DNA of 64,000 bases from Clostridiales bacterium (GTDB lineage Bacteria; Bacillota; Clostridia; Christensenellales; Aristaeellaceae): positions 1-64,000 of the forward strand of contig DUQZ01000024.1 in the NCBI GenBank assembly GCA_012837525.1. Direction: 5' to 3'. Each line of letters opens with the position of its first letter. Within the stretch, counting starts at the first letter, position 1. Below are positions 1 to 64,000 of the stretch, one piece after another. A program made the translations under genes and the position numbers. A model generated the notes under the pieces. It made no database searches. It had not been told where the DNA came from and saw nothing but the letters and a program-made list of their open reading frames with translations.

Positions 1-368
1 ATCTGCCCCGCCGCGCCAAATACGGGCAGGGGCTGTTGGAGGACGCCGCGCGCGTGAAGGAGCCTGACCGCGCACTGATTGAAAAAGCGGTGCAGGAGGC
101 ACAGAAACACATACGCGCCCTGGTTCAGTCGCATTTCATCAACGCCATTGCCTTTATAGGCGAGGAGGGGGTGACCATCCCCTGCCTGGCAGGCTATCCG
201 ATGGTGACGGTGCCCTATGGCGCGGACAATGAGGGCTACCCGCTTGGCGCCACCTTCTTCGCCATGGCTGGCCAGGATGAATTCCTGATGAACCTGGCCT
301 ACGCCTTTGAACAGGGCACCATCCTGCGCATGATTCCTGAAAAATATCTGCAAAACGAACAGCGGTAA
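1..368 (+). CDS. Amidase family protein, C-terminal fragment
   Basis: This is the last roughly 122 residues of a protein that begins before the window; the open frame runs from base 3 to the stop at 366-368. The block CLAGYPMVTVPYG, followed by GYPLGATFFA and AYAFEQGT, is the conserved C-terminal core of the amidase signature family (GatA-like Ser-Ser-Lys hydrolases). The catalytic residues lie in the missing part, so substrate and activity cannot be judged. It could be a stand-alone amidase rather than GatA, because nothing resembling gatB or gatC follows; a terminator comes directly after it. Confidence 0.85.
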   Translation, partial: LPRRAKYGQGLLEDAARVKEPDRALIEKAVQEAQKHIRALVQSHFINAIAFIGEEGVTIPCLAGYPMVTVPYGADNEGYPLGATFFAMAGQDEFLMNLAYAFEQGTILRMIPEKYLQNEQR

Positions 369-399
369 GAACAGCGAAAATACGCATTATTAAAGAAGG

Positions 400-431
400 C
401 CGGCCTTTCCTCCTGTTGGAAAGGCCGGTTT
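400..431 (+). terminator. Intrinsic terminator after the amidase gene
   Basis: An 11-bp perfect inverted repeat (CCGGCCTTTCC at 400-410, GGAAAGGCCGG at 418-428) with a 7-base loop is followed by a short T run. It lies 32 bp past the amidase stop. Confidence 0.7.
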
Positions 432-565
432 GAATATTGCGGTTTAACAAGAAACTACGTAATCAACTTAAAATAGAAGGCACAAGCGCCAACCGTCCCA
501 ACCCGACAAAATCGCAGATTTTGGAGGAAAGGAGCCGCGACGGAACGTGTGAGAGGGGACTTTTG

Positions 566-603
566 AAAAAAGTCGCCGCGAACTAAGTGTAGTCCGCGGC
601 GAC
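566..603 (-). terminator. Intrinsic terminator of tRNA-Leu
   Basis: Read on the minus strand, the repeat GTCGCCGCG (595-603) pairs with CGCGGCGAC (572-580) and is followed at once by six T residues (571-566). It lies 2 bp past the tRNA 3' end, so it ends that transcript. Confidence 0.85.
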
Positions 604-605
604 GC

Positions 606-690
606 TGGTGCGGTCGACGAGACTTGAACTCGTACGGTTTTCACCACACGCCCCTCAAACGTGCGCGTATGCCAGTTCCGCCACGACCGC
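606..690 (-). tRNA. tRNA-Leu, anticodon GAG
   Basis: The minus strand folds as a class II tRNA of 85 nt including an encoded CCA. The acceptor GCGGTCG pairs with CGACCGC. The anticodon loop TTGAGGG carries GAG after U33, its stem closing with a U-G pair. A long variable arm (GGT-GAAA-ACC) follows, and the T arm is ACGAG-TTCAAGT-CTCGT. The long variable arm, the D-arm start GCGGAACTGGC and the A discriminator fit leucine. It has its own consensus promoter and terminator and is a single-gene unit. Confidence 0.96.
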
Positions 691-705
691 ATGGCAGCAC
701 CGGTG

Positions 706-734
706 ATTATAGCCCAGCAGGCAGCGCCTGTCAA
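706..734 (-). promoter_or_regulatory. Promoter of tRNA-Leu
   Basis: On the minus strand a perfect TTGACA (734-729) is separated by 17 bases from a perfect TATAAT (711-706), placing the transcript start about 8-10 bases before the tRNA. This is a full sigma-A consensus, as expected for a stable RNA gene. Confidence 0.92.
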
Positions 735-753
735 GAAAAACCAAATAAAGCGC

Positions 754-2184
754 CTACTGCGTGTTTTGCGCGGGTTCCTCCTGATTCATAGCCTCTTTAG
801 CCCCGGATTCTGTCTCCTCCGGCTCGGGCAGGCGCACCAATTGGTCAAAGGCGCGCACCACCAGGTAGGAATAGGGCGCGTGATCGGCCAGCACCATATC
901 CGGCCCAACCAGGGAGTGGGTCAAAAACAGGGTTTTGAGGATCATCCGCGCCAGCGCCACCGTGCCGAAGCGCTCGATAAGGGCATGCACCTTCTCCCCC
1001 ATCTTGTGGATGTCCTCCGGGTTGGCTTCTTTGCCTGCCGCGTCCTGATAATACTGCTGAAAACCCATGATGGTAAACCGCAGCAGCCTGCGCGTCCATT
1101 CCTCTGTTAAGGCGGGCAGGTCATACACGGTATGGTCCACAAACACAGCCAGGGCCGAGGCAACCGCCTTGGCCGGCTGGGGGCGCAGGGCATCCAAAAG
1201 AGCAAGCGCGAACAGCAGGCCCTGCTGGGTATCCCGCAGGCTGCCAAGCAACGCCAGGGTTTCAATAAACAGGGGGTTGTCGCGGTATTCGCCGTAGCAG
1301 ACCTCCCGGAACACATCATCGCCACGCAACAGGTAGCTGACGCCCAGGTGATCGCGCAGCCCCACCCTGGGGATTAGATCATCCGCGACCAAGAAGTGCG
1401 TCAGCGGGCAGAGCAGCTCATCCTGGGGCAGGTCAATCGCGACAGAGGGCGAGGCGAAGCCAAAGCCCAGCAGGTGCTGCTTTTGCACGCCGGCTTTGAG
1501 TTTTTGATGCGTCCATATCTGCAACACGGCCGCGCCCTGGCTGTGCCCTGCTGCGACCACCCGAAAGGCGCTGTCGGGCTGTTTGCAGGCTTCCAGCACA
1601 TCCTTCAGCGTCAATTCTTCCATGTCCAGCGCTTGCGCGGCGCTTGGAAAGCGGATCTCCGCCTCCTTGCTTTCAAACTGGGCAGCCAGGTCAAAAAAAC
1701 CCTCGTGGAAGTGCCCTTCCCGCTGCAGACGCATGTTGCTGGCCCAGTCCTGCGGCCTTCTGCCGGTGCCCATGAACCCGATGGCGATGGTGAACCGCTT
1801 GGGCGCGTGCTCCCGGATCATCACCACAGCCTTGCCGGTGTGCAGCTGGATATCCGGCTGCAGGTAACTTTTGATGTCCGTAATGGGGTTGGTGAGGTTG
1901 GTCAGCCCGCGGGCCAGTTTGGGCAGGATGGCGTTGAAGATGCCCTGCTGCCACGCGCCCACGTCCTCCCGCAGGCGCACGCCGGAAATCAAACGGCTGT
2001 CCACCTGGATGACCATGTCCGTCCAGCCGGCCGACAGCCAGGGGCCTGCCTCAAAGTCGTAGGACAGCTGGGCCAGCTCCAGTCCAAAGCGCGCGGCTTC
2101 GCGGTGCAGCTGCCCCTGGTTGACCTGATCATACCAGCTGGTATCCCGTAAATCGGTCTTGGTGTAATTCCCAAAATGCGGCAT
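754..2184 (-). CDS. Lipase-like alpha/beta hydrolase (class 3 lipase type)
   Basis: A 476-residue protein starting at the ATG at 2184, preceded by AGGAGGGATT; a longer open frame to 2403 would run through the promoter at 2201-2229 and is not used. The central block RVVAAGHSQGAAVLQIW holds the GxSxG nucleophile elbow (GHSQG) typical of class 3 lipases and related hydrolases. There is no signal peptide or membrane segment, so it is probably cytoplasmic. The N-terminal part (HFGNYTKTDLRDTSWYDQ) resembles the start of other Clostridia lipase-family proteins. The C-terminus is a Glu/Gln-rich tail. The substrate is unknown; the catalytic Asp and His cannot be assigned by eye. Confidence 0.75.
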   Translation of the reverse strand: MPHFGNYTKTDLRDTSWYDQVNQGQLHREAARFGLELAQLSYDFEAGPWLSAGWTDMVIQVDSRLISGVRLREDVGAWQQGIFNAILPKLARGLTNLTNPITDIKSYLQPDIQLHTGKAVVMIREHAPKRFTIAIGFMGTGRRPQDWASNMRLQREGHFHEGFFDLAAQFESKEAEIRFPSAAQALDMEELTLKDVLEACKQPDSAFRVVAAGHSQGAAVLQIWTHQKLKAGVQKQHLLGFGFASPSVAIDLPQDELLCPLTHFLVADDLIPRVGLRDHLGVSYLLRGDDVFREVCYGEYRDNPLFIETLALLGSLRDTQQGLLFALALLDALRPQPAKAVASALAVFVDHTVYDLPALTEEWTRRLLRFTIMGFQQYYQDAAGKEANPEDIHKMGEKVHALIERFGTVALARMILKTLFLTHSLVGPDMVLADHAPYSYLVVRAFDQLVRLPEPEETESGAKEAMNQEEPAQNTQ

Positions 2185-2200
2185 AATCCCTCCTGATCGC

Positions 2201-2229
2201 AGTGTATCACCGGATAGATTTTTGAGCAA
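2201..2229 (-). promoter_or_regulatory. Promoter of the lipase-like gene
   Basis: On the minus strand TTGCTC (2229-2224), 17 bases, then TACACT (2206-2201), 17 bp upstream of the start codon and just before the ribosome site. It diverges from the RNA promoter at 2322-2350. Confidence 0.6.
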
Positions 2230-2321
2230 ACACTCCGCCAACCAAAAAAGCAAAGCGGAGCCGCAAAAGGACCAGCCCGTCACAGCATGAACAAGTGAGT
2301 CTGGTATCTTTACAAAGATGC

Positions 2322-2350
2322 TTGCATTCGTGCAAACGCCGCCGTATAAT
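2322..2350 (+). promoter_or_regulatory. Promoter of the structured RNA
   Basis: TTGCAT (2322-2327), a 17-base spacer and a perfect TATAAT (2345-2350). The predicted start is about 2357, exactly where the closing helix of the RNA below begins. Confidence 0.85.
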
Positions 2351-2356
2351 GACCAT

Positions 2357-2570
2357 GGTTGAGCCGCGGTCTGTGGTTGAAAGCCGATGCCAGTCGCAGG
2401 CAAAACGGCCCACGTAAGCCGGCGAAACGCCGGTGAGCATGGTGCGATCTAGATGTCAGTCCGGCCGGGCGCAAGCCCGAGAGAGCGGCGTAGGGCGCAA
2501 ACGCGCTGAGCAAAACTCCAGCCGGCGGGTGTGGGGGCAAAGACCAGGTCAGCGGGGTTCAACCAATTTT
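2357..2570 (+). ncRNA. Structured noncoding RNA of about 210 nt (class not identified)
   Basis: Base 2357 lies 7 bases past a strong -10 box. The 5' end GGTTGA (2357-2362) pairs with TCAACC (2559-2564), and the helix extends with CCGC (2364-2367) against GCGG (2552-2555) and GGTC (2368-2371) against GACC (2542-2545). Inside are GC-rich hairpins: CCGGCG/CGCCGG (2419-2433, loop AAA), GGGC-GCAA-GCCC (2467-2478, a GNRA tetraloop) and GCGC/GCGC (2495-2506). Six T residues (2567-2572) follow the closing helix. No good open frame covers it on either strand. It stands before a zinc-ribbon gene, so it may be a free RNA or a 5' leader. A raiA-type RNA is one family to test; that is a guess from size, closed architecture and taxon. 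Confidence 0.65.
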
Positions 2571-2589
2571 TTGAGGGGGTTTCCAATTC

Positions 2590-2865
2590 ATGTATCAGGA
2601 CAAAACCATGGTGTGCCGTGATTGCGGCAGCGAATTTCAGTTTACCGCTGGCGAGCAGGAGTTTTACGCGGAAAAGGGTTTCCAGAACGAGCCCACCCGC
2701 TGCCAGGAGTGCCGCAGGACCCGCAAGGCCAACCGCAACAATGGCCCGCGCGAAATGCACGACGCCATCTGCGCCCAGTGCGGCGCGGACACGCAGGTGC
2801 CTTTCCTGCCCCGGGATGATCGTCCCGTCTACTGCAGCGACTGCTTCGCCCAGATGCGCGGATAA
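2590..2865 (+). CDS. Small zinc-ribbon protein
   Basis: A 91-residue protein with four CxxC knuckles: C9/C12 and C38/C41 form one ribbon, C61/C64 and C82/C85 a second. The first half (VCRDCGSEFQFTAGEQEFY) matches the small zinc-ribbon family found across Firmicutes (zf-trcl type); the second half is the shorter CxxC-x17-CxxC module often attached to it. A GAGGGGG ribosome site precedes the ATG. Both halves are intact, so two zinc ions are expected. The function of the family is not known; binding to RNA or ribosomes is only inferred from the basic stretch RRTRKANRNN between the ribbons and from the structured RNA just upstream. Confidence 0.85.
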   Translation: MYQDKTMVCRDCGSEFQFTAGEQEFYAEKGFQNEPTRCQECRRTRKANRNNGPREMHDAICAQCGADTQVPFLPRDDRPVYCSDCFAQMRG

Positions 2866-2881
2866 ATATTTCTACGCACAG

Positions 2882-2908
2882 AGCCGCCTCAAACGGGGCG
2901 GTTTTTTT
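2882..2908 (+). terminator. Intrinsic terminator after the zinc-ribbon gene
   Basis: CCGCCTC (2884-2890) pairs with GGGGCGG (2895-2901) around the loop AAAC, followed by seven T residues (2902-2908). Confidence 0.88.
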
Positions 2909-2912
2909 GTTT

Positions 2913-3078
2913 CGCCAAAGTGTCTGAGGACACTTTGGCGGCTTGGAAGTACCGGCATTTTCGCTTGCGAGCTGCGCTCGCGGGCAGCGAAAACGCGTGG
3001 AACGCATTGCTACGCAATGCCCCGCCCGCCCGGCAAAGCCGGGCGATACGATTTCAGTCAGAGGGCTGTGCCCTCTGA
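2913..3078. repeat. Cluster of five palindromic hairpins in an intergenic gap
   Basis: This fills most of the 316-bp gap between 2865 and 3182. Perfect inverted repeats follow one another: CGCCAAAGTGTC/GACACTTTGGCG (2913-2940), TTTTCGCT/AGCGAAAA (2958-2993) enclosing GCGAG/CTCGC, GCATTGC/GCAATGC (3004-3020), GCCCGGC/GCCGGGC (3028-3044) and TCAGAGGGC/GCCCTCTGA (3058-3078). No T tracts follow, and no believable gene is present. It resembles a compound REP-type or decayed MITE region. Confidence 0.6.
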
Positions 3079-3146
3079 AACTCCCCCGGGTTCATTTACA
3101 TCTTTTCTTAACCGCTTTGGTAGACTATTTTTTGCTTAGGTCAGGT

Positions 3147-3175
3147 TTGACAGGAACACCATCCTGCAATAAGAT
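3147..3175 (+). promoter_or_regulatory. Promoter of the L,D-transpeptidase/CapA gene
   Basis: TTGACA (3147-3152), 17 bases, TAAGAT (3170-3175). The predicted start falls at about 3182, on the ATG itself, and no Shine-Dalgarno sequence is present. Confidence 0.7.
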
Positions 3176-3181
3176 AAAAAA

Positions 3182-5731
3182 ATGAAAACGCGATTGATGA
3201 CGCTGTTGGCGTCAGCCCTGATACTGGGTCTCATCCTCACCACCCTGCCCACAGATGGTTTTGCGGAGACCGGCTTCACCGTCAGCCTGCCCGCGCAGAT
3301 ACGGCCTTACCGGAATGAATCCATCGCCCTAGATCTCCCGGCTGATGGCATCTTGACCATTCACGCCCAGGTGCAGGGCAAACGCCTTTTGATTGTAAAA
3401 GAGCAGCCTGTGCAAAAGGGCAGTTTAAGCATTCCTTTTGCCGGTCTGTCCATCAATGACGAAGCGCTGCTGCGGGGTGAAGCGCGATTGCAGGCGCAGC
3501 TTGTTACTGGGGACAAAACACTGGAAGCGACAGCCGCCTTCCGTGTGATGCAGCCAGCCGCGGGCATCAGCTATGTGCTTCTGTCCCGGGACAGCATGTC
3601 CATTCACGATGAGGAAAGCCTGTATGCCGACCATCAGTTAAGCAGGGCTGGCACCCTGATTGTCAGCCTGTACCGGGAGGGTGAGGATGACAAGCCCCTC
3701 TTTCGGCGCTCATTTACACGCAAGGATACCCTGCCCCACGCCTACCGCTGGGACAAAACCATCGCCGGCAAGCCCGCGCCCGCCGGGAACTACTATTTCC
3801 TGTTTGAGGCGCAGGGCTCCCAGCAGGAGCCCATCAGGCGGCCTTTTATTTTGACGGAGGAACCCGCCAACCCGCCGGGCATTGAGGTAACTAAAAAAGG
3901 CCATTTCCTGCCCGAGAGCATGGATGACGCCAGCGTCTGGGCGGCCATGATGGCGCCCATCACCGTGATTGACATCGGCGCCTCCCAGCACCAGCGGGTG
4001 TACGCCGAGCCCAGCACAAAATCCAAGGTGGTGGGCATGATGCATGGGCAGTCCGCCGGGGTGGAGATTTTGGAAGTTGGCCCCGCCGGCTACCTCAAAA
4101 TCCGCGCCGCGCGGCATGGCGACGGCAAATGGATGATCGGCTACATCCCCGACAACCGCTTAAAAACCATTACCCCCTATGACCGCTATGGCCTGCTGAT
4201 TGACAAGAACGCGCAGACCATCAGCGTGTATGAGCGGGGCAAAAAACTGGGCACGCTGAAGATCAGCACAGGTATTTACGTGCCCCCGGGCGTCAACTCC
4301 TTTGACACGGTGCCCGGCGCCTTTTTGACCAAGAGCCGTGTTGCGGAGTTCCCCAGTGAGGGCATCCGCTATGAGTACGCCATGCGCATTGACGGCGGCA
4401 ACCTGCTGCACGGCTCCGGCTACCGCATCATCAACGGCCAGCGCGATTACAGCTTCCAGACGGAGCGTTTGGGGCAGATCGCGTCCCACGGCTGTGTGCG
4501 CGTGCAGCATGACTTAAACGAACAGGATTTGAACGCCTGGTGGCTGTACGCCAACCTGCCGCGCAATACCAAGCTGCTGGTGCTGCCGTCTGAAGACAAC
4601 CTGCGCCTGGAAGGCGAGCAAGCGCCTGAAACGGTGGAGGACGCGCTGATGGAGGACGCCATCACGCATGTGACTGAAGAAGAGCCGGAAATGGAAACAG
4701 AACCCGAAAACACCAGTGAGCCTGCCGCCAATGAGCAGGCTCCTTCCTTCCAGGTGGTGGCTGCGGCGGACCTGGGCGCGCCTGTACCGGAGGGCAGCAC
4801 CCTGATTACCATGACCTTTGGCGGGGATTGCGTGCTGGGCAGCGAGGAGCACAGCAAAAACAAGCCCGAATCCTTCCACAGCGTCATTGAACAGCACGGC
4901 ATGGCCTGGCCCTTCTCCGGGCTTTCTGACATCCTGCAGGCGGATGACATCAGCATGGTGAATCTGGAAAACGTGCTGCAGGATACCCGCAAGGGCTTTA
5001 ACCAACGGCTGCACAACTTCCGCGGGCCCAGCGAATTTGCCAACATTTTAAAACTGGGCGGCATTGAGCTGGTGAACATCGCCAACAACCACTTTGTGGA
5101 CTACGGCCAGGACGGCAAGAACAGCACCCGCAACGCGCTGCGCGCGGCGGGCGTCCCATTTGCCGGTTACAGCGCGCTGTATGTGCACGAGAAGGACGGC
5201 ATCAAGATTGGCTTTGGCGGCATTCGGGAGACCGTCTTCCACCAAAACCACAAGCGCGTCGCGGATGAGATTGATGAGCTCAAGCGCATGGGCGCGGATT
5301 ATATAGTCTATACCTGCCACTTTGGCATTGAGTATGAAACCAGCCACAATGAGATTCAGACCATGATCGCCCGCGCGGCGATTGATGCCGGCGCCAACCT
5401 GGTGATCGGGCACCACACCCACGTGGTGCAGGGGATTGAGCAATACAAGGGCGGCCTGATCTTCTACTCCCTGGGCAACCTGGTGTTTGGCGGCAACCTG
5501 GAGCTGTCCACCTTTGACGGGCTGATGGCGCAGATTGGCCTGGTGTATGAAGGCAAACAGCTGAAGGAAACCCGTGTGCAGTTCATCCCCGTCATCACCT
5601 CCGGCATCCGCCCGCACAATGATTTCCGCCCTGTGGCGGCAGAAGGGGAGGACAAGGCACGCATCCTGGCCGCCATAAACGCGGACAGCGACCAGGACTA
5701 CCCGGACCGGTTTATCATCTCCGCGCGATAG
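3182..5731 (+). CDS. Secreted L,D-transpeptidase (YkuD) fused to a CapA-type metallophosphoesterase-like domain
   Basis: The 849-residue protein starts with a Sec signal peptide (about residues 1-29, ending TDGFAE). An Ig/FlgD-like region follows to about 235, then an SH3-like segment (about 258-330). The YkuD domain (about 338-480) carries the catalytic motif SHGCVRV at 435-441, with C438 as nucleophile, and should crosslink peptidoglycan or transfer proteins to it. An acidic Glu/Pro linker (about 485-525) leads to a CapA/PGA_cap domain (about 535-849) with FGGDCVLG, NIANNHFVDYG and GHHTHVVQG, the metal-binding signature known from capsule and polyglutamate synthesis proteins. The protein probably acts outside the membrane. 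No other wall genes are adjacent. Confidence 0.88.
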   Translation: MKTRLMTLLASALILGLILTTLPTDGFAETGFTVSLPAQIRPYRNESIALDLPADGILTIHAQVQGKRLLIVKEQPVQKGSLSIPFAGLSINDEALLRGEARLQAQLVTGDKTLEATAAFRVMQPAAGISYVLLSRDSMSIHDEESLYADHQLSRAGTLIVSLYREGEDDKPLFRRSFTRKDTLPHAYRWDKTIAGKPAPAGNYYFLFEAQGSQQEPIRRPFILTEEPANPPGIEVTKKGHFLPESMDDASVWAAMMAPITVIDIGASQHQRVYAEPSTKSKVVGMMHGQSAGVEILEVGPAGYLKIRAARHGDGKWMIGYIPDNRLKTITPYDRYGLLIDKNAQTISVYERGKKLGTLKISTGIYVPPGVNSFDTVPGAFLTKSRVAEFPSEGIRYEYAMRIDGGNLLHGSGYRIINGQRDYSFQTERLGQIASHGCVRVQHDLNEQDLNAWWLYANLPRNTKLLVLPSEDNLRLEGEQAPETVEDALMEDAITHVTEEEPEMETEPENTSEPAANEQAPSFQVVAAADLGAPVPEGSTLITMTFGGDCVLGSEEHSKNKPESFHSVIEQHGMAWPFSGLSDILQADDISMVNLENVLQDTRKGFNQRLHNFRGPSEFANILKLGGIELVNIANNHFVDYGQDGKNSTRNALRAAGVPFAGYSALYVHEKDGIKIGFGGIRETVFHQNHKRVADEIDELKRMGADYIVYTCHFGIEYETSHNEIQTMIARAAIDAGANLVIGHHTHVVQGIEQYKGGLIFYSLGNLVFGGNLELSTFDGLMAQIGLVYEGKQLKETRVQFIPVITSGIRPHNDFRPVAAEGEDKARILAAINADSDQDYPDRFIISAR

Positions 5732-5741
5732 ATTCGCACAC

Positions 5742-5779
5742 AAAAAGACACCGCCTGGCCAATCAGACGGTGTCTTTTT
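5742..5779. terminator. Bidirectional terminator
   Basis: AAAAAGACACCG (5742-5753) and CGGTGTCTTTTT (5768-5779) form a symmetric stem with A and T tracts on both sides. It serves the plus-strand fusion gene and the converging minus-strand operon. Confidence 0.88.
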
Positions 5780-5789
5780 AAGTGGAAAC

Positions 5790-6128
5790 TTAGCCCCTGT
5801 AGCCCGCCAGCAAGGTATCCAGTTTGCCTAAGAAACTGTCCTCCCCAAACCGGTTGATTTTGAAGAACACCGCCTGGGAGCCGCCGGAGGTGATGGCGGA
5901 CAAAAACAGGCTGTTGCCGTTGCCCACCAGGGTGACGGACATGCTGACCCTGTTGCTGCCAATCCAGCTGTAGCGCTCATACACGCGCACCGCGACTCGG
6001 GTGCTGCCGTCCTGCCAATCGCTGCCGTCCTCAAAGGTGGCGGAGATGGAGCCGCCGATGATGCCCTCGTGGATGTAGTGCAGCAGGTGCTGAAAATCGC
6101 CCTGGAAGTGTCGCTCAAGCCGTGCCAT
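5790..6128 (-). CDS. DUF6054-like small protein
   Basis: A 112-residue soluble protein starting at the ATG at 6128 behind AAGGAGGAGC; the frame upstream of this has no ribosome site. The opening MARLERHFQGDFQHLLHYIH and the G-GSISATFEDGSDW block resemble small Clostridia proteins grouped as DUF6054. There is no catalytic motif, signal peptide or membrane segment. It is the third gene of an operon with an ABC-2 exporter, 17 bp behind the permease, so it may modify or sense the same stress, but that is inference. The family name rests on recall of the N-terminal pattern. Confidence 0.7.
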   Translation of the reverse strand: MARLERHFQGDFQHLLHYIHEGIIGGSISATFEDGSDWQDGSTRVAVRVYERYSWIGSNRVSMSVTLVGNGNSLFLSAITSGGSQAVFFKINRFGEDSFLGKLDTLLAGYRG

Positions 6129-6145
6129 GTTTGCTCCTCCTTCGC

Positions 6146-6934
6146 TTAAATCGCGAGGTCTTTTCTGGAATAATAAAGGATACCAAGGATAAAAATCAAT
6201 CCGGGTACCGCGAAGCCCAGGCCGATGGCATCCCACATCGGGCCGCCGTTTGATGTAATGCGGCCGATATCCGTGTAGTAATAGGGTGTGAAATACTTGA
6301 AGGTTGCCACCTCACGGTTGATGTTGATGAAGAGATTGACAAAGTAAAACGCCAGCACCAAGCCCAGGCCGGGCACCACGCTGTCACGCTTTCTGAAGCA
6401 GGAGATGCCAAAGCAGAGCACCGCCACCTGCAGGTTCATCATAAGCAGGGACAGATGGAAATCCGTAAAGCGCTTTTGTGGGAAACTCATCCCGATCAGC
6501 CCCGCGCCGATATGCCCGGCCATGATAAAGATGGCGTTGAGCACCAAGATTTGCAGCAGCATGGCGATAAACTTCTGTACAAGAACAGTGGTGCGGTTGA
6601 TGGGGTGGGGGAACAAAAACTCCGCCGTGTGGCGGCCTTCCTCCCGCGCGACGATGTTCATCGCGGTGATGGCCGCGAACATGCCGCCGCCCAGGCCCAG
6701 GAAGTTGCCGTTTTCCAGGCCGTAGTAGTTCATGAACTCAAACATGTCCATGTTTTGCAGGTTGAACATCTGCCCCAGGATGCCCATGCGCTCCACCATG
6801 GCGTTAAACATGCCGGAGTAGTTGGCCACCTGCGGGTAGAGCGTCAACGCCAGGATGGCGAAAAAGGACAGGGAGAGCGACCAGATGAGCGTGCCCTTCC
6901 AGTGAAAGCGGATCTCGTTGCGCAACACGGTCAT
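6146..6934 (-). CDS. ABC-2 type transporter permease
   Basis: A 262-residue membrane protein with about six hydrophobic segments: one near the start (TLIWSLSLSFFAILALTLY), then others around residues 85-105, 120-150, 170-190, 200-215 and 235-255. The pattern REEGRHTAEFLFPHPI, with the loop after helix 2, is typical of ABC-2 permeases that export antibiotics or lipids. Its start codon overlaps the stop of the ATPase gene as ATGA, so the two are translationally coupled and form one exporter. The substrate cannot be told from sequence. Confidence 0.88.
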   Translation of the reverse strand: MTVLRNEIRFHWKGTLIWSLSLSFFAILALTLYPQVANYSGMFNAMVERMGILGQMFNLQNMDMFEFMNYYGLENGNFLGLGGGMFAAITAMNIVAREEGRHTAEFLFPHPINRTTVLVQKFIAMLLQILVLNAIFIMAGHIGAGLIGMSFPQKRFTDFHLSLLMMNLQVAVLCFGISCFRKRDSVVPGLGLVLAFYFVNLFININREVATFKYFTPYYYTDIGRITSNGGPMWDAIGLGFAVPGLIFILGILYYSRKDLAI

Positions 6935-7818
6935 TTCTGCTCACCGCCCTTCTCGTAAAAATGCAGGAAGATCTCTTCCATGTCTGGCTCTGTGATGCTT
7001 AAATCTGAAAACTCAACCGCCTGCAAATCCCGCATCAGCTTTTTGTAATCCCCCCGGAAGAGGAAGCTGGTGTTGTGGTTGATGTTGGTGATGTTCAGCG
7101 CGCCCGGGAAATCCTCCGGCAGGTAGTCGCAGCCGCGCAGGGTGACGCGCTTGGCGGCGGAGCGGGAGAGCGCCTCCACGCTGTCCTCCACCACCAGCTT
7201 GCCCTCGCGAATGATGGCGGCGCGGGTGCAGTGCTGCTGGACTTCCGACAGGACGTGGCTGGACAAAAAGACCGTGGCGCCCGCGCGGTGGCGGTCCATG
7301 ATCAGATCCCAGAAGGCCTTTTGCACCAGGGGGTCCAGGCCGCTGGTGGCCTCATCCAATATTAGCAGCGAGGGCTTGTGCTGCAGCGCCAGCGCGATGG
7401 CCAGCTTCTTTTTATTGCCAAAGGACAGCTCATCAATTTTGCGGTTCATGTCAAGGGAGAGCGCGCCGCAGACACGCCGGGCTTCCAGCGCGCAGTCACG
7501 GCGCCGGAACTGGCTGGCCATCTTGAGGGCATCCGAAACCCGCATGCCGGGGTAGTAGGAGGCTTCAGAAGGGATATAGCCGATGTCGGACAAGATTTCC
7601 CGCTTGTGGCGGCGCACATCAAGGCCAAAGACCTCAGCGCGCCCGGCGTTGGCGTAAATCAGCCCCAGCAGCACGCGGATGGTGGTGGACTTGCCCGCGC
7701 CATTGGAGCCGATGAAGCCGTAGATATCCCCTTTGTTGACTGTGATGTCCAGATCGGTGATGCCGCGCGCGCGGCGGTACCGCTTGGTGAGTTGATGGGT
7801 CTTGATGACCGCTTCCAT
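6931..7818 (-). CDS. ABC transporter ATP-binding protein (ABC-2 exporter)
   Basis: 295 residues from the ATG at 7818, chosen because AGGAGGGCTGGC precedes it; the longer frame to 7845 has no ribosome site. Walker A is GSNGAGKST, the signature ELSFGNKKKLAIALAL is a modified LSxG form, and Walker B is LLILDEATSGLDP. The H-loop is in FLSSHVLSE. The C-terminal 80 residues match the regulatory extension of CcmA/NatA-type ATPases. It drives the permease encoded directly downstream; the DUF6054-like gene is the third cistron. Confidence 0.93.
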   Translation of the reverse strand: MEAVIKTHQLTKRYRRARGITDLDITVNKGDIYGFIGSNGAGKSTTIRVLLGLIYANAGRAEVFGLDVRRHKREILSDIGYIPSEASYYPGMRVSDALKMASQFRRRDCALEARRVCGALSLDMNRKIDELSFGNKKKLAIALALQHKPSLLILDEATSGLDPLVQKAFWDLIMDRHRAGATVFLSSHVLSEVQQHCTRAAIIREGKLVVEDSVEALSRSAAKRVTLRGCDYLPEDFPGALNITNINHNTSFLFRGDYKKLMRDLQAVEFSDLSITEPDMEEIFLHFYEKGGEQK

Positions 7819-7884
7819 GCCAGCCCTCCTGAGTGATTTGCCCATATTGTAACATCATTTTAACAAATAGAACAGTCCTGTGGA

Positions 7885-7913
7885 TTTACAATCAAGGGGT
7901 CCTGGGGTAGTAT
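7885..7913 (+). promoter_or_regulatory. Promoter of the two-helix membrane protein gene
   Basis: TTTACA (7885-7890), 17 bases, TAGTAT (7908-7913). An AGGAGG ribosome site follows at 7920-7925. Confidence 0.65.
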
Positions 7914-7931
7914 GTCAGCAGGAGGATTGCG

Positions 7932-8420
7932 ATGTACACACAACAAGATTTGGATGCCATCAACAAACAGCTCAAGCGGCGCGTGCTTTTCTGGCTGATC
8001 CCGGAAATCCTGCTGCTGGGGCTTGTGGTATATAGTTTTATCCTGCGCATAGAGTGGCTCACCAGCCTGCTCTTCGCGCTGCTCTGCGCGGTAATTTTGT
8101 TTTCCCTGGTGATGCTGATTTTGCCGGTGCGGCGCTACCGGCAGTTTTTGATGAACGCCCTGTATGGCCGCAGCCGCGATGATGTGGCGGCCTTTGACCT
8201 CATCGAGGATTTGCAGACTGTCACCCGTGAGGGCGTGCGCTTTTACCCGGTTACCATGCGCGCGGACACCATCAAGGAAGAGCTGGACGAGCGCAGCTAT
8301 TATTGGGACGCCAACCTGCCCCTGCCGGACTGGCAAAAGGGCGAATATATCAAGATCACCTCACACGAGCGGATGATCATCAACTGGGCGCGGGCAGAGA
8401 AACCTGCCCCCGCAAACTAA
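7932..8420 (+). CDS. Membrane protein of unknown function
   Basis: 162 residues with an excellent ribosome site (AGGAGGATTGCG) before the ATG. Two adjacent hydrophobic segments (about residues 19-38 and 43-64) anchor it; the first 16 residues and the last 95 should lie on the cytoplasmic side, judging by the positive cluster PVRRYRQ after helix 2. The soluble part (DLIEDLQTVTREGVRFYPVT and the end ITSHERMIINWARAEKP) shows no motif I recognise. It converges on the glutathione peroxidase gene with one base between the stops. Function unknown. Confidence 0.8.
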   Translation: MYTQQDLDAINKQLKRRVLFWLIPEILLLGLVVYSFILRIEWLTSLLFALLCAVILFSLVMLILPVRRYRQFLMNALYGRSRDDVAAFDLIEDLQTVTREGVRFYPVTMRADTIKEELDERSYYWDANLPLPDWQKGEYIKITSHERMIINWARAEKPAPAN

Positions 8421-8421
8421 G

Positions 8422-8895
8422 TTACAGCAACTCGAGGATGTCCTCCTCAATGCTCTCCGGCGTTGTCTGCGGCGCGTAGCGCTTGACGGGGACGCCGTCC
8501 TTGCCAATTAAAAACTTGGTAAAGTTCCACTTGATGGCATCTCCCATGATGCCGGGCAGGGATTCCTTCAGGTAGACAAACAGCGGGCTGGCGTCGTTGC
8601 CGTTCACATCCACCTTTTCAAACTGCGGGAAGGTGAGGGCAAAGCGCGCGATGCAGAACTGGTGGATCTCCTCACTGCTGCCGGGCGCCTGCTTGCCAAA
8701 CTGGTTGCTGGGGAAGTCCAGCACCACAAAGCCCTTGTCCTTGTGGCGCTCATACAATTCCTGCAGCGCGGTATACTGCGGGGTAAAACCGCAGTGGGTA
8801 GCGGTGTTGACAATCAGCAGCACTTTGCCGCGGTAATCAGCCAGGGAGACCTCGTTGCCGCGGATGTCGCGGACGGTGAAATCATAAACGCTCAT
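8422..8895 (-). CDS. Glutathione peroxidase family protein (Cys type)
   Basis: 157 residues. The ATG at 8895 is preferred over the one at 8901, since the latter touches the GGAGG site while 8895 lies 6 bases after it. The conserved active-site stretch NTATHCGFTPQY has Cys where animal enzymes have selenocysteine, and FPSNQFGKQAPGS and KWNFTKFLIG complete the Gln/Trp/Asn set. Bacterial Cys-type members reduce hydroperoxides, usually with thioredoxin rather than glutathione. No signal peptide is present, so it acts in the cytoplasm as part of oxidative-stress defence of an anaerobe. Confidence 0.95.
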   Translation of the reverse strand: MSVYDFTVRDIRGNEVSLADYRGKVLLIVNTATHCGFTPQYTALQELYERHKDKGFVVLDFPSNQFGKQAPGSSEEIHQFCIARFALTFPQFEKVDVNGNDASPLFVYLKESLPGIMGDAIKWNFTKFLIGKDGVPVKRYAPQTTPESIEEDILELL

Positions 8896-8942
8896 GTTCA
8901 TCCTCCTTGTTGTAAATCAGTTGTATACAATCAAAGTATACC

Positions 8943-8972
8943 CTGACAGATGACGGCAGGATGCCGTACAAT
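8943..8972 (+). promoter_or_regulatory. Promoter of the corrinoid adenosyltransferase gene
   Basis: CTGACA (8943-8948), 18 bases, TACAAT (8967-8972), about 45 bp before the start codon. Confidence 0.6.
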
Positions 8973-9018
8973 GTGGACAATGTCTGTTGGAATATCATCA
9001 AACAACCGGAGGGATACC

Positions 9019-9546
9019 ATGTCACAGCACCTGATGCATGTCTACACAGGCGATGGGAAGGGCAAAACCACCACCGCCATGGGCCTGGCCCTGCGCATGC
9101 TGGGCCACAAGCAGCCCGTTTTCATCGCGCAGTTCATGAAGGACGGCAAATCGGCAGAGCTTACTGCCCTGCGCCAGTTTGAGGAAGCGCATATCTTTGA
9201 CAGCGCCAAGCTGCGCGGCTTCTTTGGCCGGCTCACGCCCGAGCAGCAGGAAGAAACCAGGCAGGAACACCTGGCGTCTGTGGAGCGGATGAAGGGAAAG
9301 ATAGAAGAAATGAAGCCCGCGCTGACAGTGCTGGATGAGTTAAACGTCGCGCTGACCATGCAGCTGGTGACGCTGGACGCGGCCATCTCGCTCATTGACT
9401 GCGCGCTGCAGTATGGGGATGTCGCGGTGACCGGTCGCTACGCGCCGCAGGCCTTGATTGACAAGGCTGATTATGTCAGCAAGATTGAGGCGGTGAAGCA
9501 CCCCTTCAACGAGAGCATCAGCGCCCGAAAGGGTATCGAGTTTTAG
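9019..9546 (+). CDS. cobA: Corrinoid adenosyltransferase, CobA/BtuR type
   Basis: 175 residues from the ATG at 9019, which has a GGAGGG site 7 bases upstream; the frame extends further up but without start signals. The P-loop is GDGKGKTT near the N-terminus, as in CobA/BtuR, and VLDELNVAL is the Walker B-like segment. CobA transfers adenosine from ATP to reduced cob(I)alamin or cob(I)inamide, giving adenosyl-B12. The final IEF and the GVAVTGRYAP-like stretch (VAVTGRYAPQAL) match the family. No other cobalamin genes are nearby, so it probably serves salvage. The stop codon touches the palindromic element at 9548-9708. Confidence 0.9.
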   Translation: MSQHLMHVYTGDGKGKTTTAMGLALRMLGHKQPVFIAQFMKDGKSAELTALRQFEEAHIFDSAKLRGFFGRLTPEQQEETRQEHLASVERMKGKIEEMKPALTVLDELNVALTMQLVTLDAAISLIDCALQYGDVAVTGRYAPQALIDKADYVSKIEAVKHPFNESISARKGIEF

Positions 9547-9547
9547 G

Positions 9548-9708
9548 ATACTGAACACGCGAAGTAACGCGAACAGGAGCCGAGGAGTTTTTTGTCTCCG
9601 CAAAGTCGAGTGAAGGAGGCGTAGCCGCAGTGCTACGTTGACTGAACGAGATGAAGCGGAGGCGAAAAAGAACCGGCTCCTGGAAGCGTTAGTGAGTGCG
9701 TTCAGTAT
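9548..9708. mobile_element. MITE-like palindromic element, 161 bp
   Basis: The ends are a perfect 9-bp inverted repeat, ATACTGAAC (9548-9556) and GTTCAGTAT (9700-9708). Further in, TAACGC (9565-9570) pairs with GCGTTA (9686-9691), CAGGAGCCG (9574-9582) with CGGCTCCTG (9674-9682), CTCCGC (9596-9601) with GCGGAG (9656-9661) and CGTAGC with GCTACG (9620-9637). The whole unit folds as one long hairpin. It has no open frame and fills exactly the space between two converging stop codons. No clear target duplication is visible. Confidence 0.6.
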
Positions 9709-11165
9709 AGATCAAACCAATCGCCAAATGTTTCATATTTCTGTCCGCCCGCGTAGGCTGTGGCCTGCAGGCGGTATTTGCCCGCTGGCGCCTGGGCGCC
9801 AGCGCTTGTTTTGCCGTCCCAGAACAGCGTGCTGCCCTCGTCCTGCAGGTGCAGCGGCCGGCTCATCTGGTTAAGCTGCAGGTAGGAGACCGTCTTGCCT
9901 TCCTCATTGAGGACGCGGGCGGTGTATTCCACCGCGCCGGTGTGGCGCAGGACGAAGGCGGCTTCCTCCCCCGTGCCGGGCGTAAAGCCGGGCGCGCTGT
10001 CCACCCGCAGCTGCGGGTCATTTTGCTGCGTCTGCACACTGGTGAGCACGCAGGCCAGGGGGCGGGAGCGGTCCTCAAACACGGTGATGAGCATCAGCAG
10101 CAAATAGCCGGACAAATCCTGCATGCCCTCGGCGATCTCAAAGGAGATTTCCTTGCGGCCGGGCAGCACAATGCCATCCCCCCGGCCCATGTCCGCGATA
10201 CTTTGGGGGTTTTGAAACTGCCACTCGCCCTGGTCCATATACACCAATTGGTAGGCCAGGCGGGCGTCCTGGTTTAAGGTGTAGGAAAATTGGATCGGTT
10301 CCCCTGCCTCCCGGATGATGGCGGACTCAAGCAATAATCGCGTCACCAGCCGGGAGCGCGGCACCGCGTAGGGGGTGCGGTAGGCGAAGACCACAAAATC
10401 ATCCTGCTGCGGGTAAACCTGCGGCGTGGACGCCCCGTAGGCCAGCAGCTGATGGGTGTACAGCTCCTGCAGGGTGATCAGCCCGTCCTGGTTGCTGTCC
10501 GCGGCATAGCGGCCTTCCGCGCTGATGCCCTCGGTGAGCGCGTGGGAGAAGAAGCTGCCGCCCTGCACTGTACCCGCGCCGTCCGTCCAGAGGAAGCTGG
10601 GCTCCTGCGCGCCGGCGCTTGTGAGTACCTTGAAATCCTGCCCCGTAAACATGGAGCGCACAAGCGGGATGTCCATCCCCTTGTTGATGGCGGCGCCACT
10701 GAAGCAGGCGTCCAGGATGATCACCTTGACGCCGGGGATGATCTTGAGGCCTTCGTAAATATCGCGGATATGCAGGTGGCTCTCCTGCTCGCCGTCGCTC
10801 ATCAGGGCGATGAAATCCGTCTTGTCCGCTGACTGCAAACCGTGGGTGCTGAGATAAAACAGGCTGATGTCCAAGTCCCCAGCGCCCGCAAACGCGCTGG
10901 CTGCCAACTGCGCGAAGCTGTCCTTATCAAGCGCCTCATTTAAACTGACGCGGATGCGGCTGTAGCCGCGCGTGTCATACAACAGCGCCCTGCGCAGGGC
11001 AATGACATTGTTGTAGGAGGAGGGCGCGGTATCCGGCTGGCTGATAAAATCATCACAGGCCACCAGCAGCGCGCGCAGGGTGGGCGCAGGCTGTTCCCCC
11101 GCCTTCGCGGGATATATGGAAAAAAGGATGACAGCCGCCATCAGGATGGCAAGTGGACGCCGCAA
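9702..11165 (-). CDS. Secreted caspase-like (clan CD, C14-type) protein
   Basis: 487 residues from a TTG at 11165, which has GGGGGTGAG about 6 bases upstream; the next TTG at 11189 lacks a site. A signal peptide (RRPLAILMAAVILFSIYPAKAG) is followed by a caspase fold with catalytic His in FYLSTHGLQ (H108) and catalytic Cys in ILDACFSG (C154). An EF-hand-like stretch, DSNQDGLITLQEL, lies at about 225-237, which could bind calcium. The C-terminal 70 residues look like a FlgD Ig-like module (AGKYRLQATAY). Both catalytic residues are intact, so it should be an active extracellular peptidase. The stop codon lies inside the right end of the palindromic element. Confidence 0.85.
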   Translation of the reverse strand: MRRPLAILMAAVILFSIYPAKAGEQPAPTLRALLVACDDFISQPDTAPSSYNNVIALRRALLYDTRGYSRIRVSLNEALDKDSFAQLAASAFAGAGDLDISLFYLSTHGLQSADKTDFIALMSDGEQESHLHIRDIYEGLKIIPGVKVIILDACFSGAAINKGMDIPLVRSMFTGQDFKVLTSAGAQEPSFLWTDGAGTVQGGSFFSHALTEGISAEGRYAADSNQDGLITLQELYTHQLLAYGASTPQVYPQQDDFVVFAYRTPYAVPRSRLVTRLLLESAIIREAGEPIQFSYTLNQDARLAYQLVYMDQGEWQFQNPQSIADMGRGDGIVLPGRKEISFEIAEGMQDLSGYLLLMLITVFEDRSRPLACVLTSVQTQQNDPQLRVDSAPGFTPGTGEEAAFVLRHTGAVEYTARVLNEEGKTVSYLQLNQMSRPLHLQDEGSTLFWDGKTSAGAQAPAGKYRLQATAYAGGQKYETFGDWFDLY

Positions 11166-11236
11166 GACGGCCTCACCCCCTTTAATCAATCTGAAATCAC
11201 TTTAACAAAGGCTGAAAACAGCGTCAAGTGGTCCAA

Positions 11237-11265
11237 TTGACAGTACGCTTTGCGGCGCATACACT
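11237..11265 (+). promoter_or_regulatory. Promoter of the four-helix membrane protein gene
   Basis: TTGACA (11237-11242), 17 bases, TACACT (11260-11265), followed by AAAAGGAGG at 11275-11283. Confidence 0.75.
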
Positions 11266-11292
11266 ATAGGTACCAAAAGGAGGATGAGGCGC

Positions 11293-11799
11293 ATGAATAC
11301 GCTGCAGCAAACGGGCCGGCGCATGGTGTTTTGGGGCGCCTTGCTGCTGCTTGGCTGGGCGGTGTATGAATTGTCGATCCGCTATGAGGAAATGGTCACC
11401 TGGACCACGCCGGTGTACAGCCTGGTGCAGGACGGAAAAATCACTTGGCTGGACTATTTTAGCAGACTGCCCTGGCAACGGCTGCAAACCCACGCCTTCC
11501 TGATCATCTGCGCGCTGTTCTCCCTCTACGCGCTCATCGCCCGGCGCGGGCTGATTGCCGGCATCATCAGTATCCCCATCGCCGTTTTGCTGATTATCTT
11601 CTCCCTGGGCAGCACCAATCTGTTGAGCGCCAGCCTGTGGCAGAAATTGAAGATGCTGCCCCTGGTGCTCATCGGCGTGGGCAACCTGCTGAAAGTGATC
11701 GCCAGCGCCCGCAAGCCAAAGGCGGAGCCAGTCTTGCCCGGCCAGCCGCACCAGACTGTGCCCTATGACCCCTTCCGGATGAACCGGCCAAGATCATAA
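11293..11799 (+). CDS. Membrane protein of unknown function
   Basis: 168 residues from the ATG at 11293; an ATG at 11284 overlaps the AGGAGG site and is less likely. Four hydrophobic segments are seen (about residues 13-30, 66-82, 88-106 and 116-131). The C-terminus is a polar, proline-rich tail (KPKAEPVLPGQPHQTVPYD) likely facing the cytoplasm. It has its own promoter and terminator and is a single-gene unit. No family is recognised. Confidence 0.8.
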   Translation: MNTLQQTGRRMVFWGALLLLGWAVYELSIRYEEMVTWTTPVYSLVQDGKITWLDYFSRLPWQRLQTHAFLIICALFSLYALIARRGLIAGIISIPIAVLLIIFSLGSTNLLSASLWQKLKMLPLVLIGVGNLLKVIASARKPKAEPVLPGQPHQTVPYDPFRMNRPRS

Positions 11800-11817
11800 T
11801 TTATATCAACTCATCAT

Positions 11818-11843
11818 GCCATGCCGCGCGCATGGCTTTTTTT
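11818..11843 (+). terminator. Intrinsic terminator
   Basis: GCCATGC (11818-11824) pairs with GCATGGC (11830-11836), loop of 5, then seven T residues. The T tract runs directly into the -35 box of the next promoter. Confidence 0.9.
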
Positions 11844-11870
11844 GACACAAAGCGTCATTTTCCGTACATT
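11842..11870 (+). promoter_or_regulatory. Upstream promoter of the purine operon
   Basis: TTGACA (11842-11847), 17 bases, TACATT (11865-11870). It gives a leader of about 155 nt before purE. A PurBox-like 13-mer (ATTGTTCGTCTTT, 11889-11901, compare AWWGTTCGGWWWT) lies just downstream, so PurR-type control is possible but weakly supported. Confidence 0.6.
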
Positions 11871-11904
11871 TAAATTAATTTACAATTTATTGTTCGTCTT
11901 TTTC

Positions 11905-11934
11905 TTGACTTTTGTGGGGTTTTGACCCCATAAT
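11905..11934 (+). promoter_or_regulatory. Second possible promoter of the purine operon
   Basis: TTGACT (11905-11910), 18 bases, CATAAT (11929-11934); the spacer holds the small hairpin GGGG-TTTTGA-CCCC. No purine riboswitch core is seen in the leader to 12032. Confidence 0.4.
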
Positions 11935-12032
11935 TGGGATGCCGCTGGACGTTTTACGGAATCTGCCGACGCGGCGCTTTGTATTTACAGCTTGCGTACT
12001 GGATTTCCCTTGATCAGGGAATGGAGGATGAG

Positions 12033-12545
12033 ATGAAAAAAATCGCGATACTCATGGGCAGCGCCAGCGACCTTCCCATCGCGGAGGACGCGGCTAAGAC
12101 CCTGGAACAGCTAAATATCCCCTTTGTTGTGAAGGTCTGCTCGGCCCACCGGACACCGGATAAGCTGCAGGCCTTCGCGCATTCCGCGCGGGAGGAAGAC
12201 TTTGGCGCCCTGATTTGCATCGCTGGTCTGGCCGCGCACCTGGCGGGCGCCGCCGCGGCACAGACCACCCTGCCTGTGGTGGGCGTGCCAGCCCTGTCCG
12301 GCCACCTGGGCGGCATGGACGCCCTGCTGTCCACCGTGCAGATGCCCCCTGGCATCCCGGTTGCCACCGTGGCCATCAACGCTGGCCGCAACGCAGCCCT
12401 TTTGTGCGCGCAGATGCTGGCGATTACAGATAGCGCGCTGGCGGACAAACTGATGAATTTGCGCACGCAGATGGCCGAGGGCGTCACCCAAACAAACGAG
12501 GAAATCAGCAAGCGCTTTGACACGCGTGATAAGGAGAAAAAATGA
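12033..12545 (+). CDS. purE: PurE, N5-carboxyaminoimidazole ribonucleotide mutase
   Basis: 170 residues; the ATG at 12033 follows a GGAGG site. The family motifs GSASDLP, CSAHRTPD, GLAAHLAGA and VQMPPGIPVATVAI are all present, matching class I PurE, which interconverts N5-CAIR and CAIR. Class I enzymes normally need PurK to make N5-CAIR; no purK lies in this operon, so it is elsewhere or bypassed at high bicarbonate. It is the first gene of the nine-gene purine operon, and its stop overlaps the purC start. Confidence 0.95.
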   Translation: MKKIAILMGSASDLPIAEDAAKTLEQLNIPFVVKVCSAHRTPDKLQAFAHSAREEDFGALICIAGLAAHLAGAAAAQTTLPVVGVPALSGHLGGMDALLSTVQMPPGIPVATVAINAGRNAALLCAQMLAITDSALADKLMNLRTQMAEGVTQTNEEISKRFDTRDKEKK

Positions 12546-13249
12546 TGAACCAATACCCACTGCTGTACAAGGGCAAAACCAAGGATGTCTACCAGATGCC
12601 GGATAACCAGGTGCTGCTGCGCTTTAAGGATGATGTGACGGGCACAGACGGTGTGTTTGACCCAGGCGCCAACACGGTGGGCCTGTCCATCTCGGGCATG
12701 GGTTTGGCCAACCTCAAAATGTCCCTGCATTTCTTCCAATTGTTGGAAGAAGCCGGCATCAAAACGCATTTTGTGTCCGCCGACTTGAATCAGGGCACCA
12801 TGGTTGTGAAGGCCGCCAGGCCCTTTGGCAAGGGGCTTGAGGTGATTTGCCGCCGCCGCGCGGTGGGCAGCTTCATCCGCCGCTATGGCGCCTATATCGA
12901 TTCCGGCACACCGCTTGATGACTATGTGGAAATGACGATCAAGGATGATGAGCGCGGCGACCCCTTGATTACTAAAGAAGGTCTGGCCGCCCTCCATATC
13001 CTGGACGAAGCGCGCTATGAGGAATTGGTGCAGCTCACAAAGCGTATCACTGCCGTGATCGCCAGGGATTTAGACTGGCTGGATCTGGAATTGATTGACA
13101 TCAAGTACGAGTTTGGCCTGGCGGGTGAGGAACTGGTGCTGATGGATGAAATCTCCGCCGGCAACATGCGCGTATGGGATGAGAGCGCGTCCATAGAGGC
13201 GCTGGCCCTGGCCCAGCGTGTTTTGGAAAAGGATATAAAGAATGCCTGA
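12542..13249 (+). CDS. purC: PurC, SAICAR synthase
   Basis: 235 residues, starting within the purE stop (ATGATGA; either ATG could be used) behind AAGGAG. Motifs are LLYKGKTKDVY at the N-terminus (ATP loop), CRRRAVGSFIRRYG and LIDIKYEFG. The enzyme joins CAIR and aspartate with ATP. The last 8 bases overlap purF. The length is that of the usual bacterial monofunctional enzyme. Confidence 0.96.
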   Translation: MMNQYPLLYKGKTKDVYQMPDNQVLLRFKDDVTGTDGVFDPGANTVGLSISGMGLANLKMSLHFFQLLEEAGIKTHFVSADLNQGTMVVKAARPFGKGLEVICRRRAVGSFIRRYGAYIDSGTPLDDYVEMTIKDDERGDPLITKEGLAALHILDEARYEELVQLTKRITAVIARDLDWLDLELIDIKYEFGLAGEELVLMDEISAGNMRVWDESASIEALALAQRVLEKDIKNA

Positions 13250-14681
13250 ATTGCGCGAGGAATGCGGGGTGCTGGGCATCTACCGCAACCAGAAGGGGCC
13301 CATGGCCATGGACTGCTACCTGGGCCTGTGCGCCCTGCAGCACCGCGGCCAGGAAAGCTGCGGCATCGCGGTGAACGAGGACGGCCTGTTCCGCTTTCAC
13401 TTGGACGCGGGTCTGGTGAGCGAGGTGATGAACCCGCGCATCCTGGAAGACCTGGGCCAGGGGCAGATCGCGGTGGGCCATGTGCGCTACGGCACGGATG
13501 ACACCCGCGGGCGCATCAACATGCAGCCACTGGTCATCAACCACCGGAAAGGACGCCTGGCGCTGGCCAACAACGGGGCCTTGACCAATTACTCCAGCCT
13601 GCGGGAGGATTTTGAGAAGCAGGGCATGATCTTCCATACCACAGGCGACGCGGAGGTCATCTCCTGTGCGATTACGCGGGAGCGCCTGACCGCTGCCACC
13701 ACGGAGGAAGCGCTGGCGCGCGCGATGGACAGCCTGGACGGCAGCTATACCCTGGTGATGATGACACCGCGCAAGCTGATTGCGGCGCGCGGTCCGCGCG
13801 CCTTCCGCCCGCTGTGCTATGGCAAACTGCCGGAAGGCGGCTTTGTAGTGGCGTCCGAATCCTGCGCCTTGCCTGTTTTGGGCGCGGAGTTTGTGCGTGA
13901 CATCCGCCCCGGGGAGATCGTGGTCTTCAACGACACCGGCGCGCGCAGCATCACCACCCATTGCGGGTCAAAGCCGCGCTCGGCCTGTATGTTTGAGTAT
14001 ATCTACTTCGCCAGGCCGGATTCTGTGCTGGACGGCGTCAGTGTGCATGAAGCCCGCGCCCGCGCGGGCGAGATCCTGGCGCGGGAGCACCCGGTGCAGG
14101 CTGATATTGTGGTGGGCGTACCCGACAGCGGCATTGACGGCGCTGTGGGCTACGCCCGCGCCTCCGGCATCCCCTACGGGCCCGGCTTTATCAAAAACCG
14201 CTACATCGCGCGCACCTTCATCAACCCCGAGAACAAGGACCGCGGCACCATGGTGAAGATCAAGCTGAACCCCGTGTCCGCCGTTGTATCCGGCAAACGC
14301 GTGGTGCTGGTGGATGATTCCATCGTGCGCGGCACCACCAGCAAAAACATCGTGCGCCTGCTGCGGGAAGCCGGCGCCAGGGAGGTGCATATGCGCATCA
14401 CCTCCCCGCCCTTTTTGTACCCCTGCTACTATGGGACGGACATCAAATCCACCGACAAGCTGATTGCCAGGCAGCGCAACATCAAGGAGATTCAGGAGAT
14501 CATCGGCGCGGACAGCCTGCATTACTTGAGCCATAAGGCTGTGCGCGCGATCGCCGCGCCCATCCCGCCGGAAGATTTGTGCATCGCTTGTTTTTCCGGC
14601 CAGTACCCCTCCGACATTCCAGATGACGCACTGCGTGACCGCTATGCCAAACGACTGATCAGGGTAGGAGAATTGCAATGA
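13242..14681 (+). CDS. purF: PurF, amidophosphoribosyltransferase
   Basis: 479 residues. A short propeptide (MPELREE) precedes Cys8 of CGVLGIY, which becomes the N-terminal nucleophile of the Ntn glutaminase domain. The PRPP-binding motif VVLVDDSIVRGTTS lies near residue 350. Cysteines at SACMFEY, YPCYYG and CIACFSG match the [4Fe-4S] ligands of the Bacillus-type enzyme, so an oxygen-sensitive cluster is expected. It catalyses the first committed step of purine synthesis. It overlaps purC and purM at both ends. Confidence 0.97.
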   Translation: MPELREECGVLGIYRNQKGPMAMDCYLGLCALQHRGQESCGIAVNEDGLFRFHLDAGLVSEVMNPRILEDLGQGQIAVGHVRYGTDDTRGRINMQPLVINHRKGRLALANNGALTNYSSLREDFEKQGMIFHTTGDAEVISCAITRERLTAATTEEALARAMDSLDGSYTLVMMTPRKLIAARGPRAFRPLCYGKLPEGGFVVASESCALPVLGAEFVRDIRPGEIVVFNDTGARSITTHCGSKPRSACMFEYIYFARPDSVLDGVSVHEARARAGEILAREHPVQADIVVGVPDSGIDGAVGYARASGIPYGPGFIKNRYIARTFINPENKDRGTMVKIKLNPVSAVVSGKRVVLVDDSIVRGTTSKNIVRLLREAGAREVHMRITSPPFLYPCYYGTDIKSTDKLIARQRNIKEIQEIIGADSLHYLSHKAVRAIAAPIPPEDLCIACFSGQYPSDIPDDALRDRYAKRLIRVGELQ

Positions 14682-15715
14682 AATCCGACAGCCAACATTA
14701 CAAAGACGCGGGTGTAGACATCAACGCGGGCTACCGCGCGGTGCAATTGATGAAGGACAGTGTGGAACGCACGCGCATTCCGGGGGTCCTCTCCGGCCTG
14801 GGCGGCTTTGGCGGGCTGTTCATGCCCGACCTTTCCGGCATGAAAAAGCCCGTGCTGGTAAGCGGCACGGACGGTGTGGGCACCAAGCTGAAGCTGGCCT
14901 TTTTGATGGACCGCTATGATACCATCGGCATTGACTGCGTGGCCATGTGCGTCAACGACATCATCTGCTGCGGCGCCAAGCCCCTGTTTTTCCTGGATTA
15001 CCTGGCGCTGGGCAAGAACGTGCCCGAGCGCGTGGCCGACATTGTTGCCGGCGTGGCCGAGGGCTGCGTGCAGGCGGGCTGCGCCCTGATTGGCGGCGAG
15101 ACGGCGGAGATGCCCGGCTTTTACCCGGTGGATGAGTTTGACATCGCGGGCTTTGCCGTGGGCATTGTAGATGAGGAGAACATCCTGCAAAAGGAATCCA
15201 TCAGGGAAGGCGATGTGCTGATCGCCCTGCCCTCCTCCGGGCTGCACTCCAACGGCTACTCCTTAGCACGCAAAGTCTTTTTGGTGGAGCACCGGGATTT
15301 GCACATGCCGCTGGAGGAACTGAACGGCCAGAGCCTGGGCGACGCCCTGCTTGAGCCCACCCGTATTTATGTAAAGCCTGTGCTGGACGTGCTGAAAAAC
15401 GCCCGCGTGCACGGCATCGCGCACATCACCGGCGGCGGCTTTTATGAGAACCTGCCCCGCTTTTTGCCGGAAGGCTACTGCGCCAACGTGCGCCGGGAGA
15501 GCATTGTGACCCCTCCCCTCTTTGACCTGTTGGCAAAGCGCGGCGGCATCAGTGAGAAGGAGATGTTCTCCACCTTCAACATGGGCGTGGGCATGGTGCT
15601 GGCCGTACAAAAAGAGGACACGGACAAGGCCATGGAGGTGCTGACATCCCATGGTGAGGCGCCCTTTATTTTAGGCGACATCATCAGACAGGATGAAAGC
15701 CTGCGGTTTTGCTGA
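14678..15715 (+). CDS. purM: PurM, AIR synthase
   Basis: 345 residues, start overlapping the purF stop as ATGA. It shows the PurM-type features KPVLVSGTDGVGTKLKLA, NDIICCGAKPLFFLDY, GCALIGGETAEMPGFY and ITGGGFYENLPR. It closes the imidazole ring of FGAM using ATP. The length matches the family. Translationally coupled to both neighbours. Confidence 0.97.
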   Translation: MKSDSQHYKDAGVDINAGYRAVQLMKDSVERTRIPGVLSGLGGFGGLFMPDLSGMKKPVLVSGTDGVGTKLKLAFLMDRYDTIGIDCVAMCVNDIICCGAKPLFFLDYLALGKNVPERVADIVAGVAEGCVQAGCALIGGETAEMPGFYPVDEFDIAGFAVGIVDEENILQKESIREGDVLIALPSSGLHSNGYSLARKVFLVEHRDLHMPLEELNGQSLGDALLEPTRIYVKPVLDVLKNARVHGIAHITGGGFYENLPRFLPEGYCANVRRESIVTPPLFDLLAKRGGISEKEMFSTFNMGVGMVLAVQKEDTDKAMEVLTSHGEAPFILGDIIRQDESLRFC

Positions 15716-16317
15716 TGGAAAAAACCAGGATTGCCATACTTGTTTCAGGCGGCGGCACCAATTTGCAGGCGCTGATTGACGCACAGCATCAAGGCGTCAT
15801 TAAACATGGCGCCATCGACCTGGTCATCAGCGACCGGGAAGGCGCCTATGCCATAACGCGCGCGGAGCAGGCAGGCATCACGGCGCTGTCCCTTCCCAAA
15901 AAGGGCAAGGACGCCAGGGACTGGGAAACAGACCTGCTGCGTGTGCTGGCAGAGCACCGGATTGGGCTGGTTGTGCTGGCCGGGTTTTTGACCATCTTAA
16001 GCCCCCGGTTCATCAAGGCCTATGAAAACCGCATTGTGAACGTCCACCCCTCCCTGCTGCCCGCCTTTGGCGGTAAGGGCTTTTACGGCCTGAAGGTGCA
16101 TGAGGCCGCCCTGGCGCGCGGCGTCAAATTAACCGGCGCGACCGTGCACCTAGTGAACAAGGAAGCCGACGGCGGCCCCATCCTGCTGCAAAAAGCAGTG
16201 AAGGTAAAAAAGAGTGACACGCCCCAAACCCTGCAGCAGCGGGTGATGGAAAAGGCTGAATGGATCCTGCTGCCTAAGGCGGTAGAACTGCTGTGCAAAA
16301 GAAAGGGAAACAAATGA
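15715..16317 (+). CDS. purN: PurN, GAR transformylase
   Basis: 200 residues. The start is the ATG at 15715, which shares a base with the purM stop (TGATG); no ribosome site is present, so translation relies on coupling. The N-terminal LVSGGGTNLQAL and the catalytic block NVHPSLLPAFGGKGFYG with GATVHLV and DGGPILLQ are diagnostic. It uses 10-formyl-tetrahydrofolate to formylate GAR. The standard catalytic Asn/His/Asp set appears intact. Confidence 0.96.
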   Translation: MEKTRIAILVSGGGTNLQALIDAQHQGVIKHGAIDLVISDREGAYAITRAEQAGITALSLPKKGKDARDWETDLLRVLAEHRIGLVVLAGFLTILSPRFIKAYENRIVNVHPSLLPAFGGKGFYGLKVHEAALARGVKLTGATVHLVNKEADGGPILLQKAVKVKKSDTPQTLQQRVMEKAEWILLPKAVELLCKRKGNK

Positions 16318-17033
16318 GCATGAAACTGCTGGATTTGCCAGCGCTGCTGAAAGGCAATGCTTACCCCGGCCGCGGCATCGTGTTGGGGATGAGCCCGGAT
16401 GGGCAGCAGGCGCTGTTTGCCTACTTCATCATGGGCAGAAGCAAAAACTCCCGCAACCGCGTCTTTGTGCGGGATGGGGATGAGCTCACCATCCGCCTTT
16501 ATGACGAAAGCAGACTAAGCGACCCCAGCCTGATTTTATACCGCCCGACCGCCACAGTGGGCGACGCCCTGATTGTGACCAACGGCGACCAGACCGATAC
16601 CATTGTGTCATCACTCAAGGACGGCGGCAGTTTTATTTCCGCCCTCAACACCCGGGAATTTGAGCCGGACGCGCCCAATTTTACCCCGCGCATCAGCGGC
16701 ATGATGACGTTTGCAGGCGGGAACGCCAGCATCCAGATGGGGCTGCTGCGCGCTGCGGACGCGCAGGGCAGCGCCTGTGACCGGCACTACTATACCTATC
16801 CTGCCCTACAGGGCACCGGCCGCTTCATCCACACCTATGAGCAGGACGGCAACCCACTCCCCTCCTTCACCGGGGAGCCGCGGAAGATCGCCATCCCCAA
16901 TGACACAGACGCCTTCGCGCAGGCGATCTGGGACAGCCTTAACCCGGACAACAAGGTGGCGCTGTGCGTGCGGGCCTATGATATCAAGACGCGTACTTCC
17001 AGGTTTTGGATGTTTAACCGGCACGAGGTATAA
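16314..17033 (+). CDS. purO: IMP cyclohydrolase, PurO-like
   Basis: 239 residues from the ATG at 16314, overlapping the purN stop as ATGA. The N-terminal GNAYPGRGIVLGMSPDGQQA and FIMGRSKNSRNRVF and the middle FTPRISGMM are typical of the PurO family, first described in archaea, which closes FAICAR to IMP. The neighbouring gene supplies only the transformylase step, so together they replace the two halves of PurH. This domain context makes the assignment firm, although PurO is less common in bacteria. Confidence 0.9.
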   Translation: MSMKLLDLPALLKGNAYPGRGIVLGMSPDGQQALFAYFIMGRSKNSRNRVFVRDGDELTIRLYDESRLSDPSLILYRPTATVGDALIVTNGDQTDTIVSSLKDGGSFISALNTREFEPDAPNFTPRISGMMTFAGGNASIQMGLLRAADAQGSACDRHYYTYPALQGTGRFIHTYEQDGNPLPSFTGEPRKIAIPNDTDAFAQAIWDSLNPDNKVALCVRAYDIKTRTSRFWMFNRHEV

Positions 17034-17043
17034 GGAGGACACC

Positions 17044-18225
17044 ATGTATGAGATTTTGTTGAAATACGGCTGCAACCCCAACCAACTGCCTGCCAGCCTG
17101 TCGATGCGAAAGGGCGGCAAGCTGCCCCTGACGGTCTTAAATGGCAAGCCTGGCTACATCAACTTTATGGACGCCCTCAACGCATGGCAGCTGGTGAAGG
17201 CCCTCAAGTCCGCCACCGGCATTCCGGCCGCCGCGTCCTTCAAGCACGTGAGCCCGGCTGGCGCGGCCCTTGGCCTGCCGCTTTCCGCTGCGTCACAAAA
17301 AGCCTTTTTTGTTGAAGATATTGAAGGCCTGAACGACAGCCCCATCGCCTGCGCCTACGCGCGTGCCCGGGGTGCTGACCGGCTGTCCTCCTTTGGGGAT
17401 TTTATCGCGCTGAGCGACATCTGTGACGAAACTTGCGCACGCGTCATCGCGCGGGAGGTGTCCGACGGCATCATCGCGCCGGGCTATGCACCGGAGGCGC
17501 TGGACATCCTGCGCCAAAAGCGCAAGGGCGCCTTCAGCGTCATCCAGATTGATCCGGACTATATGCCCGCTGTGATGGAAACGCGCGAGATCTTTGGCAT
17601 CACCTTCACCCAGCGCTTCAACGACGCGGTGATTGATGAAAGCCTGCTTAAAAATATTGTGACCAAAAACAAGGACTTGCCGGAATGCGCCGCGCGGGAT
17701 CTCCTGGTTGCTCTGATTACCCTCAAATACACGCAAAGCAACTCCGTCTGCCTGGCAAAAGACGGACAGGCCATTGGCATTGGCGCCGGGCAGCAGTCCC
17801 GTGTGCACTGCGTGCGCCTGGCGGCGAACAAGGCGGACATGTGGCACCTGCGCCACCATGAAAAGACGCTCAACCTGCCCTTTAGAAAAGATGTAGGCCG
17901 CGCTGCGCGCGACAACGCGATTGAGGCATTCCTGCTGGAGGGCGCGGCCGCCTTTGGTGAAGGCAGGTGGCAGGCGCTGTTTGAGCGGGAACCGGATTAT
18001 ATCAGCGCGGATGAAAAGAAAGACTACTTGGCCGGCCTGTCCGGCGTTTCCCTGGGCAGCGACGCCTTCTTCCCCTTCCCCGACAGCATCCTGCGCGCGG
18101 CGGAAAGCGGCGTCACCTATGTAGCCCAGCCGGGCGGCTCGGTGCGGGATGAGGAGGTCATCGCCTGCTGTGACGAACACAAGATGGTGATGGCGATGAC
18201 GGGCCTGCGGCTCTTCCATCATTGA
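17044..18225 (+). CDS. purH: AICAR transformylase (PurH C-terminal half as a separate protein)
   Basis: 393 residues from the ATG at 17044 with an AAGGAGG site; a longer frame reaching back to 16711 overlaps purO and is not used. Conserved transformylase motifs are FKHVSPAGAA, GAGQQSRVHCVRLA, DAFFPFPDSI and AQPGGSVRDEEVI. The N-terminal cyclohydrolase (MGS-like) domain of normal PurH (about 510-530 residues) is missing; PurO does that job. It transfers formyl from 10-formyl-tetrahydrofolate to AICAR. Confidence 0.95.
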   Translation: MYEILLKYGCNPNQLPASLSMRKGGKLPLTVLNGKPGYINFMDALNAWQLVKALKSATGIPAAASFKHVSPAGAALGLPLSAASQKAFFVEDIEGLNDSPIACAYARARGADRLSSFGDFIALSDICDETCARVIAREVSDGIIAPGYAPEALDILRQKRKGAFSVIQIDPDYMPAVMETREIFGITFTQRFNDAVIDESLLKNIVTKNKDLPECAARDLLVALITLKYTQSNSVCLAKDGQAIGIGAGQQSRVHCVRLAANKADMWHLRHHEKTLNLPFRKDVGRAARDNAIEAFLLEGAAAFGEGRWQALFEREPDYISADEKKDYLAGLSGVSLGSDAFFPFPDSILRAAESGVTYVAQPGGSVRDEEVIACCDEHKMVMAMTGLRLFHH

Positions 18226-18235
18226 GGTAATGCAA

Positions 18236-19492
18236 ATGAAGATATTGGTGATTGGATCTGGCGGGCGGGAGCACGCGGTGGTCAAGGCCATCAAAAAAAG
18301 CCCTCTGTGCGATACAGTGTACGCCCTGCCCGGCAACCCCGGCATGACGGAAGCCGTGCTGCTGCCCGGCACCCCGCTGGATATTGACAAAACAGTGCGC
18401 ATGGCGCGGGAATACCACATCGATTTTTGTATCGTCACGCCGGAGGACCCGCTGGCAGCAGGCCTTGTGGACGCGCTGATAGACGCGGGCATCCCCTGCT
18501 TTGGCCCCAGCCAACAGGCCGCGCGGATTGAATCCAGCAAGGTGTTCTCCAAAAATCTGATGCAAAAATACGGCATCCCCACAGCAAGCTTCAGGGTGTT
18601 TGATGAGCTGGCGCCCGCTTTGGACTATGCCAAAGCCCAGCCCTACCCCCTGGTGATCAAGGCGGATGGCCTGGCGCGCGGCAAGGGCGTGGTGATCGCG
18701 CAGGATGTTGAGGAAGCGGAGCAGGCCCTCAAGGGCATGCTGTCCGGCGCGGACTTTGGGGAAAGCGGCAAGCAGGTCATCATTGAAGAAACGCTGCAGG
18801 GGCCGGAGGTATCCCTGCTGTGCCTGGCGGACGGGCAGACCATTCTGCCTTTGGTATCCGCCATGGACCACAAGCGTGCCAAGGACGGCGATAAAGGCCT
18901 CAACACCGGCGGTATGGGCGCCATCGCCCCCTCCCCCCTGTTTACAGCGGATTTGGCGGAGTACACAAGAAAACAGATTCTGGAACCCACCATGGCCGCC
19001 ATGCGGGCGGAGGGCTGCCCGTTTGCCGGCTGCCTGTTTGTGGGCTTGATGCTGACCAAGGACGGCCCCAAGGTGCTGGAATACAACGCCCGCATGGGCG
19101 ATCCGGAGACCCAGGCGGTGCTGCCGCTTCTGACAAGCGATTTGCTGGCCCACCTGATTGCCTGTTCCAAAGCCAGCCTGCATTTGGAGCAGCCCCAGTT
19201 TTTAGATGAATCCGCCTGCTGCCTGGTGCTGACCTCCAAGGGCTATCCGGAGCAGTTTGAAACCGGCTTCCCCATCACGGCAAGCGAAACGGACGCGCAG
19301 GTGTGCTTCGCGGGCGTGAAGGAGCAGAACGGGCAGCTGGTCACCGCCGGCGGCCGGGTGCTGAGCGTCACCGCGGTCAAACCCAGCTTGAATGAAGCGA
19401 TATTGGCGGCCTATGCCGCGGCGGAACACATTGATTTTAAGGACAAAACCTACCGGACAGATATTGGGCAAAAAGCCTTGAAGGGGTTATAA
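18236..19492 (+). CDS. purD: PurD, GAR synthetase
   Basis: 418 residues. The ATG at 18236 lies 8 bases after GAGG; the one at 18230 is too close. MKILVIGSGGREHA is the classical opening. The ATP-grasp core shows VIKADGLARGKGVVIA, LNTGGMGAIAPSP and EYNARMGDPETQ. It joins phosphoribosylamine and glycine with ATP, the second step of the pathway. The gap to purL is 4 bp. Confidence 0.96.
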   Translation: MKILVIGSGGREHAVVKAIKKSPLCDTVYALPGNPGMTEAVLLPGTPLDIDKTVRMAREYHIDFCIVTPEDPLAAGLVDALIDAGIPCFGPSQQAARIESSKVFSKNLMQKYGIPTASFRVFDELAPALDYAKAQPYPLVIKADGLARGKGVVIAQDVEEAEQALKGMLSGADFGESGKQVIIEETLQGPEVSLLCLADGQTILPLVSAMDHKRAKDGDKGLNTGGMGAIAPSPLFTADLAEYTRKQILEPTMAAMRAEGCPFAGCLFVGLMLTKDGPKVLEYNARMGDPETQAVLPLLTSDLLAHLIACSKASLHLEQPQFLDESACCLVLTSKGYPEQFETGFPITASETDAQVCFAGVKEQNGQLVTAGGRVLSVTAVKPSLNEAILAAYAAAEHIDFKDKTYRTDIGQKALKGL

Positions 19493-19496
19493 AAAG

Positions 19497-22400
19497 ATGA
19501 TTAAACGGCTGTATGTGGAAAAACGGGAAGGCCTGGCACACGAAGCGCGCGCGCTGCTGACAGAATTGCAAACCGGCCTGGGGCAAACCCAATTGACCGG
19601 GCTGCGCGTCATCAACCGCTATGATGTGGAAGGCTTGAGTGAGGCAGAGTTTGAGCAGGCCATCCACACGGTGTTTTCTGAGCCGCCGGTGGACACGGTG
19701 AGTGAGGAGCTGCAGGCTTCAGAAGAAGAAACTGTCTTCGCGGTGGAATTTTTGCCCGGGCAGTTTGACCAGCGGGCGGACTCCGCCATGCAGTGCATCC
19801 AGATGCAGACGCAAAAGGACCGGCCTGTGGTCAAAAGCGCCAAAGTCTATGCCCTCACAGGCGACTTGTCAAAGCAGGACATGGACGCCATCAAAAATTA
19901 CCTGATCAACCCGGTGGAGATGCGGGAGGCTTCGCTTGAAGTGCCTTCCACCTTGCATACCGCGGCGCACACCCCGCCTGCGCCCCCGGTGCTGACTGGC
20001 TTCCGCCAGATGCAGCCGGAGGAGATGACCGCCTTTTTAAAGGAATACAGCCTGTCCATGGACACGGATGACCTGCGCGTGTGCATGGACTACTTCATCA
20101 AGGAGGACCGCGACCCCACCTTGACGGAGATGATGGTGCTGGACACCTACTGGTCCGACCACTGCCGGCACACCACATTTTTAACCCACATCACCGATAT
20201 CACCTGCGAGGACCCGGTGATTGAGGAGACCTTGAAGGATTATTTAAAGACGCGCGAGGCGATTGGCACGAAAAAGCCTGTCACCTTAATGGATGTTGCC
20301 ACCATCGCGGCCAAAGCCCTTAGCAAGCAGGGCCTGCTGCCTGAGGTGGAGGAGAGCGAGGAAGTCAACGCCTGCACCATCCGCGTCAAGGTTGATACGC
20401 AAAACGGGCCGGAGGACTGGCTGCTGCTGTTTAAGAACGAGACGCACAACCACCCGACAGAGATTGAGCCCTTTGGCGGGGCGGCCACCTGCATCGGCGG
20501 CGCCATCCGCGACCCGCTCTCCGCCCGGGCTTATGTGTATGCCGGCATGCGCATTACAGGCGCCGGGGACCCCACCCAGCCCATCGCGGAGACCATCCCC
20601 GGCAAGCTGCCCCAGCGGCAGATCTGCACGAATGCTGCTGCCGGCTTTTCCAGCTACGGCAACCAGATTGGCGTGCCTACCGGCTGCGTGAAGGAGATCT
20701 ATCACCCCGGCTTTGCCGCCAAGCGCATGGAGTGCGGCGCGGTGCTGGGCGCGGCCAAGGCCGACTATGTGCGCAATGAGCGCCCCGCGCCAGGGGACGT
20801 GGTCATCCTGGTGGGCGGCCGCACCGGCCGGGATGGCTGCGGCGGCGCGTCCGGCTCCTCTGTGGCGCACACCACCGAATCCGTCACCGAAGCCGCGGCC
20901 CAGGTGCAAAAGGGCAACGCGCCGGAGGAACGCAAACTGCAGCGCCTGTTTTTAAACCCCGAAGCCACCCTGTTGATTAAGCGCTGCAACGACTTTGGCG
21001 CGGGCGGCGTGTCCGTCGCAATTGGCGAGTTGGCGGACGGCCTTGATATCAACCTGGACAAGGTGCCCGTAAAATATGAGGGCTTAAGCGGCACGGAATT
21101 GGCCATCAGTGAATCCCAGGAGCGCATGGCCGTGGTTTGTGAGCAGAAGGACGCAGCGCGCCTTTTAGAACTCGCGGCGCAGGAGAACCTGGAAGCCGCG
21201 GTAGTGGCCGAGGTGACCGAAAGCCCGCGCCTGGTGATGCGCCATGAGGGCCGCGTCATTGTGGACTTGGCGCGCAGTTTCCTTGACGAAAACGGCGCGC
21301 GCAAGCAAACCGCCATCCATATCCAGCAAGGCGCGTATGAACAAATAACGCCAAGCGGCAGTTTTTCTGATGCCCTGCTTTCGCAGGCGAAGGACTTAAA
21401 CGGCTGCTCCCAAAAAGGCCTGGTGGAGTTGTTTGACAGCACCATCGGCGCGGGCACCGTCCTTTTCCCCTTGGGCGGCAAGCACAAGCGGACTGTGCCG
21501 TCTGCCATGGTGCATCAACTGCCCGTGCCCGGCGGCACCAACACCGCCTCCTATATGAGCTTTGGCTACAACCCTTTCATCAGCGCGCAAAGCCCTTATC
21601 ACGGCGGCTACCTGGCGGTGGTGGAAGCGGTGTCCAAGCTGATCGCGGCGGGCGCGCCCTATGAGATGATCTACCTGACCCATCAGGAATACTTCCCCCG
21701 CCTGGCGAATGACCCCACCCGCTGGGGCCTGCCGCTGGCTGCCCTGCTGGGCGCCTACCGCGCGCAGATGGGCCTGTCCTGCGCGGCCATCGGCGGCAAG
21801 GACTCCATGAGCGGCAGCTTTGAGGACCTGGACGTGCCGCCCACCCTGATTTCCTTCGCGGTGACAGCGGCGGACAAGCGCCGCGCGATCTCCCCCGAGT
21901 TCAAGGGCACAGGCCACGCTGTGCGGCTGATTAAACCCGAGCTGGGCGCGGATGGCCTGCCCACAGAGGACTCTTTGAATGCTGTGTACCGCCTGGTGGC
22001 GGAGCTGCTGGCCCAGAAGAAAGCCATTTCCTGCGCGACGCCTGCCTGGGGCGGCATCGCCTACGCCTTAACCCAAATGGCGATTGGCAACCACATCGGC
22101 ATGAAAATTGACGCGCGCATAACAAAGGACGAACTGTTCGCGGACAATTACGGTGCCTTCATTCTGGAGATGGCGCAGGACGCGGAGGTCGGCACCCTGC
22201 TGGGCTATACGCAGGAGACACCGGCCATCACATGGCAGGATGAACAGGTGCTGCTTGATGAATTGCTCCTGGCGTATGACAGCAAGCTGGAGGGCGTGTA
22301 CCCCGTTGGCGCAGCGGACAAGGGCAAGCCAGCGCCCATCGCCCAGCCCCAAAAGCGGACAGCCAAGGGCGTACACATCGCCAAGCCCAGGGTCATCATC

Positions 22401-23180
22401 CCCGCCTTCCCCGGCACCAACAGCGAGGTGGACAGCGCGCGCGCTTTCCAAAAAGCGGGCGCTGACGCCCAGGTCTTCCTCATCCGCAACCTGACAGGTG
22501 ATGCGGTGGCGCAGAGCATCCGCGAGCTGGCGGACGCGATCACATCCGCCCAGATGCTCTTTATCCCCGGCGGCTTCTCCGGCGGCGATGAGCCGGACGG
22601 CTCCGGCAAGTTCATCACCGCCCTCTTGCGCAGCAGGCCTGTGATGGACGCCATCAACGAGTTGATCAGCACCCGGAAAGGCCTGGTCGGCGGCATCTGC
22701 AACGGCTTCCAGGCGCTGGTGAAGACCGGCCTCCTGCCTTCGGGCAAGTTTGCCGTGATGAACGCGGACAGCCCCACGCTGACACAAAACCTCATCGGGC
22801 GCCATCAGTCGCACCTTGTAACGGTGCGCGTAGCTTCCACCCTCTCCCCCTGGTTTAGCCGTTATGAAGTGGGCAGCACCTACACACTGCCCATCTCCAA
22901 CGGGGAAGGCCGCTTCCTGTGCTCCAGCGCACAGTTTGACGCCTTCTCTGAAGCCGGCCAGGTGGCGGCGCAGTACGCGGACCCTGACGGACAGCCCAGC
23001 ATGGACATCCGCTACAATCCCTCCGGCTCCGCCTATGCCATTGAGGCCTTGACCTCGCCAGATGGCCGGATCATGGGCCGGATGGGCCACTCCGAGCGCA
23101 TGCTGGACGGCCTGTACAACAACCTACCCACCTCCGGGGAGGACCCGCTTTTCCTGGGCGCGGTGGATTACTTCAAATAA
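19497..23180 (+). CDS. purL: PurL, FGAM synthase, large single-chain form
   Basis: 1227 residues, much longer than the small PurL of Bacillus, and therefore combining the PurS, PurL and PurQ functions. The synthetase core has NETHNHPTEIEPFGGAAT and GGKDSMSGSF. The C-terminal glutaminase domain (about 960-1227) has FIPGGFSGGDEPDGSG, the nucleophile C1068 in GGICNGFQAL, and GRMGHSERM near the end. This Clostridium-type long form is known in Firmicutes. It converts FGAR and glutamine to FGAM and ends the purine operon. Confidence 0.96.
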   Translation: MIKRLYVEKREGLAHEARALLTELQTGLGQTQLTGLRVINRYDVEGLSEAEFEQAIHTVFSEPPVDTVSEELQASEEETVFAVEFLPGQFDQRADSAMQCIQMQTQKDRPVVKSAKVYALTGDLSKQDMDAIKNYLINPVEMREASLEVPSTLHTAAHTPPAPPVLTGFRQMQPEEMTAFLKEYSLSMDTDDLRVCMDYFIKEDRDPTLTEMMVLDTYWSDHCRHTTFLTHITDITCEDPVIEETLKDYLKTREAIGTKKPVTLMDVATIAAKALSKQGLLPEVEESEEVNACTIRVKVDTQNGPEDWLLLFKNETHNHPTEIEPFGGAATCIGGAIRDPLSARAYVYAGMRITGAGDPTQPIAETIPGKLPQRQICTNAAAGFSSYGNQIGVPTGCVKEIYHPGFAAKRMECGAVLGAAKADYVRNERPAPGDVVILVGGRTGRDGCGGASGSSVAHTTESVTEAAAQVQKGNAPEERKLQRLFLNPEATLLIKRCNDFGAGGVSVAIGELADGLDINLDKVPVKYEGLSGTELAISESQERMAVVCEQKDAARLLELAAQENLEAAVVAEVTESPRLVMRHEGRVIVDLARSFLDENGARKQTAIHIQQGAYEQITPSGSFSDALLSQAKDLNGCSQKGLVELFDSTIGAGTVLFPLGGKHKRTVPSAMVHQLPVPGGTNTASYMSFGYNPFISAQSPYHGGYLAVVEAVSKLIAAGAPYEMIYLTHQEYFPRLANDPTRWGLPLAALLGAYRAQMGLSCAAIGGKDSMSGSFEDLDVPPTLISFAVTAADKRRAISPEFKGTGHAVRLIKPELGADGLPTEDSLNAVYRLVAELLAQKKAISCATPAWGGIAYALTQMAIGNHIGMKIDARITKDELFADNYGAFILEMAQDAEVGTLLGYTQETPAITWQDEQVLLDELLLAYDSKLEGVYPVGAADKGKPAPIAQPQKRTAKGVHIAKPRVIIPAFPGTNSEVDSARAFQKAGADAQVFLIRNLTGDAVAQSIRELADAITSAQMLFIPGGFSGGDEPDGSGKFITALLRSRPVMDAINELISTRKGLVGGICNGFQALVKTGLLPSGKFAVMNADSPTLTQNLIGRHQSHLVTVRVASTLSPWFSRYEVGSTYTLPISNGEGRFLCSSAQFDAFSEAGQVAAQYADPDGQPSMDIRYNPSGSAYAIEALTSPDGRIMGRMGHSERMLDGLYNNLPTSGEDPLFLGAVDYFK

Positions 23181-23200
23181 GAAAGCCCAACGCAATGACA

Positions 23201-23232
23201 GCCTTTCCGGATGACCCGGGAAGGCCGCTTTA
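23201..23232 (+). terminator. Probable terminator of the purine operon
   Basis: GCCTTTCCGG (23201-23210) pairs with CCGGGAAGGC (23216-23225, one G-T pair), followed by a short CTTTATT. The rest of the gap, 23233-23420, is AT-rich and shows no gene. Confidence 0.6.
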
Positions 23233-23420
23233 TTGTGGTACAAAGATGATTTATGATTCCCGCAATCATTTGTATCGTAAACGCATAGTTTTTGTGGATA
23301 TCTGGCACATACCCGTTGATTTGGTAGGTTAAAGCATGTTTAAATCCGACAATTATCCGCCTGAATGTTGAAGTTTTTAAAATTATGGTCGATTTTCGCA
23401 ATTTTTCCACTAAAAAGATG

Positions 23421-23449
23421 TTGACATCATCCTACAATGTCGCTATGCT
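23421..23449 (+). promoter_or_regulatory. Promoter of the sugar ABC importer operon
   Basis: TTGACA (23421-23426), 17 bases, TATGCT (23444-23449). Confidence 0.85.
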
Positions 23450-23461
23450 AAGGGTATCAAA

Positions 23462-23478
23462 GTAACCGGGGCGGTTAC
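23462..23478. promoter_or_regulatory. Possible operator or hairpin in the sugar operon leader
   Basis: GTAACC and GGTTAC flank a 5-base centre, 12 bp after the -10 box. The location over the early transcript fits a repressor site; no regulator gene is adjacent. Confidence 0.35.
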
Positions 23479-23500
23479 ATAATAATCAGGAGATAAACTC

Positions 23501-24774
23501 ATGAAGAAACTGTTGTCTCTTGCGCTCGCGCTGGTGATGCTGCTGTCCGTGGCTTCCATCGCGGCCGCCGAAGAATCCGTCAAGGCCGAAACACCTGGTG
23601 GACTTTCCCCGTGTTTGGCCAAAAGGATGCCAATGACCCTGCCGGCACCTACGAGAAGACCCTCGTGGAAGCTTTCATGGCCAAGTATCCGGACATCAAA
23701 GTCAACCTGGAGACCATCGACTTCACCAACGGCCCTGAGAAATTGATTGCTGCCATCGAAGGCGGCAACGCGCCTGACGTCCTCTTTGACGCCCCCGGCC
23801 GCATCGTGGAATACGGCAAAAACGGCAAGCTGGTTTCCCTCAACGACATGTTCACCGACGAGTTGAAGGCTGACATCGGCAACGAAGGCCTGATCGCTGC
23901 CTGCGGCGACGACGAGAACTACTGGATGTATCCCATCAGCTCCTCCCCCTTCTTCATGGTCATCAACAAGGAAGTCTTTGAAGAGGCCGACGCCCTGCAG
24001 TATGTGAACCTGGAAGGTGACCGCACCTGGACGACCGAGAACTTTGTGAAGGCGCTTGAGGCGCTGAACAAGGCCGGCAAGCTGACCGGTTCCGTCTACT
24101 GCATGAACCAGGGCGGCGACCAGGGCACCCGTGCCTTGATCAACAACCTGTATGGCGGCAAAATGGCCAACGCTGAATTGACCAAGTACACCGTGGACAG
24201 CCCCGAAAACCGTCAGGCGCTGGAATTGGTCAAGAAGCTGATTGATGACAAGGTGCTGGAGTTTGGCCCCGAAATCAACGCCGGCGGCGAGATCGAGCTG
24301 TTCCAGAGCAAGACCCTGTCCATGTCCATCTGCTGGGGCACCTCTGCTGCCAAGAACTTCCCCACCGAGTTCACCCAAGTCTGGCTTCCCTTCCCCTCCA
24401 ACGACGGCACCCCCGAATTGGAATACCTGATCAACGGCTTCTGCGTGTTTGACAACAAGGACGATGCCCGCGCCAAGGCTGCCAAACTGTTCGTGCAGTT
24501 CCTGTGCGACAGCGAGGAAGTGGGCAAGGCCAACGTGCTGGCCACCGGCGCCTTCCCCGTCCGCCAGAGCTTTGGCAACCTGTACGAAGGCAACGCGGAC
24601 TACGAGCTGCTGACCGCCTTCACCAAGTACTACGGCCCCTACTACAACACCATGAACGGCTTTGCCAACATGCGCGTGCAGTGGTGGACCATGCTGCAGG
24701 CTTACCTGAGCGGCGAGAAGACCCTGGACGATGCCCTGGCCACCTTCCAGGCCGAAGCCAACAAGGACCTGTAA
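23501..24774 (+). pseudogene. Sugar ABC transporter substrate-binding protein, interrupted by a one-base frameshift
   Basis: The ATG at 23501 follows AGGAG and opens a signal peptide (MKKLLSLALALVML... cut after ASIAAAEE). At about 23588-23592 the frame changes by -1: the start frame reads VKAE then ACCTGGTGG out of phase, while the frame that runs to 24774 reads TWWTFPVFGQKDANDP and continues as a normal family 1 solute-binding protein. One extra A in the run GAAAC would restore a 425-residue protein (VKAENTWWTFPVF). No heptameric slippery site is present. Either a sequencing error or a recent mutation. It has no lipobox Cys. Two permease genes follow, so it should bind the sugar for that importer. 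Confidence 0.85.
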
Positions 24775-24791
24775 TCACTTCAAAACTCCAC

Positions 24792-24816
24792 GAGGGGGCG
24801 GGTAACCCGCCCCCTC
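24792..24816 (+). promoter_or_regulatory. Strong intercistronic hairpin
   Basis: GAGGGGGCGGG (24792-24802) and CCCGCCCCCTC (24806-24816) form a perfect 11-bp stem with loop TAA and no T tract. Such hairpins after binding-protein genes usually protect the upstream mRNA, giving more binding protein than permease. Confidence 0.7.
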
Positions 24817-24877
24817 GGCATCTGAAAACATCTTCTTCCCCTGCCTGTCGAACACATCATTGAAGGAGGGTTCAACT

Positions 24878-25792
24878 TTGAGTTCGATTACCTACGGCAA
24901 GCATCTCTTCGCCCGTTCCCGCAAGATCCAGCGCCAGCAGACGCGGGTTGCCTATCTGTTCCTGCTGCCCGCCCTCTTGTTCTTCTTCGGCTTTGTTGTG
25001 TTCCCCATGGGCATGGGCATTTACACATCCTTCTTCAACTACACGATGCGGGACTTTGACTTCGTCGGCTTTGCCAACTATGCCGAGTTGTTCCGTGACG
25101 CCACCTTTGGCCGCTCCGTCGTCAACACGATGATCATCGCTGTGGCCTCCGTGCCGCTGGTGATGCTGTTCTCCCTGTGGGTTGCCACGGTGATTTACCA
25201 GAAGCCCGTCATGAGCCGGTCCTTTTACCGGGGTGTGTTCTATTTGCCGGTTGTCATGGGCTCTGTGCCGGTTGTGGTGGTGTGGAAATGGATTTTCAAC
25301 CGCTATTACGGCATCCTGAACTGGGTCACCCAGACTTTGGGCATTACGCAGGCCAACATCAACTGGCTGGGCGACGCGCGCTATGCCATCTGGTGTATCC
25401 TGGCCATCCTGTTCACCACCTCCATCGGCCAGCCCATCGTGCTGTATGTGGCCTCCCTGGGCAATGTGGACGCCTCCCAGATTGAGGCGTCCGAGGTGGA
25501 CGGCGCCAGCAAATGGCAGACCTTCCGCCATGTCAAGTGGCCCTCCCTCCTGCCCACCACCCTGTATGTGGCGGTCATCACCACCATCAACTCTTTCCAG
25601 TGCTTTGCCCTCATCCAGCTGCTCACATCCGGCGGCCCCAACGGGAGCACCAGCACGGTGATGTACTACCTGTATGACACGGCCTTCCGCATCTACCGCT
25701 ATGGCTATGCCAATGCCATGGGTGTCGTTTTGGCCATCATCATCGCGGCGTTTTCCGCGTTCCAGTTCCGTGTCATGCGGACGGATGACTAA
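24878..25792 (+). CDS. Sugar ABC transporter permease, MalF type
   Basis: 304 residues starting with TTG at 24878, 7 bases after AAGGAGGG; the frame extends to 24860 but without a site. Six hydrophobic segments are seen, the first being AYLFLLPALLFFFGFVVFP. The cytoplasmic EAA loop reads EASEVDGASKWQTFRHVKWP. It pairs with the next gene to form the membrane channel of a CUT1 carbohydrate importer. No ATP-binding gene is present in this operon. Confidence 0.93.
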   Translation: MSSITYGKHLFARSRKIQRQQTRVAYLFLLPALLFFFGFVVFPMGMGIYTSFFNYTMRDFDFVGFANYAELFRDATFGRSVVNTMIIAVASVPLVMLFSLWVATVIYQKPVMSRSFYRGVFYLPVVMGSVPVVVVWKWIFNRYYGILNWVTQTLGITQANINWLGDARYAIWCILAILFTTSIGQPIVLYVASLGNVDASQIEASEVDGASKWQTFRHVKWPSLLPTTLYVAVITTINSFQCFALIQLLTSGGPNGSTSTVMYYLYDTAFRIYRYGYANAMGVVLAIIIAAFSAFQFRVMRTDD

Positions 25793-25803
25793 GGAGGGAC
25801 ATC

Positions 25804-26652
25804 ATGCAAAAAAGCATGACACGTGAACAGCGCAACATGCGCTCCCCCTACATGATCATCATGACCGTGCTGCTCATTTTGGTCTCCCTGTTTTTTATCT
25901 TCCCCTTTTACTGGATTATCACAGGGTCATTCAAAAGCACGGCGGAATTGAACATCATCCCCCCGCACTGGTTCCCGATGGAACCCACCACCATGCACTA
26001 TGAGCGGCTGTTTGTGGAGCCCTCCTTCCAGTGGCTGCTCAACTCCTTTATCATGTCGCTTATCTCCATGATCCTGGTGTGCATTGTCGCCTCCATGGCG
26101 GGCTATGTGCTGGCCAAGAAGCGCTTCCCCGGCCGGGTCGCGATCTTCTCCCTGTTGGTGGCCGCGATGGCCTTGCCCCGGCAGGCCATCCTCATCCCCC
26201 TTGTGCGCATCATGAACACCCTGGGGCTGCACGACAGCCTGTGGGCGGTCATCCTGCCCTCCATCGGCTGGCCCTTTGGCTTGTTTTTGATGAAACAGTT
26301 TGCCGAGGGCATCCCGGGCGAGATGATCGAGGCGGCGCGCATTGACGGCGCGGGCGAGGTGAACACCTTCCTGCGCATCGTGATGCCCATGCTCAAGCCC
26401 GCCTTTGGCGCGCTGGCCATCTTTACCTTCATCATTGTCTGGAATGACTACATGATGCAACTGGTGATGCTGGCCTCCCGCGCCAAGCTGTCCATCGCCC
26501 TGGGTATCGCCACCCTGCAGGCGGAGTTTGGCACCAACTACGGCCTCATCATGGCCGGCGCGACCATGGGTTCTGTCCCGATTGTGCTGATCTTCGTCCT
26601 CTTCCAGAAATACTTCACCCAAGGCATCGCGCTGGGCGCGGTCAAGGGCTGA
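25804..26652 (+). CDS. Sugar ABC transporter permease, MalG type
   Basis: 282 residues behind AAGGAGGGACATC. Six membrane segments; the EAA loop is EAARIDGAGEVNTFLRIVMP, the typical MalG form. It forms the second half of the channel. The energising ATPase must come from elsewhere, as is common for CUT1 importers that share one MsmK-like ATPase. Confidence 0.94.
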   Translation: MQKSMTREQRNMRSPYMIIMTVLLILVSLFFIFPFYWIITGSFKSTAELNIIPPHWFPMEPTTMHYERLFVEPSFQWLLNSFIMSLISMILVCIVASMAGYVLAKKRFPGRVAIFSLLVAAMALPRQAILIPLVRIMNTLGLHDSLWAVILPSIGWPFGLFLMKQFAEGIPGEMIEAARIDGAGEVNTFLRIVMPMLKPAFGALAIFTFIIVWNDYMMQLVMLASRAKLSIALGIATLQAEFGTNYGLIMAGATMGSVPIVLIFVLFQKYFTQGIALGAVKG

Positions 26653-26676
26653 TTCGCCCGCGAAAGGAGCGCCAAA

Positions 26677-27600
26677 ATGGCAAGAACCAACGAGAAATAC
26701 CACGGGATTATCCCGGCGTTTTACGCCTGCTATGACGACCTGGGCGAGATCAGCGCGATGCGCACCCAGGCCCTGGCCCGGCATTTCCTCGCCCAGGGTG
26801 TCCAAGGGCTGTATGTGAACGGCTCCTCCGGCGAGTGCATCTACTTAAGCGTGGCAGAGCGCAAGCTGGTGCTGGAGCATGTGATGGAGGCAGTGGGCGG
26901 CAAGATGGTCATCATCGCGCATGTCGCGGCCAATTCCACACGGGATTCCATGGAGCTGGCGCGCCACGCGGAGTCGCTGGGCGTGGACGCCATCGCGTCT
27001 ATCCCGCCGATTTACTTCCGCCTGCCTGAGCACGCCAACGCGAAATACTGGAACGATATTTCCGCCGCCGCGCCCAATACCGACTTTATCATCTACAACA
27101 TCCCGCAGTTGGCCGGCACCGCGCTGACGCTGCCGCTGCTTCGCGAAATGATGAAAAACCCGCGCGTGGTCGGCGTAAAAAACTCCTCAATGCCGGTGCA
27201 GGACATCCAGATGTTTGTAGACGCAGGCGCGGGCCAGCTGTGTGTGTTCAACGGGCCGGATGAGCAGTTTATCGCCGGGCGCATGATGGGCGCCTGCGGC
27301 GGCATCGGCGGCACCTATGGTGTAATGCCGGGGCTTTTCCTCAAAGCCAATCAGCTTTTCATCGACGGCAAACTGGACGAAGCCAGGGAGCTGCAGTACG
27401 AGATCTGCCGCATCATCTACGCCATGTGCGCCTGCCACGGCAGCATGTACGCGGTGATCAAAGAGCTGCTGCGCAGAAAGGGCGTCAACTGCGGTTCCGT
27501 CCGCCCGCCCTTCCCCGCCCTCATCCCTGAGGACATGAAGCAGATTGACGTGTGCGAGAAGATGCTGCGCGACACGGAGAAGAAATACCTGGGCATCTAA
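26677..27600 (+). CDS. DapA/NanA-family aldolase or lyase
   Basis: 307 residues, ATG after AAAGGAGCG. A TIM-barrel class I aldolase: GSSGECIYLSVAER holds the carboxylate-binding GSSGE motif, FIIYNIP the catalytic Tyr, and VVGVKNSS the Schiff-base Lys. Family members include dihydrodipicolinate synthase, N-acetylneuraminate lyase and keto-deoxy sugar acid aldolases. The sugar-importer context favours a lyase for a sialic or keto-deoxy acid over lysine synthesis, but the specificity is not settled by sequence. Confidence 0.88.
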   Translation: MARTNEKYHGIIPAFYACYDDLGEISAMRTQALARHFLAQGVQGLYVNGSSGECIYLSVAERKLVLEHVMEAVGGKMVIIAHVAANSTRDSMELARHAESLGVDAIASIPPIYFRLPEHANAKYWNDISAAAPNTDFIIYNIPQLAGTALTLPLLREMMKNPRVVGVKNSSMPVQDIQMFVDAGAGQLCVFNGPDEQFIAGRMMGACGGIGGTYGVMPGLFLKANQLFIDGKLDEARELQYEICRIIYAMCACHGSMYAVIKELLRRKGVNCGSVRPPFPALIPEDMKQIDVCEKMLRDTEKKYLGI

Positions 27601-27618
27601 CCAGAAAGGCCTTTTGAC

Positions 27619-28260
27619 ATGAAGAAGAAACACATCCTGTGCTACGGCGACTCCAACACCTGGGGGTATAACGCCGCAACCGGCGGGCGCTATGATGATG
27701 ATGTGCGCTGGACACAGCGCTTGGGCGAGATGCTGGGCCCGGACTACCTGATTGGTGAAGCCGGCTTAAACGGCCGCACCACGGTGTTTGAGGACCCGCT
27801 CAACGAGGGCTTGAATGGCTTAACCCACCTGCTGCCCGCCATGTCCGCCCACTGCCCGCTGGATTTGCTGATTATCATGCTGGGCACCAACGACACCAAG
27901 GAGCGTTTTGCCGCCACCGGCCGCAACATCACTGACGGCCTGCGCCGCCTGGTGAACAAGGCCAAGGGGCTGGAGTTGTGGAACACACAGCCGCGCATCC
28001 TGATTATCGCACCCATCAAAATTGATGAACGCCTGTACGATGTGGATACCGTGGCGCCTGGCATGGGCGCGGGCTGTGTGGAAAAAAGCCGTGAGTTGCC
28101 CGCCCTGTTTGAAGCGCTGGCAGCGGAATTGGGATGCGCGTACATGGACGCCAACCCCCATGTGACCCCCGCCTTTGGCGACTTTATGCATTTTGACCTG
28201 GCCAGCAACGAGCGCTTCGCGAAGGCCTTGACAGCCAAGGTGAAGGAAATCCTGGGCTAA
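27619..28260 (+). CDS. SGNH/GDSL hydrolase, arylesterase/acyltransferase type
   Basis: 213 residues with no signal peptide. ILCYGDSNTWGYN holds the catalytic Ser12, DLLIIMLGTNDTKERF the block with Gly and Asn, and DFMHFDLASNERFA the terminal Asp/His pair. The overall pattern (DVRWT, NGRTT, LPLDLLIIMLGTNDTK) resembles the mycobacterial arylesterase MsAcT. It ends the importer operon, 18 bp behind the aldolase, and may remove acetyl groups from the imported sugar. That role is inferred. Confidence 0.88.
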   Translation: MKKKHILCYGDSNTWGYNAATGGRYDDDVRWTQRLGEMLGPDYLIGEAGLNGRTTVFEDPLNEGLNGLTHLLPAMSAHCPLDLLIIMLGTNDTKERFAATGRNITDGLRRLVNKAKGLELWNTQPRILIIAPIKIDERLYDVDTVAPGMGAGCVEKSRELPALFEALAAELGCAYMDANPHVTPAFGDFMHFDLASNERFAKALTAKVKEILG

Positions 28261-28275
28261 GTATTACGCACAAAT

Positions 28276-28314
28276 AAAAAAGACTTGAGCGATCTGATGC
28301 GTTCAAGTCTTTTT
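28276..28314. terminator. Bidirectional terminator between two sugar operons
   Basis: AAAAAGACTTGA (28276-28287) and TCAAGTCTTTT (28303-28313) give a symmetric stem with A and T tracts. It ends the plus-strand importer operon and the minus-strand pentoside operon. Confidence 0.88.
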
Positions 28315-28328
28315 CGTTTGCGGATTGA

Positions 28329-29030
28329 TTATTTCTTCGCTTGGCCGTAATACGCGTTGGCCCCATGCTTGCGGTAGAAATGCTTGTCGCGCAGGGCATC
28401 CGCGGCAGGTTTGACCTGTGGGTTGATCAGCCGGGTCAGCCGTGCCATCCTGGCCACCTCCTCCAGTACGCCCGCGTTCATCACTGCGTCCATCGCGTCC
28501 TTGCCCCAGGTGAAGCAGCCGTGGGAGGCACACAGCATGGCCGGGACGTGCATCACATCGATATCGCGGGCTTTGATGGTTTCAATCATCACCAGACCGG
28601 TGTTTTTCTCATACTCGCCGTTGATTTCCTCGGCTGTCAAAGGGCGCGCGCAGGGGATGGCATCAGCGAAATGATCCGCGTGCGTGGTGCCGTAGAGGGG
28701 AATGTCCATCCCCGCCTGTGCCCAGGCAGTGGCTTCCGGCGAGTGCGTGTGCACAATGCCGCCAATCTGCGGGAAAGCCTGGTAGAGCGCCAGGTGGGTC
28801 GGCGCGTCAGAGGAGGGGCGCAGACTGCCCTGCACCACCTGCCCATCCATGTCCAGCACCACCATGTCGTCTTCGGTCATGTCCTCATAGGGCACGCCGC
28901 TGGGCTTGATCACCACCAGCCCGGTTTCAGGATCCCTGGCGCTGACATTGCCCCAGGTGTATTTGACCAAGCCCTGCTCTGGTAGCGCCAGGTTGGCCAG
29001 CAAGACTTGTTTTTTCAGTTCTTTTACCAT
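28329..29030 (-). CDS. araD: L-ribulose-5-phosphate 4-epimerase
   Basis: 233 residues, ATG at 29030. The class II aldolase/epimerase fold shows [19 protein letters not shown], the zinc site [12 protein letters not shown] and the second metal-site His in ASHGCFTWG, plus YGTTHADHF. It makes D-xylulose 5-phosphate from L-ribulose 5-phosphate, the third step of arabinose use. It is the last gene of the six-gene operon and follows the kinase after 10 bp. Related UlaF/SgbE enzymes of ascorbate use are less likely because araA is present. Confidence 0.93.
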
Positions 29031-29040
29031 CGCTTCTTCC

Positions 29041-30624
29041 TCACAGGTGGTCCACCGCGTAGCGCTCTACCTGAAGCAGCGCCTTGAAGCGGCTCATGTA
29101 GGTATCAAAGCCGCGCACGTCCGCATCCTCCGGCGCGATTTCCTTCATTTTCATTTGATGAAACACGCGGGCATCCAGGTAATCCCCAAGCGATTCACCT
29201 GCCTGTTTTTGCGCCATATAGGCCGCCAGCAGGGCAATGCCCCAGGCGCCGCCCTCATTGGCGGTTTCCATGACGGAGACGGGTGTCTTGAGGGCAGCCG
29301 CGCTCAGGCGCTGGCCCGCGGTGTTGTCCTTGTACAGGCCGCCGTGGCCCAGTATGCGCGTGATCTGTACCTGCTCCTCCTCCAGCGCTTCCATGCCGAT
29401 TTTGAGGGTAGCCAGGTTGGTCATCAGGATGCTGCGTGCCAGGTTGGCAAAGGACAGCCTGCTGTCCGGCAATTGGACAAGCATCGGCCGGCCTTCCTCA
29501 AAGCCTGTGATGTGCTCTCCCGAATAATAGCCGCAGGTGAGCACGCCGCCCGCGTCTGTGTCCCCCTTGAGCGCCGCGTCAAAAAACGCTTTGTAGAGCG
29601 TTCCCCGCTCGGGCGTTTGCCCGATTGCCTGCTGGAAATCCGCCAGCAGCGCGATCCAGGTATTCAGGTCCGTGGTGCCGTTGTTGCAGTGCACCATCGC
29701 CACTGGGCTGCCGTCGGGCGTGCAGACGATGTCAATCTCCGGGTGCAGTTTTTTAAGGCTGTGGGGCAGCACGATCATGGCAAAGATGGATGTGCCCGCG
29801 GATACATTGCCGGTGCCCGGCACAACCGCGTTGGTGGCAACCATGCCGGTGCCAGCGTCGCCCTCCGGCGGGCAGATGGGCGCGCCGGGCAAAAGGTTGC
29901 CGGATGGATCCAGCAATCGGGCACCTTCTTCGGTCAGTCTGCCCGCTTCCTCGCCCGCGGTTTTGTGCCGGGGCAGCAGGTCTGACAGCGCCCAGGGGTA
30001 ACCCTTGTCCTTGATTAACGCGTCAAACTTCGCGATGCGCGCCCTGTCGTAGGTGCCTGTATCATCCAGCGGGAAGACACCGGAAGCGTCCCCCAGGCCC
30101 AGCACCTTCTCACCCGAGAGCAGGAAGTGGACATAGCCCGCCAGCGTGGTCATGTGGCGGATGTCCTTCACGTGCGCCTCATCGTTTAAGATGGCTTGGT
30201 ACAGGTGCGCGATGCACCAGCGCTGCGGGATGGAGAACTGGAACAACTCGCTCAACTCCTCCGCCGCCTGGCTGGTCATGGTGTTGCGCCAGGTGCGGAA
30301 AGGGGTCAACAGTTTGTCCTGCGCGTCAAACACCAGATAGCCGTGCATCATGGCGGACACGCCGATGCCGGCAAGTTTGCGGATGGGCAGGTTATATGCA
30401 TCCTTGACTTGCGAAAGCACATCCTGATAGGCTGCCTGCACCCCTTCGCGCACAGCTTGCAGATCATAGGTCCACACGCCGTTTTCAAACTGGTTTTCCC
30501 AATTGTGGGCGCCGGAGGCAATCAACTGATGATCCGGCCCGATCAGCACCGCCTTGATGCGGGTGCTGCCCAGCTCAATCCCCAGGTACAGCTGGCCTTG
30601 TTCTATGTATTCCTTGTGGCTCAT
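29041..30624 (-). CDS. FGGY-family carbohydrate kinase, probable L-ribulokinase
   Basis: 527 residues, ATG at 30624 after a GGAAAGGAACC-type site. The N-terminal ATPase lobe opens with [15 protein letters not shown], and the C-terminal lobe has [20 protein letters not shown] and [16 protein letters not shown], all FGGY features. Its place between araA and araD argues for phosphorylation of L-ribulose. The sequence looks more like the xylulokinase-type branch than enterobacterial AraB, so xylulose could also be a substrate; hence no symbol is given. Confidence 0.88.
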
Positions 30625-30645
30625 GGAAGGTTCCTTTCCCCCATC

Positions 30646-32136
30646 TTAGCGGTACACCGCGTTGCCCAGCAGGATCTCCTGCTTGAAGGTGCGCAGGGTG
30701 GTGTGCTGATCGATAACAAGGGCTTCAATGCCCATGTGCTCTGCCCAGTCCACCATCTGCTCCACAGTCAGGTCGTAGCTAAAAGCGGTATGGTGCGCGC
30801 CGCCGGCCAAAATCCAGGCTTCAACACCGGTGGTGAAATCCGGCTGCGGCTTCCAGAACACGGTCGCCACGGGCAGCTTGGGCATGGGTTTTTCGTTGGC
30901 CAGGCAATCCACGCCCGCCACAATCAGGCGGAAGCGCGTGCCCAGGTCAATGAGGGACACAGCGACGCCGGGGCCAGTCTTTGAGGTGAACACCAGGCGG
31001 GCCGGGTCCTCCCTGTTGCCCATGGTGAGCGGCTGGCAGCGGATGGCCGGCTTGCCGGAAGCCAGGCTGGGGCAGATTTCCAGCATATGCGCCTGCAGAA
31101 TGCCTTCCTGCCCGGGCACCAGGTGGTAGGTGTAGTCCTCCAGCATGGAGGTGCCCTTGGCGTTTTTGATGTCCGCCGTCATCAGTTTCATCAGGCGCAC
31201 CATGGCGGCGGTTTTCCAGTCGCCCTCCGCGCCAAAGCCGTAGCCCTTGCTCATCAGGCGCTGAATGGCCAGCCCCGGCAGCTGCTGCAGCGTGCCCAGG
31301 TCATCAAAATGGGTGACGATGGCGTGGTAGTTCTTCTCCTTCAAGAAGCGCTCAAAGCCCAGCTCAATCTGCGCCTGGACGGCCACATGGCGGCGGAACT
31401 CGTCCTTATCCCGGCCGTCCAAGATAATGTCATAGGTGTCGTAATACTCATCCACCAGGGCGTTGGTATCGCTGGCGGAGACAGCGGCCACCGCGTGCGC
31501 CAGCTCCGTCACCGGCCAGGCGTCCACCTCCCAGCCAAACTTGAGCTGGGCTTCCACCTTGTCGCCTTCGGTGACGGCCACATTGCGCATGTTGTCCGCC
31601 ACACGCATCACGCGCAGGCGGCTGCTTTCCACAATGCCCACCGCGGTGCGCATCCAGGAGGCGATGCGCCGGCGCACGCCCTCATTGCGCCAGTGCCCCG
31701 CGATCACCTTGCGCGCCAAGCCCATGCGGCTGACGATGTGCCCGTACTCGCGCCCGCCGTGGGCGGACTGGTTTTCGTTCATGAAGTCCATGTCGATGTC
31801 ATCATAGGGAATGGCCTCATTAAACTGGGTGTGCAGGTGCATCAGCGGCTTGGTGTTGGCCTGAAGCCCCTTGATCCAGGACTTGGCGGGCGAGAAGGTG
31901 TGCATCCAGGTGATGACGCCGGCGCAGGTGTCGTCCTCCCCCGCTTCCTTGAAGGTGCGATGGATCATCTCCGCCGTAATCAGGATGGGCTTATACACCA
32001 GGGGGAAGGGCAGGTCACCGGAATCATTGATTTCCTTGACCATTGCCTGGGCGTGTTCGGCCACATTGCGCAGGCATTCCTCGCCGTACAGGTCCTGGGA
32101 GCCCACACAAAACCAAAATTGATACTGCTTGTTCAT
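30646..32136 (-). CDS. araA: L-arabinose isomerase
   Basis: 496 residues, the standard AraA length. The opening FWFCVGSQDLYGEE, WMHTFSPAKSWI, HLHTQFNEAIP, GDWKTAAMVRLMK and GGAHHTAFS are all diagnostic, including the metal-binding Glu and His residues. It converts L-arabinose to L-ribulose in the cytoplasm. The kinase gene follows after 21 bp. Confidence 0.97.
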   Translation of the reverse strand: MNKQYQFWFCVGSQDLYGEECLRNVAEHAQAMVKEINDSGDLPFPLVYKPILITAEMIHRTFKEAGEDDTCAGVITWMHTFSPAKSWIKGLQANTKPLMHLHTQFNEAIPYDDIDMDFMNENQSAHGGREYGHIVSRMGLARKVIAGHWRNEGVRRRIASWMRTAVGIVESSRLRVMRVADNMRNVAVTEGDKVEAQLKFGWEVDAWPVTELAHAVAAVSASDTNALVDEYYDTYDIILDGRDKDEFRRHVAVQAQIELGFERFLKEKNYHAIVTHFDDLGTLQQLPGLAIQRLMSKGYGFGAEGDWKTAAMVRLMKLMTADIKNAKGTSMLEDYTYHLVPGQEGILQAHMLEICPSLASGKPAIRCQPLTMGNREDPARLVFTSKTGPGVAVSLIDLGTRFRLIVAGVDCLANEKPMPKLPVATVFWKPQPDFTTGVEAWILAGGAHHTAFSYDLTVEQMVDWAEHMGIEALVIDQHTTLRTFKQEILLGNAVYR

Positions 32137-32179
32137 GGTGTTTCCTTTCTGTTCAATGCATTTGATTTGTCGAATTCAA

Positions 32180-33616
32180 CTATCCAAGTTGCTTCACAAC
32201 CGCTTCTTTTTCCATGTTTTCTTCCGCTGTTAGGATACCATCCCGCTCGCGTTCCAGCAAGAGCTTGACGCGCTTTGACAACTCGGGGCTGAGGGCAAAG
32301 CGCCGGGCGGTCAGCCAGGCTGTGCCCATTAGAAGGACAAAGGCCATGAGGATGATCAGCCGGATTGTAAGCAGGGTGGAGTCCGGCTGGATGGGTTTGG
32401 CAATTTCCAATGTGGGTTTGACAAAGCCCGAGAGGCTAAGCAGCACACCGATGAGGAAAATGGCGATGGCGGAGCTGGCTTTGCGCACAAAGGTCATCGC
32501 GCCGCTGAAGGAGCCCGTGTTGCGCTGTTTGAGCGACAACTCACCAATGTCCACCACATCCGGGAACATGATCCAGCTCATGGTCTGCGCGCCCGCGAAC
32601 CCCAGCGCGGTGAGCCCGGTAATGACATACAGCAACAGGGGCGAGCCCTCCCCCGGGAAGAGGGCGATGCCCAGCGCGCCCAGCATGGACAGCGGCAGAC
32701 CAAAGCGGTAGATGGTGGGCTTGGGCACCCGGTCCACCAGGCGCATCAGGAAGGGGAACAGCACCAGCTGCATGCCCAAAAAGGTGCCCAAAAAGACGGT
32801 GGAGCTGATGCCCGGCACCACGTACAGGCCGTAGTAGATAACCACCGCGGATACGATGTCCAGGGTGATGCTCTGGCACAAATACAGCGCCAGCAACTTG
32901 CGGAAGGCGCGCACCTTCAGCGGTTCCCACATCACGCGCAGGGAGAAGCTGCGCTTGGTCTGCTCATAGGGCACGCGCTCTTTGACAACAAAGCCTGCCA
33001 GGATATTGGGCAGGGCAAACAGCAAGCCAAAGCCAAAGGCGATGAGCAAATAGAAGGTGTTCAGCGGCAGGCTGCCCTTGTCCAGCTGATTGAACAGCAT
33101 GGTCGGCACCACGGTGCAGATGGCCGTCGCGAAGAGGGAGAACACCAGGCGCGTCATGTTGACGCGGTTGCGGGCGGAAAAATCCGTGGTGATCTCTGTG
33201 CTCAGGGAGCTGTAGGGCACCGAGATGACCGTGGACACCGTAGAATAGAGCAAATAGGTAAAGGTGACATAGACAATCTGCAAGCTGGCGGACTCAAAGC
33301 GTACCGGCAGCCACAAAAGGCCCATGGACACCAACAGCAGCGCGCCGCCTGTGACCAGGTAGGGCTTGCGCCGGCCAAAGCGGCTGCGGGTGTTGTCCGA
33401 GATAACGCCCATCAAGGGGTCGGAGATGGCGTCCCAGGCCTTGGCCACCATGATGACAGCGCCTGCCCAGGCGGGTGAGATGCCCAGGATGTTGGTTAAA
33501 AAGACCAGGTAGATGACAGACAGGATGGTTTGCCCGCCGCCGCCAAACATGTCCGCGCTGGCAAACAGCAAGAGTTCCGGCAGTTTGAGGGGTTTGTTTT
33601 CCTGCTGGTGGGTCAT
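32180..33616 (-). CDS. GPH-family sugar:cation symporter (MelB/YicJ type)
   Basis: 478 residues with about 12 membrane segments. The loop after helix 2 is AKAWDAISDPLMGVISDNTRSRFGRRKPY, the GPH signature with the cation-site Asp residues; short quotes DAISDPLMG and RSRFGRRKPY are the key parts. Adjacent to a GH31 alpha-xylosidase, it mirrors the E. coli yicJ-yicI pair, so an alpha-xyloside or arabinoside oligosaccharide is the likely cargo. The start has an AAGGAGG site. Confidence 0.92.
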   Translation of the reverse strand: MTHQQENKPLKLPELLLFASADMFGGGGQTILSVIYLVFLTNILGISPAWAGAVIMVAKAWDAISDPLMGVISDNTRSRFGRRKPYLVTGGALLLVSMGLLWLPVRFESASLQIVYVTFTYLLYSTVSTVISVPYSSLSTEITTDFSARNRVNMTRLVFSLFATAICTVVPTMLFNQLDKGSLPLNTFYLLIAFGFGLLFALPNILAGFVVKERVPYEQTKRSFSLRVMWEPLKVRAFRKLLALYLCQSITLDIVSAVVIYYGLYVVPGISSTVFLGTFLGMQLVLFPFLMRLVDRVPKPTIYRFGLPLSMLGALGIALFPGEGSPLLLYVITGLTALGFAGAQTMSWIMFPDVVDIGELSLKQRNTGSFSGAMTFVRKASSAIAIFLIGVLLSLSGFVKPTLEIAKPIQPDSTLLTIRLIILMAFVLLMGTAWLTARRFALSPELSKRVKLLLERERDGILTAEENMEKEAVVKQLG

Positions 33617-33635
33617 GATAACCTCCTTTTTGGCG

Positions 33636-35888
33636 TCAGTCCGCTATGTGTACGCTAACTCCTTCCATGTTGTGCAGCACCACTTCAAACGGCTTGGCGG
33701 AATCAGTTTTTACATGCAGGGTATCCCCCGCCCTGGACAGTTCAAACACCGCGGAGGTCTGGCCAGAAAGGTCGGGGATGCGGACGGTGACTGATTTGCC
33801 GTCCTCAATGGAGAAGGCGTGCAGGGTGAGGCCATCCAGATAGTCGTAATCCGGCCGGCTGTCTATGCTGCCCATCGGGATGACGGCATTGGGCCGCGCC
33901 ATCAACGGCAGGGACATGAAGCCGTGCTGCTCCCTGTGCCAGCCGGCGCCAGTTACCACCCGGTTATCCAGCAAATTGACCCACGCGCCATCAGGCAGGT
34001 AGTATTCCACCTCCCCGGACTTTGTAAACACGGGCGCCACCAGCAGGTTTTCGCCCAGCATGTACTGGCGGTCCAGCATCTGGGCGGTTAAATCCTCCGG
34101 GAATTCCATCATCATGGGCCGCAGCATGGGGATGCCCTGCTCGTGCGCCTCTACCGCGGCCGCGAACAGATAGGGCATCAGCCGGCACTTGAGCCGGGTA
34201 AAATGCCGCAGCACGTCCACGGATTCCTCATCAAACAGCCAGGGCACCCGGTAGCTGGAGGAGCCGTGCAGGCGGCTGTGGCTGGATAGTAAGCCAAAGG
34301 CGGACCAGCGCTTGTAGACATCCGCCGGCGCGGTCTGCTCAAAGCCGGAGATGTCATGGCTCCAAAAGCCAAAGCCGCAGTGCGCGAGCGACAGGCCGCC
34401 GCGCAGCGTTTCCGCCATGGAGACGTAGGTGGCGCTGCAATCCCCGCCCCAGTGCGCCGGGAAGCGCTGCCCGCCCGCCGTCGCGCTGCGCGCGAACAGA
34501 ACAGCCTCCCCCTCGCCGCGCACTTCCTTGATGGTGTCAAACACCAGCTTGTTGTACAGGTAGGAATAATAATTGTGCATGCGCAAAGGTTCGCTGCCGT
34601 CATGATAGGTGACGCCCTTCACCGGGATGCGCTCACCAAAATCGGTTTTGAAGCAGTCCACACCCTGGTTGAGCAAGCGCTTCAGGTGCCCCGCGTACCA
34701 GGCGCAGGCGTCCGGGTTGGTGAAATCCACAATGGCCATGCCCGCCTGCCACAGGTCAGACTGCCAGACGCTGCCATCGGTCTTTTTGATGAAGTAGCCC
34801 TTCTTGAGCCCCTCATCAAACAGGTCCCCCGCCTGAGCGATGTAGGGGTTGATCCACACGCAGATCTTGATGCCCTTGTCGTGATAGCGTGTAAGCATGC
34901 CCTCCGGATCCGGGAAGGTGGCGGGGTCCCACACAAAATCCGTCCAGTGCAAGCCGCGCATCCAGTGGCAATCAAAGTGGAAGACGGAGAGCGGGATATC
35001 CCGCGCCGCCATGCCGTCGATGAAGTGGTTGACCGTCTCCTCATCATACTCGGTGGTGAAGCTGGTGGACAGCCACAAGCCAAAGGACCAGGCTGGCGGC
35101 AACGCGGGGCGGCCTGTGAGCGCGGTATAGCGCGCCAGCACCTGCTTGGGGTGCGGACCATAAATGAGGTAGTAGCGCAGCGTTTCGCCGGGGACGGAGA
35201 ACTGCACCCGCTCCACCTTTTCACTGCCAATTTCAAAGGAGACATCGGCCGTATCATCCACCAGCACGCCGTAGCCGCGGTTGGTCATATAAAAGGGCAC
35301 AGTTTTGTAGGCCTGTTCGCTGGCCGTGCCGCCATCCGCGTTCCAGATGTCCACTGTCTGCCCGTTTTTTAGATAGGGCGTGAAATACTCGCCCAGGCCA
35401 TAGACCCACTCGCCCACATCCAGCATCAGGGAATCGGACAGATAGGTCCTGCCCGTTTCCTTGTTGAGGGCATGCGCCATGCCATGATAGCCGCTGGTGG
35501 TGAGCGGTTTGCCATCCGCCAAAAAATCAACCTGCCAGCCAGCGCTTGCATCAATTTGCGCGGCCAGCGCGCCGCTTTGGATGCGCCAGGTATCCCCTTC
35601 CTGGCTGATGTCCGCCGGGATCTGGGCGCGGTTCATCTCAAACACCGGCCGGTTGGGCAAGGCGCCCTTGAAATGCGTCACCTGCACGCACAGGACGCCT
35701 TCCATGGGGGTGGACAGCTCCACCTCCAGGGTGGGCATGTTTAGGGCTGCGCCCTTGTTGCCGCGCACATGCCGGGTGGCCGCCAGGATGGTCAGGCGCT
35801 TGTCGTCCGCCTTGACCTGGTAGACCTCCGTGGCGTAGTTCATGTCAAACTCGAGCCGAATCAGCCAGTATCCATCGGTAAACTTCAT
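33636..35888 (-). CDS. yicI: GH31 alpha-xylosidase, YicI-like
   Basis: 750 residues without a signal peptide. The catalytic nucleophile motif FKTDFGERIP places D416, and HWGGDCSATY places the acid/base at D483 by my count; both agree with YicI (772 residues). SVFHFDCHWMRG and ICVWINPYIAQ are further GH31 landmarks, and the Cys/Trp pattern of the first favours xylosidase over glucosidase. It should release alpha-xylose from isoprimeverose-like oligosaccharides inside the cell, after import by the neighbouring symporter. Confidence 0.93.
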   Translation of the reverse strand: MKFTDGYWLIRLEFDMNYATEVYQVKADDKRLTILAATRHVRGNKGAALNMPTLEVELSTPMEGVLCVQVTHFKGALPNRPVFEMNRAQIPADISQEGDTWRIQSGALAAQIDASAGWQVDFLADGKPLTTSGYHGMAHALNKETGRTYLSDSLMLDVGEWVYGLGEYFTPYLKNGQTVDIWNADGGTASEQAYKTVPFYMTNRGYGVLVDDTADVSFEIGSEKVERVQFSVPGETLRYYLIYGPHPKQVLARYTALTGRPALPPAWSFGLWLSTSFTTEYDEETVNHFIDGMAARDIPLSVFHFDCHWMRGLHWTDFVWDPATFPDPEGMLTRYHDKGIKICVWINPYIAQAGDLFDEGLKKGYFIKKTDGSVWQSDLWQAGMAIVDFTNPDACAWYAGHLKRLLNQGVDCFKTDFGERIPVKGVTYHDGSEPLRMHNYYSYLYNKLVFDTIKEVRGEGEAVLFARSATAGGQRFPAHWGGDCSATYVSMAETLRGGLSLAHCGFGFWSHDISGFEQTAPADVYKRWSAFGLLSSHSRLHGSSSYRVPWLFDEESVDVLRHFTRLKCRLMPYLFAAAVEAHEQGIPMLRPMMMEFPEDLTAQMLDRQYMLGENLLVAPVFTKSGEVEYYLPDGAWVNLLDNRVVTGAGWHREQHGFMSLPLMARPNAVIPMGSIDSRPDYDYLDGLTLHAFSIEDGKSVTVRIPDLSGQTSAVFELSRAGDTLHVKTDSAKPFEVVLHNMEGVSVHIAD

Positions 35889-35918
35889 TCTTCTTCCTCT
35901 GTTTTCAAATATTTGTGT

Positions 35919-36413
35919 TTATTGCTGCCAGTATTCTGCCACCGCGCCGCCAATGCCCATCACAGGGTCGGTATCCGGCAGGCGCGCCGCTTTGGCTGCC
36001 GCCTTCAGGCGCTCATACTCCCGCGTGTCCCCGCGCTGCAAATCCGGTGACTGCCCCTTGGGGTAGGCGCCAACAACCTGGAAATCCCCTGAGGCCTTGA
36101 TGAGCTGATGCCCCACTCCCGCGGGCAAAAGCACGGCGTCGCCCTTCTCGACCCTTACTTCCACACCCTCCGGGCCGCCCAGTTTGAGCCGCGCCCAGCC
36201 GGAGATACAGCCCAGCGCCTCATGTGCTTTGGCGTGGTAGTGATGGAAGTTGTACACACCATTGACCCACAAGCCTGTCCAGCCATTTTGCCGAAACAGG
36301 TTTTCAAAGGGAGCGTCTTGTCCTTCATATACCTGCTGATATACCAAAACCGGCAAGGCGGAATTGGGAAACGGCGGTAATTCCTTAATATACAAGGTGC
36401 TTACCTGCTTCAT
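35919..36413 (-). CDS. Cupin-domain protein, YjlB-like
   Basis: 164 residues, starting behind TAGGAGGCGCC. The single cupin barrel shows NFHHYHAKAHEALGCISGWARLKLGG (metal-binding His residues H-HYHAKAHE) and KGDAVLLPAGVGHQLI as the second motif. The pattern is that of the YjlB family, whose activity is not established. It heads the pentoside operon, 30 bp before the GH31 gene, so a sugar mutarotase or sensing role is plausible but unproven. Confidence 0.85.
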   Translation of the reverse strand: MKQVSTLYIKELPPFPNSALPVLVYQQVYEGQDAPFENLFRQNGWTGLWVNGVYNFHHYHAKAHEALGCISGWARLKLGGPEGVEVRVEKGDAVLLPAGVGHQLIKASGDFQVVGAYPKGQSPDLQRGDTREYERLKAAAKAARLPDTDPVMGIGGAVAEYWQQ

Positions 36414-36495
36414 AGGCGCCTCCTATCCATTTGAATAAATCAAGTATAACGCCTTTTACAACAATATGGAAGGTATGGCAGATTTGATACCATCT

Positions 36496-36523
36496 AAAAA
36501 CAACGCGCCGGGTGTGTGCGTTG
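36496..36523 (-). terminator. Intrinsic terminator of the hydrogenase/ABC operon
   Basis: On the minus strand CAACGC (36523-36518) pairs with GCGTTG (36506-36501) and is followed by five T residues (36500-36496). The stem is short, so some read-through into the cupin operon is possible. Confidence 0.6.
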
Positions 36524-36541
36524 TGAGGGTATCGATTGTTC

Positions 36542-37123
36542 TTAAAGGATTGCCGGCAGTTGGACGATGTGCGCTTCCATCAGCTCGGCCTCATGCGGGT
36601 CATGGGTCACCAACACCACGGTTTTTCCATGGCTGTAGCGCCGGATGACTTCAGCCGTCCTGGCGCGGGTATCCGCGTCCAAGCCTTTGAACGGCTCATC
36701 CAACAGGAGCAGCTCATAGTCCGCCGCGAGGGCGCGGGCGATGGCGACCCTGCGCCGCATGCCGCCGCTGAAGTCGCGCACCGGCTTGTGCCCTTCCCCC
36801 GCCAGGCCCAATTCCCCCAGCAACCGCAGCAAGCCGGCGTCCTGCCCGCCGCCGGTAATCAGCCGCAGGTTGCCCAGCCCTGTGAGGGCGGGCAGCAGCC
36901 TGTCCTCCTGGAAGACCACGCTTTGGGGGTGGATGGTCTGCACGCTGCCGCTGTCGGGCACAATGAGCCCCATCAGCAGGTTAAGCAGGGTGGTCTTGCC
37001 ACTGCCGGAGGGCCCCATCAAACAGGACACTTGCCCAACGGGCAGATCCAGGCTGAAATCTGACAGCACCACCTGCGCGCCAAAGCGCTTGGTGACATGA
37101 TGAAAGCGCAGCGTGTTACTCAT
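36542..37123 (-). CDS. ABC transporter ATP-binding protein, NitT/TauT type
   Basis: 193 residues, shorter than the usual 240-260 because the C-terminal extension is absent. Walker A is MGPSGSGKTTLLN, the signature DFSGGMRRRVAIARAL, Walker B LLLLDEPFKGLD, and the H-loop LVTHDPHEA. The start overlaps the permease stop by 4 bases. It powers the transporter made with the two upstream genes. Confidence 0.93.
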   Translation of the reverse strand: MSNTLRFHHVTKRFGAQVVLSDFSLDLPVGQVSCLMGPSGSGKTTLLNLLMGLIVPDSGSVQTIHPQSVVFQEDRLLPALTGLGNLRLITGGGQDAGLLRLLGELGLAGEGHKPVRDFSGGMRRRVAIARALAADYELLLLDEPFKGLDADTRARTAEVIRRYSHGKTVVLVTHDPHEAELMEAHIVQLPAIL

Positions 37124-37893
37124 AAACGCTCCAGTCTGCGAAAGCCCATATCCATCAACCGCTTGACCAGCGCGCTGGCAAGCAGGCTGAGCGCCACGAT
37201 GATGATGGTCCAGGCGAACAAATCCGCCGTGTAATAATTGACCTTCACGCGGTAGAGCGCTTCGCCGATGGTGCCGTTTGGAATACCGATGACCTCCGCC
37301 GCGATGCCGCTTTTAAAGCACAGCCCGAGGGCCGTGACAGCGCCCGCGCGCAGGTAGGGCATCATCTGCGGAAGGTTGATGTAGAACAGCCGCCGGAAGA
37401 AGGGCACCCGAAACACCGTCGCCATCTGCCCCAGCTTGGGATCGCGGTTTTTGATGCCCTCCAGCAAGTTGAGGTAAATGACCGGAAAGCCAATCACAAA
37501 GGCGATGAGGGTGGACAGCCAGCGCGTGGACACCAGGATGATGGCCAGAATGACGAAGCTCGCCACCGGCACTGAGCGCGCGGCGGACACCAGCGGGGCG
37601 GCCAACTCCTTCACCAGCACGGATTTGTGCGCGCCGGCAGCCAAAAGCAGCGCCGCGACCAGGCTGGCCAAAAAGCCCAGCAGGATCCGGAGGGTGGACG
37701 TCAAGGCAGCCTGATAAGTATCTCCTTTGAGCAATAGCCTGGCCAGACTGTTCAAAACGCGAAGCGGTGAGGCGAGTAAAAACTCATGCCCCACCGCGAT
37801 GGCGGCAAACTGCCACACGACCAGCCAAAACAGGATGGCCAGCAGGCGGTATGCCCGGTTTTTTATTTTAGGGGAGGTAATAGAAGTCATCAT
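37120..37893 (-). CDS. ABC transporter permease, NitT/TauT type
   Basis: About 257 residues from the ATG pair at 37893/37890, which lies inside the end of the binding-protein gene (about 25 bp overlap), so translation is coupled. Six membrane segments are seen. The EAA-like loop reads ATVFRVPFFRRLFYINLPQMMPY, typical of SsuC/TauC/ThiX permeases. No typical ribosome site precedes either ATG. Confidence 0.88.
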   Translation of the reverse strand: MMTSITSPKIKNRAYRLLAILFWLVVWQFAAIAVGHEFLLASPLRVLNSLARLLLKGDTYQAALTSTLRILLGFLASLVAALLLAAGAHKSVLVKELAAPLVSAARSVPVASFVILAIILVSTRWLSTLIAFVIGFPVIYLNLLEGIKNRDPKLGQMATVFRVPFFRRLFYINLPQMMPYLRAGAVTALGLCFKSGIAAEVIGIPNGTIGEALYRVKVNYYTADLFAWTIIIVALSLLASALVKRLMDMGFRRLERL

Positions 37894-38809
37894 CGGGCAG
37901 GCTGCCGCCTGTCGTCTGGGGGTTTTGATCAAACAGCATCTGATAAAATGGGGTCAGCATGGATTTCATCTCTTCCCCCTTAACAAAGGAGATGCTGCAG
38001 TGCGGCAGGGCTTTTTCCGCCATGGGCGCCGCGAAGATGTCAAACTCCCCAATCAAAGCCGCGGCCTCTTTCACATTGGCGTTGACATAGGCGACAGAGG
38101 CTTCGTAGTCGCCCAGGAAGTCAGCAAGGGCATCACCATGCTGCGCGATGACGTCCTGCCGGGCGACGGTGACGCCGGTGATCAGCGTGCCCTGGCCCAG
38201 GGCTTCCCATTCCTGGTTCAAATCCAGCGCGACCTTGATATCCGGGCTTTTGCTTTGCGCGATGGTGACAAAGGGCTGGGGCAGCAGCGCCACGCCTGTT
38301 TCATCGGCCATGAGCGCGGCCAGTACCTCGGCGTGCTCGGCCTTCCATTCCACGGTGATGTCACCGATGCCGGCGGAAGTGAGCAGGTGGTTTAAGACAT
38401 ATTCCGGCGTGGACGCCTTGCCGCTGGCGTAGAGGGTGCGGCCCTTTAAATCTGCCAGGGTCTTCACGCTCTCGCCCCGCTCCACGATGTACAGCACGCC
38501 CAGGGTGTTCACATTCACCACCTTAATGGCGCCTTTGCTGTTGGCGTACAGGATGGCCGCCAGGTTAACCGGCACGCAGGCCAGGTCCAGTTCGCCCTTC
38601 ATCAGGGAGGGCACCAGGGCATCCGGGCTACCAAAGAGGGTGAAGGCATAGTTGTCCTTGCCCTCGTTGTCCTTCATCATTTTGACCAGGCCCATGGCCG
38701 TCGGCCCTTTGAGAGCGCCTATGCGCAAGGCTTCCTGTCCCTCTGCGAAGGCCAGGCTCAGGCCCAGCATCAGCACCAGGGCCAGCAGCAGACTGAAGCA
38801 TTTTTTCAT
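37868..38809 (-). CDS. ABC transporter substrate-binding protein, NMT1/SsuA-like
   Basis: 313 residues with a Sec signal peptide (MKKCFSLLLALVLMLGLSLAFA, cut before EGQEAL) and no lipobox: the only early Cys is C4, before the hydrophobic core. The mature part (LRIGALKGPTAMGLVKMM, SLMKGELDLACVPVNLAA, LKGRTLYASGKASTPEYVL) is a type 2 periplasmic-binding fold like those that bind sulfonates, nitrate or thiamine precursors. It follows hydA after 15 bp behind AAGGGAGAG and belongs to the hydrogenase operon. The ligand is unknown; something needed by the hydrogenase, or a redox nutrient, is a reasonable guess. Confidence 0.85.
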   Translation of the reverse strand: MKKCFSLLLALVLMLGLSLAFAEGQEALRIGALKGPTAMGLVKMMKDNEGKDNYAFTLFGSPDALVPSLMKGELDLACVPVNLAAILYANSKGAIKVVNVNTLGVLYIVERGESVKTLADLKGRTLYASGKASTPEYVLNHLLTSAGIGDITVEWKAEHAEVLAALMADETGVALLPQPFVTIAQSKSPDIKVALDLNQEWEALGQGTLITGVTVARQDVIAQHGDALADFLGDYEASVAYVNANVKEAAALIGEFDIFAAPMAEKALPHCSISFVKGEEMKSMLTPFYQMLFDQNPQTTGGSLPDDDFYYLP

Positions 38810-38824
38810 GGATTTCTCTCCCTT

Positions 38825-40597
38825 TTATGCAGTGGTCGTCTCTTCAACCGGGTGCTTGTACTTAGGCCGCGGCGTGTAATGGGTGTGCAGCAGGTAATGC
38901 GCCCGCTTGCTGCCCTGCTCGCCCAAGAACTCCTTGTACAGGCGCTGGATGCCCGGGTTTTCGTGGCTCTTGCGCTTCTTCATGCCCACATCGGCCTTGT
39001 AGAGGGCCTTGGCGCGCTCCACCCTGGGGTCGGTGCGCAGGCGGTCAATGGCCGATACCACGGGCTGGCCGCCGCCGTTGACGCAGCCGCCGGGGCAGCC
39101 CATGACCTCGATGAAGTGGAAGGTTTTCTCGCCGTTTTTGATCTGATCAAGCAGCGTCTTGGCGTTGGCGGTGCCGTGGACGGCCGCCACATGCAGGGTA
39201 AGGTCCCCGATTTTGATGTCGGCTTCCTTCACGCCTTTCAGGCCGCGTACCGCGTGGAAATCCAGGTCCTCCAGGGTTTCGCCGCTGATGGTCTCATAGG
39301 CGGTGCGCAGCGCGGCTTCCATCACGCCACCGGTGGCGCCAAAGATGGTGCCGGCGCCGGTGCTGTCGCCCAGGAGGGAGTCAAACTCCTCATCCGGCAG
39401 GCTCAAAAAATCAATGCCGTTTGATTTAATCATCCGGGCCAGTTCGCGCGTGGTGATGACGGCGTCCACATCCGGTGTGCCCATGGCGGACAGCTCCTCA
39501 CGCCCGGCCTCGATCTTCTTGGCGGTGCAGGGCATCACCGATACAACGGCGATGTTGCGGGAGGGGATGCCTGCCTTTTCGGCGTAATAGCTCTTGATGA
39601 TGGCGCCCATCATCTCATGCGGGGACTTGCAGGAGGACAGGTTGGGGATGAACTCGGGGTAGAAGGTCTCACAGAAGTTGATCCAGCCGGGTGAGCAGGA
39701 GGTGATCATGGGCAGAACACCCTTGTTTTGGATGCGCTCGATCAGCTCGTTGGCCTCCTCCATGATGGTGAGGTCGGCGGTGAAGTCGGTGTCAAACACC
39801 TGGTCAAAGCCCAGCCTGCGCAGGGCGGAGACCATCTTGCCGGTCACGTTGGTGCCCATGGGCAGGCCAAACTCCTCACCCAAGGCGGCGCGCACGGCCG
39901 GCGCGGTCTGCACCACCACGTGCTTGGTGGGGTCATGCAGCATGCGCCATACCGCGGGGGATTCTTCCTTCTCCCGCAGCGCGCCCACCGGGCAGGCGGC
40001 GATGCACTGGCCGCAGCCGATGCAGGCGGTGTCACTGAGGTGGGACTTGAAGGCGGACTGGATGCTGGTATCAAAGCCGCGGCCAACCGGGCCAATCACG
40101 CCCACAGCCTGTGTTTTGTAGCAGGTGGCCACGCAGCGGCGGCACACGATGCACTTGTCGTTGTCGCGCACAACGGCGGGCGACATGTCATCAATGGGGT
40201 GCTCCGTCCGCTTGCCGACAAAGGCGTCCGCGTCGGTGACTTCCAGCTCCTTGGACAGGCGCTGCAGTTCGCAGTTCTGGCTGCGCACGCAGGACAGGCA
40301 CTTCTTGTCGTGGTTGGAGAGGATCAATTCCAGCACGGTTTTGCGGGCGTGGCGCACGCGGCGGGTGTTGGTTTTGACGTCCATGCCCTCCGTCGCCGGC
40401 AGCACGCAGGCAGCCTGCAGGGTGCGGGCGCCGGTTTCCACCACGCACATGCGGCAGGCGCCGATCTCGTTGATCTCTTCCAGGAAGCACAGGGTGGGGA
40501 TGCGAATATGGGCCTTGCGAGCGGCGTCCAGCACCGTCGCGCCCTGCTCCACCTCCACCTTGATGCCATCGATGGTCAGCGTAATCATCTTGCTCAT
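38825..40597 (-). CDS. hydA: [FeFe] hydrogenase catalytic subunit, NAD-linked group A
   Basis: 590 residues from the ATG at 40597, behind GGAGGTTAAG. Domains in order: a plant-type [2Fe-2S] domain (C37, C48, C51, C64), a His-Cys cluster domain (H96, C100, C103, C109), two [4Fe-4S] clusters (CIVCRRCVATC and CIGCGQCIAAC), then the H-cluster domain with TSCSPGW, MPCTAKK and MGCPGGCVNGGGQP. All H-cluster ligands are present, so it should be active in H2 production or uptake. With HydB and HydC upstream it forms the trimeric NADH-dependent, probably electron-bifurcating, enzyme. Maturases HydE, HydF and HydG are not in the window. Confidence 0.97.
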   Translation of the reverse strand: MSKMITLTIDGIKVEVEQGATVLDAARKAHIRIPTLCFLEEINEIGACRMCVVETGARTLQAACVLPATEGMDVKTNTRRVRHARKTVLELILSNHDKKCLSCVRSQNCELQRLSKELEVTDADAFVGKRTEHPIDDMSPAVVRDNDKCIVCRRCVATCYKTQAVGVIGPVGRGFDTSIQSAFKSHLSDTACIGCGQCIAACPVGALREKEESPAVWRMLHDPTKHVVVQTAPAVRAALGEEFGLPMGTNVTGKMVSALRRLGFDQVFDTDFTADLTIMEEANELIERIQNKGVLPMITSCSPGWINFCETFYPEFIPNLSSCKSPHEMMGAIIKSYYAEKAGIPSRNIAVVSVMPCTAKKIEAGREELSAMGTPDVDAVITTRELARMIKSNGIDFLSLPDEEFDSLLGDSTGAGTIFGATGGVMEAALRTAYETISGETLEDLDFHAVRGLKGVKEADIKIGDLTLHVAAVHGTANAKTLLDQIKNGEKTFHFIEVMGCPGGCVNGGGQPVVSAIDRLRTDPRVERAKALYKADVGMKKRKSHENPGIQRLYKEFLGEQGSKRAHYLLHTHYTPRPKYKHPVEETTTA

Positions 40598-40608
40598 CTT
40601 AACCTCCA

Positions 40609-42402
40609 TTACACCTTGATGATGGCATCAAAGTGACATTTCTCGATGCAGGAATTGCATTTAATGCACTTGTCCACGTCAATCACGTGCTGCTCACGGG
40701 CGGTGCCTGTGATGGCGCCCACCGGGCACACGCGGGAGCAGGCGGTGCAGCCGCGGCATTTGCCGGTGATTTCCAGGTGCAGCAGCTCGCGGCAGTGGTG
40801 CGCGGGGCATCGTTTTTCCTTGATGTGGGCCTCATACTCCTCGCGGAAGTATTTGATGGTGGACAAAACGGGGTTGGGCGCGGTTTGGCCCAGGCCGCAC
40901 AATGCCGTGTCGCTGATGGACTCGGCCAGCGCTTCCAGGCGCTCCAGGTCGCCCTCCTCGCCCTTGCCTTCCACGATGCGCTCCAAAATTTCAAGCATGC
41001 GCTTGGTGCCTACGCGGCAGGGGGTGCACTTGCCGCAGGACTCATCCACGGTGAAGTCCAGGAAGAAGCGGGCGATGTCCACCATGCAGTTGTCCTCGTC
41101 CATGACGATCATGCCGCCGGAGCCCATCATGGAGCCGATCTCCACCAGGGAGTCGTACTCAATGGGCACGTCAATCAAACTTTCTGGGATGCAGCCGCCG
41201 GAGGGGCCGCCCGTTTGTACGGCCTTGAACTGCTTGCCGCCGGGGATGCCGCCGCCGATGTCATAAATGACCTGGCGCAGCGGGGTGCCCATGGATACCT
41301 CCACCAGACCCGTGTTGTTGATTTTGCCGCCCAGGGCAAACACCTTGGTGCCCGGGGAGCGCTTTGTGCCCATCGAGCGGAACCAGTCCGCGCCGTGGAT
41401 CAAGATCTGCGGGATATTGGCGTAGGTTTCCACGTTGTTGATGTTGGTGGGCAGGTTAAACAAGCCCTGGGTAGCCGGGAAGGGCGGTTTGGGCTTGGGC
41501 TCGCCGCGGTTGCCCTCGATGGAGGTCATCAGGGCCATTTCTTCGCCGCACACAAAGGCACCGGCGCCCAGGCGGATATGCACATCAAAGCTGAAATCCG
41601 TGCCCAGGATGTTCTTGCCAAGCAGGCCGTACTCCCGCGCCTGGTGGATGGCAATCTTCAAACGGTTGACCGCGATGGGGTACTCCGCGCGCACATAGAT
41701 ATAGCCCTCGTCCGCGCCAATCGCGTAGCCGCAGATGGCCATGGCTTCCAGCACGGAGTGCGGGTCGCCCTCCAGCACGGAGCGGTCCATGAACGCGCCG
41801 GGGTCGCCCTCGTCCGCGTTGCAGATAACATACTTTTTCTCGCTGGGCACATCCTTGCAAAACTGCCATTTCAGCCCCGTGGGGAAGCCGCCGCCGCCCC
41901 GGCCCCGAAGGCCCGATGCCTTGATGACATCCACCACTTCCTGGGGGCTCATCTTGGTGAGCGCGTCACCCAGGGCCTTGTAGCCGTCAAAGGCGATGTA
42001 CTCATCGATCTTCTCCGGGTCAATCACGCCGCAGTTGCGCAGGGCGATGCGGTCCTGGTGCTTGTAAAACTCGATGTCGTTGAGGGACTGGCCTTCCTCC
42101 ACCGCGTCTTCGGTGTGGTGGTAGACCAGATGGCGCACAATGCGGCCTTTGAGCATGTGCTCGGCCACGATCTCGTCCACGTCCTCCGCGCGCACGCGGG
42201 AGTAGAAGGTGCCCTCCGGGTACACGATGACCACCGGGCCGGCCTCGCACAGGCCGAAGCAGCCGGTCTTGACCAGGCTGACTTCCTTGTCCAGCTTGTG
42301 CAGCTTGAGCTGCTGCTCAAAGCGCTCCATCAGCGTTTCGGAGCCCGATGAGGTGCAGCCGGTGCCGCCGCAGACCAAAATATGTGAGCGATAGATAATC
42401 AT
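40609..42402 (-). CDS. hydB: HydB/NuoF-like NADH-binding hydrogenase subunit
   Basis: 597 residues. An N-terminal thioredoxin-like [2Fe-2S] domain (CGGTGCTSSG and CFGLCEAGPV) precedes the NuoF core with RGRGGGGFPTGLKWQF for FMN/NADH and GDPGAFMDRS. The N3-type cluster ligands are in ESCGKCTPCRVG. The C-terminus adds a two-[4Fe-4S] ferredoxin (CRGCTACSRVCPVG, CIKCNSCIEKCHFDAI). It accepts electrons from NADH and passes them to ferredoxin and HydA. A GGGAGACGC site precedes the ATG, which overlaps the upstream stop. Confidence 0.96.
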   Translation of the reverse strand: MIIYRSHILVCGGTGCTSSGSETLMERFEQQLKLHKLDKEVSLVKTGCFGLCEAGPVVIVYPEGTFYSRVRAEDVDEIVAEHMLKGRIVRHLVYHHTEDAVEEGQSLNDIEFYKHQDRIALRNCGVIDPEKIDEYIAFDGYKALGDALTKMSPQEVVDVIKASGLRGRGGGGFPTGLKWQFCKDVPSEKKYVICNADEGDPGAFMDRSVLEGDPHSVLEAMAICGYAIGADEGYIYVRAEYPIAVNRLKIAIHQAREYGLLGKNILGTDFSFDVHIRLGAGAFVCGEEMALMTSIEGNRGEPKPKPPFPATQGLFNLPTNINNVETYANIPQILIHGADWFRSMGTKRSPGTKVFALGGKINNTGLVEVSMGTPLRQVIYDIGGGIPGGKQFKAVQTGGPSGGCIPESLIDVPIEYDSLVEIGSMMGSGGMIVMDEDNCMVDIARFFLDFTVDESCGKCTPCRVGTKRMLEILERIVEGKGEEGDLERLEALAESISDTALCGLGQTAPNPVLSTIKYFREEYEAHIKEKRCPAHHCRELLHLEITGKCRGCTACSRVCPVGAITGTAREQHVIDVDKCIKCNSCIEKCHFDAIIKV

Positions 42403-42797
42403 TTTGCGTCTCCCTTCTCCGCGTCAAGGCCCTGGCTGGTGATGGTGAACTCCCGCACCGGGTTGCCGTTGACAATATGCTCAGATACGATGCGCGCCGC
42501 CTTTTTCTCGTCCAGGTTCACATAGGTGACCTTCTCCTGCCCGGGGACGAAGACGTCGGCCATGGGCTCAAAGCGGCAGGTGCCCACGCAGCCGGTTTGG
42601 GAGATGGTGACATGGTTCAGCTTGCGCTTGCTGGCCTCTGTCATAAACGCCATCATCACATTGCGCGCGCCTGCCGCGATGCCGCAGGTGGCCATGCCAA
42701 CCACAACGCGCACCTCGCTGCCCTTGTCCTCCCGCCGCAGGTTGATGCGCTGCAGGGTCTCCTGGCGGATCTGCTCCAGTTCCTGTAAGGATTTCAT
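42399..42797 (-). CDS. Thioredoxin-like [2Fe-2S] ferredoxin of the hydrogenase operon
   Basis: 132 residues. The cysteines in VVVGMATCGIAAGA and TGCVGTCRFEP give the four-Cys pattern of thioredoxin-like ferredoxins, here C-x4-type spacing reduced to ATCGIAAG and GCVGTC. The N-terminus ELEQIRQETLQRI is a short helix seen in its relatives beside Clostridia hydrogenases. It probably passes electrons between HydC and HydB. Start and stop overlap the neighbours by 4 bases each, showing tight coupling. Confidence 0.88.
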   Translation of the reverse strand: MKSLQELEQIRQETLQRINLRREDKGSEVRVVVGMATCGIAAGARNVMMAFMTEASKRKLNHVTISQTGCVGTCRFEPMADVFVPGQEKVTYVNLDEKKAARIVSEHIVNGNPVREFTITSQGLDAEKGDAK

Positions 42798-43348
42798 GAT
42801 GTGATTCCTCCCAACGTATTTTCAGTCATGTCTCTTAGGCAGGCTGTCAGCCATAAGGCGACATCAGGGGTGGTGATGGGCACTGTGCCCAGGGTCTGCT
42901 TGATTTGCCGGGTATCAAGCACCTCGTTCGCGTCTTTTGATGACAGGCTGATCTCAAACTCGGGCTGGTCCGGATTGGCCAGGATGAGTGAAACCAGCGT
43001 GTCCTCCAGTTTGCCAAGGGGCGGGCAGTCGATATGCCGGGTGTCAAAGCTGGCGGTGACTGTGGTGCCAATTCCCGGTTCACTGGTTAAGCTGAAGCTG
43101 CCGCCGGTTGCCAGCGCGCTCTCCCTGGTCAGCGGGATGCCCAGGCCCACCTTGCGGGTGGTGCGGCTGGTGCCAAAGGGGCTATGCGCCAGCGCAGCCA
43201 TTTCTTCATCCATCCCGCAGCCGTCATCCATCAGGGTAAGGGTGAGCAGCAGCTGCGCGCTGAGGTCGATTACAATCCGCACCGTCTTAGCGCCTGCCCG
43301 GATGCTGTTTTGCACCAGATCCAGCAGGTGCAGCGCGATTTCAGGCAT
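42794..43348 (-). CDS. GHKL-type ATP-binding protein in the hydrogenase operon
   Basis: 184 residues with a histidine-kinase-like ATPase fold but no dimerisation or His phosphoacceptor domain. The N-box is LLDLVQNSIRAGA, the G1 box LMDDGCGMD, and the G2 region GLGIPLTRESALATGG and GIGTTVTASF. The C-terminal 80 residues are unfamiliar. Proteins like this are recurrent inside Clostridia hydABC operons, between the NuoE-like and ferredoxin genes; their partner is not known to me. A regulatory kinase or anti-sigma-like role is inferred. Confidence 0.85.
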   Translation of the reverse strand: MPEIALHLLDLVQNSIRAGAKTVRIVIDLSAQLLLTLTLMDDGCGMDEEMAALAHSPFGTSRTTRKVGLGIPLTRESALATGGSFSLTSEPGIGTTVTASFDTRHIDCPPLGKLEDTLVSLILANPDQPEFEISLSSKDANEVLDTRQIKQTLGTVPITTPDVALWLTACLRDMTENTLGGITS

Positions 43349-43818
43349 CAGTCCTCATACAGGGACAGGATGGCGGGGACCTCGTCCGGCGTTACCCGAC
43401 CGTGCACCGCCTCGCCCACGGTCAACACTGGCGCTAAGCCGCAGGCGCCCAGGCAGCGGGTGGCCAGCAGCGTGAACTTGCCGTCCTTGGTGGTGCCGCC
43501 CGGCTGGATGCCCAGGGAATCGGATAGCTTGTCCAGCACCGCCTGCGCCCCCTTGACATAGCAGGCCGTGCCCATGCACACGCTGATCACGTGCTCGCCC
43601 TTGGGCTCCAGCGAGAAATGCGAATAGAAGGTGGCCACACCGTACACTTCACTCAGCGTGATGTCCAGGCCCTCCGCGATCTCGATCTGAACGTCCTGGG
43701 GCAGGTAGCCGAAGATTTCCTGCGCGGCGTGCATGATGGGCATCAAGGGGCCGGGCTCGTCCTTGTGCTCGGCGATCACCTTGCGCAGCTGCTCCATTTT
43801 CTCCTTCTTGTCAACCAT
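43348..43818 (-). CDS. hydC: HydC/NuoE-like [2Fe-2S] subunit
   Basis: 156 residues of the NuoE family. The cluster ligands are in SVCMGTACYVKGA and TRCLGACGLAP. The N-terminal helical part (PLMPIMHAAQEIFGYLPQDV) and EVYGVATFYSHFSLEPKG are classical. It is the small electron-transfer subunit of the trimeric hydrogenase, working next to HydB. The stop shares a base with the next start (43348). Confidence 0.95.
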   Translation of the reverse strand: MVDKKEKMEQLRKVIAEHKDEPGPLMPIMHAAQEIFGYLPQDVQIEIAEGLDITLSEVYGVATFYSHFSLEPKGEHVISVCMGTACYVKGAQAVLDKLSDSLGIQPGGTTKDGKFTLLATRCLGACGLAPVLTVGEAVHGRVTPDEVPAILSLYED

Positions 43819-43864
43819 GATGTGCTCCCTTCCTTGTTGTTGATGTATGGTCTGCCCTGCCTAT

Positions 43865-44542
43865 TCACTCCTTGCCGAGGATTCTGAGCAAGGCCGTGAT
43901 GTCCCGCGGGACGGGCAGGGCGTGGTCGCGTTCTGAGATCATGCCCAGTTGATGGGCGTCCGAGGAGTAAACCGGCAGGTGGCCTTGGGGGATTTCTTGC
44001 CCCGGGGACACCTCCACCGCGCGGAAACGGGGGCTTGCGGGCATAAAACCCAGCACCTGGATGAGGCCGTAGCCCCTGTGGATGTGCGCCGGAACGGTGA
44101 CGCCGCCAAAGTGATGAACCATCCCAGATAGCTGAGTGATGTCCGCTGCCAGCGCGCCGATAAGCAGGGCGTCCTCCTCCCCCAGCGCCTGGTCCTGGCT
44201 GTCCATGAGCAGCTGGCGGCCAAAGTAGTCGGGGCGGTTCTTTTCTGCCGGGTAAAGGGGTCGGATGGCGGCATCCATCTTCATGGCGCTGCCCACATCC
44301 AGAAAGTAGGCCAGTAAGTGGACTTCCTCGCTGGCGCACAATTCCATGCCGGGGAGGAAGAGCAGGCCTTCGCGCCTGGCGGCTTCTTCGCAGGCGGTCA
44401 GGTTGCCGCCCGTGTTGTGATCCGTCAGCGCGATCACATCCAGGCCCTTGAGCCGCGCCATCGCGCAGATGTTGGCCGGCGTCATGTCCTCCTGCGCGCA
44501 GGGGGACAGGCAGCTGTGAATGTGCAGGTCGTAGTACAGCAA
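43865..44542 (-). CDS. PHP-domain metal-dependent phosphoesterase
   Basis: 225 residues. YYDLHIHSCLSPCAQEDMTP holds the first two metal-binding His residues, ALTDHNTGGN the DHN motif, FLPGMELCASEEVHLLAYF the Glu and His pair, and SSDAHQLGMI the final Asp/His. All PHP ligands are present, so it should be an active phosphoesterase, possibly on nucleotides. This gene type regularly accompanies hydrogenase operons with DRTGG proteins. Its substrate is unknown. Confidence 0.9.
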   Translation of the reverse strand: MLYYDLHIHSCLSPCAQEDMTPANICAMARLKGLDVIALTDHNTGGNLTACEEAARREGLLFLPGMELCASEEVHLLAYFLDVGSAMKMDAAIRPLYPAEKNRPDYFGRQLLMDSQDQALGEEDALLIGALAADITQLSGMVHHFGGVTVPAHIHRGYGLIQVLGFMPASPRFRAVEVSPGQEIPQGHLPVYSSDAHQLGMISERDHALPVPRDITALLRILGKE

Positions 44543-44545
44543 GGG

Positions 44546-44890
44546 TTAATCCGAGGCCGGGACAAGCCCCTTTGCCATCAGCCGCCCGCAGATTTCATAG
44601 GCTGACAGGGGCGAGGTGTAAACCGCGATGCCTTCCTCCAGCGCCTTAGCCAGCACCGCCTCCTCCATCTTTATGTCATCCGGCAGGATGACGCAGGCCA
44701 TCTCGTGCAGGCTGGCCACCGCGATGACATTCAGGTGCGTCTGCACCGTCACCCAGGCCATGCCTGTCTGGCCCCTTGCCATCACCCAGCTGAGCAGGTC
44801 ACACACATAGCCGCAGGTGGCGTCGCGCGGCGCATCCGGCTGCGCAAGCGGCCTGGCCTTGATGAGGGCTGATAGTTCCGTCAGTGTCAT
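44546..44890 (-). CDS. DRTGG-domain protein (short form)
   Basis: 114 residues. The fold pattern (GYVCDLLSWVMARGQTGMAWVTVQTHLNVIAVASLHEMACVIL) with the end ALEEGIAVYTSPLSAYEICGRL is that of stand-alone DRTGG domains, seen also in HPr kinase-like and CBS proteins and thought to bind small ligands. It stands between the sensor hydrogenase and the PHP gene, 3-10 bp from each, so it likely works with them. The name-giving motif itself is not conserved, so the assignment rests on overall pattern and context. Confidence 0.8.
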   Translation of the reverse strand: MTLTELSALIKARPLAQPDAPRDATCGYVCDLLSWVMARGQTGMAWVTVQTHLNVIAVASLHEMACVILPDDIKMEEAVLAKALEEGIAVYTSPLSAYEICGRLMAKGLVPASD

Positions 44891-44899
44891 CCTTCCTCC

Positions 44900-46195
44900 T
44901 TACTCGCGCCGGGTCTTCGCGATGTCGACCATCTTTTGCGCCATGACTTTGAGCGTGTCCTTGAGCACATAGATGCAGTCGGACTCATCAAACAGGCCGC
45001 GCACGATGTCCTCGGCAAAGGACCTGCAGGTGGGCGAGCCGCAGGAGCCGCAGTCATACCCGGGCAGGGTGGCCAGGATGCGGTTCATCTCCTCCATGCG
45101 CTCAATGGCGCCGGCGATGCTCTCGTGCAGCTTCATGCTGTCCACCTCTGGAATGGCCCGGTCAAAATGCAGGTACTGCGGGGGCAGGGGCGCCTCGCGC
45201 CCGGGCTGGTTGAGGCCCTCCTCCATCGCCCTTCTGACATTGTCCAGGGTGTTGCGGGCCAGGTAGTTGTTCTCATAAATCAGCGGGCCGCCGATGCAGC
45301 CGCCCAGGCAGGCCAGGCCTTCCAGGTAGTCCAGGTCGTCGATCATGTGGTTCTCGACCTCTTCCAGCACGCGAATCACATTGTCGATGCCGTCCACCGA
45401 GATGCTGTTGCGCGGCTCCACCGCGGCAATTTCCCCGCCGGCCGCCGCCCAGCACATGCCCTTGGTGGTAAATGGCGCTGCCTCGGGCTTGACCTTGGTG
45501 TGCATCAAAAAGGGCTGCAGGCGGCCGTAGATCTCCATCATGGAGATGGCGCCGTCCACCTGGGAGGTCTCATGCCCGATGGGGCTGTTGATGGCCGTCA
45601 TCTTGGCCGGGCAGGGCGTAACAAAGAAGATCCCCACGTCCGCTGGATTCACACCTTCCTCTTTGACCGCTTCACGGCGCGCCATGGCTGCGGCCACTTC
45701 CATGGGCTGGCGCAGGGAGATGATATTGGGAATCAGCGAGGGAAAGCGCGCCTGAATCAAGCGCGTGACCGCCGGGCAGGCGGAGGAGATGAGCGGGCGG
45801 GGACGGTTTTTATCCTTTAATTTGCGCTGCACCGCGCGCGCGACCACATCCGCGCCGCGGGCCACATCAAACACTTTTTTAAAGCCCAGGGAAATCAGGC
45901 CTTCCCGGATGGCCGCGGTATTGGTGTTGTGGCGGAACTGGCCGTACAAAGAGGGTGCCAGCAGGGCGATGGGATAGGCGAAGCGCTTGATGTCCTCCAG
46001 CGGGTTGGTGTGCGCCACCTTGGCGTGGTATTCACACACGCGGATGCACTCGCCGCAGTCGATGCAGCGCTCGTCAATGATGTGCGCCTTGTTGTCATAA
46101 ACGCGGATGGCTTCCACCGGACAGCGCTTCAAACAGGCCGTGCAGCCGCGGCATTTGTCCTCGTCCAGACGTACTGAGTGAAACAGGGTACTCAT
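44900..46195 (-). CDS. Divergent, sensor-type [FeFe] hydrogenase
   Basis: 431 residues. N-terminal two-[4Fe-4S] ferredoxin: C15, C18, C21, C25 and C44, C47, C50, C54. The H-cluster domain keeps four cysteines, C140 (SSACPAV), C195 (TPCPAKM), C296 and C300 (LACLGGCIGG), but the surrounding motifs differ from the catalytic TSCSPGW, MPCxxKK and CPGGCxxGGGQP. A C-terminal [4Fe-4S] module is CGSCGSPTCRSFAEDIVRG with C382, C385, C390 and C407. This layout matches the putative sensory group of [FeFe] hydrogenases. With DRTGG, RsbW-like and PHP genes in the same operon, it probably reports H2 or redox state rather than turning over H2 rapidly. Confidence 0.9.
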   Translation of the reverse strand: MSTLFHSVRLDEDKCRGCTACLKRCPVEAIRVYDNKAHIIDERCIDCGECIRVCEYHAKVAHTNPLEDIKRFAYPIALLAPSLYGQFRHNTNTAAIREGLISLGFKKVFDVARGADVVARAVQRKLKDKNRPRPLISSACPAVTRLIQARFPSLIPNIISLRQPMEVAAAMARREAVKEEGVNPADVGIFFVTPCPAKMTAINSPIGHETSQVDGAISMMEIYGRLQPFLMHTKVKPEAAPFTTKGMCWAAAGGEIAAVEPRNSISVDGIDNVIRVLEEVENHMIDDLDYLEGLACLGGCIGGPLIYENNYLARNTLDNVRRAMEEGLNQPGREAPLPPQYLHFDRAIPEVDSMKLHESIAGAIERMEEMNRILATLPGYDCGSCGSPTCRSFAEDIVRGLFDESDCIYVLKDTLKVMAQKMVDIAKTRRE

Positions 46196-46203
46196 CGCGC
46201 TCC

Positions 46204-46620
46204 TTACACCAACTTGAATTTCATGATCATCAGGGTGCCCACACCAACCTGGCTTGCGATTAAAAAGTCATCGGTATTGCGCATCATGTTGGGCAAGCCC
46301 ATGCCCGCGCCAAAACCCAGGCTGCGGGCGTCCTCCCCGGCGGTGGAAAAGCCTTCCTTCTTGGCCAGCTCCACATCCGGTATGCCGGGTCCCTTATCGT
46401 GAATTTGCAGGGTGATCCAGCCATCCTCGATGGACAGTTCCATCGCGCCGCCCAGGCTGTGGATGATGAGGTTCATCTCCGCCTCATAGCAGGCGACGGC
46501 GACGCGCCTTATGATTTTGCTGTCTACACCCAGCTGCTTCAGCTGCCGCTTGATGTCCGCGGAGGCCTGGCCGGCGCTGTCATAGCCGGCTTGCGCGATG
46601 GGGTAGACAGAGTGAATCAT
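46204..46620 (-). CDS. RsbW-like anti-sigma factor/serine kinase ATPase
   Basis: 138 residues from the ATG at 46620, which overlaps the upstream stop as ATGA. HATPase features: the N-box CYEAEMNLIIHSLGG, the G1 box IHDKGPGIPD and the G2 loop FGAGMGLPNMMRNTD. This is the short RsbW/SpoIIAB type that binds a sigma factor or phosphorylates an antagonist. No sigma or anti-anti-sigma gene is adjacent. In this operon it may read the state of the sensor hydrogenase. Confidence 0.9.
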   Translation of the reverse strand: MIHSVYPIAQAGYDSAGQASADIKRQLKQLGVDSKIIRRVAVACYEAEMNLIIHSLGGAMELSIEDGWITLQIHDKGPGIPDVELAKKEGFSTAGEDARSLGFGAGMGLPNMMRNTDDFLIASQVGVGTLMIMKFKLV

Positions 46621-47099
46621 TGCGCCTGCCCTGTGCCTTCCCGGGAGGCCCATTTCATGGGCGAGCCGCGCAAGCCCGCCTGGTACAAGAGGCCCGCGCT
46701 GACAAACATGGTCTTGTTGACCGACATCAAGACGACACCCAATTCCCGCGCCAAGTCAATTACGTCCTGCGGCGGCCGTTTCCCGCGCACAAAGACGATG
46801 CACTTTAAATCCAGCATCTCCGCTGTGCGAATGACATGGGCATTGGCCAGGCCCGTTAACACAATGGCTTTTTCGTGCACGAAGGCCAGCACATCGCTCA
46901 TGAGGTCCGAGCAGCAGGCGCTTTGCACGACAATGTCCAGGTGGTCCTCGCCTGTGAGCACCGCTGCGTCCAGCGCCTGGGCCACCTGGCGCAAACGCAG
47001 GCCCTGGGTTTGCTCACCCGTCTGGCTTGGCTGCGCATGCTGGGACGCGCTGGTCATCGGGTCTTCCTGGATGTCGTGGGGATCGGTCTTGACTGTCAT
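46617..47099 (-). CDS. DRTGG-domain protein (long form)
   Basis: 160 residues behind CAGGAGGCAC; the first 35 residues are polar, Gln-rich and probably disordered. The domain (QVAQALDAAVLTGEDHLDIVVQSACC and LTGLANAHVIRTAEMLDLKCIVFVRGKRP, followed by MSVNKTMFVSAGLLY) is the DRTGG fold; only parts are quoted. It is the first gene of the hydrogenase operon, separated from the leader RNA by about 100 bp. A ligand-binding switch role is inferred from the family. Confidence 0.85.
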   Translation of the reverse strand: MTVKTDPHDIQEDPMTSASQHAQPSQTGEQTQGLRLRQVAQALDAAVLTGEDHLDIVVQSACCSDLMSDVLAFVHEKAIVLTGLANAHVIRTAEMLDLKCIVFVRGKRPPQDVIDLARELGVVLMSVNKTMFVSAGLLYQAGLRGSPMKWASREGTGQAQ

Positions 47100-47196
47100 G
47101 TACGGGATGTGCCTCCTGGCTCATTGTAGGATGATTGTTTTGGCTTATGATGGCCGAAACAGGGGGACAGGATGATTATATCAAAGGGATGGCTAT

Positions 47197-47288
47197 AAAA
47201 AAATAAGTCCCACGAAGTTTGTGGGACGTTTCCCGTCCCGCCTGGCGGTGTTTCTGTCCCGTTTATGCGGGCGGACAACACCCCAACT
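47197..47288 (-). ncRNA. Leader RNA with terminator and alternative hairpin, upstream of the hydrogenase operon
   Basis: On the minus strand GTCCCAC (47227-47221) pairs with GTGGGAC (47213-47207), followed by TTATTTTTTT: an intrinsic terminator. The same CGTCCC (47228-47223) can instead pair with GGGACG (47239-47234), which would break the terminator stem. Upstream, GGTGTT pairs with AACACC and encloses CCCG/CGGG, and CCGC/GCGG flank a small loop. This is an attenuator or riboswitch layout, about 100 bp before the first gene. I do not recognise the class. It also explains most of the 311-bp gap 47100-47410. Confidence 0.5.
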
Positions 47289-47294
47289 GCTAAC

Positions 47295-47326
47295 ATTATC
47301 CTACCAAATATTGGTAGTTTTGTCCA
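47295..47326 (-). promoter_or_regulatory. Promoter with a dyad in its spacer
   Basis: On the minus strand GATAAT (47300-47295) lies 20 bases from TGGACA (47326-47321), or 19 from GGACAA. The spacer is filled by the perfect dyad CTACCAA-TAT-TTGGTAG (47317-47301). A long spacer with a central dyad is the design of MerR-type promoters; alternatively it is a plain repressor site shared with the divergent promoter at 47340. Confidence 0.4.
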
Positions 47327-47339
47327 GAGAACAGGCCGC

Positions 47340-47367
47340 TTGTGAAAGCACGCGCATATGCTATAAT
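47340..47367 (+). promoter_or_regulatory. Promoter of the ABC-2 exporter operon
   Basis: TTGTGA (47340-47345), 16 bases, perfect TATAAT (47362-47367), 43 bp before the start codon. Confidence 0.7.
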
Positions 47368-47410
47368 TACCTTTGTATCACACACAAACTGGACGGAAAG
47401 CGAGGCACAT

Positions 47411-48124
47411 ATGCTGCGAATTGAGCACCTGAGCAAATCCTTCGGCAATAAAAAGGCGGTGGATGACCTGTCCCTGCACATCAAACCGGGCGAAATCTAC
47501 GGCTTTATCGGGCATAACGGGGCCGGGAAGACCACCACCATCAAGGCCTGCTGCGGCATCCTGCGCTTTGATGAAGGCCAGATTCAAATTGACGGTCTGG
47601 ATGTACGGCAGCATCCCATTGAAGCCAAGAAGCGCACCGCCTATTTGCCGGACAACCCGGATTTATATGAGTTTTTAAGCGGCATCAAGTACCTCAACTT
47701 CATCGCCGACATCTTTGGCATCCCCAAGGCTGACCGCGAGGCACGCATTCTGTCGCTGTCTGATGAGTTTGAGCTGACCCAGGATTTGGCCTCCCCCATC
47801 TCCACCTACTCCCACGGCATGAAGCAAAAGCTGGCCGTCATCGCGGCCCTGATGCATGAGCCAAAGCTGCTGGTGATGGACGAGCCCTTTACCGGCCTGG
47901 ACCCCAAGGCCACCTTCCTGCTCAAACAAAAGATGCGCGCCATCTGTGACGCGGGCGGCGCGGTCTTCTTCTCCACCCACGTGCTGGATGTGGCAGAGAA
48001 ACTGTGTGACAAGGTGGCCATCATCAGGCACGGCAAACTGGTGGTGGAGGGCACGATGGAGGAAGTCAAAGGCCAGGAATCCCTGGAGGAAGTCTTCCTG
48101 GAGCTGGAGGGGCAGCATGCTTAA
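47411..48124 (+). CDS. ABC transporter ATP-binding protein (ABC-2 exporter)
   Basis: 237 residues from the ATG at 47411, 5 bases after GAGG and past the promoter; the frame to 47342 starts before the -10 box. Walker A is GHNGAGKTTTIK, the signature STYSHGMKQKLAVIAAL, Walker B LLVMDEPFTGLDP and the H-loop FFSTHVLDV. It resembles YtrB/CcmA-type exporters. It overlaps the permease gene by 8 bases. Confidence 0.94.
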   Translation: MLRIEHLSKSFGNKKAVDDLSLHIKPGEIYGFIGHNGAGKTTTIKACCGILRFDEGQIQIDGLDVRQHPIEAKKRTAYLPDNPDLYEFLSGIKYLNFIADIFGIPKADREARILSLSDEFELTQDLASPISTYSHGMKQKLAVIAALMHEPKLLVMDEPFTGLDPKATFLLKQKMRAICDAGGAVFFSTHVLDVAEKLCDKVAIIRHGKLVVEGTMEEVKGQESLEEVFLELEGQHA

Positions 48125-49730
48125 AGCCCTCATCGCGGTGCAGCTGCGCGCATCCTTTTCGATGCTGTTTCAAATCGGCTCGCGCGGCAAGAAATCCACG
48201 CCGGTGAAGAAAATCCTAGTCGGCCTGCTGGTCGTCTACATCGTTGGCGTGCTGGGCATCTCCACCGGGTTTTACTTCAAGATGCTGCTGGATGGCTTGA
48301 AGCCCGCAGGGCTGGACTGGCTGTATTTTGCCATCGCGGGCATCACCGCCTTTGTGCTGGGCTTTATCGGCAGCGTGTACATGGCGCAATCCGCCCTGTT
48401 CGCGGCCAAGGACAACGAGACCTTGCTGTCCATGCCCATTCCATCCCATCTGATCCTCCTCTCCCGCACCTGCACGCTGTATCTGCTCACCTTCCTCTTT
48501 CAAGCCGTCATCCTTGTGCCAGCCCTGGTGGTGTGGCTGATCTATCAGCCCTTTTCCCTCGGGATGCTGGTCATGTTTACCCTGTGCGCCCTGCTGCTGC
48601 CCTTTTTGGTGCTGGTGCTGTCCTTCCTGTTGGGCTGGCTGCTTTCGCAGATCTCCCAGCGCGTCCGCTTTAAGAACCTGCTGATTATCCTCTTCTCCCT
48701 GGCCTTCCTGGCAGCTTACTTCATCCTGTATTCACGGCTGATGAGCGAATTGGCCAATTTGCTTCAGCGCGGGTCGGAAATCGCGGCGGCCGTGCGGCGT
48801 GTCTTTGTCCCCGCCTATCATATGGGCATCGCCATCACCCGGCAAAGCGCCATCAGCCTGCTTGTCTTTGCCGCCTTTTGCCTCATCCCCTTTGGCCTTG
48901 TGATGCTGGTGATTGCCAGCAACTACAACAAGGTCTTAACCACCGTGCGCGGCGGCCCCAAGGTGCTGTACAAGGGCGGCGGCATCAGGCAGGGCAGTTT
49001 GATGGGGGCGCTGACGAAGAAGGAGCTGCGGCGCTTTTTCTCAAGCCCCATCTATATGCTAAACAGTGCCATCACCCTGGTGATGATGCTGGGCGGCGCC
49101 ATTTACCTGCTGTTTAACAGCAAGATCATCACAGATCTCACCACGCAAATGGCGATGCCCAGCCAGCTGATTGGCCTGGTGATTGTGTTGGCCATCGCCC
49201 TGATGTCCGCCTCCGTCACGATGTCCTCCTGCGCCATCTCCCTGGAGGGCAAGCAGTTTTGGATCATCCAGACCCTGCCCGTCAGCGCTTTGCAGTCCTT
49301 GCTTGCCAAGGCGGCCGCCCATGTCATCATCTGCTTCCCGCCCATTGTAATCACCGGTATCATCATGGGGTTTGTGTTTCAATTTAACGCCTTTTACTGT
49401 GTAATGAGCATCCTGCTGCCGCTTTGCACAGCCCTCTTTTTCGCGTTGTTTGGCCTGCTGATCAACCTGCATTTCCCCAAGATGTCCTGGCAGTCCGAAA
49501 CCGAGGTGGTCAAGCAAAGCATGAGCGCATTTTTAGCCATGTTCCTGGGGATGACGCTGATGGCGGGACTGGGCATCCTGTATATCGCAAAACTGGCCGA
49601 ATACATCAAACCGGAAGCCTATTTGATGATGATTACCGGCTTCTTCCTGATCTTGTCTGGCCTGATTTATCTGTACTTCCGCGCCAAGGCGGAGGGCATG
49701 TATTTGCGCCTGAGCGAAGCGAAAAAATAA
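48117..49730 (+). CDS. ABC-2 exporter permease, large form
   Basis: 537 residues starting at the ATG at 48117 inside the end of the ATPase gene, with GGAGGGGC as ribosome site. About 12 hydrophobic segments are seen, and the protein looks like two ABC-2 halves in one chain, as in the putative 'ABC-2 permease' family of about 530 residues in Clostridia. A cytoplasmic KKELRRFFSSPIYMLNS stretch near the middle is typical. The substrate is unknown. Confidence 0.88.
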   Translation: MLKALIAVQLRASFSMLFQIGSRGKKSTPVKKILVGLLVVYIVGVLGISTGFYFKMLLDGLKPAGLDWLYFAIAGITAFVLGFIGSVYMAQSALFAAKDNETLLSMPIPSHLILLSRTCTLYLLTFLFQAVILVPALVVWLIYQPFSLGMLVMFTLCALLLPFLVLVLSFLLGWLLSQISQRVRFKNLLIILFSLAFLAAYFILYSRLMSELANLLQRGSEIAAAVRRVFVPAYHMGIAITRQSAISLLVFAAFCLIPFGLVMLVIASNYNKVLTTVRGGPKVLYKGGGIRQGSLMGALTKKELRRFFSSPIYMLNSAITLVMMLGGAIYLLFNSKIITDLTTQMAMPSQLIGLVIVLAIALMSASVTMSSCAISLEGKQFWIIQTLPVSALQSLLAKAAAHVIICFPPIVITGIIMGFVFQFNAFYCVMSILLPLCTALFFALFGLLINLHFPKMSWQSETEVVKQSMSAFLAMFLGMTLMAGLGILYIAKLAEYIKPEAYLMMITGFFLILSGLIYLYFRAKAEGMYLRLSEAKK

Positions 49731-49747
49731 ACCCAAGTACCTTGAAC

Positions 49748-49782
49748 AAACCGGGGCCATCCAAACGGACAGCCCCGGTTTT
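49748..49782. terminator. Terminator between converging genes
   Basis: CCGGGGC (49751-49757) pairs with GCCCCGG (49772-49778), with AAA before and TTTT after. Confidence 0.75.
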
Positions 49783-49799
49783 GATATACGGATGTGTGA

Positions 49800-50945
49800 T
49801 TACACCTCCGGGATGTAAACCTCCACCTCACGCCCCTTTTCCGCGGAGTCGGCAATGGCGTTGATGATGGCCTGGTTGTACAAAATCTGGGTGGAGGGCA
49901 CGGGCGGGGGCAGTTTGAAGATGATGGCATCCAGGAAGGAGCGGATCTTCTTGTCAAACAGGCCGGATTCGTCCTCCTCCAGAATGGGGATGATGGTCTC
50001 CACCTGCTCGCCGGCCAGGTCGTGGTACAGCTTCATCGGGCCGCCGACGGAGCCGTTCCAGCACTCGGTGGAGGGGATGCGCAATGCGCCCTTGGTACCC
50101 AGGATGACGGTGTCACCGGGGGTGTCCAGGTGCATGGCCCAGGAGATGCGGAAGTCCAGAATCAACTCGCCCTCCAGGCGGATGAAGGCCGCGGCAAAAT
50201 CGTCCACATCAAAGCGGGCGGCGTCCTCGGGCTTTTGATAGTCCGTGGAGGTGCCAAAGAAGTTGGAGGTATAGCCAGAGGCGGTCAGGGGCTTGGGATA
50301 GCCCACCGCGTTTAGCACCATGTCCAGGGAATAGCAGCCGATGTCGCCCAGGGCGCCGATGCCGGCCGTCTTTTTCTCAATAAAGGTGCTGTTGGGGATG
50401 CCGCGCCGGCGGCCGCCGCCGGTTTGGATGTAGTAAATCTTGCCCAGGGCGCCGGAATCCACGATCTTTTTAATCTGCTGCATGTTGGCGTCCATGCGCG
50501 GCTGAAAACCGATGGAGAGCAGCTTGCCGCTCTTTTTCTCGGCCCTCATGATCTCTGCCGCTTCCTCCACCGTCGCGGTCATGGGCTTTTCAAGCAGCAC
50601 GTGCACGCCGCGGTTTAAGGCCTCAATGGTGCAGGAAGCATGCTCGGTGTTGTAGGTGCAGACGCTGACGGCATCCAGCTTCTCGCGCTCCAGCATGCTT
50701 TTGTGGTCCGGATAGAAATTGACGCCGGTGATGCCGTAGTATTCGGCAAACTTCTCGGCCTTGCCGGGGATGAGATCGGCCATGGCGACGATCTCCACAT
50801 CCGGCTGCTTGAGGTAGCTTTCTACATGCGCCTCGGCAATCCAGCCGGTGCCGATGATGCCGATACGCAGTTTTTCCTTGGCGTATTCGCGGTCCTCGCG
50901 CACGGTTTGGGTGAAATTGGACAATACGCGATCTGTATCAGTCAT
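49800..50945 (-). CDS. Gfo/Idh/MocA family oxidoreductase
   Basis: 381 residues from the ATG at 50945, behind GAAAGGAGACACC. The Rossmann motif is RIGIIGTGWIAEAHV, followed by the EKP motif (HVLLEKPMTATVEEAAEIM) with the catalytic Lys and the GALGDIGCYSLDMVL block with the usual Asp/His position. These enzymes oxidise or reduce sugars, inositols and related compounds with NAD(P). It is a single-gene unit, so no substrate can be inferred. Confidence 0.93.
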   Translation of the reverse strand: MTDTDRVLSNFTQTVREDREYAKEKLRIGIIGTGWIAEAHVESYLKQPDVEIVAMADLIPGKAEKFAEYYGITGVNFYPDHKSMLEREKLDAVSVCTYNTEHASCTIEALNRGVHVLLEKPMTATVEEAAEIMRAEKKSGKLLSIGFQPRMDANMQQIKKIVDSGALGKIYYIQTGGGRRRGIPNSTFIEKKTAGIGALGDIGCYSLDMVLNAVGYPKPLTASGYTSNFFGTSTDYQKPEDAARFDVDDFAAAFIRLEGELILDFRISWAMHLDTPGDTVILGTKGALRIPSTECWNGSVGGPMKLYHDLAGEQVETIIPILEEDESGLFDKKIRSFLDAIIFKLPPPVPSTQILYNQAIINAIADSAEKGREVEVYIPEV

Positions 50946-51173
50946 GGTGTCTCCTTTCATGTTCCAGTCATTGTGACGCTATTTTAAGGCATGGTGTGCC
51001 CATGTAACACGGTGCTATCCATATCTTATCACGGGAAAAGGTTTTCGTAAACCATTTTATGGCCTGTTTGTGTTGTTTCTTCAGGAAGTTTTGAAGCGGA
51101 TTTGTAGTAAATCCAGCCCAAAGTGGGTAAATTGACCTTAGCCATTTGGCACAACGTACAAGGAGACACGTGA

Positions 51174-52604
51174 ATGAAACATTTTGACATCGCTGTACTG
51201 GGCGCCGGCAGCGGTCTGATAATTATGGAAGGCGCGCTGGCAGCAGGCAAATCCGTCGCTGTGATTGAAAAAGGAGCCTTTGGCGGCACCTGCTTAAACC
51301 GGGGCTGCATTCCCTCCAAGATGCTGGTTTACCCGGCGGACTTGATTCGCGACGCGGAGCGCGGCGGGCGCGTGGGCATTAGCTTTGACAAGCCCAGCAT
51401 CGACTGGGCCAAGGTGTCCAGGCGCATGTGGCGGCAGATTGACGTCAACCAGGACCTGGAGCGCGACATCAGCCAGATGCAGGGCGTGACCGTCTTCCGG
51501 GGCGAAGGCAGCTTTGTTGACAAAAATACCATGCACATCACCATGAATGACGGCGGCACGGAGCGCATCACCGCGGACAAGGTCGTCATTGCCACCGGCA
51601 GCAAAAGCCGGATTCCGGACATGGAAGGCTTAAACGACGCCGGTTACTTGACCAGCGAGTCCTTCTTTGGCGATCAGTTTCCCAAGAAACCTTATGACAG
51701 CCTGCTGATCATCGGCGGCGGGTTCACGGCGCTGGAGTTTGCGCATGTGTTTTCCGCCTTTGGCACCAAGGTGACCGTGGCCGTGCGCAGCGAGACCATC
51801 CTGCGCGGATTGGATGAGGAGATCCCGCCCTTTGTGCGCAAGCAGTTGGAGGACGTGGGCGTCACCTTTTTGTATGAGGCGGTGCCGCAGCGCATCCGGG
51901 TGGAGGGCAAGCAAAAAATCATGACCTTCCGCGACCGCCAAACAGGCGAGGAATACGAGACAGGCGCGCAGGAGGTGCTGCTGGCGCCCGGCATCGTGCC
52001 CAACACAAGCAGCCTGAACCTGGGCGCTGTTGGCGTTCATACAGATAAAAACGGCTATGTCATCACCGATGAAAAGCTGCGCACCAATGTGGCGGGCATT
52101 TATGCCATCGGCGATGTGAACGGCAAGTTCCCCCTGCGCCACAAGGCCAATTATGAGGCCGAGGTGCTCAACAACATCCTCTTTGGTGATGACACCCGCG
52201 CCGCCAGCTATGAGGCCGTCCCCTCCGCCGTCTTCACCCACCCGCAGGTGGGCAGCGTGGGCATGAGCGAAAAAGAAGCCCGCGCGCAGTACGGCGATAA
52301 GGTGCGCGTGAACCGCTACCATTATTCCGACGTCATCGCCGGCATTTCCATGGGCTACTCAAAAAACAGGCCGGACGACGGGTTTGCCAAGGTGATCACG
52401 CTGGATGACAAGCGCATCCTGGGCGTGCATGTGGTGGGGCCGCAAGCCGGCACCATTGTGCAGCCCTGGGCCTATCTGATGAACGCGGGCGGGCCCGGGC
52501 AGGCCGACAAGCCCGGCACCTGGCTGCCGGTCGAGCACGGGATGACCATCCACCCCACCTTCTCCGAGCTCACCGCCTGGCCGCTTATCTATCCTTTGGA
52601 CTGA
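51174..52604 (+). CDS. Flavoprotein disulfide reductase (dihydrolipoamide dehydrogenase/mycothione reductase-like)
   Basis: 476 residues. FAD-binding AVLGAGSGLIIMEGAL, the redox-active CxxxxC in GGTCLNRGCIPSK, the NAD(P) motif LLIIGGGFTALEFAHVF, YAIGDVNGKFPL for the second FAD contact, and the C-terminal catalytic HPTFSELTAW. The pattern is nearest the mycothione reductase-like branch, but mycothiol is not made by Clostridia, so it probably reduces another disulfide or lipoamide. An AAGGAGACACG site precedes the ATG. The 228-bp gap before it shows no other gene. Confidence 0.92.
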   Translation: MKHFDIAVLGAGSGLIIMEGALAAGKSVAVIEKGAFGGTCLNRGCIPSKMLVYPADLIRDAERGGRVGISFDKPSIDWAKVSRRMWRQIDVNQDLERDISQMQGVTVFRGEGSFVDKNTMHITMNDGGTERITADKVVIATGSKSRIPDMEGLNDAGYLTSESFFGDQFPKKPYDSLLIIGGGFTALEFAHVFSAFGTKVTVAVRSETILRGLDEEIPPFVRKQLEDVGVTFLYEAVPQRIRVEGKQKIMTFRDRQTGEEYETGAQEVLLAPGIVPNTSSLNLGAVGVHTDKNGYVITDEKLRTNVAGIYAIGDVNGKFPLRHKANYEAEVLNNILFGDDTRAASYEAVPSAVFTHPQVGSVGMSEKEARAQYGDKVRVNRYHYSDVIAGISMGYSKNRPDDGFAKVITLDDKRILGVHVVGPQAGTIVQPWAYLMNAGGPGQADKPGTWLPVEHGMTIHPTFSELTAWPLIYPLD

Positions 52605-52616
52605 TTACACAAGCAG

Positions 52617-52656
52617 CAAAAAGCACCTGCGGACACTCCCGCAGGTGCATGTTTTT
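52617..52656. terminator. Bidirectional terminator
   Basis: GCACCTGCGG (52623-52632) pairs with CCGCAGGTGC (52639-52648); A residues precede and TTTTT follows. Confidence 0.9.
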
Positions 52657-52662
52657 ATACCC

Positions 52663-52890
52663 TTATTCGCTATCCTGCTGATGGACGAAACGGGGGACGC
52701 GTTGGCCGTCTACCTCCACGTTTTCCAGGAACTTAGTCAGCGGGCGCACCCAGTAACCGCCCTCGCCATACAGCGCGCGGTAGACCACCATCATCTCCAG
52801 GGTTTCGGAGTGCCTTGCGATAAACAGCACCTCATACAGCCCGCCCTTGAAATGGCGGTAGCGGCCGGGCTTGATGTTGCGCGTTACCAT
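52663..52890 (-). CDS. DUF1653 protein
   Basis: 75 residues from the ATG at 52890, overlapping the phoU stop (ATGGTAA). The whole protein matches the DUF1653 pattern: GRYRHFKGGLYEVLFIARHS, then MVVYRALYGEGGYWVRP and VPRF at the end. The family is small and uncharacterised; a beta-barrel binding fold is assumed. Its coupling with phoU is notable, but it may be incidental. Confidence 0.93.
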   Translation of the reverse strand: MVTRNIKPGRYRHFKGGLYEVLFIARHSETLEMMVVYRALYGEGGYWVRPLTKFLENVEVDGQRVPRFVHQQDSE

Positions 52891-53567
52891 TTGACGGGCC
52901 TTTGCAGATTGGTACCCTTGTGCTTGCCGGTCATGGCGTACTCCACCCACTCGGCGATGTTGACCGCGTGGTCCGCGCTGCGCTCCAGGTATTTGGCAAT
53001 CATCAGCATATCCAGCAGCTGCTGGCCGTCCACCAGCACGCCGTTGCGGCAGGACTGGTCCAGCAGGCCCAGGATGTCGGACTTGACCTTGTCAAACAGC
53101 ACATCGACCGCGTCATCCTCCTCTATCACCTTGCGCGCCAGCAAAAAGTCACGCGTCACATAGGCCTCCACCGCCTCGTGCACCATGCGGCTGGCCGCCT
53201 TGGCCATCTGCTGCAAATGGGAGGGAAAGGGCAGGCGTTCGCCCTCGTGGGGCATGGTCAAAATCTCCGCGATGTCAGAGGCCTGGTCCGCGATGCGTTC
53301 CATATCGGTAATCATCTTGAGCGCCGCGGAAATAAAGCGCAGGTCGGTCGCGTCCGGCTGCATCAGCATCAGGCTCATGCACATGGTTTCAATCTCCCGC
53401 TCCTTGCGGTCGATCTCCTCATCCCCGGCTTTAAGGCGCTGCGCGGCCTCCATATCGCCCGTCTCCATCAGCTCGCCGGCTGTTTCCACCGCGCGCTCAA
53501 TCAGGCTGCCCATGAGCACCATCTCGTAGTTCAGTCGTTGCAATTGGTCTTTAAACCGGCGGCGCAT
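52884..53567 (-). CDS. phoU: PhoU-like phosphate regulatory protein
   Basis: 227 residues from the ATG at 53567, 8 bases after GGAGGG. Two PhoU three-helix repeats are visible: ERAVETAGELMETGDMEAA with DEEIDRKEREIE, and later MVHEAVEAYVTRDF with EEDDAVDVLFDKV, each followed by ERIADQASDIAE or ERSADHAVNIAE. PhoU links the Pst phosphate importer to PhoR signalling. No pst or phoBR genes lie in the window, so it may act on a distant system. Confidence 0.92.
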   Translation of the reverse strand: MRRRFKDQLQRLNYEMVLMGSLIERAVETAGELMETGDMEAAQRLKAGDEEIDRKEREIETMCMSLMLMQPDATDLRFISAALKMITDMERIADQASDIAEILTMPHEGERLPFPSHLQQMAKAASRMVHEAVEAYVTRDFLLARKVIEEDDAVDVLFDKVKSDILGLLDQSCRNGVLVDGQQLLDMLMIAKYLERSADHAVNIAEWVEYAMTGKHKGTNLQRPVKW

Positions 53568-53624
53568 CCTGCATCCCTCCATCAAGGTCCTGCGTGTATC
53601 AGCAAACAGTCTTTCGTTTCCTGT

Positions 53625-53654
53625 ATTCTACCCGTTCACACAGCAGGTACGCAA
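53625..53654 (-). promoter_or_regulatory. Promoter of phoU
   Basis: On the minus strand TTGCGT (53654-53649), 18 bases, TAGAAT (53630-53625), about 57 bp before the start. Confidence 0.5.
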
Positions 53655-53673
53655 GCCTTTTAAGCGGCGCTTG

Positions 53674-54399
53674 TCAATAGAGAACCTTGCTTAAAAACGC
53701 CTGGGTTCTGGGGTTTTGGGGGTGGTCAAACAGCTCCGCGGGGCTGCCCTGCTCGGCGATGGTACCCTCGTCCATGAAGAAGACACGGCCGGAAACCTCC
53801 CTGGCAAAGCCTATCTCGTGCGTAACGATGATGCAGGTAATGCCGGATTTGACCAGAGATTTGATGACCTGCAGCACCTCGCCCACCATCTCCGGGTCAA
53901 GGGCGCTGGTGGGTTCGTCAAACAGCATCACCCGCGGGTCCATCGCAAGCGCCCTCACAATAGCCAGACGCTGCTTTTGCCCGCCGGAGAGGCGGCGCGG
54001 GTGCTCATGCGCCTTGTCTGACAGGCCCACCCTGGCAAGCAGCTCCATGGCATAGTCATCCGCTTCCTGTTGGGTGCGCTTTTTAAGCAACACGGGCGCC
54101 AAAGTGATGTTTTCCTTTACGCTCAGGTGCGGGAAGACATTGAAGTGCTGGAAGACCATGCCCATTTTTTGCCGGTGCAGGTCGATCTGTGTGCCGGGAT
54201 CCGTCAAATCAACCCCATCAAACAGCACGCTGCCGGCGGTGGGGACCTCCAGCATATTCAAGCAGCGCAGGAAGGTGGATTTGCCGGAGCCGGACGGCCC
54301 GATGATGGAGATCACCTCCCCCGTGTTGATGGTCTCTGTGATGCCCTGCAGCACGTGCAGGTCGCCAAAGTCCTTATATAAATTGATGGTCTCAATCAC
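53674..54399 (-). CDS. Polar amino acid ABC transporter ATP-binding protein, GlnQ type
   Basis: 241 residues. Walker A is [15 protein letters not shown], the signature [17 protein letters not shown], Walker [17 protein letters not shown], and the H-loop VTHEIGFA; all are textbook for the HisP/GlnQ group. The start overlaps the permease stop by 8 bases. It drives import with the permease here and, probably, the binding protein encoded divergently at 55353. Confidence 0.96.
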
Positions 54400-55069
54400 T
54401 TGCCTTCAGCCTCCTCTCATAATGGGCGATGAGCTTGCTAAACACAAAGGTCAGCACAAAATACACCACGCCCACAATCATCAAGGGTTCAATCACCAGG
54501 TGCATGCTGCCCTTGACGATGTTGTACTGCGTCATCAAATCCCCCACAAAAAAGACGGATGCCAGGGAGGTTTCCTTGATAACGGTGACAAACTCGTTGC
54601 CCAGCGCCGGCAGAATGTTTTTGATGGCCTGGGGCAGCACCACCCGCGCCATGGTTTGCCGGGCGCCCAGCCCCAGGGAGCGGGCGGCCTCCGCCTGCCC
54701 CGGATCCACCGCGGCGATGCCCGCGCGCACGATCTCACACACATAGGCCGCGGAATTGAAAATCAGGGCGATGGACACGCTGGCAAATTTGGACAGGCTG
54801 ATAAACCGCAGAAGATCGGGCAGAATAAAATAAAAAACATACAGCTGCAGCAAAAGGGGCGTGCCGCGCACCACCTCCACATAGGCGGTGGCCAGCCAGC
54901 GCACGGGGCCCAGCCTGCTTCTGCGCATCAGGGCCAGCAGCGAGCCGAAGATGGCGCCGAAGAAAACGGTGATTGCGCTCAGCAGCAGGGTGATGCCCGT
55001 CCCCTGTAAAAACAGCCCCCCGTAGCGCGACAGCACCCGCAGGGCATTGGGCATAAAGTTGGTGTACAT
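54392..55069 (-). CDS. Polar amino acid ABC transporter permease
   Basis: 225 residues from the ATG at 55069, 8 bases after AGGA; the frame extends to a TTG at 55114, and other ATGs at 55087 and 55102 cannot be excluded. The HisM/GlnP fold has about five membrane segments, with [18 protein letters not shown] as the conserved region and [22 protein letters not shown] as the EAA loop (only parts quoted). It serves with the GlnQ-type ATPase. Confidence 0.92.
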
Positions 55070-55294
55070 CCAGGCTTTCCTTTCCATCAGGCTTTCGCGC
55101 ATGTTCTGCATCAATATGCAAACACGCTGGATGATAATACCATAGTTGCGCGTTTATGGATAGCGGTTTTGCAAAATTATTACCGCTTACGTATGCTTAT
55201 GCGATTTCTGGTTTGATTTCTTCCGCGAGAAATGCCGATAAAATAGCTGTTACGGAAATTTAAGCGAATTTTCCGCTGCTTGCCCGTTTCCTGG

Positions 55295-55323
55295 TTGACA
55301 CGCATATTTATTCAGTCTATACT
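55295..55323 (+). promoter_or_regulatory. Promoter of the amino acid binding-protein gene
   Basis: TTGACA (55295-55300), 17 bases, TATACT (55318-55323), then AAGGAGG at 55337-55343. Confidence 0.9.
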
Positions 55324-55352
55324 TAAGGCATCAAGCAAGGAGGACTGTCTGA

Positions 55353-56150
55353 ATGAAGAAATGGATTGCAGGTCTGCTGGTCTTGACCCTGATGTTCACA
55401 CTGGCACTAACGGCCGCGGCAGAAAGCAAGCTGGACGCCATCAAGGCTGCCGGCAAGCTGGTGGTCGGCACCTCCCCGGACTACGCGCCCTATGAGTTCC
55501 CGGGCCCGGATGGCGAGCCTGTGGGCGCTGATATGGAGCTGGCCAAATACATCGCGGCCTACCTGGGCGTTGAGTTGGTCATTGATTCCTACGATTTTGA
55601 CGGCGTGCTGGCCGCCATCACCACCGGCAAGGTGGACATTGCCCTGGCCGGCTTTGATCCCACCCCCGAGCGCGCGGAGAGCATGGATTTCTCCGATATC
55701 TACTACAACGAAAGCAACCAGCAACTGGTGGTGCACAAGGACAACGCGGACACCTTCAAAACCCTGGCCGATTTGAACGGCAAAAAGGTTGCCGCGCAAA
55801 ACGGCTCCCTGCAGGCAACCATGGTGGAGGACTACCTGCAGGACGCCCAGCTGGAATTGATTGCCAAGGTGCCCGACGGCGTGATGATGCTGCTGAGCAA
55901 ACAGGTGGACGCCATGGCGCTGGCGGATGTGATCGCCGCGCAGTATGTGGCAAACTATGATGACCTGGTCATCTGCCCGGAAGCCTTCCCCTTTACCTCC
56001 GAAGGCATCGCGGTCGCGCTGCCCAAGAACCAGCCGGAGTTGCTGGCGGAGGTGAACGCTGCCATCAAGGAAGTGGTGGAACAAAACCTGTTCTACCTGT
56101 GGATGGAGCAGGCGGTGGAGCTCAACAGCGAGATGAACAAGGATCACTAA
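55353..56150 (+). CDS. Polar amino acid substrate-binding protein
   Basis: 265 residues. Signal peptide MKKWIAGLLVLTLMFTLALTAAA, cut before ESKLDA, with no lipobox Cys. The mature part is a family 3 binding protein: GKLVVGTSPDYAPYEF, VGADMELAKYIA, DIALAGFDPTPERA and KKVAAQNGSLQATMVEDYL. It is divergent from the matching permease and ATPase genes and should deliver the amino acid to them. The ligand (Gln, His, Cys or others) is not clear. Confidence 0.93.
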   Translation: MKKWIAGLLVLTLMFTLALTAAAESKLDAIKAAGKLVVGTSPDYAPYEFPGPDGEPVGADMELAKYIAAYLGVELVIDSYDFDGVLAAITTGKVDIALAGFDPTPERAESMDFSDIYYNESNQQLVVHKDNADTFKTLADLNGKKVAAQNGSLQATMVEDYLQDAQLELIAKVPDGVMMLLSKQVDAMALADVIAAQYVANYDDLVICPEAFPFTSEGIAVALPKNQPELLAEVNAAIKEVVEQNLFYLWMEQAVELNSEMNKDH

Positions 56151-56167
56151 ACCATTTTTATGCCCTG

Positions 56168-56204
56168 ATGCCCTTTGGCCCTCATATGGGCCAGGGGGCA
56201 TTTT
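56168..56204 (+). terminator. Intrinsic terminator
   Basis: ATGCCC (56168-56173) with GGGCAT (56196-56201) outside and GGCCC/GGGCC inside, followed by TTTT. Confidence 0.7.
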
Positions 56205-56229
56205 CATGTTGGATATATCCCACTTGCGA

Positions 56230-56258
56230 TGGACAAACGCGCGTTTGCCCGATAAAAT
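56230..56258 (+). promoter_or_regulatory. Promoter of the SH3-repeat protein gene
   Basis: TGGACA (56230-56235), 17 bases, TAAAAT (56253-56258), then AAGGAGG at 56271-56277. Confidence 0.65.
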
Positions 56259-56285
56259 AAGGGCAGGAATAAGGAGGATGATGGT

Positions 56286-57701
56286 GTGAAAAAACACAGT
56301 TTGTTTGGCCTGTTAACCGCCGTGCTACTAGCGCTTTTGTATCTGGCTCCGCCCGCGCAGGCGCAAAGCATGACCCTGGTGGGGGAAGTCACGGTGCGGT
56401 TTCACACCGTGGTCAATATCCGATCGGGTGACAGCACAGATCACGCGTTGATTGCCAAAGGCCAGCCCGGACAGATCTTCCCCACAACGGGGCAAACAGC
56501 CGCGGGCTGGTATGAGATCATCCTGCCGGATTACCGTTTCGCCTATATCAGCCCGAAGCTGGTGTACTTCCGGGCTTTTGAGACCCCCATCCAGCACGAC
56601 CCCGCCGCGCCCTACCGGCCCGTGGAGGTACCCAAAGACCCCACCCCGCCTCCGGGCGCAAGCTACCCCACCAACCCCAACCGCATCCCCGGCATCCCCA
56701 ATCTGCCGGAATACCAGGAGTATTCCTACTACGACGGGGAGCTCGCCGTGTTCGCGGGCCCCGGTACGTTTTACCACCGCGCGGCAGGGGGCCAGGCCAC
56801 CCTGGGCGGCGGCCGCATCCGCGTGTGGGGCGTTGAGAACGACTGGGCCATGATTGGCTATGACCTCACAAACGGCCTGTACCGCATTGGTTATGTGCCC
56901 GCCAGCCATTTCCCCGCGGCGTTAAACCTGCAGCCGCTGGACTTCGCCTACCGGGAGGTGACAGTCATCTCCCCCGCCTTTTTGACGGACGACCCGCTTG
57001 TGCAGCCTGGCTGGCTGTTTGAACTCCCCATAGGCAGCAAGGTGGTTCTGCTGGCCTATGAAGCCTTCGCGGATCACTGGGCCTATATCGAAACCTACTA
57101 CCAGGGCCAGCCCATCCGCGGGTTTGTGAACCGCGTGTTCCTGGCCGAGGGACCCCTCCCCACGCCAACACCTACCCCTATCCCTACGCAAACACCCGTG
57201 CCCACGCCCTGCCCGGAGGAGACCCTCCACATCACGGGCGACGGCGTCCTGCCAAACGCGGTCACCTTCTCCTTCAGCGGCCCGCCGGAGGCGGTGTACT
57301 CCGGCCCCGGCACCAACTACCACCGCGCTGCGGGCGGCAGGGCCACCGTGGGCGGCGGCAGGCTGCGCCTGTGGGGGACGACCGGCGACTGGGCGATGAT
57401 CGGCTACGGCTTGTCCAACAACCTCTACCGCATCGGCTATGTGCCAAAGAGCATGCTGCCGCCTGGCGCCTGCGCGCCGGAGATCGTGTTCAACACCCGC
57501 GGTGCGACCATTACCTCCACCGCCCCTGTGAATGATGACCCAATCATCCACCCTGTCCCGCTGTTTGAATTGCCCGAGGGCACCCGGGTGACCCTGCTGG
57601 CCTATGAGACCTTCGCCAATCACTGGGCCTATATCGAAACCACCTTTGAGGGCAAGCCCTTCCGCGGCTTTGTCAACAAAACCCGGCTGCAGCCGGATTG
57701 A
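56286..57701 (+). CDS. Secreted SH3-like repeat protein
   Basis: 471 residues starting with GTG, 8 bases after AAGGAGG. Signal peptide to about residue 26 (PPAQAQ). A first SH3 domain (about 30-97, VNIRSGDSTDHALIAKGQ) is followed by two copies of a unit of about 140 residues (about 148-290 and 325-470). In each copy a block GPGTxYHRAAGG...GGGR(I/L)R(V/L)WG precedes DWAMIGYxL and LYRIGYVP, and then LLAYE-FA-HWAYIET. A Thr/Pro linker (about 292-310) separates them. SH3b modules bind peptidoglycan; there is no catalytic domain, so it is probably a wall-bound structural or adhesion protein. Confidence 0.85.
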   Translation: MKKHSLFGLLTAVLLALLYLAPPAQAQSMTLVGEVTVRFHTVVNIRSGDSTDHALIAKGQPGQIFPTTGQTAAGWYEIILPDYRFAYISPKLVYFRAFETPIQHDPAAPYRPVEVPKDPTPPPGASYPTNPNRIPGIPNLPEYQEYSYYDGELAVFAGPGTFYHRAAGGQATLGGGRIRVWGVENDWAMIGYDLTNGLYRIGYVPASHFPAALNLQPLDFAYREVTVISPAFLTDDPLVQPGWLFELPIGSKVVLLAYEAFADHWAYIETYYQGQPIRGFVNRVFLAEGPLPTPTPTPIPTQTPVPTPCPEETLHITGDGVLPNAVTFSFSGPPEAVYSGPGTNYHRAAGGRATVGGGRLRLWGTTGDWAMIGYGLSNNLYRIGYVPKSMLPPGACAPEIVFNTRGATITSTAPVNDDPIIHPVPLFELPEGTRVTLLAYETFANHWAYIETTFEGKPFRGFVNKTRLQPD

Positions 57702-57716
57702 TACTTGTGCTAACAG

Positions 57717-57755
57717 AAAAAGGGACGGAGGTCAGCAATCAGGCCGCCGTCCCTT
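57717..57755 (-). terminator. Terminator, mainly for the minus strand
   Basis: GGGACGG (57722-57728) pairs with CCGTCCC (57747-57753); on the minus strand it is followed by TTTTTC (57721-57716). Confidence 0.7.
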
Positions 57756-57770
57756 CCCTTCTGTGGATTG

Positions 57771-59987
57771 CTATTCGTCTTCCAGCCGCATCAGGCGCAG
57801 CTTGCCTTCGGCCTCCTGCAGGTACTGGTCCAAGCTGATTTGTCCATCCTGAAAGCGGGAAAACAGCTGATAAAAACCCAACTGGTGGTCGGTCATCAAC
57901 CGATTGAAATCATCGTTTTCAACGAAGGCATAGGCCATGTCTTTACGGAACTGGGCGATGACCTCCGGGGAGATATGATACCGCATCCCAATCTGGGATT
58001 CTTTTACTTTCCTCTTCTCTTCCAGGTCAATCTGAAGCTGGCTGCGCGCTGTCCCTTCTGCGGTTTTGAGTTGCTCGGCCAACTCGACCTCCTCTTTTTG
58101 CAGGCGCGCGATGATGTCCTCTATTCCCTTAGGCTGCAAGGGGCGGTTCTCATCTGGATACAGCTTAATCTGCGTCTCATGATCCAGGTTGTTCAGATAA
58201 CTTTCCGCATAGCGCAGGGCATCCTCTCGGTTGCCCGTGCGGGAATACACCGCCAGGTACCCTATGCACACGGGCAGCGCAGGGGTAGCCCCCTTTTCTG
58301 GCTTCAGCAGGAGGGGCTCTTCTTTTTCGCCCCAGCCTTCCGTGCCGCTTGAAGTGATGCTAAACAGGCTGTAGCTACCTTGTAGAAGCAAACCAGGCAT
58401 ATGGTAAACGCTAAAATCTGTATCCGGCCGGTCGATGACTCCGGTATCTACCTCGCCTGCCATACACAATAAGGAACGGGCAAGGGACGTTTCAAACTGG
58501 AAACCTTCCCCTTTTTGGGCCTGGTCAGCCAAGGCCAGTCGCAGCGCCTGCCGTTGCAGGGCCTTTTTGATATTCGTTTCCGCGATGGGGCGAATGTCCT
58601 GGAAGCTATCCGCTTTTTCATCCATCCAGGTCTTCACCAGATTGCATACATCCTCAAAGGTTTCGGGAATCTTAAGGCCCGTTTGCTCAAACAGCGCAGG
58701 CCGCGAAAGGTAGATGGTGGCTTCCAGTCTTACGGGCAGAAGGTAGATGGCCTCCCCGCGCATGGCTGCCTCCTGCAGGAAGGGATAGCAGCGCGACAGA
58801 TGGGTACGGATGGCTGCCGAGCCGCTTAAATCCATCAAGTAGCCTTTGTCAATCAGGCGTCCCACCGCCTCCTGCTCGGAGGCCAAAAACAACAGATCTA
58901 CCTCCGCAGCACCGCTGGTGAGGAGGGCTGCCAGCTTGCCCCTCTCCCCCATGTAGGACTGAATCAACTGTACAGGCACCTCCGGCATGTCGCGCAGCAC
59001 CTTCATGTGGGTATTTGTGTCGTCAAATCCATAGATGCTCAGAGGTTTGACCTCCTCTTTCATAGGCATGGACGTCCGCAGATGGCTTGTTTCCATATTT
59101 AGGATAGCGCACACCTGCCCGGGCAGCGGCACAATCCTATCCCCATCCCCCCAGAACATGATGTTTGAAAGATGTCCGCACAAGACCTCTTGCCCGGAGG
59201 CGTCCCGTTTGTACAGCTTGTTGTCGCTCAGGTACAGGATGCTGTCATCCTCCTCCTGCCAGCAGAAGGCCATGACATCCTCCGTGACAGCCTGCCACAG
59301 TTTGTCCAGGAGTACGCTGTCCCCGCTGATTGGGTCAAAAGATACCAAGTCCGGACGCGCAAGCGACGCCTCCCCCGTGTTGGCTGCTGTCCAGGCATCC
59401 CTGGTAAGACCCAGCAGTCGCTGGTCCCGGTAACCGGCGATGGCCTGCAGGTGCGCGGGCACCTTGACCTCACGCGCACTGCCGTCCGTCACATCCCAGG
59501 CAAACAGCTCGGTCCCGTAGCCGTTTAAATGGTCAGGCCGATACAGCGCAAAGAGGGTATCCCCCATGAGCACAAGCTGCTCGGGCATCATATCATTCTG
59601 ATGGTCATCAAAGGGCCGGCCGGCCAGCTGGACGGCTTTTTGATTCGTTTCAACGCCCTTCTCCGCATCCAGCGGATAGAGTAGGCCACGATTGATGTCC
59701 AGGCCATATAAGCGATCGCCCTGCGCCACCAGCCAGTGAATGTCCGGCAGCTGGTCCTTTGTAGCCAGAGCCTTTAGCTGATCGGTCATTTTCGGGTTGA
59801 AGGCGTACAGCCCCTTGTTTGTCAGCATCAACAGTTCACCTCGGTACAGGGTTTGCGCCCGCACCTGCAGCGGGATGCCCTGATGGTCACGCACCTGGTC
59901 GGGCAGAGACGGTGATGCATGAACTGTTCCTGGCATCAGGCCAAGCAGCATCACCAGCGCAATCAACAGGCAGGCATATTTTTTCAT
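57771..59987 (-). CDS. Secreted beta-propeller and solute-binding protein fusion
   Basis: 738 residues behind AAGGAGCGGTC. Signal peptide MKKYACLLIALVMLLGLMPG, cut near VHASP, with no lipobox. Residues about 40-290 contain short repeats of the kind LYRGELLMLTNKGLYAFNP, DRLYGLDINRGLLYPLD and DDSILYLSDNKLYKRD, which suggest a WD/PQQ-like propeller. Residues about 310-700 look like a family 1 solute-binding protein (KVLRDMPEVPVQLIQSYM, IPETFEDVCNLVKTWMDEKA, ALPVCIGYLAVYSRTGNREDA). A coiled-coil-prone stretch (EEVELAEQLKTAEGTARSQ) is inserted near 635-665. No transporter genes are adjacent, so it may sense a ligand rather than import it. Confidence 0.75.
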   Translation of the reverse strand: MKKYACLLIALVMLLGLMPGTVHASPSLPDQVRDHQGIPLQVRAQTLYRGELLMLTNKGLYAFNPKMTDQLKALATKDQLPDIHWLVAQGDRLYGLDINRGLLYPLDAEKGVETNQKAVQLAGRPFDDHQNDMMPEQLVLMGDTLFALYRPDHLNGYGTELFAWDVTDGSAREVKVPAHLQAIAGYRDQRLLGLTRDAWTAANTGEASLARPDLVSFDPISGDSVLLDKLWQAVTEDVMAFCWQEEDDSILYLSDNKLYKRDASGQEVLCGHLSNIMFWGDGDRIVPLPGQVCAILNMETSHLRTSMPMKEEVKPLSIYGFDDTNTHMKVLRDMPEVPVQLIQSYMGERGKLAALLTSGAAEVDLLFLASEQEAVGRLIDKGYLMDLSGSAAIRTHLSRCYPFLQEAAMRGEAIYLLPVRLEATIYLSRPALFEQTGLKIPETFEDVCNLVKTWMDEKADSFQDIRPIAETNIKKALQRQALRLALADQAQKGEGFQFETSLARSLLCMAGEVDTGVIDRPDTDFSVYHMPGLLLQGSYSLFSITSSGTEGWGEKEEPLLLKPEKGATPALPVCIGYLAVYSRTGNREDALRYAESYLNNLDHETQIKLYPDENRPLQPKGIEDIIARLQKEEVELAEQLKTAEGTARSQLQIDLEEKRKVKESQIGMRYHISPEVIAQFRKDMAYAFVENDDFNRLMTDHQLGFYQLFSRFQDGQISLDQYLQEAEGKLRLMRLEDE

Positions 59988-60008
59988 GACCGCTCCTTTT
60001 TGTTACAC

Positions 60009-60038
60009 AAAAAAATCCACCGGCGCGGTGGCCGGTGG
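60009..60038 (-). terminator. Terminator after glgA
   Basis: On the minus strand CCACCGGC (60038-60031) pairs with GCCGGTGG (60024-60017), then seven T residues (60015-60009). It lies 22 bp before the start of the propeller fusion gene. Confidence 0.85.
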
Positions 60039-60047
60039 TCAGATGGA

Positions 60048-61898
60048 TTATTCTTCTGTTTTTTCGGTCTTTGCCTTGCGCGTCCGGGTTGCCGGCTTGG
60101 CGGCGGGCGCATCCGCCGGTTTTTCCGCCGCCTTCTTGGCGGCCGCGGGCTTTTTGGCAGCGGCCGGCTTGGCGGTGGTTGCCTTCTTGGCGGCAGTTGT
60201 CTTGGTTGCGGCCTTGGCGGCTGGTTCCGCTTTTGCCTTGGCGGTTGTGGTTTTGGTTGCTGTCGCCTTGGCAGTTGTCGCCTTGGTAGCAGGTTCCTTC
60301 TTTACCGCGGTTGCCTTGGGCGCGGCCTTGGCCTTGGCGGCAGGTTCCTTCTTGGCAGCGGGCTCCTTCTTGGCGGCGGCTGCCTTGGTCACCCGTTTGG
60401 CCTTGGGCGCTGGGGTTTCTGTTGCTGCCGGTTTGTCCGCGGGCTTGCCTTCGCCCAAAAGGGCTGGCATCAGCTTCTTGTACAGGTCCAGATAAATCCT
60501 GGAGGACTGCAGCCAGGAGAAATCCGCCGTCATGCCGCGCTCCTGCAGCAGGGCCCAAACCTCGCGCTCGTTGTGGTAGTAATGCAGCGCGCGGCGGATG
60601 ACATTGAGCATGTCATGCGCGTTGTAGTTGAAGAAGGTAAAGCCATTGCCGTCCTTGGTGTACTCGTTGTAGGAGAGCACTGTATCCCGCAGGCCGCCAG
60701 TCTCTCGCACCACGGGCACGGTGCCGTAGCGCAGCGCGATCATCTGGGAGAGGCCGCAGGGCTCAAAGGCGGAGGGCATCAGGAACAGGTCGGCACCCGC
60801 GTAGATGCGGTGCGCCAGGCCGTGGTCCATCACAAAGCTGGCTGCGACACGGCCGGGGTAGTTTTGCTCCGCCCAGCTAAAGAGGTTGACATAGCGGGAC
60901 TCACCCATGCCCAGGCAGACCAACTGCAGGTCCTCGCGCATGATGTCGGCGATGACATAGTCCACCAGATCCAGGCCTTTTTGGCTGTTGAGGCGGCCGA
61001 TCATCGCGATGATGGGCACATCGGGGCGCACTTCCAGGCCCAGCTCCTCCTGCAGGGCGCGCTTGCACGCGGCCTTGCCGGACATATCCTTCACGCTGTA
61101 GTTCTGGGCGATGGAGGGATCCGTTGCCGGGTCGTATTCCCGCACATCGATGCCGTTTAGAATGCCTGTTAAGTGGTTGTGCCGCGCGCGCAGCAGGCCG
61201 TCCAGGCGCTCGCCGTAGTAGGCGGTCTGGATTTCCTCGGCGTAGCTGGGGCTGACGGTGGTGACCTCGTCCGCGTAGACGATGCCGGCTTTTAAGAAGT
61301 TGACGTTGCCAAAGTACTCCAGTTTGTCATCGGTGAAAACTTCGTCCTGCAGGCCCAGCATGTCCTGCACGTCCTTGACGCCAAAGATGCCCTGGTATTG
61401 CAGGTTGTGGATGGTCATCACGGTGCGGATGCTGTCATACAGGGGCAGGCCGCTGTACTGGATGCGCAGCAGGGCCGGGATCATCCCGGTTTGCCAGTCG
61501 TGCGCATGGATGACATCCGGCGCGAAGGGAATCAGCGGCAGAGCGTTTAAGACCCCGCGGCAGAAGAAGGCGTAACGCTCATGCTCGTCCCCGCCCACAC
61601 CGTAGATGTAGTTGCGGCCAAAGTAATAGCGGTTGTCCACAAAGTAGTAGGTCACGCCGCCGCGCTCCAGTTGCTCAATGCCGCAGTACTGGCGCCGCCA
61701 GCCCAGGCTGACCTCAAAATCGACCACATGGGTCATCTTGCGCTCATATTCGTGCGGAATCATGCTGTACTTGGGCAAAATGACCCGTACATCATGCCCC
61801 TGCTCGGCCAGCGCCGGGGCCAGGGAGCCCACCACATCAGCCAAGCCGCCCGTTTTGACAAAGGGCACGCATTCGCTGGCTGTGAACAGAATTTTCAT
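60048..61898 (-). CDS. glgA: Glycogen synthase with a histone-H1-like tail
   Basis: 616 residues from the ATG at 61898 behind AAGGAGGAAC. Residues 1 to about 478 are a normal GT5 glycogen synthase: MKILFTASECVPFVKTGGLADVVG (ADP-glucose KTGGL motif), HAHDWQTGMIPALL, IAMIGRLNSQKGLDLV and PSAFEPCGLSQMIALRYGTVP. The last 135-140 residues are low-complexity, made almost only of Ala, Lys, Thr and Pro with AAKK, KATT and KPAAA repeats, strongly basic, and ending in an acidic TEKTEE. GlgA usually stops near 480. It extends alpha-1,4-glucan from ADP-glucose made by GlgC/GlgD, encoded directly upstream. Confidence 0.95.
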   Translation of the reverse strand: MKILFTASECVPFVKTGGLADVVGSLAPALAEQGHDVRVILPKYSMIPHEYERKMTHVVDFEVSLGWRRQYCGIEQLERGGVTYYFVDNRYYFGRNYIYGVGGDEHERYAFFCRGVLNALPLIPFAPDVIHAHDWQTGMIPALLRIQYSGLPLYDSIRTVMTIHNLQYQGIFGVKDVQDMLGLQDEVFTDDKLEYFGNVNFLKAGIVYADEVTTVSPSYAEEIQTAYYGERLDGLLRARHNHLTGILNGIDVREYDPATDPSIAQNYSVKDMSGKAACKRALQEELGLEVRPDVPIIAMIGRLNSQKGLDLVDYVIADIMREDLQLVCLGMGESRYVNLFSWAEQNYPGRVAASFVMDHGLAHRIYAGADLFLMPSAFEPCGLSQMIALRYGTVPVVRETGGLRDTVLSYNEYTKDGNGFTFFNYNAHDMLNVIRRALHYYHNEREVWALLQERGMTADFSWLQSSRIYLDLYKKLMPALLGEGKPADKPAATETPAPKAKRVTKAAAAKKEPAAKKEPAAKAKAAPKATAVKKEPATKATTAKATATKTTTAKAKAEPAAKAATKTTAAKKATTAKPAAAKKPAAAKKAAEKPADAPAAKPATRTRKAKTEKTEE

Positions 61899-61953
61899 GG
61901 ATTGTTCCTCCTTCTCGTCGGTCACCAACTGTATGAGGCTAACAAATGAGGCG

Positions 61954-63075
61954 TCAAATTGTCAAGTTTTTGGCGACCACCAAGGGATAGGAGCGCGGGG
62001 CGATCAGCCGGACATCCTCCCTGAGCGTAGTCTGCTTGTCCAGGATGCAGTTTTCCACCTCCGCGTTGCGGGAGATGACCGCGTCCTGCATGATGATGGA
62101 GTTGCGGATGACCGCTCCGGGCTTGACCACCACGCCGCGGAAGAGGATGCTGTTTTCCACCGTGCCCTCAATAAGGCAGCCATCCGCCACCAGGGTGTTG
62201 GTGACCAGGGAATCCCCCATGTAGCGGGCGGGCATCTCATCGCGCAGCTTGGTCCACACGGGCTTGTCGTCCCGGAAGGCCTGGGCGCGCAGCTTGTCGT
62301 TTAGGAAGTCCATGTTGCACTGGTAGTAGCTTTCCACCGAGTCGATCATCCACACGCGGCCGGGGCACTCAAAGGCGCCGATGCGGTAGATGCGCTCAGA
62401 AACCATCTGCGCAATCATCTCCCGGGAGAAATGATGCTGGCCGGAGGCCACCCCGCGGTCCACCAGGTCGATGAGCAACTCGCGCCTGATGATGAAGGCG
62501 CCCACATAGGTGTTTTCAAAATGCGGGATGGTGGGGTCAATCTCCAGCTTTGTGACCTGGTCTTTTTCCACCTGCAAATAGCGGCCGCGGGCGTTGCGCC
62601 TGACATTTCTGTCCTTGGTGTAAAGAAGGGTGATGTCCGCCTTGTTGTCCAGGTGGTGGTTCATCATGTCCCGGAAATCCACCTGGTAGAGCACGTTGCT
62701 GTCGGTGACCACGATGTTGCGCTCCACGCTTCTGCGCATGAAGTTCATGTTGTTGTGCAGCGCGTCCAGCAGCCCATCATACACGCCCACGTTTTCCCGG
62801 GACATAAAGGGCGGCAGGATGGTCAGACCCGAGCGCTTGCCGTGCAGGTTCCACTCCCGCCCGCTGCCCAGGTGGTCCATCAGGCTGTGGTAGTTCTTTT
62901 GCATGATGATGCCGATGTTTTTGATGCCTGAGTGGATCATGTTGGCCAGCGTGAAGTCAATCAGCCGGTAGCGGCCCACCATGGGCAGTGCTGCAGTGTT
63001 GCGGTAGCGCGTCAACTCCTGCAGTTCATCCACGCGCTCCCCGGTATAAATAAGACCTACAATGTTTTGTTTCAT
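61954..63075 (-). CDS. glgD: GlgD, glucose-1-phosphate adenylyltransferase regulatory subunit
   Basis: 373 residues. The nucleotidyltransferase domain starts IVGLIYTGERVDELQELT, lacking the GGGxGTRL loop of catalytic subunits, as expected for GlgD. RTAALPMVG-like (NTAALPMVGRYRLIDF) and SGIKNIGIIMQKNYHSLMDHLGSG follow. The C-terminal left-handed beta-helix has hexapeptide repeats (AVIRNSIIMQDAVISRNAEV). In Bacillus and relatives GlgD boosts GlgC. It follows glgC after 9 bp and precedes glgA. Confidence 0.96.
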   Translation of the reverse strand: MKQNIVGLIYTGERVDELQELTRYRNTAALPMVGRYRLIDFTLANMIHSGIKNIGIIMQKNYHSLMDHLGSGREWNLHGKRSGLTILPPFMSRENVGVYDGLLDALHNNMNFMRRSVERNIVVTDSNVLYQVDFRDMMNHHLDNKADITLLYTKDRNVRRNARGRYLQVEKDQVTKLEIDPTIPHFENTYVGAFIIRRELLIDLVDRGVASGQHHFSREMIAQMVSERIYRIGAFECPGRVWMIDSVESYYQCNMDFLNDKLRAQAFRDDKPVWTKLRDEMPARYMGDSLVTNTLVADGCLIEGTVENSILFRGVVVKPGAVIRNSIIMQDAVISRNAEVENCILDKQTTLREDVRLIAPRSYPLVVAKNLTI

Positions 63076-63084
63076 CTTGTAACC

Positions 63085-64000
63085 TCACTCTCCAAGCTGC
63101 TCGCCGGCCTTGAGGACGTACCCGGGGGCGACGTTGGTGTTGCTGCCGACCACCGCGATGTCGCCCGTCTCCTCCCCAATGACCGCGCCTTCGCCGATCT
63201 CTGCGTTTTCCGCGATGATCGCGCGGCGGATGACTGCGTTTTTGCCGATTTTTGCGTGGGGCATGATGACCGCGTCCTCAACGACCGCGCCCTCTGCCAC
63301 CTTGACATCGGCGCTTAGGACCGAATGAACGACCTTGCCATACACCTCACAGCCCTCGGTGACAAGGGAGTTTTGGATGACCCCTTTGGGGGAGGCGAAA
63401 TGCGGCGGCTCGCCCACGTTGCGGGCGTAGATGCGCCACTTGCGGTCATGCAGGTTGATGGGCGGCGTGGGGCTGAGCAAGTCCATGTTGGCATCCCACA
63501 GGCTTTCGATGGTGCCCACGTCCTTCCAGTAGCCGTTGAAGTTCCAGGCCACCAGGCGCTCCCCGGCGTTTAGCATGGTGGGGATGATGTTTTTGCCAAA
63601 GTCGTTCTGGCTTTTGGGGTCGCGCTCATCGCTGGTGAGGTAATCCCGCAGTTTTTCCCAGGTGAAGACATACACGCCCATGCTGGCGTTGTTGCTCTTA
63701 GGGTTTTTCGGCTTCTCCTCAAACTCGATGATGCGGCCGTCCTCGTCCGTGTTCATCAGGCCAAAGCGGCTGGCGTCCTCCCAGGGCACCTGGCGCACCG
63801 CCACGGTGAGCGCGGCTTCATGCTTGATGTGGTGGGCCAGCATCTCTGCGTAATCGCATTTGTAGATGTGGTCACCGGATAAAATCAGCACATACTTGGG
63901 GTTGAACTGCTCAATGAAGGCCAGGTTCTGGTAGATGGCGTTGGCCGTGCCCTTGTACCACTCGCCTTCCTCCCCCTTGGAGTAGGGCGGCAGGACGAAG
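63085..64000 (-). CDS. glgC: GlgC, glucose-1-phosphate adenylyltransferase, C-terminal part
   Basis: The frame is open to the window edge, so about 305 C-terminal residues are seen and the N-terminus with the nucleotide loop is outside. [27 protein letters not shown] and FEEKPKNP are typical of the catalytic subunit; Cys replaces the usual Met in GDHIYKMDY. The beta-helix ([20 protein letters not shown]) ends the protein. It makes ADP-glucose from ATP and glucose 1-phosphate, feeding GlgA. Its promoter must lie past 64000. Confidence 0.95.

Follow-up and report, generated by a model that had tools for sequence, protein, structure and literature searches.

The window, by which we mean the whole 64,000-nucleotide stretch of DNA analysed here (contig DUQZ01000024.1 of the Clostridiales bacterium assembly GCA_012837525.1), carries a raiA (ModT) RNA in the intergenic region between a divergently oriented gene and a small zinc-finger protein gene that starts 25 bases 3' of the RNA. 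A tRNA-Leu gene lies on the far side of the divergent gene, and a large gene for a protein with L,D-transpeptidase and PGA_cap domains follows the zinc-finger gene (Table 1).

Table 1. Features of the raiA RNA locus, in window coordinates, with the strand and the evidence for each
Feature	Position	Strand	Basis
tRNA-Leu (gag)	606-690	-	
Divergent gene	757-2184	-	marginal lipase class 3 match, just below the Pfam cut-off
-35 hexamer TTGCAT	2322-2327	+	sequence; layout in relatives
-10 hexamer TATAAT	2345-2350	+	sequence; layout in relatives
raiA (ModT) RNA including closing helix P1	2357-2564	+	Rfam match 2360-2561, alignment, covariation
P1, 5' strand (partner 2553-2564)	2357-2368	+	covariation helices 1-2
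P3 hairpin GCC/GGC; loop AGTCGCA (2392-2398) is one strand of pk-1	2389-2401	+	alignment/covariation
P5 hairpin	2418-2434	+	covariation helix 7, double changes at 6/6 pairs
pk-1, second strand TGCGATC	2443-2449	+	covariation helix 5
P6-P7-P8 domain, longer "variant 2" form	2461-2525	+	covariation helices 8-11
P7 hairpin, GCAA loop	2466-2479	+	within P6-P7-P8 domain
P1, 3' strand	2553-2564	+	covariation
T6 run; not conserved, and no terminator stem found	2567-2572	+	terminator scan, relatives
GAGGGGGT, probable Shine-Dalgarno for the zinc-finger gene	2573-2580	+	sequence; G-rich form recurs in RNA-linked relatives
Zinc-finger gene (91 aa; two treble-clef domains)	2590-2865	+	profile matches: zf_Tbcl (PF13451), zf_Tbcl_2 (PF23477) / TIGR04272
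849-aa protein, L,D-transpeptidase (YkuD) and PGA_cap domains	3182-5731		profile matches

To identify the RNA, we scanned the whole window against Rfam 15, which returned RF03072 (raiA RNA) as the sole match, on the plus strand, with 165 bits (gathering score 101.3 bits) and an E-value of 1.5e-41, covering the model end to end (model positions 1-209). The initial annotation had guessed at a raiA-type RNA and proposed an Infernal search against Rfam including this family; the guess is borne out at full length, and its other suggestion, that the class could be new, is excluded by the match. It had also described the interior as having no coding capacity, a loose wording given that short open reading frames overlap the region, with no reason to call any of them a gene. 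The element is thus a clear copy of an already described and widespread noncoding RNA, one more among thousands known, and the less familiar part is its arrangement with the zinc-finger gene, about 25 bases away, which is usual in the source lineage. The source genome has a single copy of the RNA, which was found in 10/11 genomes of the genus, 85/100 of the family, 38/101 of the order (37 of them above the cut-off) and 26/148 of the class, counts that are not independent of descent.

To assess the fold, we aligned 50 raiA RNAs and took the structure from the Rfam model, adding P3 and pk-1 explicitly. Standard pairs filled 92% of paired cells, vs 77% after shuffling and at most 43% when partners were slid, a share that leans towards the family model because the structure was taken from it; double changes were seen at 34 of the 52 pairs, far above both controls. 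P1, P5, P6, P7 and pk-1 covary. The comparison with relatives that the initial annotation had called for therefore gave strong covariation, and the individual elements that it had pointed out are present. The helix between GGTTGA (2357-2362) and TCAACC (2559-2564) belongs to P1, in which the window has standard pairs at 11 of 12 positions; in relatives, double changes occur at all 12. The GNRA-type loop is the GCAA capping P7. The pseudoknot pk-1, described previously (PMC11751092), joins the P3 loop with the loop between P5 and P6; it is paired in 94% of cells, with double changes at two pairs, while the window has A and C at its outermost positions, 2392 and 2449. The second pseudoknot of the family, pk-2, consists of only two pairs. 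Variant classes including the longer P6-P7-P8 form have been reported (PMC11751092), as have cryo-EM structures of raiA RNA (PMC11751092, PMC12286853). The folding energy of the region was just 2.4 standard deviations below that of shuffled sequences (z -2.4), which taken alone is weak evidence and leaves some room for helices arising by chance in a GC-rich gap with no functional RNA. The covariance-model match over the full length, together with covariation exceeding every shuffle and slide, is decisive on this point, and we rejected chance helices as having a negligible probability. Separately, one sequence 5' of a zinc-finger gene in another genome (L195, G080:C9) was missed by the covariance model and appears to be a short and degenerate raiA RNA without the P6-P8 domain.

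The promoter claimed at 2322-2350 is present, with a perfect -10 hexamer, a 17-nt spacer and a -35 hexamer matching the consensus at 3 of 6 positions, the reason why a strict promoter scan missed the site. The layout is kept in the raiA loci of relatives: TATAAT was found upstream in 108 of 123 distinct loci, and TTG at a 17-nt spacer in 89 of those loci. At the sequence level the RNA thus has its own SigA-type promoter, as described for ModT in four clostridia (PMC11706538). In C. difficile its transcription depends on one SigA promoter. Judging by the distance to the -10 hexamer, this sigma-A type promoter would start transcription at about 2357, at the first base of P1. On the 3' side, the closing helix is followed by AA, six T, the probable Shine-Dalgarno GAGGGGGT and the ATG at 2590. 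The T-run had been read as a poly-T tail, which implies a terminator, a reading that the data did not uphold: a terminator scan found no intrinsic terminator on the plus strand that would give a discrete 3' end, local folding 3' of the RNA found no terminator hairpin beating shuffles, and the T-run is absent in most relatives, with even four T missing at 76 of 132 loci. Since the 25 bases between helix and ATG fit no other promoter, except one inside the RNA, the promoter of the RNA probably also reads the zinc-finger gene, and co-transcription is more likely than termination at the poly-T. Read-through would probably yield one transcript combining RNA and mRNA, out of which the stable raiA RNA would be retained.

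The downstream protein matches zf_Tbcl and zf_Tbcl_2/TIGR04272, both far above their own cut-offs, and an alignment of 33 relatives contains 36 invariant positions, among them eight cysteines; searches by sequence gave no convincing relative of solved structure. To determine how often this gene follows the RNA, we counted downstream genes at raiA loci with enough downstream sequence. The zinc-finger gene lay directly 3' of the RNA at 9/10 loci of the genus, 18/29 of the family, 18/27 of the order and 9/23 of the class. Conversely, a pattern search over the 80 nearest zinc-finger homologues found placed raiA RNA immediately before 53 of them, and cmscan added 3. RNA and gene share a probable transcript in ten of the order's families and in some families of other orders. 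In five loci of one family from another order (L072, L073, L081, L085, L087), about 125 nt separate the RNA core from the zinc-finger gene, with a possible further structured element in between. In the literature searched we found no mention of the raiA motif together with zinc, while the work of Soares and colleagues on synteny may already list the pairing.

The frequent adjacency of RNA and gene and their tight spacing in the window, with neither a terminator nor a sigma-70 promoter found in between, are also compatible with a cis-acting, riboswitch-like leader that controls the adjacent zinc-finger gene in the source lineage. Rfam types RF03072 as a cis-regulatory riboswitch, and paralogous zinc-finger genes have different leaders, including a group in which CCUCC can pair with the Shine-Dalgarno. 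We searched the start of the zinc-finger gene for an expression platform by local folding and terminator scanning, and found neither a plus-strand terminator nor stable sequestration of the Shine-Dalgarno, the folding around it being no better than shuffles. By eye, Shine-Dalgarno sequences tended towards a GGGGG type in RNA-linked zinc-finger genes and GAGGT in unlinked ones. Against a leader, the gene is missing from that place at 11 of the 29 family loci, and one congener (L003, 1700-1800) keeps both the promoter and the raiA RNA while lacking the zinc-finger gene, the next gene of the neighbourhood following directly. Because the RNA persists there, it is not merely a leader of the zinc-finger gene, and this arrangement speaks for a role of its own. 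ModT acts in trans from its SigA promoter in C. difficile, where it affects the growth transition, sporulation and c-di-GMP (PMC11706538), and complementation in trans works in both C. difficile and C. acetobutylicum. The riboswitch label is thus contradicted by published genetics, and we consider control in cis quite unlikely.

By analogy with those other clostridia, the raiA RNA here, with the compact pseudoknotted fold known for the family (P1 to P8 and pk-1), most likely acts in trans as cells pass from growth into stationary phase. L003 agrees with action in trans; the riboswitch type in Rfam, the spacing to the gene and the lack of a detected terminator count against this reading. What the RNA is, the conservation of its fold, its promoter and the synteny are direct observations, whereas the start site, co-transcription and function in trans are inferred for the source species. 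As a whole, a raiA (ModT) RNA gene with a SigA promoter, a probable joint transcript and a role in trans is very probably the best explanation of the locus.

Compared with known raiA RNA, the copy in the window shares the full-length model match, P1 to P8, pk-1 and the strictly conserved blocks, as well as the SigA-type promoter, the intergenic position and the size of about 210 nt. It differs in that no terminator was detected at its 3' end and that its downstream gene is the zinc-finger gene, whereas raiA is common in that place elsewhere and C. difficile has an antiterminator gene there. The only match to a ribosome hibernation factor in the genome lies on another contig (C23). A downstream raiA gene is typical of the RNA and not defining, since it is reported for 66% of loci. 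Abundance and stability in exponential phase are further features to be expected of a raiA RNA.

The neighbour of the RNA offers a concrete candidate partner or target. We compared the occurrence of the two across genomes. In the order, the zinc-finger gene was present in 33/38 genomes with raiA RNA vs 7/63 others (counts not independent of descent) and, counted by family, in 12/13 families with the RNA vs 3/20 others; in 26 of the 33 genomes with both, drawn from ten families, the two were adjacent. Such a pattern would fit a functional pair in which the zinc-finger protein, small and with eight invariant cysteines, binds or matures the raiA RNA, and chemical probing has given first hints of a possible association of ModT with protein (PMC11706538). 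A possible parallel, by analogy only, is the ribonucleoprotein of OLE RNA and protein OapA (PMC11706538). OLE RNA belongs to a different family but is likewise a large structured RNA of bacteria, and the zinc-finger protein would be the candidate counterpart of OapA. In the class, however, co-occurrence was absent (13/26 genomes with raiA RNA vs 56/122 others had the gene), although the RNA and gene were adjacent, by listed positions, in 10 of the 13 genomes having both. In 20 genomes in which raiA RNA does not precede the zinc-finger gene, none was found elsewhere either, so the protein must have work without it. Because the association within the order vanished across the class, we lowered our estimate of a partnership and hold it to be unlikely.

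Zinc-finger genes that do not adjoin raiA RNA are often preceded by tRNA-like elements or by leaders of about 110-140 nt. The leaders (L183-L186, L191, L192 and L196-L251, with the exception of L252) stand directly before unlinked zf_Tbcl genes, have their own TGTACA/TATAAT-like promoter, and contain a 5' GCCC and a 3' GGGC strand around an inner conserved CCTCC, which in the leaders of group A can pair with the Shine-Dalgarno. Across 20 loci they had no Rfam match at an E-value of 0.1, and consensus folding gave little covariation; as the covariation is thin, we do not claim a new RNA class. It is conceivable, if rather doubtful, that structured RNAs recurrently accompany the zf_Tbcl/TIGR04272 gene, with raiA RNA in many lineages and the tRNA-like elements or undescribed leaders elsewhere, and that the encoded protein may bind raiA RNA or be regulated by the preceding RNA. 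The tRNA-like elements are degenerate and lie directly before the zinc-finger gene (L152 2908-2971, L154, L157, L159, L163, L165, L168, L171). ARAGORN called none of them a tRNA, and the Rfam tRNA model matched weakly at L157 and L171 only. Several of these elements sit after a sigma-factor-like gene.
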